From Chloroflexota bacterium (GTDB lineage: Bacteria > Chloroflexota > Dehalococcoidia > Dehalococcoidales > UBA5760), in NCBI GenBank assembly GCA_015222205.1, contig JADFUW010000007.1, forward strand, positions 1-32,866: DNA of 32,866 nt. Reading direction: 5' to 3'. The position numbers and the translations under genes were made by a program. Positions within the stretch are counted from its first letter, which is position 1; each line of letters opens with the position of its first letter. This document shows positions 1 through 32,866 of this stretch, one piece after another. The notes under the pieces were generated by a model, which saw only the letters and a list, made by a program, of their open reading frames with translations, searched no databases and had not been told where the DNA came from.

Positions 1-1
1 G

Positions 2-325
2 AAGAGCGTACTTGAAGAAGATGATTTTATCCAGAGCAAGGCTTTCCTGCGTTCTTTTATTAAGAGAATCCAAGTGAATGGCAGTCAGGTTACAGTAGAC
101 TACAAGCCACCATCACCTGCGAGATATGGCAGTGGTAAAGAGGTAACCGAAGTTCTGCCTATTGTTACCCTTGGTGGAGCTGAGGGGACTCGAACCCCTG
201 ACCTCCTCCGTGCAAAGGAGGCGCTCTCCCGGCTGAGCTACAGCCCCGCTTATCAAAGGTATTATAAACAAAAGAGGGTCTTGTTGACAATTTACCCTGA
301 GGTCAGGGTGAAGAGGTCGTGTTGA
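2..325 (+). CDS. C-terminal end of a probable site-specific serine recombinase (5' end outside window); frame continues antisense through tRNA-Ala
   Basis: Frame 2 is open from base 2: KSVLEEDDFIQSKAFLRSFIKRIQVNGSQVTVDYKPPSPARYGSGKEVTEVLPIVTLGGAEGTRTPDLLRAKEALSRLSYSPA... to TGA at 323-325. The FLRSFIKRIxV...VxYKxPxP pattern resembles serine recombinase C-termini; the catalytic domain is not in the window. Confidence 0.6.
   Translation, partial: KSVLEEDDFIQSKAFLRSFIKRIQVNGSQVTVDYKPPSPARYGSGKEVTEVLPIVTLGGAEGTRTPDLLRAKEALSRLSYSPAYQRYYKQKRVLLTIYPEVRVKRSC
172..247 (-). tRNA. tRNA-Ala (anticodon TGC), CCA encoded
   Basis: Reverse complement GGGGCTGTAGCTCAGCCGGGAGAGCGCCTCCTTTGCACGGAGGAGGTCAGGGGTTCGAGTCCCCTCAGCTCCACCA gives a full cloverleaf with TGC in the anticodon loop. 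Confidence 0.96.
261..290 (-). promoter_or_regulatory. Putative sigma70-type promoter of tRNA-Ala
   Basis: Minus strand: TTGTCA (285-290), 18-bp spacer, TATAAT (261-266), just upstream of the tRNA 5' end at 247. Confidence 0.65.
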
Positions 326-446
326 CAATTGGTCCCGCAATCAGAGTAAAAGGGAGCCTATTCGCAATCTATTCGAGTACCTGAATAGTATGATAGTATA
401 GAAAGTAAACCAGTACCTTTAGATAAGCAGATAAGTAGAGGGTCAA

Positions 447-1253
447 ATGACAGTAGCTAATATTGCTATCTTGCTGGCAACCGGTATCGGTGTTGGCTTC
501 GCCGGCGGTCTTCTGGGTGTAGGCGGTGCCTTCATTATGACACCGGTTCAGTATATGGTATTCACCAATATGGGCGTCTCCCCAGATATAGCTATAAAGT
601 TGGCTTTCGGCACCAGTCTAATGGTGATTCTGCCTACTGCTGCCAGCGGTGCCTGGAGGCATCATAGGGAAGGAGCAGTGTGGTGGAAAGCGGCCCTTAT
701 TATGGGTGGCTGTGGTCTGGTTTGTGCTTTCGGTGGGGCAACTCTGGCTAGCTATCTCCCCGGGGTAATACTAAAGATAGTCTTTGGTGTTGTAGTCATA
801 GCAGCTGGTGTCGGCATGCTCATCCGTGGCCCAATGGAGGCTAATGAAGAACCGAAGAAGAACCCCTGGCTGTGGGCAGTCTGGGCAGTGCCGGTAGGAC
901 TCATTAGCGGCCTCGTTGGTCTTGGTGGTGGTATATTAGCCGTTCCCATAATGGTGCTGGCACTCAAGTTGAAGATGCATGATGCGGTAGCTACATCCTT
1001 AGCCGTTATCATGATTACCAGCATTGGGGGTATAGTAGGTTATATTGTAAACGGGCAGGGTATCCTTGGATTGCCGGCCCATTCCATAGGCTATGTTAAT
1101 CTAGAGTCTTGGGCATTATTAGCTAGTACCAGTATTGCTATGGCACAGGTTGGGGCCAGAACTGCCTATAGGCTACCTGCCAAGAAACTAAAGTATATAT
1201 TTATTGGTGTCATGTTCTATATGGGGCTGAGGATGCTCGGCATCTCTGGCTGA
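447..1253 (+). CDS. Sulfite exporter TauE/SafE family membrane protein
   Basis: 268 aa, hydrophobic, two Gly-rich repeats (GVGFAGGLLGVGGAFIMTP and GLISGLVGLGGGILAVPIM) typical of TauE/SafE. Confidence 0.88.
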   Translation: MTVANIAILLATGIGVGFAGGLLGVGGAFIMTPVQYMVFTNMGVSPDIAIKLAFGTSLMVILPTAASGAWRHHREGAVWWKAALIMGGCGLVCAFGGATLASYLPGVILKIVFGVVVIAAGVGMLIRGPMEANEEPKKNPWLWAVWAVPVGLISGLVGLGGGILAVPIMVLALKLKMHDAVATSLAVIMITSIGGIVGYIVNGQGILGLPAHSIGYVNLESWALLASTSIAMAQVGARTAYRLPAKKLKYIFIGVMFYMGLRMLGISG

Positions 1254-1279
1254 GCGTCCTAAGTCTTGGCTAATACTGT

Positions 1280-2620
1280 CTAACCACCGATAGCCACCCT
1301 GCCAATCTGGTAGATAAGGGTAGCGGCAATCCAGGCGACACCGGTAGAATAGGCTATGGAAAACCAGGGCCACTTTCGGGAATTGGTCTCGCTCCTAATG
1401 GTACCAATAGTAGCCACACAGGGCACATAGAGGAGGCTGAAGACCATAAAGGCAAAGGCGATAAGTGGTGTCCAGCCAAGCTGAGCCATTAAAGCACTTC
1501 CCAAGGCCCCTTCTTCAACAGCAAAGATGGCTCCCATAGACCCGACTACGACCTCTTTAGCTAGAAATCCGAAAACAAGGCTTGCCGCTGCCTGCCACTC
1601 ACCAAAGCCACAGGGTATAAACACCGGGGCAAAGAAGCTTCCCAAATGCCCTAGCCAGCTCCCGGTGCTGGCATACTCTACACCCCAGGGCATGCTAGCC
1701 AGAACCCAGACGAGTACCACCACCCCAAAGATAACAGTTCCTGCCCGCCTCAAGAAGAGCCTGCCCCGCTCCCACATGTGCACTGCTACCCCGGTTGGGG
1801 TGGGGAGTCGGTAGGGGGGTAACTCCATGACAAAGTGGCCTGATTCTCCACGAAACAGGGTTTTGCGGAATAACCAGGCGCTAAAGATGGCTGCGCCGAT
1901 ACCAATCATATACATGGCAAAGACTACCAACCCTGCGTGGGCAGTGAAAAAGACACCGGCGAGGAGGACAAAGATAGGCAGGCGGGCGCCACAGGATATA
2001 AAGGGACTAACCAGCATGGTTGTTAGCCTGTCCCTGGGGTTCTCTATGGTTCGGCAGGCCATAACGGCCGGGATAGTGCAACCGAAGCCCAGCATCAGGG
2101 GGATAAATGAACGGCCATGCAGCCCTATTTTATGCATTGCCCGGTCCATAACGAAGGCAGCCCGTGCTAGGTAGCCACAGTCTTCCAGGACGGATATGGC
2201 GACGAAAAGAAGGAATATGGGCGGTACGAAGATGAGCACTGAGCCGACTCCAGAAATAATACCATCGGATAGAAGTGAGCCAGCCCAACCACCAATGACT
2301 GATGCTTGCTCAGCTAAATAGCCAAAACCAGTATCAATCAAGTCCATAAGGGGCACTGATGCCGCAAAGACAAATTGAAACATGCCATACATTATCCCCA
2401 GAAATATGGGGATACCTGCCCAGCGATTGACCAGCACCTTATCAATCTTATCCGAGGTGGTAACCTTTTCTACCCGCGGCTTTTTCAGGGTATCTTTAAG
2501 TAAGCCACCGATGAATCCGTATCTTTCGCCGGCGATTACAGTTTCGCTATCGTCGCCAAAAATATGTTTAAGGTGGGTAAGGCTCTTGTTTCTGGCTTGT
2601 ATTATCTCTTCTTGACTCAA
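1280..2620 (-). CDS. feoB: FeoB membrane (nucleoside-recognition/gate) portion as a separate ORF
   Basis: 446 aa: GIPIFLGIMYGMFQFVF, LMLGFGCTIPAVMACRTIENPRDRLTTMLVSPFISCGARLPIF, FLAKEVVVGSMG. TTG start overlaps the stop of the GTPase ORF by 4 nt. Confidence 0.9.
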   Translation of the reverse strand: MSQEEIIQARNKSLTHLKHIFGDDSETVIAGERYGFIGGLLKDTLKKPRVEKVTTSDKIDKVLVNRWAGIPIFLGIMYGMFQFVFAASVPLMDLIDTGFGYLAEQASVIGGWAGSLLSDGIISGVGSVLIFVPPIFLLFVAISVLEDCGYLARAAFVMDRAMHKIGLHGRSFIPLMLGFGCTIPAVMACRTIENPRDRLTTMLVSPFISCGARLPIFVLLAGVFFTAHAGLVVFAMYMIGIGAAIFSAWLFRKTLFRGESGHFVMELPPYRLPTPTGVAVHMWERGRLFLRRAGTVIFGVVVLVWVLASMPWGVEYASTGSWLGHLGSFFAPVFIPCGFGEWQAAASLVFGFLAKEVVVGSMGAIFAVEEGALGSALMAQLGWTPLIAFAFMVFSLLYVPCVATIGTIRSETNSRKWPWFSIAYSTGVAWIAATLIYQIGRVAIGG

Positions 2621-3297
2621 ATCTTGATGCCTATCTTTCCCAGTACTTCACTGTCCTCTTCAAGGAGTTTTATGGCTAGCCACCGGGGTGGAAACTGATG
2701 TGAAAGCTCCTCATCTTTAGTAATAAGTGTTTCTAACTCCTTTATGTGTTCCTCCAGTTCACTACCGTAGTAGAGCTTGATCTTTTTAATAATAGTCTTA
2801 CCTTCAAACACGTTCACTATTTCTTGAAGCAGCTTGTTGTGGCTCTCTTTGCGTGTGGCTATCATTGGTATTACCGGTGCTCCCAGCTCTCGGGTAAGAC
2901 TATCAGCGTCAATCTTATAGTTGCGGGATTCAGCCACATCCATCATGTTAAGAGCGACTACCAGATTGGCTTCCAGCTCAATGAGCTGGACAGTGAGGTA
3001 TAGGTTTCTCTCCAGGTTTGAAGCATCTACGATATCCACTACCACATCCGGCCTATCTTCCAGTATGAAATTACGTGCCACCACCTCATCCGGAGAATAG
3101 GCGGTCAGGCTATAAACGCCGGGTAGGTCCACTACCTTGACTTTATAACCCCGGTAGCGGTAGCTTCCCTCTTTTTTTTCTACGGTTACGCCGGGCCAGT
3201 TCCCCACGTGCTGATGGGCGCCGGTTAGATTGTTAAACACCGTGGTCTTTCCTGAATTAGGATTTCCGGCTAGGGCAATGGTTATTTCTTTAGCCAT
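2617..3297 (-). CDS. feoB: FeoB GTPase portion as a separate ORF
   Basis: 226 aa: ALAGNPNSGKTTVFNNLTGAHQHVGNWPGVTVEKKEG, VVDLPGVYSLTAYSPDE, NMMD; ends in the linker before the membrane domain. Confidence 0.93.
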   Translation of the reverse strand: MAKEITIALAGNPNSGKTTVFNNLTGAHQHVGNWPGVTVEKKEGSYRYRGYKVKVVDLPGVYSLTAYSPDEVVARNFILEDRPDVVVDIVDASNLERNLYLTVQLIELEANLVVALNMMDVAESRNYKIDADSLTRELGAPVIPMIATRKESHNKLLQEIVNVFEGKTIIKKIKLYYGSELEEHIKELETLITKDEELSHQFPPRWLAIKLLEEDSEVLGKIGIKI

Positions 3298-3532
3298 TTA
3301 TTCTCTCCACCATAATCTTCTGAGCTACGCCAAAACCCAGAACTAGCCTTGAGCCCCTGAGGTCAATAAGGATGGGCCCTGCACTCTGGCTATTTATGAC
3401 CCTTAAAGTTGTTCCCGGGGTTAAACCCATATCCGTTAGTCGTCTAGCTAGCCCCCGACCGGCTCTAATATCAACTACCGTAGCCTTTTCACCCGGACTG
3501 ACCATGGCTAATGGCATGGATTGCCTCACCAT
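3290..3532 (-). CDS. feoA: FeoA domain protein
   Basis: 80 aa; SH3-like FeoA pattern VVDIRAGRGLARRLTDMGLTPGTTLRVI; overlaps the FeoB GTPase ORF by 8 nt. Confidence 0.88.
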   Translation of the reverse strand: MVRQSMPLAMVSPGEKATVVDIRAGRGLARRLTDMGLTPGTTLRVINSQSAGPILIDLRGSRLVLGFGVAQKIMVERING

Positions 3533-3766
3533 TTATGCCACCTCCACATATACATTAGCCGCTTCTTCCTTACGCAGTGATAGGTGATAGCCCTTTAACT
3601 TAATCCAGATGGGGTCTCCCATAGGTGCGATACGCTCTACCTCAACCGTTGTCTTGGGGATTACCCCCATATCCAGGAGGCGCCGATGGATTTGCCCGCT
3701 ACTGCCCACCTGGCTTATCTTGCCTCTCTCGCCCGGTTTCATATCACTTAAAGGTTTAACCATCAT
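3533..3766 (-). CDS. feoA: FeoA domain protein (second copy)
   Basis: 77 aa: LSDMKPGERGKISQVGSSGQIHRRLLDMGVIPKTTVEVERIAPMGDPIWIKLKGYHLSLRKEEA; strong SD (AGGAGG) upstream. Confidence 0.9.
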   Translation of the reverse strand: MMVKPLSDMKPGERGKISQVGSSGQIHRRLLDMGVIPKTTVEVERIAPMGDPIWIKLKGYHLSLRKEEAANVYVEVA

Positions 3767-3874
3767 ATGATGTTAACCTCCTTTTCTTCCCAACCCCTAT
3801 AAACCCTGAGAATTTACCTTAAATACAAGCCGCCTTTATATAGCCTTTATCTACAGTAAGTATAGCCAAAGAAT

Positions 3875-4324
3875 TCACTTTTTATTTCTTTTTTTGCGGC
3901 ACTCAGCGCAATAACCGGTCATATGAACCTCTACCCCGGTGATATCAAACCCCTTCTTGCAGGCTATTTCTTTTTTCATCTCTTGGCATAGCTCGCACCC
4001 AAATTCTACAATTTTACCACAGCCGAGGCATACCAGATGATGATGCTCAGCAGACGGCTTGACCTCATAGTGATGATGAGCCTCATCAAAGTGAAGCTCC
4101 TGTACTAAACCCAGTTTCTTGAGTGCCTGCAGGTTTCGGTAGACAGTGGATAGGCTGATGCCGGGTTGCCTGTCTCGGGCAAGGCGATAGATATCATCAG
4201 CATCCAGGTGTTTATGTCCCCGGCTGATGATATCTAGGATTAGAGCTCGCTGACTCGTCATCCTCAGCCCGGCGGAGCCTAATTCCCGGCGACTATGCTC
4301 TAAAGTGTGCTTTTTAGTAGGCAT
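3875..4324 (-). CDS. Fur-family transcriptional regulator
   Basis: SAGLRMTSQRALILDIISRGHKHLDADDIYRLARDRQPGISLSTVYRNLQALKKLGLVQEL plus CLGC...CAEC zinc motifs. Start set at 4324 rather than the track's 4366 because the inferred transcription start lies near 4350. Confidence 0.9.
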   Translation of the reverse strand: MPTKKHTLEHSRRELGSAGLRMTSQRALILDIISRGHKHLDADDIYRLARDRQPGISLSTVYRNLQALKKLGLVQELHFDEAHHHYEVKPSAEHHHLVCLGCGKIVEFGCELCQEMKKEIACKKGFDITGVEVHMTGYCAECRKKRNKK

Positions 4325-4340
4325 TTTATTATCGCTAATG

Positions 4341-4358
4341 CTTATTATTTGCAATAAG
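4341..4358. promoter_or_regulatory. Candidate Fur-family operator (imperfect palindrome)
   Basis: CTTATT-atttgc-AATAAG, 6-bp arms, immediately downstream of and touching the -10. Confidence 0.5.
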
Positions 4359-4385
4359 TATAACACATAGATATCTTCCTGTCAA
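4357..4385 (-). promoter_or_regulatory. Putative sigma70-type promoter of the Fur-family gene
   Basis: Minus strand: TTGACA (4380-4385), 17-bp spacer, TATACT (4357-4362). Confidence 0.72.
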
Positions 4386-4435
4386 TATCTATTCTGGGGT
4401 TTCAGCCAAAAATTTTGGAGGGCAGGTTAGAAATC

Positions 4436-5251
4436 CTAGGCTTCCAGCTGTCTCTTTATATCGGGAATAGCCCGTTGAGCGGCTCGCTCACCCCGGAGAA
4501 TTAGCTCCCGGGCTCGGTTGAAATTATCAGGGCGGATGTGTCCCACGCTGGGAGCAATGGTTACATCAGCCTCCCTGAGCCCTGACATCGCTGCTTGATA
4601 GCCCATAATATACATCATCCGTATCAGTACACTGAAGATGTTTGGCTCCTTTGGCTTCTCTAAATCCTCGGGTATTGCTTTTTGAAGTCTGTCACCGATA
4701 TAGGGAACTACATTTACCGCAATAACAAGGTCGGCACCCATTTCCCTGAGGACCCTCACTGGCAGCGGGTCAACTAGAGCGCCATCAATTAAATACTGCC
4801 CTTGCCATTTAGCTGGGGTAAATATTACCGGCATAGAGACACTGGCTCTCACTGCTTCTACCACTGAACCCTGCTTCATTACCACCTCGCCACAGGTATT
4901 TATATCAGTAGCCACACAGGCAAAGGGTATCTTTAGGTCCTCAAAGTCTATGTTACCGATAACCGACTTTAACCAGTGGGTAATCTTTTTCCCCTTAATG
5001 AAACCCCTGGTGGGTATGGTGAAGTCAGTCAGAGACATCACCCGCCGCCGACTCAGCCCCGTTACTGCGCTTGTTATCTGACCGATATCCTTCCCGGCGG
5101 CATAAAAAGCACCGATTATAGCGCCGACACTGGCACCAGCTACCATGTCAATGGGGATACCCTTCCTTTCCAGGACAGCGAGCACACCAACATGAGCCAA
5201 ACCCCGAGCTACCCCACTACTCAGAGCCAGTCCCACCTTTTTTCTTCCCAA
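4436..5251 (-). CDS. Patatin-like phospholipase family protein (RssA/NTE-type)
   Basis: GVARGLAHVGVLAVLERKGIPIDMVAGASVGAIIGAFYAAG (GxSxG nucleophile) and DGALVDPLPV (Asp of the dyad). Confidence 0.93.
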   Translation of the reverse strand: MGRKKVGLALSSGVARGLAHVGVLAVLERKGIPIDMVAGASVGAIIGAFYAAGKDIGQITSAVTGLSRRRVMSLTDFTIPTRGFIKGKKITHWLKSVIGNIDFEDLKIPFACVATDINTCGEVVMKQGSVVEAVRASVSMPVIFTPAKWQGQYLIDGALVDPLPVRVLREMGADLVIAVNVVPYIGDRLQKAIPEDLEKPKEPNIFSVLIRMMYIMGYQAAMSGLREADVTIAPSVGHIRPDNFNRARELILRGERAAQRAIPDIKRQLEA

Positions 5252-5280
5252 TTCAACCTACCCCTTTCATATTCAAATCT

Positions 5281-6894
5281 CTATTCCCAAAGCTCCTCAA
5301 TATCTGTCTCAGCTTGTTTAATAGCCTCAGCCTCTCCCTTAGGGATAAAGTCCTTATAGGACTCAGCCGAACCATATTCTCTGATTTTAATTACCACGGG
5401 CATGGGCACAGCGTGACCAAAGATAAGTACCTGCTGTTTGGATGCCAGCTTGGCCAGTACCGATTTGAGCTCACTCTTGCCGGATACTCCCGCCAGGACA
5501 CTATCAATATCACGCTCGTTGTCCAAAAGGCAGGTTATTTTAGTTCCCATTTGTGACATAACCTCATCATCAATGCCGCTGGGGCGCTGGTCGATTACCA
5601 AAAGTGTAACGTTATACTTACGCATCTCACGGGCAATAATGCCGAAGATGGTCTGGCTGGCTACCTCGGAACTCAAGAATTTATGTGCCTCCTCAATGGT
5701 TATCACCAGAGGAGTAGGGCGAGCTGCATCTTCGCCCATCGCTCTCTCCATCCTCTCCTGATATTGGGCGTAGATGCGGCGGGTGAGCATATTGGCTACC
5801 AGGATATAAGATGTGATATCCCTGTATCTGCCAAACTCCAGAACTACATTTATACCCCGGTCAAGATATTCCAGAATGCTTTTTACAGCATTAGTCGGGG
5901 CGTGAGGCTCTATAAAGGGGAGCCGCCTGATAGTTGCCAACCCCCTCTGTAGGTTCTGAAGGGTGCTCTCATGTATGTTCAAACCGTCGGGCAATTCCTC
6001 GGCATCTTTCAGGTCCAGGGTGCTCTGCAGCCAGCTTTTACCAAATCTTACGGATAGCTGGTATACAGCTTCAACGGCAAGGTCGGTAAGATTTAAGGTC
6101 TGACGCAGCAGTCCTATATCTCCAGGCTCTATCTCATCATAGCCTACCCTGACCACAAAGTCGGTGCTTACCCCCCGACGCCGTGAGTTCTCCTCGTCAA
6201 GGGTAAACACGGCTACATTTGATGGGAAAAGCTGTTTTAGCGCCTTAACTGGCGGGCCTCCTTCCCTAGTCCCCGCCCAGCCATACTCGTTATGCATATC
6301 AAAGATTAAGTTTACCGCTTTGCTCTTCTGCAGCATGCCGATAAGCAGGATTCTGGTGAGGAAGGTCTTGCCGGTGCCACTTTTACCAAAGATGCCATTG
6401 GAACGCTTAACCAGCTCCTCAAGGTTAAGACAAAGCTTGGTCTCCATATCCAGGGGATTACCAATCCAGAATCTTTCCTTATCCTCTTTGCCAAAGACTA
6501 ACTCCATATCCCGGTTTGAAGCCAAACTTACTGGTGAGAAGTGAGCGGGTATTGTCTTTACTGGCTGTGGCCCCTCAATCAGGCTGGTAATGTTACCACC
6601 GATGGTAAGATAAGGAGAAACATGGAGTGTCCCATAGGTACTGGTGCCGGCTAGTACCTCAGCTATAAAGGGGTCAGAGGCGTCAGGGGGGGTAAGGGTA
6701 AGCTTCGGGTCAATTACGCCCAGGCTGATATCGGTTATCATGCCAAAGAAACGCTGTTTTTGCCCCTCAATAGTGACATACTGCCCCACTACCATATCCT
6801 CAACCGAGGCTGAGTTGTCCAGCCTGACCTCCACCCCCTTATTCAGGGAACCGGCGGTAACAATACCCAGCCTCTTGCTATTCTCCTGACTCAT
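5281..6894 (-). CDS. herA: HerA-type DNA-translocating ATPase with N-terminal HAS-barrel
   Basis: 537 aa: N-terminal GIVTAGSLNKGVEVRLDNSASVEDMVVGQYVTIEG; Walker A GIFGKSGTGKTFLTR; Walker B LVITIEEAHKFL; DQRPSGIDDEVMSQMGTKI. Confidence 0.88.
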   Translation of the reverse strand: MSQENSKRLGIVTAGSLNKGVEVRLDNSASVEDMVVGQYVTIEGQKQRFFGMITDISLGVIDPKLTLTPPDASDPFIAEVLAGTSTYGTLHVSPYLTIGGNITSLIEGPQPVKTIPAHFSPVSLASNRDMELVFGKEDKERFWIGNPLDMETKLCLNLEELVKRSNGIFGKSGTGKTFLTRILLIGMLQKSKAVNLIFDMHNEYGWAGTREGGPPVKALKQLFPSNVAVFTLDEENSRRRGVSTDFVVRVGYDEIEPGDIGLLRQTLNLTDLAVEAVYQLSVRFGKSWLQSTLDLKDAEELPDGLNIHESTLQNLQRGLATIRRLPFIEPHAPTNAVKSILEYLDRGINVVLEFGRYRDITSYILVANMLTRRIYAQYQERMERAMGEDAARPTPLVITIEEAHKFLSSEVASQTIFGIIAREMRKYNVTLLVIDQRPSGIDDEVMSQMGTKITCLLDNERDIDSVLAGVSGKSELKSVLAKLASKQQVLIFGHAVPMPVVIKIREYGSAESYKDFIPKGEAEAIKQAETDIEELWE

Positions 6895-6966
6895 TCTTTA
6901 ATCCTCACCATCTATTTATTAAGCAAATTAGAGGTAGTAATGCCTGCCCCATAAAATTCTCCGGTG

Positions 6967-7560
6967 TCAGGTTTGAATCCTCCCCAGAATAGCCTTGAGC
7001 TGGCTAAAATCACTACTAAGCAAGATAGCCAGTTCCTTACCAGCGGCGACCAAAAAGCTGTGAGAGTCTTCATATACCTGGCTCATCTGGCGCAAACAGG
7101 CGCTGATAAGCTCATCACTAGAAACGGGCAGGTGAGTGTTAACCAGTATATTGAGAAAATCAAGGGGCTGGCTAAAGCTTCTTACCTCCTCCGGCGAGCA
7201 CAGGTAGACAAAGCCGTGGATTCGGGCCGGCTTAGGTGGCAGGTAGTGGTGTAATTTATCATCCTGACGGTGCCCTACTACCAGGGTGCTGAATTCACTC
7301 TTAAGCAGCTTCAAGAGTTGCGGGTTTGCCTGATAGATTGCCTCCTCGCTGGCTTCATCCTTGCCCCGGGCAATGGAACGCCGCCCCGGCTCAAAGCTGG
7401 TGGTAATCGCCTGGTAGACTACCCCATATAGTTCTACCTCTGAGTCTCTGGTCTTTACCAAACTGCCCAAAGGTGGCGACTGGTAAAGCTCATAGCACTG
7501 GGCGACAAAGTCCGTGGTTGAGGCTTCAATAATCTCACCGACTCTTTGCACTTTATCCAT
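6967..7560 (-). CDS. HAS-barrel-like standalone protein (HerA/NurA-associated)
   Basis: 197 aa: RVGEIIEASTTDFVAQCYELYQSPPLGSLVKTRDSEVELYGVVYQAITTSFEPGRRSIARGKDEASEEAIYQANPQLLKLLKSEFSTLVVGH. Barrel-like N-terminus, no ATPase motifs, next to herA. Confidence 0.6.
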   Translation of the reverse strand: MDKVQRVGEIIEASTTDFVAQCYELYQSPPLGSLVKTRDSEVELYGVVYQAITTSFEPGRRSIARGKDEASEEAIYQANPQLLKLLKSEFSTLVVGHRQDDKLHHYLPPKPARIHGFVYLCSPEEVRSFSQPLDFLNILVNTHLPVSSDELISACLRQMSQVYEDSHSFLVAAGKELAILLSSDFSQLKAILGRIQT

Positions 7561-7571
7561 CCTTAATTTCC

Positions 7572-7724
7572 CTACTTCTTAATTAAGAGATATACGGCTT
7601 GTAAAGCCATAGCGACTGCAAGTCCAAGGATAACCCAAGCTAAACTAGTCTTGCCGAGCCATGTTACCTCGTTAATTGCTACAACGATAGCAATTACTAG
7701 GGAAGCCCATAGTAGACCTTTCAT
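7572..7724 (-). CDS. Small membrane protein, 50 aa (below ORF-track cutoff)
   Basis: MKGLLWASLVIAIVVAINEVTWLGKTSLAWVILGLAVAMALQAVYLLIKK*; two hydrophobic segments. Confidence 0.5.
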   Translation of the reverse strand: MKGLLWASLVIAIVVAINEVTWLGKTSLAWVILGLAVAMALQAVYLLIKK

Positions 7725-7729
7725 ACTAC

Positions 7730-7792
7730 TTATTTCTTCTTTTCCTTCTTCTGCTTGGGCTTTTTCACATTCTTTCTGCCTTTAGTTCCCAT
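7730..7792 (-). CDS. Lysine-rich micropeptide, 20 aa (below ORF-track cutoff)
   Basis: MGTKGRKNVKKPKQKKEKKK*; AGGGAG Shine-Dalgarno-like sequence about 6 nt upstream of ATG. Confidence 0.4.
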   Translation of the reverse strand: MGTKGRKNVKKPKQKKEKKK

Positions 7793-7885
7793 TTCTTTCT
7801 CCCTATTTTAGTAAAACTATAATAAACCATTTTAATCTTCTAACATAACGATACTTCTGTATATTAGCCCTATTTATACTCTCAA

Positions 7886-8308
7886 TCAACTCTTAGCCTC
7901 ACGCCTCCAGACGCGCCATGTATACTTGAGTATTATCGGGTAGACACTAGTAAGCGCCGCCAGGAGCAGGATAGCCATTATCTTACTCTGGATAAGGACA
8001 GCCTCAGGCGAAGGAAGGAAGCGGATGGTGTGGATGGTGAGGGTAACCAGGGCTGCCGTAACTACTGCGGTAACCCCTATCCTCACCGGCCGGGTTTTCA
8101 GCTTCTCCATGAGACTGGGTCTGATTAGGAGGAGGAGAAAAAAGTACCCAGCAACAACTACGGCTATGGCTAAGCCTAGGACGACCTTGCTGACGGTGGC
8201 GACGGAGTAGGGAATATTCCAGGTCAGACGGAAAACCGCCGCACTAAAAATAATGGTAAGGGGTACTATTGCCCATACCCGGAAGGGTAAATTCCTTAAT
8301 CCCTTCAC
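7886..8308 (-). CDS. Hypothetical membrane protein
   Basis: 140 aa, four hydrophobic segments, GTG start (GTGAAGGGATTAAGG), GGGT/GAAGG-rich upstream. Confidence 0.65.
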   Translation of the reverse strand: MKGLRNLPFRVWAIVPLTIIFSAAVFRLTWNIPYSVATVSKVVLGLAIAVVVAGYFFLLLLIRPSLMEKLKTRPVRIGVTAVVTAALVTLTIHTIRFLPSPEAVLIQSKIMAILLLAALTSVYPIILKYTWRVWRREAKS

Positions 8309-8321
8309 CCTATAAAATCTC

Positions 8322-8387
8322 CTAGCAAAGACTGATGGTGCTAGTCTCTATAATCTCAGCCACTCTTTCTACCGATATGCCTTTCAA
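8322..8387 (-). pseudogene. Relic of the N-terminus of the HAS-barrel-like gene
   Basis: Minus-strand LKGISVERVAEIIETSTISLC*; aligned VERVAEIIETST vs VQRVGEIIEAST of the 6967-7560 product (9/12 identical), then diverges and stops. Confidence 0.5.
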
Positions 8388-8492
8388 ACAGGATTAAATT
8401 CTAAACAATGTCTAAATCCAAATTTCAGGTGTAAAAATCGTCTGGTTCCTCTGGATTTTGGTCGTTTGATATCGTTTAGTATTTAAAGTTGC

Positions 8493-8930
8493 CTATTTCT
8501 TCTCTCCCTTACTTTCCGCTTGCCCTTTTATTTTGCGGGCAAACTCTCTGGCATTTGCCAGCTCTTCACTATTGGGGTGTCCTCGGTTAAGCAAAAGCCA
8601 TGTTTTTCCCTTGCAGTAAAAGCTACCTTTTATAATTGCCCCCGCTGGCTTGAGCAGTTCTTCTACGGCTTTTACTTCAAGACCAATACCGGCTCCTGAA
8701 GTGCCAAAGAGTGCCACCTGCCGCCCCTTAAAGTCATTTCTTTTAATAAACTCCCCTAACTTTTTGCCCGGTTTGCTTGCGTAGCAACCAGAGCCCAGAA
8801 AAACGAAAGAGTCTTTGGCCAGTTCTTTTTTGGCTTTAACATTCTCTACCTTAACGCCTAACTCGGCGGCGATGGCTTCAGCAACCTTTTTGGTGTTCCC
8901 GGTCTTAGAATAATAGATAACCTCAAACAT
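8493..8930 (-). CDS. Flavodoxin family protein
   Basis: 145 aa: MFEVIYYSKTGNTKKVAEAIAAELGV (FMN phosphate loop), FLGSGCYASKPGKKLGEFI, ALFGTSGAG. Confidence 0.88.
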   Translation of the reverse strand: MFEVIYYSKTGNTKKVAEAIAAELGVKVENVKAKKELAKDSFVFLGSGCYASKPGKKLGEFIKRNDFKGRQVALFGTSGAGIGLEVKAVEELLKPAGAIIKGSFYCKGKTWLLLNRGHPNSEELANAREFARKIKGQAESKGEKK

Positions 8931-9028
8931 TTTACCCTCCTGTTGTGCGCTAGACTTGGTTGTTCCTTGTTGCCCCCGTTTGCCTCCTCCAAAGCCACTT
9001 ATGAGGGGAGTTTAAGGGGTCACTGGCT

Positions 9029-10240
9029 TTAAACCCACCGTGTTCTCTTGCTCCGGCTCTTGGCTGAGCTGAGGCTGGGTAGATGTTCGTCCACCAGCGA
9101 GGACTCCACCAACTGCCAGAAGTTCTCCCTATCGGCACCGGTGACCACTGCCTGTTCGTGGGCTTCACTTAGAGCCACCGGGTATCCCTGCCCCCGCTGG
9201 CATTGGTCTAAAACCAACGAGTGAACCAGACCGAGCCGGTTATTATCCATAGCTACCCAGCGGGGAATCTCAACCCGGGCGATTTCATCATCTACCCTGA
9301 GGTAGAAAAAATAGACCTCGTGTTCCCTGTAGTGTTTTTCAACTATCTTTGACCGGCTGATAAACCGGGCTGACCTTTCCCCCGGGCGTAGTAGGTTCAA
9401 GAATAGTTCTCTATCCCGAATGCCAGCCACGGCGTCACACTCCCTTGTTTCACAGTCTTTACAATGCTGGTCAGTGTCAAGAATGTCACGGGGACAAATA
9501 GCCACCCGCAGTGTATTGACGACCTCGGTACTGCGGGGAAAGCTGATGTAGCTGGCCAGAGCTATTTTCCTGCTATTGTTATTAAGCTTTTCTATGTTAC
9601 TAAGATAGCTGAGAAAGCCTTTGACTAGCAGTGCCTCAGTAACAAACTCAGGGTAGGCTTCCAGACCCCAGAGAATAAGTGAGCCGTCAATCAAGGCTAG
9701 ACTAGGGATGCCTGCGGGCAGCTCTGCTGCTAGTTTGGCTAGGTGGCAACACTCGTCTACGCTACGCTTTATACCTAAAAGCGTGCCCTCTACTGGTTGC
9801 TCACGACCTTTAACCCCGGCGGGGGTAATAACCAGCTCTTCATCTCCGGAATAGAGGTTGGGGAAACTGTCAAGGGTGGCACTGGGAGAGCTACCGTACT
9901 GAAGAACGACAGCCCCGATATTTATCAGATAGCATCTTGTTGACTTGTGTCGGTCAACATCAATATGAGAGCCATCAGTAGCCGCGATAGCAAATTCGGA
10001 GGGGACCGACGGTGGTTCATAGTGCTGGTCAAGCTCATCTACCGGGCCAGCTATCAGCCAGGTCGTCTTACTGGAGGCAATCTTCCTCGTTAAATTGCTA
10101 AGGTTACTGGCCTGGGCATGAAGAATATCCAGAGCCTGCTGGAGACGCTTTCGCCTTTCCGTGCTCTCAGCCTTCATCCTGGCTATCATACCCCCAACCT
10201 GTGGGAATACCTTATCTAAATCTAATGGCACCCCTCTCAC
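9029..10240 (-). CDS. nurA: NurA domain-containing nuclease
   Basis: 403 aa: FAIAATDGSHIDVDRHKSTRCYLINIGAVVLQYG, SLALIDGSLILWGL, YPVALSEAHEQAVVTGADRENFW, matching NurA nuclease motifs. Confidence 0.82.
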   Translation of the reverse strand: MRGVPLDLDKVFPQVGGMIARMKAESTERRKRLQQALDILHAQASNLSNLTRKIASSKTTWLIAGPVDELDQHYEPPSVPSEFAIAATDGSHIDVDRHKSTRCYLINIGAVVLQYGSSPSATLDSFPNLYSGDEELVITPAGVKGREQPVEGTLLGIKRSVDECCHLAKLAAELPAGIPSLALIDGSLILWGLEAYPEFVTEALLVKGFLSYLSNIEKLNNNSRKIALASYISFPRSTEVVNTLRVAICPRDILDTDQHCKDCETRECDAVAGIRDRELFLNLLRPGERSARFISRSKIVEKHYREHEVYFFYLRVDDEIARVEIPRWVAMDNNRLGLVHSLVLDQCQRGQGYPVALSEAHEQAVVTGADRENFWQLVESSLVDEHLPSLSSAKSRSKRTRWV

Positions 10241-10439
10241 CTTTCTCTAGCTGTTTTTCATTATATCACTTATATATACTTACCAAAACAACCCTTCATG
10301 CTGGCTTTCCCCGATATACAAAACACTTTTCTCATTACTAGGTACCCTCAGGGTAGGTAGTAAAGCTCATCAGTGTTATAATGAGAGGCAAAATATTCAT
10401 TATGGTTAGGCAACTATTCTTCTTTAAGAAGGTGTTTTT

Positions 10440-11051
10440 ATGCTCCCATTTTTATCCAGCGTGGCTTTAATTTCACTATCCGGGGTAATGATGCCTGGGC
10501 CCATGTTTGCTGTTGCCGTAGCTAAAAGTTATAAGTCCCAATTTGCTGGTGCCAAGATGGCTGTGGGGCATGCTATAGTGGAAATCCCACTGATGCTACT
10601 CATATACTTTGGCTTGGCCCGGTTCTTTAACGAAGAGCCGGTTCAAATTGCCCTGTATTTGGTGGGTGGGGCTATCTTGGTCTGGATGGGTGTAGTCATG
10701 TTTAGAAAAAGGAACATGGTTATTGAGAAGGGTAGAGATTTGCCCTATAACTCGGTGGTGGCGGGGGTAGCTACCAGCGCCCTCAATCCACTGTTTTTTC
10801 TGTGGTGGGTAGCTGTAGGCAGTATGCTTATCATGAAGTCCCTGAGTTTTGGCTTAACCGGATTTGCCTTGCTTATTACCGTCCACCTGCTGTGTGACCT
10901 TGGCTGGCTATCTTTTGTTTCTGTTCTTATCTATCGGACCAAATCACTCTGGAAGGGGAAAGTTCAGGAGGGGCTTCTTATTGCCTGTAGCCTGTTGCTT
11001 ATCGGGTTTGGGGGTTGGTTTCTCTCGTCGGGTATCGGGCTAGTAATTTAG
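10440..11051 (+). CDS. LysE family translocator
   Basis: 203 aa: LSGVMMPGPMFAVAVAKSYKSQFAGAKMAVGHAIVEIPLM. Confidence 0.88.
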   Translation: MLPFLSSVALISLSGVMMPGPMFAVAVAKSYKSQFAGAKMAVGHAIVEIPLMLLIYFGLARFFNEEPVQIALYLVGGAILVWMGVVMFRKRNMVIEKGRDLPYNSVVAGVATSALNPLFFLWWVAVGSMLIMKSLSFGLTGFALLITVHLLCDLGWLSFVSVLIYRTKSLWKGKVQEGLLIACSLLLIGFGGWFLSSGIGLVI

Positions 11052-11130
11052 CCTTCTATCGTTATTGCCTTGAAGAAATTACATCTGGTATTATCAAAAC
11101 AAGGTTAGTTTTAGTAAAAAGGGAGTAGTT

Positions 11131-12162
11131 ATGAATGTAGGCTATGTCTATGACCCTGTTTATCTAAAGCACGATACCGGCCAGCATGTAGAAAACGCCC
11201 GGCGGTTAGAGGCGATTATTTCTCATCTGGAGGAGACCGGGCTTAGGCAAAGGTTATCACCCATCCCGCCGCGGGCAGCTACTGATGAAGAGCTTTCATT
11301 GGTGCACGATAAGTGTCATGTAGCCCATATTCAGGCGGTAGCCAGGAAGAGCGGTGGTTGGCTAGATGCGGATACCGTGATGTCATCGGACTCCTACCAG
11401 GCGGCCCTCTATGCAGCCGGTGGCCTTATCAGGGCCACTGAGGTAGTTTTGAGTGAAGGCGGTAGTGCCTTTGCTTTAGTTAGACCACCGGGACACCATG
11501 CCACGGCCAGTCAAGCTATGGGCTTCTGCCTGTTCAACAATATAGCTATTGCGGCTAGGTATGCTCAGGACAAATTAAAACTAGAACGCATTGCTATCGT
11601 TGATTTTGATGTGCATCATGGTAATGGCACACAGGGTACTTTTTATGATGACCCCCGAGTGCTTTACATATCAACTCATGAGTTCCCCCTTTACCCGGGA
11701 ACAGGTAATACTGAAGAAACTGGTAGGGGGGATGCCAGGGGGACCACAGTTAATATACCGTTGCCCGCGGGCTGTGGTGATGCTGAATATCTAGCGGTCT
11801 TTGAGCAGATAATTGCCCCTGTAGCTAAGCGTTTTAACCCCCAGCTTATTTTGGTCTCGGCTGGCTACGATGCCCACTGGGCCGATAGCTTAGCTATGAT
11901 GCAGGTAAGTGTCACCGGTTTTGCTCAGATGGCAAAAACCCTCAAGATATTGGCTGATGAATTATGTAACGGCCATCTCATCTTTACGTTAGAAGGCGGT
12001 TATAATCTTACTGCTCTAGCGGCTTCAATAAAAGCTACCTTTGATGTGCTGTTGGGTAGTACCAGTATTGAAGACCCACTGGGTCAACCACAACCCGGAT
12101 TTAAGCTGCCCAGTATTACTTCGCTAGTTGAGTCAGTAAAGAGAATACATAATCTGCCATAA
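11131..12162 (+). CDS. Histone deacetylase family protein
   Basis: 343 aa: RPPGHHATASQAMGFCLFNNIAIAARYA, IVDFDVHHGNGTQGTFYDDPRVLYISTHE, VSAGYDAHWADSLA, TLEGGYNL. Confidence 0.95.
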   Translation: MNVGYVYDPVYLKHDTGQHVENARRLEAIISHLEETGLRQRLSPIPPRAATDEELSLVHDKCHVAHIQAVARKSGGWLDADTVMSSDSYQAALYAAGGLIRATEVVLSEGGSAFALVRPPGHHATASQAMGFCLFNNIAIAARYAQDKLKLERIAIVDFDVHHGNGTQGTFYDDPRVLYISTHEFPLYPGTGNTEETGRGDARGTTVNIPLPAGCGDAEYLAVFEQIIAPVAKRFNPQLILVSAGYDAHWADSLAMMQVSVTGFAQMAKTLKILADELCNGHLIFTLEGGYNLTALAASIKATFDVLLGSTSIEDPLGQPQPGFKLPSITSLVESVKRIHNLP

Positions 12163-12199
12163 GACCTATTTATAAAAGGGTAACTCGCTTGAGCATATC

Positions 12200-12225
12200 A
12201 TTCCTCCTCTCTTTAGAGGGGGAAT
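12200..12225. terminator. Hairpin between convergent HDAC-family gene and secF (candidate bidirectional terminator)
   Basis: ATTCCTCCTCT-cttt-AGAGGGGGAAT, 11-bp stem with one G-T pair. Confidence 0.5.
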
Positions 12226-12250
12226 ACCAGGGGTGAGGTTGAGAAACTCA

Positions 12251-13177
12251 TTACTGGCTCTCAGCTTTGGCGGCTAGTCGCGGCCGCCGTTTAAAGAGCT
12301 TGCCCCATTCCCCTTTCTCCCACACTATCAGTAAATTGGGGGCAATACATATGGAGCTGAATGTTCCGGCAACAATGCCAACGAGTAGCACCACGGCGAA
12401 ATTCTGAATTGATGCCCCAACAAAGAGCAACAGGGCTAGGACGACAAACAGGGTGGTTAGGCTGGTGTTCAAGGAACGGCTGATGGTTTCCACAAGGCTG
12501 CTATTAACTATGGTCTCAAAGTTACTGCTTACCCCGCGAATCAAGTTCTCCCGTATTCTGTCAAAGACGACCACGGTATTATTTACACTGTAGCCAACAA
12601 CAGCCAGGATGCCAGTAATAAACATTAGGTTTATTTCCCAGCCCCACATATGGCCGAGAACAGCAAAAACTCCCAATGCCACTAGGGCATCGTGCGCCAG
12701 GGCTATTACGGCGCAGGTGCCATAGCGGAAGGGTTTTGGCATCCTGCGGAACGCCCAGGTAATATAAAGTAGTATACCCACGGCAGCGACACCTATGGCA
12801 ATACCAGCATTGCGTGCTGTCTCAGAGGCTACCATGGGCGATACCGAATAGAACTCGGCTTCGGTAGCCGGACCAAACCTGGCGGTTAAACCATCCTCTA
12901 ATGCTGTCTTATCCCCACCGGTTAGCTCGCTGGTGCGGATAAGGAAATTACCCTCTCCAGTACGTTGAATAATGGCCCCGGTATAACCTAAATTAGCCAG
13001 TTCCTGTTTTAAGTCGCTGCTGCTTACTGTCTGTTCAAAATTAACCGTTAACATGGAGCCACTACTGAGTTCAATCCCAGGCTTAAGGCCGAAGCTGGCC
13101 AGGGAAATGATACAAAAGAGGATAACTGCCCCTGAAGCGATGAAAAACCAGAACCTTTTACCGACAATATCATTCAT
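12251..13177 (-). CDS. secF: Protein translocase subunit SecF
   Basis: 308 aa: GKRFWFFIASG, GLKPGIELSSGSMLTV, GYSVNNTVVVFDRIRENL. Confidence 0.96.
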   Translation of the reverse strand: MNDIVGKRFWFFIASGAVILFCIISLASFGLKPGIELSSGSMLTVNFEQTVSSSDLKQELANLGYTGAIIQRTGEGNFLIRTSELTGGDKTALEDGLTARFGPATEAEFYSVSPMVASETARNAGIAIGVAAVGILLYITWAFRRMPKPFRYGTCAVIALAHDALVALGVFAVLGHMWGWEINLMFITGILAVVGYSVNNTVVVFDRIRENLIRGVSSNFETIVNSSLVETISRSLNTSLTTLFVVLALLLFVGASIQNFAVVLLVGIVAGTFSSICIAPNLLIVWEKGEWGKLFKRRPRLAAKAESQ

Positions 13178-14519
13178 TTTCTTTTCTCAAATACACGCTA
13201 TATAGCGCAGTCTTTTGTGCCAGGCGAGTGCCGGCGAGTATACGCAGGAAGGTACGGGTGACTACGACGGCACTAAACATACTTATCGCCACACCGATAG
13301 CCAGGGTTACAGCAAAGCCCATTACCGGAGCACTGGCGATAATGCTGCTGCCTAGCCAGTAGAGAATACCACAGACAATGAAAGTAGTTATGTTACTATC
13401 CCGGATAGCTGGCCAGGCTCGGCTAAAACCAGCCTCAATAGCGGCACCTAGTGTCCGACCCAGCCATAGTTCCTCTTTCATACGCTCAAAAATAAGTATA
13501 TTAGCGTCCACCGCCATACCTATAGAGAGCACAAAGCCACCGATTCCAGCCAGGGTAAGGGTGACCGGTATCAACTTGAATATGGCCAAAACCACCACCC
13601 CATAGAAAACTAAGGCTGCATCGGCTAGAGCGCCGGGCATGCGATAATAAATCGCCATAAATACCAGAACTAATATCAGCCCGATTAGCCCTGCCTTAAG
13701 ACTCATATTAATAAAGCCAGACCCCAGAATGGGAGATACCGTTTGTTCATAAATAGAAGAAAGAGGAATGGGAATACGTCCGGCGTTAAGTAATTTGGAT
13801 AGCTCTGTAGCCTCGTCAAGACTCAGTCCCTCAATTTGTCCCCTACTGGTAATAACACTACGGACTATAGGTGCAATAGGGATTTCATCGTCTCCCCGTA
13901 GGGGTTCATCGCCGAGGAAAATGCCCAGCGGCTTATTTACGAGGCGCCCGGTGATTTCCTCAGATAGCTTGCTGCCCATTTCGTTCCACTCAAATATCAG
14001 TAGTATTCTGCCGAATTGATCGCTGTTTACATATGTATTCTCTTTAAAGTAGGCACTACTCAGTGTCTTTTCCTCGCCCTCAACGACTGCTGTGGCGGGT
14101 TTCCACTTGCCAAGCTCATCTTCCCACCTGGCTTCTTCACCCTCTTCTATCAGCTCGCCGAACTCAAGCAGTGCTGTCCGTCCGATGAGCTCCTTTGCCT
14201 TCTCGATTTCACTGATACCGGGTAATTCAACCACGATACGGTCTTCGCCTAGCCTCTGGATAACTGGCTCAGTTACCCCCAGAACATCAATCCTCTTTTC
14301 AATAACTGCTATGGCACCGTTAAGGGCTTCAGTTTCCGTGCCTGGTTCTACCGAAGAGAAATCAGCCTGATAGACTAAGTGAGTGCCACCCTGCAAATCA
14401 AGCCCCAGTTGCATACCCCTCTTGCCTAGTACTCCCTTATCGATAGGTACAACCACAAGCAGGGCCAGGGCAAAAATAACGCCTATTATTATAATGGGTA
14501 TTCTGTTTTTTCTGGTCAT
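13170..14519 (-). CDS. secD: Protein translocase subunit SecD
   Basis: 449 aa: GMQLGLDLQGGTHLVYQ, IEKRIDVLGVTEPVIQRLGEDRIVVELPGI, GMAVDANILIFERMKEEL. Confidence 0.96.
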   Translation of the reverse strand: MTRKNRIPIIIIGVIFALALLVVVPIDKGVLGKRGMQLGLDLQGGTHLVYQADFSSVEPGTETEALNGAIAVIEKRIDVLGVTEPVIQRLGEDRIVVELPGISEIEKAKELIGRTALLEFGELIEEGEEARWEDELGKWKPATAVVEGEEKTLSSAYFKENTYVNSDQFGRILLIFEWNEMGSKLSEEITGRLVNKPLGIFLGDEPLRGDDEIPIAPIVRSVITSRGQIEGLSLDEATELSKLLNAGRIPIPLSSIYEQTVSPILGSGFINMSLKAGLIGLILVLVFMAIYYRMPGALADAALVFYGVVVLAIFKLIPVTLTLAGIGGFVLSIGMAVDANILIFERMKEELWLGRTLGAAIEAGFSRAWPAIRDSNITTFIVCGILYWLGSSIIASAPVMGFAVTLAIGVAISMFSAVVVTRTFLRILAGTRLAQKTALYSVYLRKENE

Positions 14520-16093
14520 ATTATTTTCTTGTCTTTATCTAGCAGACACTGACGAATATAAGCTAGAGCCTCCTCCCTGGTATTAAGCTCACCTGAGGCT
14601 CGGGCTTCGCGTACTGCCTCCAGTAACTGCCCTATTTTAGGTCCGGGACTCATGCCCAGGATATTGATTAAATCGTGTCCGCTAACCAGCCTGGGTGGAG
14701 CAGCCAGATTCTCCTGCTCAGAGCGCTGAGCCAGCACATAATTTACTATCTTAACATGCTCTTGCCAGTTGGCCAGATTTAGGTGGGGACCCCTGGTGGC
14801 GAGGTGGTCAGCTAGGCTCAAGAACAGTATATCAATGCCAGCGTCGCCGCAGTCACGAAAGTAACGATAAATAGCGCGGTGGGAGGGGAGCTCATTCTGA
14901 CTCATCTGGGTTGGCCTCAGGTGATGACTGACCATAGTCTCCACCAGTTTTATCTCTCTGGTGCTAAACCTTAGTCTTTCTAAGATGCTGGCGCTTATAG
15001 CAGCGCCCTCTTTAGCGTGCCCCAGGAAACGCATTCGGCCACTGGTGTCAATAGCTTTAGTTTGAGGTTTGGCAATGTCATGAAGAAGAGCTGCCAGTTT
15101 GAGCAGTAGTCCTCGGGTGCTGCCACTACTGACCTCAAGGTTAAAGTGCTGATTTAGCTCGGCTGACCACGGGGCTGTCTCTAAGACTTCCTGGCTAGCA
15201 TGCTCCCAGTTTCCCTCCCGGAGCAGAAAGCTAGTGGTAGCTACTGTCCTGAGGGAGTGGTCAAAAACATTCCAGAAGTGCTCTTTGGGCTGCTCCACCC
15301 CCCTTTCCTGAGCTAGCTCTGGGATTATAGCGGTTAATAAACCTAGCTTGTCGAGATGGTACAAGGGTTTTTCGGCTTGAGGTATGGCCAACAGTCGAAG
15401 CAGCTCTTCTCTTACTCGCTCGCCGGCGACGCTAGCTATGAGGTGGGAAGAGCGCTTGATTAGAGCCTCAGTCTCGCTGGCAATGCTGAAACCAAGCTCG
15501 TGAGCTATGCGTACCGCTCGTAACAGGCGGGCGGCATCCGAATGGAAGGCCATCTCGGTAACTGCCCTAATTATGCCCCGGTGAAGGTCACTCTGGCCAT
15601 TAAGAGGGTCTATAATGTGGATGTCAGGATAACCCTTGGCTAACTGGCTGAGTTCAATAGCCATGGCATCTATGGTGAAATCACGCCGGGCGAGGTCCTG
15701 CTCAATACTGCCTTTGAGTGTGGTGATATCAAGCTCCCATTGGCTGCCAGTTGATGGGGCTTCTTTACTTATCAGTATCACTCGGCCTGTCCTATTTATC
15801 TTGTCTAAGGGGATATATTTACCACCGAGGGCAGTAGCTATCTTGGGGGCAATCTCTAGGGCGTCGGCGGCTATAGCAAGGTCAATATCAGCCGTATCCC
15901 GCTCAAGCAGTATATCGCGGATAAAACCACCAACAACATAGGACTTAATATTCTGCTTAGTGAGAAAACTACTTAACTTGGTGAGTAGTGGTAAGGCTCC
16001 AAACTCAATCAACCTGCCGAAAAAGTCCTTGAGAGCCTTTTCAGCAACATTCATCTCATCGCTCGCACTTTTAATCTCCGCTAAAAGCTGCAT
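14516..16093 (-). CDS. CCA tRNA nucleotidyltransferase / poly(A) polymerase family with HD domain
   Basis: 525 aa: YVVGGFIRDILLERDTADIDLAI, RRDFTIDAMAIEL, RLLRAVRIAHELGFSI, LLHDIAKPQT. Confidence 0.93.
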   Translation of the reverse strand: MQLLAEIKSASDEMNVAEKALKDFFGRLIEFGALPLLTKLSSFLTKQNIKSYVVGGFIRDILLERDTADIDLAIAADALEIAPKIATALGGKYIPLDKINRTGRVILISKEAPSTGSQWELDITTLKGSIEQDLARRDFTIDAMAIELSQLAKGYPDIHIIDPLNGQSDLHRGIIRAVTEMAFHSDAARLLRAVRIAHELGFSIASETEALIKRSSHLIASVAGERVREELLRLLAIPQAEKPLYHLDKLGLLTAIIPELAQERGVEQPKEHFWNVFDHSLRTVATTSFLLREGNWEHASQEVLETAPWSAELNQHFNLEVSSGSTRGLLLKLAALLHDIAKPQTKAIDTSGRMRFLGHAKEGAAISASILERLRFSTREIKLVETMVSHHLRPTQMSQNELPSHRAIYRYFRDCGDAGIDILFLSLADHLATRGPHLNLANWQEHVKIVNYVLAQRSEQENLAAPPRLVSGHDLINILGMSPGPKIGQLLEAVREARASGELNTREEALAYIRQCLLDKDKKII

Positions 16094-16275
16094 TCTTAGT
16101 AATTTATAGTATAACAGGTCAACCCCGGGCCCCTGTTACTCCTCTCATATATCTAAAGATAAACTATACTATACAAGCTATATATTTAGCAAGAAGTGAG
16201 GCTTACTGAATAGTCTCATGCGAAGAGGCAATCTACTTAAGGGTAGAGAACAGAAAATCGGGGGATCCATACCCT

Positions 16276-16303
16276 TTGACAAGTAATCCCCTCTTTTTAT
16301 AAG
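16276..16303 (+). promoter_or_regulatory. Candidate upstream promoter of the HTH gene
   Basis: TTGACA (16276-16281), 16-bp spacer, TATAAG (16298-16303). Confidence 0.4.
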
Positions 16304-16332
16304 AAAGTACTGGAAAAAGCCAGTTTATGATA

Positions 16333-16361
16333 TTGACAAATGGCAAATTATATGCTACTAT
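16333..16361 (+). promoter_or_regulatory. Putative sigma70-type promoter of the HTH gene
   Basis: TTGACA (16333-16338), 17-bp spacer, TACTAT (16356-16361). Confidence 0.6.
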
Positions 16362-16380
16362 ATAGCCAGCAGTCACTAAT

Positions 16381-16701
16381 ATGGGGGATGATATGATAGT
16401 AAGGACAAGGATTTTTGAATTGAGCAACGGTAAATACCCGAACCTGTCAGAGTTAGCCAGGGCTATGGGGATATCGGTAAGCCAGATTTATCGGGTTCGT
16501 GAAGGCACACGCAGTATAAATCAGGGATTTATTGTCGGGGCGATAAGAGCCTTCCCTCAGTATAGGCTTGATGAGCTTTTTTATCTGGCGGTTGAACCCG
16601 GAAGTGGTGAATCGGGGAAGGAAACACAAGCAGCGACGAACCCAGAGCCAGCATCAACGAGAGTCGCTCCGGCTGGGGACAAGTATGCTTGTGGCGTCTA
16701 A
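16381..16701 (+). CDS. Small helix-turn-helix protein (XRE-like)
   Basis: MIVRTRIFELSNGKYPNLSELARAMGISVSQIYRVREGTRSINQGFIVGAIRAFPQYRLDELFYLA resembles a Cro/XRE HTH; low-complexity polar tail. The start may be the second ATG at 16393. Confidence 0.75.
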   Translation: MGDDMIVRTRIFELSNGKYPNLSELARAMGISVSQIYRVREGTRSINQGFIVGAIRAFPQYRLDELFYLAVEPGSGESGKETQAATNPEPASTRVAPAGDKYACGV

Positions 16702-16749
16702 AGCTAGTATGAGTGAGTCCTATAGCCGACACTGACTAAATGTGAAATC

Positions 16750-19194
16750 TTAAACTAGGCCTACGGGGTCAATATCTACTGTCCAGCCCGGTGGTATGGG
16801 TATCTGGGAGAGAAGGGTAGTAGGCTCGGTACCACGAAGTATGAGCTGCCAGCGAAATCTTCCCCGCAATCTATGAATAAACGCTGGTGCTGGTCCAATC
16901 AAACTAATGTTATCTATCCCCCTTGATTCTATCTCACTGGTAAGCCGCTGCTTTAGTCTCTCTGTCTCTCGCTGGCAAAGAACATCGTTAGTATGACTGT
17001 AGACAAGGCGAGCCAACCGGGTGAAGGGAGGGTTACGGAGCTGGTGTCGATAGTTAATTTCCTGCCCGTAAAAAAGGACGTAATCGTGCTTGGCGGCTGC
17101 CTGAATGGCATAATGCTCAGGGCAGTAGGTCTGGATTATGACCTGCCCGCCTAGAGTGCCCCGCCCGGCTCGGCCCACTACCTGAGATAGCAGTTGAAAG
17201 GTTCTTTCTCCAGCCCGGAAGTCAGGTAGATTTAAACTAGTGTCGGCATTGACGACTCCCACCAGTGTAACCAGGGGCAGGTCTAACCCCTTGGCAACCA
17301 TTTGCGTGCCAATGAGAATATCAGCCTCGTGGGCACGGAACTTGTTTAGTAGTGCCTGATGAGAACCCCTTCTTCTCGTAGCATCGCTGTCCCAGCGCAG
17401 TAATCTGGCCTGGGGAAAGTTCAAACCGGCTTCCTGCTCCAGTTTCTGAGTGCCAATGCCCAGAAACTTTATGCGGCGGCTCAGGCAGCGGGGACAAGTC
17501 TGGGGAACCGGTGTTCTATAGTTACACTGGTGGCAGACCAGCGTGTCCTCGTCAAAATGGTAGGTGAGGGTGACCTCGCAGCGCCTGCAGCTGAGAACGA
17601 AGCCACAATTTCGGCACTGAATAAAGGTAGCCCCACCCCGCCGATTGAGAAATAGAATCGCCTGCTCTTTGTTGGCGGTGGCTTTAGTGGTAGCCTGGGA
17701 TAGAGAGTGACTAAAAATACTCCTGTTTCCTGCCTTAAGCTCCTCCCTCATATCTACTATTTCAACATGAGGTAGGGGTGAGCCTTCAGTGGGAACAACC
17801 CGCTCCGGAAGCCGAAGTAGACGGTAGTCTCCTTTTTGAGCGTGGTAGAAGGTCTCTACATCCGGGGTAGCGCTGCCAAGAATAACTACTGCCCCGGTTA
17901 ACTCGGCCAGCTTTATGGCTACATCACGGGTGTGGTAGCGGGGTGATTTATCCTGCTGTTTATAGGTCCATTCATGCTCTTCATCAATGACGATAAGTCC
18001 CAGGTCAGGTTGGGGAGCAAAGATAGCACTTCTGGAGCCGATGACGACATCAAATTCCCCGTTTCTTATCCGCTGCCATTCATCAAATTGTTCACCGAGG
18101 GAGAGCTTACTATGAAGAATAGCTACCCGGTGGGGAAAGCGAGCGGCAAATCGCTCTATAGTCTGTGGAGTAAGGGCAATTTCCGGTACCAGAACGATGC
18201 CTCTTTTACCCAGCTTTACTGTTTCGGCTAAAGCCTGTAGGTAGACCTCTGTCTTACCGCTACCGGTAACACCGTGCAGCAGAAAAACATTTGACGAGGT
18301 ATTATTCGCTGTTATCTGGAGCAGGCTTGACCTGATAGCTTCCCAGGCTGACCTCTGATGGGAAGTAAGGGATAGCGGTGATGATGGCATAATGCCCCGG
18401 TAGGAAATTGGTTCGCGTTTTACTTTGATATGCTGAATAGTGACCCAACCCTTACTCGCCAGGGTATCAACCACCGCTTTATCACAGTCAGTTTTGTGCC
18501 TGGCTTCCGTCAGAGGAACCGACTTGGACTGCTGAGCCAGGAAGGCGAGGAGAGCGGCTTGTTTGTTAGCTCCTTTTTTACTCAACCTAGCTGCTTCTAA
18601 CTCCGCTTCGCCAGCATCAACTGCCAGGCTGAGGTAAGGCTCTATCTTCGGTCTTGCCTTGATTGGCTCCAGCTCATAGCTTCTTACGGCTAGTCCTTGT
18701 CTTACTAGCTGTGAAACGATGGTCTGAGCCTTTTTCTTACCTAAAATCTTCTCCAGCTGCTTTAGTTTTACCTTGCCTTGTCCTTGAACTAATTCAAGGG
18801 CATGCCTTTGTTCCTGAGTAAGGGAAGGTAGGTCAAAGCCATCTGGGACTGGAAGGGCAGAGATAAGGGTAAGTGCCTTTCGCTCAAAGCCGGGTGGTAG
18901 CATTAAAGCCACGGCGGCGAAAAGGGGTGACAGGTAATACTCGCTTATCCAGTGAGCCAGCAGTATCTGGGATGGGGACAGTAGTGAGCGAGGTTCAATA
19001 ATGCCAGCTATTTCCCTGGTTTCTTCAACGGAGGGGTAGTCGGTTAGCTCCAGGACGATTCCTTGGAGCAGCTTATTGCCGAAGGGAACCCATACTGCCT
19101 GCCCGACCTCAATACTTAAATTAGAGGGTACAGTGTAGCTGAATGTCTGGCGTCTGGCTACTGGAGAGTTAACACTAACCTCGGCATACTCCAT
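16750..19194 (-). CDS. priA: Primosomal protein N' (PriA helicase)
   Basis: 814 aa: LLHGVTGSGKTEVYLQAL, IVIDEEHEWTYKQQDKSPRYHTRDVA, CRNCGFVLSCRRCEVTLTYH...CHQCNYRTPVPQTCPRC, GIGTQKLEQE. Confidence 0.96.
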   Translation of the reverse strand: MEYAEVSVNSPVARRQTFSYTVPSNLSIEVGQAVWVPFGNKLLQGIVLELTDYPSVEETREIAGIIEPRSLLSPSQILLAHWISEYYLSPLFAAVALMLPPGFERKALTLISALPVPDGFDLPSLTQEQRHALELVQGQGKVKLKQLEKILGKKKAQTIVSQLVRQGLAVRSYELEPIKARPKIEPYLSLAVDAGEAELEAARLSKKGANKQAALLAFLAQQSKSVPLTEARHKTDCDKAVVDTLASKGWVTIQHIKVKREPISYRGIMPSSPLSLTSHQRSAWEAIRSSLLQITANNTSSNVFLLHGVTGSGKTEVYLQALAETVKLGKRGIVLVPEIALTPQTIERFAARFPHRVAILHSKLSLGEQFDEWQRIRNGEFDVVIGSRSAIFAPQPDLGLIVIDEEHEWTYKQQDKSPRYHTRDVAIKLAELTGAVVILGSATPDVETFYHAQKGDYRLLRLPERVVPTEGSPLPHVEIVDMREELKAGNRSIFSHSLSQATTKATANKEQAILFLNRRGGATFIQCRNCGFVLSCRRCEVTLTYHFDEDTLVCHQCNYRTPVPQTCPRCLSRRIKFLGIGTQKLEQEAGLNFPQARLLRWDSDATRRRGSHQALLNKFRAHEADILIGTQMVAKGLDLPLVTLVGVVNADTSLNLPDFRAGERTFQLLSQVVGRAGRGTLGGQVIIQTYCPEHYAIQAAAKHDYVLFYGQEINYRHQLRNPPFTRLARLVYSHTNDVLCQRETERLKQRLTSEIESRGIDNISLIGPAPAFIHRLRGRFRWQLILRGTEPTTLLSQIPIPPGWTVDIDPVGLV

Positions 19195-19221
19195 CCGATA
19201 CTCCGGTGAGGTAGCTCTGGT

Positions 19222-19590
19222 TTAGCCATCCCCCTGTTTTTCCTCTTTATTTACTCGTTTGCCCTTAATGCGAGCTGCTTTGCCACTGAGCCCGCGCAGG
19301 TAGTAAAGCTTAGCCCGACGTACTTTTCCGTGTCGCACTACTTCTACCTTCTCTAGCAGTGGTGATCCAAACAGGAAGGTACGCTCGACACCGATGCCAT
19401 GGGTAATACGCCTCACCGTAAAGCTGCCACCATCGGCGCTGCGGCGAATCTTAATTACTACTCCTTGGAATACCTGGATGCGCTCCTTATCCCCCTCTAC
19501 TACCTTAACGCTGACCTTTACCGTGTCTCCGGGAGCTAGGGATGGGATATTAGGATTTGGCTTGACTTCAATTAGCTGAGCAATGTTCAT
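19222..19590 (-). CDS. rplS: 50S ribosomal protein L19
   Basis: 122 aa: [90 protein letters not shown]. Confidence 0.97.
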
Positions 19591-19667
19591 TTTCTAAAAC
19601 CTCTCGTATAGGATATTGGTTCGATGTTTGTTTAGACCCCTCATATCAAATAAAGATTTCTTTATTA

Positions 19668-20453
19668 TTATTTTAAGACTTCCGGTGTAGCTTTGGCTTT
19701 CTTGAAGCTGTCTACCAGCTGCCTTTCCTCTGGACTAAGCTCAGCCTTGTCCAGCAAATCTGGACGGCGCTTCAGGGTGCGTAGAATAGCCTGCTGGCGA
19801 CGCCATTTATCAATCTGGGCGTGGTTTCCTGACAGTAGAACCTCAGGTACTGCCCAGGCCCGGTATACCTCGGGGTGGGTGTATTGGGGATATTCCAGAA
19901 GTCTTGTAGTGTGAGAATCGTCCCGTGCTGAAGCATCGGAACCGAGAACCCCGGGTAGTAGCCTCGCCACAGCATCAACTACTACCATAGCGGCTAGCTC
20001 ACCACCACCAAGCACATAATCACCGATACTGACCTCATCGGTGGCTAGGTGTTCCCGTACCCGCTCATCAATGCCCTCGTAGCGACCACAGATAAGAATC
20101 AGATGGATGCACCCCGATAGCTCCTCGGCAATCTGCTGGCTGAAAAGGCGACCCTGTGGACTGAGCAGAATAACTGGTGGTTCTTTGGCTCCTTTCTCAA
20201 GGTGGAAGTCTTGCTTCACTTTCTCTACCGCTTCAAAGATAGGCTCGGGCTTTAGTAACATGCCGGCGCCACCGCCATAGGCATAGTCATCAACGGTATG
20301 ATGTCTGTCATGAGTATAGTCACGAATATTATGAATATTTACCTGGACGAGCTTTCGGTCAATCGCTCGCTTAAAAATACCCTCACTAAACGGACCCTGG
20401 AACATCTGCGGGAATAGGGTTAAAATATCAATTTTCACTTGCTTACGCCTCAC
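19668..20453 (-). CDS. trmD: tRNA (guanine-N1)-methyltransferase TrmD
   Basis: 261 aa: [96 protein letters not shown]. Confidence 0.97.
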
Positions 20454-20964
20454 TATCCATGGCTTTATGCTCTGTTACCTCACCCTTAATAATCTCTATG
20501 GCGTGAGGAATTACCGGTAGTATTACCTCAAGACATTCCCGAACTGCCTTGGGGCTACCGGGCAGATTAATAATCAGGCACTTGCCTCTCACTCCAGCCA
20601 CGGCCCGACTTAATATAGCCGATGGAGTCACTTTAGAAGTCTCAACCCTCATCGCCTCAGTCAGGCCGGGCACAACCCTATCAACTATAGAGAGGGTCGC
20701 TTCAGGGGTAACATCACGCTGGGCTAATCCGGTGCCCCCGGTAGTTAGAATAATATCGACACCACCTTCGTCAGCCCACTCGATAAGCTTGGCAGCAATG
20801 ACATCCAATTCATCAGGGATAATTTCATACTTAACTGTGCTGCTGCTCAGTGAAGACAGGCTCTCCCTTATTATCTGGCCACTCTTATCGCGGCGCTGGC
20901 CCTGCCAGCCCTTGTCACTAATAGTCAGTATCCCGGTATTAAACATAGCACTATTATAAGACAT
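20443..20964 (-). CDS. MogA/MoaB family molybdenum cofactor biosynthesis protein
   Basis: 173 aa: [75 protein letters not shown]. Confidence 0.93.
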
Positions 20965-21031
20965 TTTATTTTACCATATATGACACAGATAGCAAAATGA
21001 GTTAATTTTGGCAAATTTAACGAAGGGGGTA

Positions 21032-21060
21032 TTGACAAAGAGGGTATGTTGTGTTATAGA
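21032..21060 (+). promoter_or_regulatory. Putative sigma70-type promoter of mraZ-rsmH
   Basis: TTGACA (21032-21037), 17-bp spacer, TATAGA (21055-21060). Confidence 0.8.
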
Positions 21061-21105
21061 ATGGTAAGTAGTGGTGAAAAGTGGTGAATTAGGGGGAGTG
21101 GGGGT
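21061..21105 (+). promoter_or_regulatory. MraZ-box array, five 10-bp-phased repeats
   Basis: aTGGTaagta / gTGGTgaaaa / gTGGTgaatt / aGGGGgagtg / gGGGTtgttt. G-rich 4-mers start at 21062, 21072, 21082, 21092 and 21102, directly after the -10. Confidence 0.75.
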
Positions 21106-21112
21106 TGTTTTA

Positions 21113-21538
21113 ATGTTTTTTGGTGAGTTTGAGTACAAGGTTGATGAAAAGGGCAGGGTGCCTATCCCACCCAAGTTCAGAAACGAACTAAGGGAGGGAG
21201 TGGTACTGACACCGGGCGTGGAGAGGTGCATCATTGCCTACCCTTTACCGGAGTGGAAAAAGCTGGCAGAGGCTCTCACTACCGGTTCAGTTACCCCCAG
21301 TAAATTAAGGAAGCTAAATCGGGCTATCTTTGCCACTGCCTTTAGCCTTGGTATTGATGGGCAGGGGAGAATAGCCTTACCTTATCAACTTCGCGAGTAT
21401 GCGGGGATTGAAGATGAGCTAGTTATAACTGGAGTCAACAACTACTTTGAACTGTGGAACAAAGAGGGATGGCAAGAGGAGAAGGCTATCAGCCAAGAGC
21501 AGGCCTGGCAGATTATAGAGAGCCTGGAGAATCGTTAA
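21113..21538 (+). CDS. mraZ: Transcriptional regulator MraZ
   Basis: [26 protein letters not shown] and [39 protein letters not shown], two SpoVT/AbrB-like repeats. Start moved from the track's 21071 to 21113. Confidence 0.94.
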
Positions 21539-22593
21539 TGAATCTGAATATGTCAACACCTACCCATATTCCGGTGCTGCTCGAAGAGACGGTTAAGGCA
21601 CTGGCGGTCCAACCCGGGGGTCGCTATATTGACTGTACCCTTGGGAGTGGCGGTCACGCCGCCGCCATCTTGGAACAGGGTTCACCTGGCGGGCAACTCT
21701 TGGGTATTGATGCCGACCCCGAGGCAATAAACATAGCCGGGACTAGGCTTGAAGCCTATAGTGGCTCAACACGGCTAATTAACGAGAATTTCGTTAATTT
21801 ACAGGCTATCTGCCTTAAATATGACTTTCAACCGGTGTACGGTATTCTGTTTGACCTTGGACTTTCTTCACTCCAGCTCAGCGAGGATAGTCGCGGTTTC
21901 AGTTTTCAGCGTGACGGACCTTTAGATATGCGATTCAATCCCGGTCAGGAGATTACTGCTGCCGATATTGTTAACCAGTCCTCGGAGGCTGAACTAGCTC
22001 ACATTATAAGGACGTATGGTGAAGAAGCTTACAGTCGCCAGATAGCACGTCGCCTTGTGAACGAGCGGCCCATAACGACTACCCTGGAGCTAGCTCGGAC
22101 GGTAGAGCGGGCTGTCGGTGGCAGAAAGGGTAGCATTCACCCGGCAACTAAGACCTTTCAAGCACTGCGAATCGCAGTTAACCACGAGCTTGAAAATCTA
22201 GAGTCGGCTCTAAAGCAGGCGATTAGCCTGCTTGGATTTAGTGGCCGGTTGGTCGTCATCAGCTATCACTCCCTTGAAGACCGTATTGTGAAGCAACTCA
22301 TGCAAAGGGAATCAAGAGACTGTATCTGCCCTCCAGGCACACCAACCTGTGTTTGCGGACATACCGCCTGTCTAAGACTAGTCAGCAAGAAGATTATTAC
22401 CCCTTCTCCCGCTGAGGTTGAACTCAACCCACGTAGCCGTAGTGCTAAGTTAAGGGTTGCTGAGCGTGTTATTTTTCAGGATGGATACTGTGATTCGGCA
22501 GAGGGATGGCACTTTTTAGTTGGTGACGAGGCTAACGGGTGGCGAAGACCAGCGTTGTTAAGGAGACTACGAATGACCTTTTCACTATCATAA
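21538..22593 (+). CDS. rsmH: 16S rRNA (cytosine1402-N4)-methyltransferase RsmH
   Basis: [113 protein letters not shown] overlaps the mraZ stop by 1 nt. Confidence 0.96.
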
Positions 22594-22689
22594 ATTGCAT
22601 AAAATATCTTGCCATTGCAACAAGGGGGTAATAGCAATGTGAAAATTAAGATTAGTTACAGAGGTAAAATCTAAAAAGGGAGGTGACAG

Positions 22690-23898
22690 ATGAAAAAGCG
22701 GGCTACTTTAACCTCTATTGATGTTGGTACCACTAAAGTATGCACCATTATTTCTGAGGTAGATGAGGGAGGTGGCATCCGGGTTGTCGGTGTGGGTGTT
22801 GTCCCGTCCAATGGACTGCATAAGGGGCTAGTGGTCAACATTAGCGAGGCCAGAGAATCAATCCGTGGGTCGGTGAGAAAAGCGGAGCAGACGAGTGGCT
22901 ATAAAGTGGAATCAGCCTACATTGGTGTGACGGGTAGACATGTCAGTTCGATGAATAACCGGGGGGTGGTAGCTATTACTCGTGGTGATCGACTGGTGCG
23001 CCGAGAAGACCTGAAGCGGGTACTTTCCTGTGCCCAGAATATTAAAATCCCCAGCGAGAGAAGGCTACTCCATGTGATTCCTCGGGGTTATGCCGTTGAT
23101 GGGCAGGTAGGTATCAAGAACCCGGTAGGGATGCATGGCTTCAGGCTGGATGTAGAGACTCACATCATTACTGCTGCCGTAACTTCAGTCCAGAATCTGA
23201 TAAAGTGCGTTCGTAGCATTGGCATAGATATTGATGACCTTATCCTTGAGCCACTGGCTAGCAGCGAGGCTATATTGAGTGAGGATGAAAAGCAGGTAGG
23301 CGTTATATTAGCTGATATCGGTGGTGGCACTACCGATATTGCTGTCTTCAAGGAGAGCAGCATCTGGCATACGGCTATCCTACCGGTGGCTGGTTATCAG
23401 CTTACTCGGGATGTAGCCATTGGCTTAGGGCTGCCGTTTGATGTGGCTGAGGAGATGAAAAAGAGGTATGGTAGTGTTATGCCAGTATACGAGAGCAAGG
23501 CAGAAACCACCAGTGCCATATCAGCCGATGGACACGGCGTTTCCTATCAGGACCTATGTGAGATTATCCGTGCCCGAGTTGAGGAAATCATAAGGCTCAT
23601 TCTGCTTGAGTTGCCACGCTCTGACTATGAGGAGCTAGTCCCCGCTGGGCTGGTTCTTACCGGTGGCAGTGCTAATCTTTCTGGTATAGAAGCACTGGGG
23701 CGCGATGTGTTACGACTCCCGGTAAGGGTAGGCGTTCCAACCGATATGTCTGGTATCACTGATGTTCTGCGGGATCCGGCATATGCTACCAGTGTTGGTC
23801 TCCTGCTCTGGGGGCTAAAGCACGAAGGCCGGCAGATATGGAAATCCCAGGGACCCCTACGGCGGTTTATTTCCCGAATTAGGAGTCTGTTCCGCTAG
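22690..23898 (+). CDS. ftsA: Cell division protein FtsA
   Basis: 402 aa: TSIDVGTTKVCTIISEV, GYKVESAYIGVTGRHVSS, LADIGGGTTDIAVFKE, GLVLTGGSANLSGI; C-terminal amphipathic-like LRRFISRIRSLFR. Confidence 0.95.
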   Translation: MKKRATLTSIDVGTTKVCTIISEVDEGGGIRVVGVGVVPSNGLHKGLVVNISEARESIRGSVRKAEQTSGYKVESAYIGVTGRHVSSMNNRGVVAITRGDRLVRREDLKRVLSCAQNIKIPSERRLLHVIPRGYAVDGQVGIKNPVGMHGFRLDVETHIITAAVTSVQNLIKCVRSIGIDIDDLILEPLASSEAILSEDEKQVGVILADIGGGTTDIAVFKESSIWHTAILPVAGYQLTRDVAIGLGLPFDVAEEMKKRYGSVMPVYESKAETTSAISADGHGVSYQDLCEIIRARVEEIIRLILLELPRSDYEELVPAGLVLTGGSANLSGIEALGRDVLRLPVRVGVPTDMSGITDVLRDPAYATSVGLLLWGLKHEGRQIWKSQGPLRRFISRIRSLFR

Positions 23899-23948
23899 TA
23901 AGCACCAGCGGAAAATCTATTTAATGATACAGAAAGGAGGAGGAGGAA

Positions 23949-25085
23949 ATGGCAAAGACAAGCTTTGTGGCTAACCCAGCTAAGATTAAGGTTATCGGTT
24001 TGGGTGGCGGTGGCTGTAATGCTATAACCCGCATGGTGCAGGAAGAAATCCGGGGTGTAGAGTTCATAGCCATGAATACTGATGCCCAAGCCCTAGCCAT
24101 TACTGAGGCTCCAGAATGCATCCAGCTTGGAGAGAAGCTTACCAAAGGATTAGGCGTAGGTGGCGACTATAATTTGGGTGAAAAAGCGGCTGAAGAGACC
24201 CGAGATGACATTAAGCAACTTGTCTCTGGTGCTGATATGGTTTTTATCACTGGTGGTATGGGTGGCGGCACCGGCACCGGGGCAGCCCCGGTGATCGCCG
24301 AGATAGCCAAGCAGAGTGGTGCCCTCACTATCGCCGTGGTTACTAAGCCTTTCGCCTTTGAGGGTAATCGCCGCTGCCAGGTAGCCGATGAGGGTATTGT
24401 CAAGCTATTGAGTAAGGTTGATACCCTTATTATTATTCCTAATGACCGCTTACTTGACCTCTGCGACCAGAAGACAGGGGTAGATAATGCCTTTAAGCTC
24501 GCCGATGATGTGTTGCGGCACGGGGTTCAGGCTATATCTGAGGTTATCACTGTCCCCGGGATGATTAATCTCGACTTTGCTGATGTCAAGGCAATAATGA
24601 AGGATGCTGGTCCAGCCTGGATGTCTATTGGTATCGCTTCAGGTAAAAACCGAGCCGTAGAGGCAGCTAAGGAAGCCCTGTCTAGCCCTCTACTAGATGT
24701 TTCGGTTAATGGGTCAAAGGGAGTGTTATTTAATGTTGTTGGCGGGAGCAACCTCACTCTGTTTGAGGTTAATGAAGCGGCAGAGGTAATCAAGGAGGCA
24801 GTGGCCCCTGAGGCTAACATCATTTTTGGCGTGGCTCATAACCCTAGTATGGATAACGATGTGAGAATTACTCTAATCGCCACTGGCTTTGCCTCCAAGA
24901 TAGGAATGGCAGGTAGCCAGGAGGACGAAGTTACTGAGCTTCTTAAGGGTTTAAAGAGCGAAGAGGAACTGGACGTTCCCTCTTTCCTGCGCCGTCCACT
25001 ATTTAGCCATCGGCGCCAGGCAATAACTCCAGCTACTAAGGTTGCTGGCGAGCCTTCGTACACTCCATTCACTCCATTGCGGTGA
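23949..25085 (+). CDS. ftsZ: Cell division protein FtsZ
   Basis: 378 aa: IKVIGLGGGGCNAITRMV, VFITGGMGGGTGTGAAPVIAEIAK, NFADVKAIM-type segment, LDVPSFLRR C-terminal peptide; SD run ggaggaggagg upstream. Confidence 0.98.
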   Translation: MAKTSFVANPAKIKVIGLGGGGCNAITRMVQEEIRGVEFIAMNTDAQALAITEAPECIQLGEKLTKGLGVGGDYNLGEKAAEETRDDIKQLVSGADMVFITGGMGGGTGTGAAPVIAEIAKQSGALTIAVVTKPFAFEGNRRCQVADEGIVKLLSKVDTLIIIPNDRLLDLCDQKTGVDNAFKLADDVLRHGVQAISEVITVPGMINLDFADVKAIMKDAGPAWMSIGIASGKNRAVEAAKEALSSPLLDVSVNGSKGVLFNVVGGSNLTLFEVNEAAEVIKEAVAPEANIIFGVAHNPSMDNDVRITLIATGFASKIGMAGSQEDEVTELLKGLKSEEELDVPSFLRRPLFSHRRQAITPATKVAGEPSYTPFTPLR

Positions 25086-25148
25086 AGCTCTCGGGGAAAC
25101 TTATAAACTAGATACATGTAGTTTTCTTAAAAGCCCCGGGACCAGCGT

Positions 25149-25180
25149 AAGGCTGTGGGCATTTGGTTGCCTGCAGCCTT
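25149..25180. terminator. Hairpin between convergent ftsZ and DUF72 gene
   Basis: AAGGCTGTGGGCA-tttggt-TGCCTGCAGCCTT, 13-bp stem with two G-U wobbles; no long T-tract. Confidence 0.6.
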
Positions 25181-25195
25181 CTTGGTTTCCTGAGG

Positions 25196-25954
25196 CTATT
25201 GTTCTCGTTTCAGGTAACGGTAGAGGGTGAGGGCATTTTTAACCGCAAATGCCTGAGCATCATTATTGAAGTAAATATACATTATCTTAGGGTTTACGGT
25301 TAGGTTAGCCAGCCTCTTGGCCCAATCAGCTAATTCTTCATCAGAGTAACAACTACTGTAAAGCTCTGTGCTGCCGTGAAATCTAATATAGGCGAAATCA
25401 GCTGTGGCTATCAGAGGGCAACTAACAGAGGGCATGTCAAAGACACAAAATCCCACGTTGTGCCTACGTAGAATTTCGAAAACCTTATCATCAAGCCAAG
25501 ACGGGTGTCGGAATTCAAATACATGTTTTGTTTCTTGGGGCAGGATAGACAAAAATGACTCGAGCACTTCGTCATTTCTATGCATGTTGGGAGGGAGTTG
25601 ATACAGAAGTGGGCCTAATTTATTACCCAATATCTTGGCACTGCTAATAAACTTCTCTACTGCTTCTTCACAATTTTTAAGCCTCTTAATGTGGGTAATA
25701 AAACGGCTCACCTTTACAGCGAAGGTAAAATTAGCCGGTGATGAGTCATACCAGCTAGTAAAGGCTGTTTCTCGAGGTAGCCGGTAAAAAGTATTGTTGA
25801 GTTCAACCGTGGTGAAGTGACTGGCATAGAACTGAAGCCATTTTGCTTTAGACAGCTTTTGGGGATAGAACCTATCCTGCCAATGGTCATAATGCCAGCC
25901 TGATGTACCGATGCGGTAGTGTAGTGGCATCAAACTTCCTCTCCTATAAATCAA
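25196..25954 (-). CDS. DUF72 domain-containing protein
   Basis: 252 aa: RIGTSGWHYDHWQDRFYPQKLSKAKWLQFYASHFTTVELNNTFYRLP, FEFRHPSW, AYIRFHGSTELY, YIYFNNDAQAFAVKNALTL. Confidence 0.93.
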   Translation of the reverse strand: MIYRRGSLMPLHYRIGTSGWHYDHWQDRFYPQKLSKAKWLQFYASHFTTVELNNTFYRLPRETAFTSWYDSSPANFTFAVKVSRFITHIKRLKNCEEAVEKFISSAKILGNKLGPLLYQLPPNMHRNDEVLESFLSILPQETKHVFEFRHPSWLDDKVFEILRRHNVGFCVFDMPSVSCPLIATADFAYIRFHGSTELYSSCYSDEELADWAKRLANLTVNPKIMYIYFNNDAQAFAVKNALTLYRYLKREQ

Positions 25955-26095
25955 CCGTGCTCATGATTTTACAACAGAGGCGATGGATTCCCAAGCTGTG
26001 ATGTGGAAGAGGAATTAAAGGGAGAGTATCAGACTCCCCGGATAACTTATATTCTGGTTTCTGCTTTAAGTGTAGAAGTGTAGCCCTCGCTATTA

Positions 26096-27058
26096 TTAAG
26101 TAGCTCTTATCTCATCGCGCATGAATTTATAGTATGAGATAGCAAACCAAACCGCGGTTATGCCGATAAGGGTTACTATATGGGGCCATATCGTAAGTAA
26201 GGTTTGGCCTAGTGGCAGGGAGCCGCCCACAAACTGGGAGCTAGAGGCTTGCTGGAGTTGCCATGTTTCTGCCGCTGTCCTCGCCCCTGGGGCAAGGATG
26301 ACAGTTGTCACTTCTTGAAAGAGGGCAACCGGTGAAGCACGTAGCGCCGTGATTTGGACCCCGACGTTCCTGAGATATTCTTGTTGACTCAACGTTTGGC
26401 TAATGGGAGCCAGCGTGTTGATCATGGCCCCAAAAAAGATGGCAAAAAACAGCCAAATGGATATTGAGGCTATGACCGAGGTAGCTACCCCTCGAAAGAA
26501 GACAGAAAATAGCATGGCTAAACCTAGCCAGAATGCCCCGTATATTGTTCCCAGCACTATGAACAAAAAGAGCCGGAAAGCCTCCTCCGAGCTTGGGGGT
26601 ACCCCAATCATACTGAGTCCCAAGCCGGATACAAGGAGGATGATGCTTGTCAGCATTATGGCCATGGTAACTATGCCAGCCAGGAATTTGCCATTGAAGA
26701 CAGCGTCTCTATAGATAGGTTGTGACAGGAGCCGGCTCAGCGTCCCACTATTCTTTTCACTATTTATGGCATCAAAGCCGAGGGTTATACCTACTATGGG
26801 CACAAGAAACACGGTAACAAAGGTAAGGAAGGATGGCGAACCTTCACCAGAGGTAGTAAAAAGCTTAAGGAAGATAAATTGAGTAGTCCCGAATTGAGAA
26901 CCGGCGCTTAGCTCCCCCCTAATATTTTGCAAAGCCCCTGAAGGCCCATAAATGGCAAAAACTGCTGTCAGCAATACGAAACCAAATAGTATTATGCCTC
27001 GCCAACTGATGAGATAGTCAGCCAGTTCTTTATTGAATACTGTTAGTAGTCCTCGCAT
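26096..27058 (-). CDS. ABC transporter permease (ABC-2 type)
   Basis: 320 aa: FNKELADYLISWRGIILFGFVLL, FDAINSEKNSGTLSRLLSQPIYRDAVFNGKFLAG, multiple TM segments. Confidence 0.87.
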   Translation of the reverse strand: MRGLLTVFNKELADYLISWRGIILFGFVLLTAVFAIYGPSGALQNIRGELSAGSQFGTTQFIFLKLFTTSGEGSPSFLTFVTVFLVPIVGITLGFDAINSEKNSGTLSRLLSQPIYRDAVFNGKFLAGIVTMAIMLTSIILLVSGLGLSMIGVPPSSEEAFRLFLFIVLGTIYGAFWLGLAMLFSVFFRGVATSVIASISIWLFFAIFFGAMINTLAPISQTLSQQEYLRNVGVQITALRASPVALFQEVTTVILAPGARTAAETWQLQQASSSQFVGGSLPLGQTLLTIWPHIVTLIGITAVWFAISYYKFMRDEIRAT

Positions 27059-27059
27059 A

Positions 27060-28007
27060 CTAGGCCTCTTTAAAGTATTTCATATATATGTCCTCTAGGG
27101 CGTAGCTCTGTATTTTCATCTCTACCAGTAAGCCACCGGCGTCTATAATTGCCTTGGCTACCTGAGGTCTCAGGTCTCGTGAACAGCTTATATGCAGTAC
27201 CCCATCTGAGCTTTCCACGCTGAGTACGCCGTCAACCTGCTTGATAGCCTTAATAATAGCCGGCGTGGTTTCAGTCAGCTTGATCTCGATAGCAGCGTGC
27301 TTACTGCCAGCGGCCTTACTGCTCAATTGGTCTAATAAACCTTCAACCACTAGCCGTCCCTTAACCATTATCCCCACGCGATTGCAAATTTGTTGAACCT
27401 GGTGTAGTTGGTGTGAGGACATAATAACCGTCATCTTTCTCTCCCTGGCTATCTTAGCTATCAGGTCAAGCATTTGGTTGATACCTTCAGGGTCAATCCC
27501 CAATGTAGGCTCATCCAGAATGGCAATCTTAGGCGTTTTAACCAGTATATCAGCGATTGCCAGACGCTGTTTCATGCCTCGGGAGAACTCTCCCACTTCC
27601 TGCTCAGCTACTGCTGACAGACCAACTACATCTAATGCCTCGTCGACCCTTTTAATAACCAGCTCTTCGGGAAGGCCATTTAACCTGGCTGTGTAGGCTA
27701 GGTTATAGGCTGCGGTCAAATTTTCATAAAACCCCACCTTTTCTGGGACGTAGCCTGTGATACTCTTGACCTTAAGTGGCTCGCGAGTAGAATCATACCC
27801 AGCTATATGGGCTGAGCCAGAGGTTGGCTCAGTGAGCCCAAGCAGCATTAATATAGTTGTCGTTTTGCCGGCACCATTAGGACCCAGGAAACCAAAGATA
27901 TCGCCCTCCTCTATCTGAAGGTTTAACCCGTCGACGACTTTAGTGTCGTCATAGTTCTTGGTCAGGTTTACTGTCTCTACTATTAACTGTTTAGTCAATG
28001 CACTCAC
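27060..28007 (-). CDS. ABC transporter ATP-binding protein
   Basis: 315 aa: FLGPNGAGKTTTILMLLGL, EFSRGMKQRLAIADILVKTPKIAILDEPTLGIDP, MSSHQLHQV. Confidence 0.96.
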   Translation of the reverse strand: MSALTKQLIVETVNLTKNYDDTKVVDGLNLQIEEGDIFGFLGPNGAGKTTTILMLLGLTEPTSGSAHIAGYDSTREPLKVKSITGYVPEKVGFYENLTAAYNLAYTARLNGLPEELVIKRVDEALDVVGLSAVAEQEVGEFSRGMKQRLAIADILVKTPKIAILDEPTLGIDPEGINQMLDLIAKIARERKMTVIMSSHQLHQVQQICNRVGIMVKGRLVVEGLLDQLSSKAAGSKHAAIEIKLTETTPAIIKAIKQVDGVLSVESSDGVLHISCSRDLRPQVAKAIIDAGGLLVEMKIQSYALEDIYMKYFKEA

Positions 28008-28930
28008 CGTCTGCCTAATCGCCTAAACCAGACTATTAGACCAGCTATAACTCCTACCGCAATACCGATGCCAATGCCTCCCCAAACAGTAGATGTTAGC
28101 ACTGTTGCCCTAAGCTCTAAGTCGGTATCAGCCTTTTCGCTGGTGACTTTCAGAATAATGGGGTAGTCACCGGCTTCCGTATTGTTGGGTGGGGTTATTG
28201 CGACATCTATCTCCTGGGTAAGTCCTGATTCTAAGGATTCAATCTTACTCGGAGTGAAGGCTATGCTCCAGCCCTCTGGTTTCTCTGATGAGAGGGTGAT
28301 ATTCTTAAGCAATCCCGTCTCTGGGTTTATTAGCAGGACAGATGCATGATTGTTCTCGCCAGCCTTCAGTTGAACTTCAGTTTGAAGTGTGGGGGTAACC
28401 AAACTTAGTTGATAACTAGGTGGCTCCTCAGTTATCACTGCCTTGAGTTCAACACTATCCTTCAGGTCACCTGATACTGCCTCAAGGGTAAACACATACT
28501 CACCTGGTTCCGGTAGATTTCCTGCCACTGGCTCAACTTCAACAAGAAGTTTGTCGGTCAGCTGCCTTGGCTCCGGCTCGAAGGCCTCTATCTCTACCTT
28601 CGGATAATTTGCCTTAGTTACTCCCGTCCATCCCGGAGGTACCGTAAGATTAAGGTCAAATGTCCTGCGTTCTTTAATACGATAGTTAAATGTAATCTCG
28701 TATTCTAAGCTGCTACCAGCTGTGGACTGCAGTGTGGGCCACTGTGCGGAAAGCTCAACCTCTTCTTTGGGCTCTTCGGGTGGGGGCTCATCCTGACTTG
28801 GTGGCAGTAAGAAAGAGTCGCCGCTGCTTTCTTGGGCAGCGAGTACAACTTGGCCTCCAAATGTGCCACCAAGTACCCCCAAGAGCAAGGCCACACCAAG
28901 AAGATAATGAACTCTTCTAAACTTATTCAT
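28004..28930 (-). CDS. Secreted/membrane-anchored protein with NEW3-like domains
   Basis: 308 aa: N-terminal signal MNKFRRVHYLLGVALLLGVLGGTFG, repeated beta-rich segments (LNLTVPPGWTG...; PEGWSIAFTPSKIESLESGLTQEIDVAITPPNNTEAGDYPIILKVTSE), C-terminal TM; overlaps the ATPase gene by 4 nt. Confidence 0.75.
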   Translation of the reverse strand: MNKFRRVHYLLGVALLLGVLGGTFGGQVVLAAQESSGDSFLLPPSQDEPPPEEPKEEVELSAQWPTLQSTAGSSLEYEITFNYRIKERRTFDLNLTVPPGWTGVTKANYPKVEIEAFEPEPRQLTDKLLVEVEPVAGNLPEPGEYVFTLEAVSGDLKDSVELKAVITEEPPSYQLSLVTPTLQTEVQLKAGENNHASVLLINPETGLLKNITLSSEKPEGWSIAFTPSKIESLESGLTQEIDVAITPPNNTEAGDYPIILKVTSEKADTDLELRATVLTSTVWGGIGIGIAVGVIAGLIVWFRRLGRR

Positions 28931-29453
28931 GGCTTATCCCCTTTTGCTAATAAAATTATCGGCTTTCTTAGAAATTTCTGCATAACCCCCAGGGAGAAGT
29001 AAGATTCCCTTTCCCGTGCTAGCTACTTTTAGACTTAATTGATTTTAAGACTTTTTGATTATACCTTGCCACAGAAAATAAATCAAATCTATGAGCTTAA
29101 ATCATCTGGCGATTCCTACGAGAGCCTTTGTATTGAGGTTGTTGAGCAGTTCTCTCGTAACCCTTCGTGCGCGGACTAGCCAGCTAAGGTTCAAACCTAT
29201 TATACTTGAGTGAAGACCTGAAAGCTAGGGTACGGCAGGTTAAAGGTATAACAAAGCGGGGATAGGCTTTTCTCTAACGACGCTCTTTATGACCAACAGA
29301 CGTCAAGAACCTTAATTAAAACTAAATAATTTGTAGATATCGGGGGTAGGCTTACTAGAAGATTTTCTGCTACTGGTGGTCGCCAATAATTGTAGTGTCA
29401 AAACTCTAAGATACTTCTTTATTTTGGCTAGTTTAGTGTAAAGGGGATGAAGG

Positions 29454-30821
29454 ATGCTTATAGCAATTATTGCTGCCTATTTCTCAGGCGTGATTATTAT
29501 TGGGGTGGTGAGCCGGAAGAAGGCGAGGGGAGTGGATGATTTTTTTGTGGCTGGCAGAAAGGGGGGCCCCTTGTTTATTACCGGCTCGTTACTGGCTACT
29601 ATTATTGGTGGCTCGGCTACGGTGGGTATGGCTGGGTTAGGCTTTACCCAGGGTTTAACTGGAGCTTGGTGGTTATTAGTTGGTAGTGTTGGTCTGGTAG
29701 TTTTAGGTTTTTTCTTTGCCAAAAAGGTGAGGGGGTTTGGACTCTACACCCTTCCTGAGCTGGTGGCAAAGCAATATGACGAGCGGGTTGGTTTAGCCGC
29801 TTCGGTCCTCATCGTTGTTGCCTGGGTAGGTGTCATTGCCGCTCAGATTATTGCCTCAGGGGCAATACTGGGTATCTTGGGAATAGGCACGCCTCTTCTG
29901 TGGATGGCAGTCTTTACCGTAGTCTTTATAGTTTATGCTGTCCTGGGTGGTCAGTATGCCGTCATTCGAACCGATACCGTACAGATAGGAATAATCTTGG
30001 CTGGAGTCTTTGGTGGCTTGGCCTTAGTTCTGTCGCGTCTGGGGGGCTGGGGTGGACTGCTGAGTTCCCTGCCGCCGGAGCACTTTGCCTTCCCCGTCAG
30101 CACCCAGTTTGGTGGTAGGGAACTGATTTCGCTCCTCTTATTGGTTGGTCTGACCTACGTTGTCGGACCTGATATGTATTCCCGATTGTTTTGTGCTAGA
30201 GATAGCCGGACAGCCAGGATATCAGTATTCTGGACTGCCCTGCTTATTCTCCCCATTGCTTTTGGCATTACCCTGATTGGGATGGGGGCAGCGGCTCTAT
30301 TTCCGCAAATTCTTCCCGAGCAAGCCTTCCCTGTGGTAATAAAGGAGGTTTTGCCTCCCGTCATGGGTGGCGTAGTCCTTGCTGCCTTACTTGGGGCACT
30401 TATGTCCTCAGCCGATACCTGCTTATTAAGTGCCGGCACAATATTAACCGTGGATATAATTGGACGCTTTAAGCCAGCACTGAGTCAGGCAAAAATCCTG
30501 TCTTACTCTCGCTGGGCAATGGTGATTCTGGGGCTGGGCTCTCTATTACTGGCTTTGGCTCTAAAGGGGGTAATAAGCGCTCTTCTTTTTGCCTATACAG
30601 TATATACCTGCGGACTGATTCTGCCGGTAATCGCTGGTTTCTACAAAGATAGGTTGAAGGTCACCCCTTTAGGAGCGCTGGTGGCAATTATAGGGGGTGG
30701 GTCAGTAGCTCTTATCGGTAAAATATTTGGCATACAATATCTGGATTTGGGTGGTCTATTGATTAGTGTCTCGCTGCTTTTTGTGGTGAGTTTTGTTGAT
30801 AACAGGCGGCAAGGTAAGTAG
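29454..30821 (+). CDS. Sodium:solute symporter family protein
   Basis: 455 aa: DDFFVAGRKGGPLFITGSLLATIIGGSATVGMAGLGFTQG, GLYTLPELVAKQYDERVG, LLGALMSSADTCLLSAGTILTVDI. Confidence 0.93.
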   Translation: MLIAIIAAYFSGVIIIGVVSRKKARGVDDFFVAGRKGGPLFITGSLLATIIGGSATVGMAGLGFTQGLTGAWWLLVGSVGLVVLGFFFAKKVRGFGLYTLPELVAKQYDERVGLAASVLIVVAWVGVIAAQIIASGAILGILGIGTPLLWMAVFTVVFIVYAVLGGQYAVIRTDTVQIGIILAGVFGGLALVLSRLGGWGGLLSSLPPEHFAFPVSTQFGGRELISLLLLVGLTYVVGPDMYSRLFCARDSRTARISVFWTALLILPIAFGITLIGMGAAALFPQILPEQAFPVVIKEVLPPVMGGVVLAALLGALMSSADTCLLSAGTILTVDIIGRFKPALSQAKILSYSRWAMVILGLGSLLLALALKGVISALLFAYTVYTCGLILPVIAGFYKDRLKVTPLGALVAIIGGGSVALIGKIFGIQYLDLGGLLISVSLLFVVSFVDNRRQGK

Positions 30822-30822
30822 C

Positions 30823-30851
30823 TTGACGGTTGACAAGACATCTAGTAGAAT
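30823..30851 (+). promoter_or_regulatory. Putative promoter of tRNA-Val
   Basis: TTGACG (30823-30828), 17-bp spacer, TAGAAT (30846-30851), 10 nt before the tRNA. Confidence 0.5.
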
Positions 30852-30861
30852 TTCTAATAGT

Positions 30862-30935
30862 GGGCGGTTAGCTCAGTTGGTCAGAGCGCTGCGTTGACAT
30901 CGCAGAGGTCAGTGGTTCAAGTCCACTATCGCCCA
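30862..30935 (+). tRNA. tRNA-Val (anticodon GAC), CCA not encoded
   Basis: GGGCGGTTAGCTCAGTTGGTCAGAGCGCTGCGTTGACATCGCAGAGGTCAGTGGTTCAAGTCCACTATCGCCCA folds as a full cloverleaf; anticodon loop TTGACAT. Confidence 0.96.
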
Positions 30936-30995
30936 CTCTGGTTCCTCCTAATCGACTAATCTGACTGTTCTAATTGTGTTGTTTTGTGTAAGGCA

Positions 30996-31030
30996 GTGCT
31001 AAACAGTTTGTTAGCAAAATTGTTAGCAAA
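30996..31030 (+). repeat. Imperfect direct repeat, copy A
   Basis: gtgctaaacagtttgttagcaaaattgttagcaaa; contains tandem ttgttagcaaa units. Matches copy B at 31195-31227. Confidence 0.7.
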
Positions 31031-31047
31031 TGAGGAGGAATCAGGCA

Positions 31048-31089
31048 CGCGCCTAGAGGGATTCGAACCCACGACCCTCGGTTCCGAAG
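31048..31089 (-). pseudogene. tRNA 3'-half fragment (possible att scar)
   Basis: Minus strand CTTCGGAACCGAGGGTCGTGGGTTCGAATCCCTCTAGGCGCG resembles anticodon loop to 3' acceptor strand; no 5' half follows. Confidence 0.6.
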
Positions 31090-31194
31090 ATGAAAGTGAT
31101 ATGTAATCCCCGGTGTCATTAAGTGCTAGAGAGTGTTCTCTGGATAGGTGTCAAGATGCAATTCGTATCTGACAGTGACACTATATGCCGTTGG

Positions 31195-31227
31195 GTGCTA
31201 AGCAGTTTGTCGGCAAAATGTCGGCAA
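31195..31227 (+). repeat. Imperfect direct repeat, copy B
   Basis: gtgctaagcagtttgtcggcaaaatgtcggcaa; aligns to copy A with five substitutions or so and one-base gap in the overlapping part. Confidence 0.7.
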
Positions 31228-31346
31228 GCCAGCTAGCTTGTTCACGCTGTTAAACAAAACGATGAAAAGTGTGATTATTCTTGTAAGCCCGATACTTGGA
31301 GGCTTTTATTGCACTGTTCAGGGACAGGGATTATTATTCTATTGTA

Positions 31347-32207
31347 ATGAATAGAATTCTCTGCTTCCGCTTGCTAATTGCATTAGCTGGTTTAGGAATG
31401 CTTGTAGGAAGTTCTTGTGAGCTATTTCAACAAGGGACTAAGCCAGCAAAAGAAGAATCTGGCACCATGCTTGTTGAGCGAGCGATTACGATCGTAGTGG
31501 TCTACGACAACTACCAGGTTGATTCCAATTTGGCTACTGGTTGGGGATTTGGGTGTGTAATCAGAACTCCGACACAAGATATTCTTTTTGACACCGGAGG
31601 CGATAGTTCCATCTTGCTCTCCAATATGGAGAAGATGAACATAGACCCTAAAGACATAGATATTGTCGTTATTTCGCATATTCACGGAGACCATGTAGGC
31701 GGGCTCGACGGGTTTCTAGATAGAAATGCAAATGTGAGAGTATACATTCCAGCTTCGTTCCCAGATTCGTGGAGAGATAAGATAGAATCTCACGGAGCAG
31801 AATACCGAGATGTGAGTGAGGCTACGCAGATATCTGATGAAGTGTATACGACTGGCGAGATGGGGACCTGGATAAAAGAGCAATCTCTGGTCGTGGACAC
31901 CAACGAAGGCCAGGTAATCATAAGTGGCTGTGCTCATCCCGGTGTACTGAATATTGCAAAGAAGGCTCGACAAATTATCCCACATAGAGAGCTCTATTTG
32001 TTCATGGGTGGGTTTCATTTATCGGGTAGCTCTGATTCAGAATTAAGAAATATTGTGCAAGGGTTCAGGGACATAGGTGTCCGTAAGGTAGCTCCTTCCC
32101 ACTGCTCGGGAGATCGATGCCGAGAGTTATTTAGCGAAGAGTATCAAGAGGACTATATAGAGAGTGGGGTGGGCAAGAAAATCGTGCTCTTAACAAGCTT
32201 TCCATAG
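31347..32207 (+). CDS. MBL-fold metallo-hydrolase, probable lipoprotein
   Basis: From M18 of the track ORF: MNRILCFRLLIALAGLGMLVGSSC (lipobox-like VGSSC), then LFDTGGDSSILLSN, VVISHIHGDHVGGLDGF (HxHxDH), ISGCAHPG, FMGGFHLSG, PSHCSGDR. Confidence 0.85.
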   Translation: MNRILCFRLLIALAGLGMLVGSSCELFQQGTKPAKEESGTMLVERAITIVVVYDNYQVDSNLATGWGFGCVIRTPTQDILFDTGGDSSILLSNMEKMNIDPKDIDIVVISHIHGDHVGGLDGFLDRNANVRVYIPASFPDSWRDKIESHGAEYRDVSEATQISDEVYTTGEMGTWIKEQSLVVDTNEGQVIISGCAHPGVLNIAKKARQIIPHRELYLFMGGFHLSGSSDSELRNIVQGFRDIGVRKVAPSHCSGDRCRELFSEEYQEDYIESGVGKKIVLLTSFP

Positions 32208-32402
32208 GCCTGTCCTAATATACGTTTGCGATTACCCCCTGTGGTATCTGCCTAAATGTTGCCCATGGTATAATCAGTGATAGACAACGAACTTTAGCGA
32301 TGTCCTAGTACGACCTATCGGTGGAATTGCGAGGCGGGACGGATATTGTGGGCAATGCATCCGTCATTATCGTAGTAAGAATAATCCAGTGGAGGGGTAA
32401 AC

Positions 32403-32866
32403 ATGGGCGTGCTTGATATCTTCAGAAAGAAAAAGACTGATGAAAAGTCAGCACAGGTTAAGCATGAGACACAGCCGGGACAGCAGAAACAGACTACAGA
32501 GGCTGAAAAGGAAAGAAAGATTGCCAAGAAGAAAGAGGGGGGAAGGTTTTCATGGTGTAGAAGGCTTCTCATCGTCCTCAGTATCATTGGAATTGGATGG
32601 GCCATTTGGTTTGCAATCCAATCATCTTGTTTGCCTTCTCCCACCTACAGTCTTAGTGTTGCTGTGAACCCGAGTGATAGTGGCAATGCTAGCCCTAGTT
32701 ATGGCAGTTATAGCGATGGTGCCCAGGTTACCTTGACTGCCGCACCAGTGCCAGGTTATGAATTTGTTTCATGGTCTGGGGATGCCTCCGGCACAAGCCC
32801 AACAGTTACCGTTACCATCGACTCAGATAAGGAGGTTGTTGCCAATTTTCGCATCATTCAGTACAC
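32403..32866 (+). CDS. Single-pass membrane protein with an InlB/Flg_new-type bacterial repeat; 3' end outside window
   Basis: MGVLDIFRKKKTDEKSAQVKHETQPGQQKQTTEAEKERKIAKKKEGGRFSWCRRLLIVLSIIGIGWAIWFAIQSSCLPSPTYSLSVAVNPSDSGNASPSYGSYSDGAQVTLTAAPVPGYEFVSWSGDASGTSPTVTVTIDSDKEVVANFRIIQY; SD ggagggg before ATG. Not in the ORF track (no stop). Confidence 0.75.
   Translation, partial: MGVLDIFRKKKTDEKSAQVKHETQPGQQKQTTEAEKERKIAKKKEGGRFSWCRRLLIVLSIIGIGWAIWFAIQSSCLPSPTYSLSVAVNPSDSGNASPSYGSYSDGAQVTLTAAPVPGYEFVSWSGDASGTSPTVTVTIDSDKEVVANFRIIQY

Follow-up and report, generated by a model that had tools for sequence, protein, structure and literature searches.

A recombinase reading frame at the left edge of the DNA analysed here (32,866 nucleotides of an UBA5760 genome of the Dehalococcoidales, in the following called the window) runs antisense through a tRNA-Ala gene and finds its stop codon beyond it. 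This raises the question whether the edge of an integrated island is present at this site, and what becomes of a recombinase gene whose last codons are those of its target. Quite probably, the left edge of the window is the attL of an island, integrated by a large serine recombinase at the 3′ end of tRNA-Ala(TGC), whereby the native tail of the enzyme would have been cut off.

The recombinase frame and its tRNA target

The frame described at this position in the preliminary description is confirmed as frame +2 with 107 codons and without an earlier stop (Table 1). Base 1 of the window is also base 1 of contig C28 of the MAG (941 kb, 32 contigs, 89.8% complete), and therefore a leftward extension of the frame is impossible in the assembly. 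The assignment to a serine-type recombinase was borne out by L037, a full-length large serine recombinase of the same-genus genome G005: its C-terminus matches residues 1-59 of the frame, and 48 of 86 residues (56%) are identical between the two (E=1e-24). Thus, the homologous C-terminal region of a large serine recombinase is present in the window. The catalytic domain that was to be looked for upstream was found in the relative and not for this copy: L037 has the domains Resolvase, Recombinase and Zn_ribbon_recom, whereas the window copy stops at the contig start before the catalytic region, and C28 as well as C24, the contig with a second copy, end within the gene. A PF00239 profile search of the MAG for the recombinase body had as its sole hit a different, unrelated serine recombinase on contig C27 (locus L009, 469-1947), which adjoins a ParB-like gene and does not have the tRNA fusion pattern of this family. 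A search for the window recombinase in phage genomes gave no match.

ARAGORN and Rfam agree with the earlier claim of a complete tRNA-Ala gene on the minus strand, here with anticodon TGC. The promoter box suggested for it is present, with 11 of 12 matches to the consensus (one found, 0.4 expected in shuffled sequences), and is a consensus match only. After codon 59 of the frame there follow 48 residues encoded by the host, close to the approximately 50 estimated before; the stop is located 153 bp beyond the 3′ end of the tRNA and the recombinase gene overlaps attL. Antisense readings of tRNA genes are often open, and the window from position 179 onward is exactly that, yet a spurious frame without any recombinase has practically no probability left, since the match of residues 1-59 to full-length recombinases already refutes it for this part and the identical fusion frame occurs in 33 relatives.

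Table 1. Features at the left edge of the window.
Feature	Position	Strand	Evidence or remark
3′ end of large serine recombinase gene	2..178	+	open-frame residues 1-59; 5′ part lost at contig start; homology to L037
P′ half of attachment site, GTTCTGCCTATTG, in coding sequence (VLPI codons)	152..164	+	filled versus empty tRNA-Ala sites; codon bias
tRNA-Ala(TGC), probable integration target, intact	172..247	-	ARAGORN; Rfam RF00005, 69 bits
Putative crossover dinucleotide GG; C71-C72 of tRNA acceptor stem	176..177	.	palindrome centre in three junction sites
Host-encoded replacement tail: antisense tRNA-Ala and its upstream region in the recombinase frame	179..325	+	stop TGA 323-325
Sigma-70-like promoter of the tRNA gene (TTGTCA, 18, TATAAT)	261..290	-	consensus match only
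TauE/SafE family permease, chromosomal flank on the tRNA side	447..1253	+	PF01925, E=1e-53

The gene order tRNA-Ala(TGC)-TauE is common to G002, G004, G005 and G008 of the same genus, and G002 and G008 carry no recombinase at this site. Therefore, chromosomal DNA is present on the right, and the island is to be placed to the left of the window, as had been proposed. A tRNA-Val(GAC) gene further inside the window (30862-30936) lacks a P′ arm on its 3′ side and appears to be a vacant target.

The fusion is found in the whole order. The C-terminus of the recombinase was detected in 72 of its 156 genomes and in 125 of 393 genomes sampled from the class. All 33 full-length recombinases with an adjacent tRNA lack a stop codon before the tRNA; it occurs inside or beyond the gene, 12-270 bp into or past the target. 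The tRNAs used are those for Ala (three anticodons), Val (three), Ile, Met, Asn and Leu, and the choice of the target tracks the recombinase phylogeny (8 changes, compared to 17.5 in label shuffles). In viral contigs of IMG/VR, relatives are likewise fused to tRNA-Ala, Val, Ser and Leu, and one has its stop at the start of a tRNA-Gln; a circular contig with an intact recombinase gene was not found in the scan of these contigs. The remark that a serine enzyme at a tRNA is less usual than a tyrosine integrase holds in general, but not for this order, in which tRNA targeting is the rule.

An attachment site in the coding sequence and further copies in the assembly

The codons for VLPI coincide with an attachment half-site (GTTCTRCCTATTG, P′ arm) located 11 bp from a GG centre, and the opposite arm (P) is an inverted repeat. 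Within the genus, filled tRNA-Ala genes show GTTCTRCCTATTG or a close variant at a distance of 7 bases from TGG, whereas empty ones have unrelated 3′ flanks. The codon usage is biased accordingly: valine in VLPI is encoded by GTT in 53 of 54 cases (29% elsewhere in the same genes), the proline column by CCT in all 35 (background 16%) and isoleucine by ATT in 36 of 39 (background 31%). The DNA-level constraint on this region begins abruptly 28 bases before the end of the match. At junctions of two islands, a palindrome about GG comprises 23 of 27 positions in G006, 18 of 26 in G037 and, more weakly, 15 of 26 in G005; in G006 and G037 far fewer positions match once the centre is moved from GG. 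Such inverted half-sites around a central dinucleotide are the arrangement of a large-serine-recombinase attP, the P′ arm of which is present in the window.

Empty and filled sites can be compared directly at tRNA-Ala(GGC). In the empty site of G036, the flank ending in TTTTAGCTTTA directly abuts the tRNA gene; in G037, a close copy of this flank abuts a P arm about 27.8 kb away, and two tandem islands of 9.7 and 18.1 kb lie between the tRNA gene and the host flank. As the GG centre corresponds to C71-C72 of the acceptor stem, the island would supply the discriminator base and CCA of the tRNA. At some filled sites (loci L051, L059, L220 and L234), CCA is not encoded in the tRNA end which the island supplies.

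The second recombinase copy of the MAG is located at the end of contig C24, adjoining tRNA-Ala(GGC). Both copies are identical over window positions 134-182 and then diverge inside the tRNA, with 2 of 110 bases different before the tRNA, 17 of 76 inside it and unrelated sequence past it. A displaced long 3′ fragment of tRNA-Ala, which had been anticipated at the far att site, was not found in the MAG (89.8% complete), where a 23-mer with up to 3 mismatches detected just the three tRNA-Ala genes. The expectation was wrong for a serine recombinase att site; because the sequence shared at such a site is here about 6-11 bp long (TGGTGGAGCTG), the lack of a long second copy does not refute the island. 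A search of the MAG for P arms, directed at the far end of the window island, retrieved solely an arm on contig C22 (TGGTGGGCC) which does not match tRNA-Ala. This arm (2107-2136, locus L188) marks the far end of another island, 2.1 kb from the contig start, with a P arm and the tail GPTRTVDRTFTLTFSLISLI followed by a stop, and fits a target ending in GGCCCACCA, such as tRNA-Ile. The original left flank was sought via the empty sites of G002 and G008 without a useful match; therefore, this neighbourhood is rearranged or missing.

On contig C21 (24526-24624, locus L003), tRNA-Ala(CGC) is accompanied by only the last 10-12 recombinase codons, beside a host gene; this is what an earlier island left behind as a relic or scar. 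Such remnants, of which another with 141 codons is found on contig C77 of G006, and the absence of the recombinase body from the MAG would also suit a truncated pseudogene at the window edge with no island left there. We regard a dead relic as improbable, since two nearly identical open copies are present at two tRNA genes. Moreover, C28 and C24 both terminate within the recombinase, where a repeat would be expected to break the assembly, and this fits recent insertions.

The far island end and the native tail

In relatives, the P arm at the far island end carries the recombinase frame on into a conserved C-terminal tail with its own stop. By DNA pattern alone and with at most 1 mismatch, 95 P arms were found in the order among the matches listed, in 61 of 156 genomes, compared to 2 matches for the reversed control; the set is restricted to this threshold, as with up to 3 mismatches the total is not above the control. 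At 68 of 72 distinct P-arm sites the first stop in the recombinase frame is at codon 15-25, whereas the other frames give 3 and 5 sites, and therefore integration appears to cut off a native tail. Of the 15 P arms in complete genomes, 10 can be paired with a P′ arm at a distance of 9.7-100 kb, on the correct strand and side, and none with one on the wrong side, while random placement gives a mean of 1.1 and never as many in 20,000 trials. Accordingly, it is the far island ends that harbour the tails. The DNA upstream of the core is usually unrelated host sequence and in 12 of 72 sites the P′ arm of another island. At such a P′ arm the frame can pass from the body into a tail; for example, in G037 it reads ...KEVLPIETLG-GAEVAVGRTFQFIFLIS up to a stop.

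Beyond the core, the tails are of the type xGRTFxLTFSLxx or GPWGTVPELLFEKKGLIPALQQLL, each followed by a stop. The peptides read at the 72 sites share GRTFxLxFSL, with hydrophobic residues alternating at positions 9, 11, 13 and 15, beyond the arm itself. A second class (class A) has the tail GPWGTVPELLFEKKGLIPALQQLL, which at 30 loci begins from this same core, preceded mostly by unrelated DNA, and the dN/dS of this tail beyond the arm is about 0.14. For class B tails, the value of 0.73 is weak, being nearly saturated and based on 9 codons; the case for coding in this class rests on the frame, the stop position and the F-x-L-x-F-x-L pattern. In some genomes, the class A tail (loci L266-L295) outnumbers the recombinases, with 16 matches in G136 and 10 in G069, pointing to many relics or island ends devoid of a recombinase. 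A dispersed REP-like repeat was considered for the PELLFEKK tail and rejected, as 30 copies start at the att core in one frame with a dN/dS of 0.14; some of these copies could be relics, because in a few genomes the tails exceed the recombinases in number.

From the fusion of gene and tRNA, the att arms, the palindrome, the empty and filled sites, the far-end tails and their coding signature, all of them features of the genome sequences, the following mechanism can be proposed. The attP would be situated within the recombinase gene, with the last conserved codons (VLPI) serving as P′ half-site and with the crossover at GG, 11 bp beyond. Past the crossover, the P half-site would continue the same frame into the conserved tail of about 17-28 residues and its own stop. 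Insertion would then cut the gene at the crossover: the body would stay at attL, fused to the antisense reading of the target (in the window, 48 residues from tRNA-Ala and the DNA upstream of it), and the native tail would be left at attR on the opposite side of the island. The body would be rejoined with a native tail by circularisation or by the tandem insertion of a second island, and for the tandem tRNA-Ala(GGC) islands of G037 the predicted circle junction is AAGTTCTACCTATTG...TGGTGG...CAGTAGGTAGAACTT. The recombinase body, P arm and tail of the window island itself are unassembled, and its split is inferred from relatives, including G003, G005 and G006 of the same genus.

The native tail is presumably translated and functionally important, and it should matter when the gene is intact, i.e. 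in the circle or at a tandem junction. Most likely, an integrase of full competence is encoded by the circular form, and the integrated form yields an enzyme with an exchanged tail, whose excision activity is weaker or different. With its catalytic N-terminus whole, this integrated version may still be produced and end in the antisense-tRNA tail.

One may object that an ordinary serine island sits at a tRNA, with a gene that merely has no stop of its own at the end, that both tails are inert, and that the conservation at the far end reflects DNA constraint on the att arm. Indeed, the P arm is conserved as a DNA site in its own right, and the replacement tails vary freely with the target tRNA; from the wide range of their stop positions it follows that the enzyme may tolerate any tail. 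For dsiB of Dehalococcoides, variable, low-efficiency translation was put forward by McMurdie et al. 2011 (PMC3146451) as a trivial explanation. However, the conservation extends 30-50 bp past the arm and is stronger at codon positions 1-2 than at 3, a single frame is kept with the stop at a fixed distance, and the dN/dS of class A is not expected from a constraint on DNA level. Hence, two inert tails have little likelihood, and the reading of a conserved tail that is severed by integration is preferred.

For the role of this tail, the setting of direction is the most attractive possibility that the sequence comparison offers. Tentatively, the tail exchange might act as a state sensor: the native tail, available just in the circle or in tandem islands, would determine the direction in which recombination proceeds, and the antisense-tRNA tail would lock the island until a second insertion restores a native tail.

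Known systems and meaning

The closest known case belongs to the same order. According to McMurdie et al. 2011 (PMC3146451), dsiB in the ssrA-specific genomic islands of Dehalococcoides always overlaps attL and has its stop beyond the island, its full function is suggested to be perhaps restricted to the circle, and it is part of a six-gene integration module (dsiB, dsiA, a recF-like gene, parB, mom and a polymerase-domain gene). Both systems share a large serine recombinase, the 3′ overlap with attL, a stop in the flanking gene and tandem islands, and the window is an instance, at a tRNA target, of the overlap of recombinase and attL reported for dsiB. Unlike the ssrA islands, which use the tmRNA gene, the target is tRNA-Ala(TGC) here and Val, Ile, Met, Asn or Leu tRNAs in relatives. 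The crossover is placed in the T-loop in the description of the ssrA islands (PMC3146451) and at the centre of an acceptor-stem palindrome here, and a conserved tail cut off and left at the far end of the island, as proposed here from relatives, is not reported in the parts of that paper cited.

Islands at tRNA-Ala of Dehalococcoides, as characterised in the relevant portion of McMurdie et al. 2009 (PMC2764846), have a site-specific recombinase beside the tRNA and repeated 3′ fragments. The tRNA-Ala target and the neighbouring recombinase are the same in our case, whereas a recombinase reading into the tRNA, as seen here, and a far-end tail, as seen in relatives, are not stated in that portion. 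In contrast to tRNA islands of tyrosine integrases, there is no long displaced tRNA 3′ fragment at a far end within the MAG, which is 89.8% complete.

The domain order is that of the large serine integrases of the phages A118, TP901-1 and SPbeta (YokA), and the C-terminal domain of A118 matches residues 254-498 of a full-length relative. The attP sites of A118, TP901-1 and SPbeta YokA are located beside the integrase gene and are not known to lie inside it. Unlike these enzymes, the present family has an extra segment after residue 498, which holds the att arm and the tail.

The closest working analogue is the suicidal integrase of the archaeal SSV type, with an attP inside the integrase gene, which is split by integration and restored in the circle (reviewed in PMC8371274). 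As in that type, P′ and P arms lie in one reading frame and the gene would be split by integration, with the tails observed at far island ends in relatives. The SSV-type enzymes are tyrosine recombinases whose parts int(N) and int(C) are both inactive, whereas a serine recombinase would here keep its catalytic domain intact and lose a short tail.

In the literature searched, we found no earlier report of a severed conserved tail, and this feature appears to be new. In the review mentioned (PMC8371274), self-disrupting recombinases are considered exclusively archaeal; a widespread family of bacterial serine recombinases would thus perform a milder form of self-disruption, with a conserved tail lost at each insertion. 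This would give a concrete answer to a question left by the work of 2011, namely the true end of a dsiB-type gene, and exact att sites are supplied for islands of an order of organohalide-respiring bacteria. A control mechanism for the direction of recombination becomes testable, and annotations of chimeric recombinases that end in antisense tRNA may be explained.
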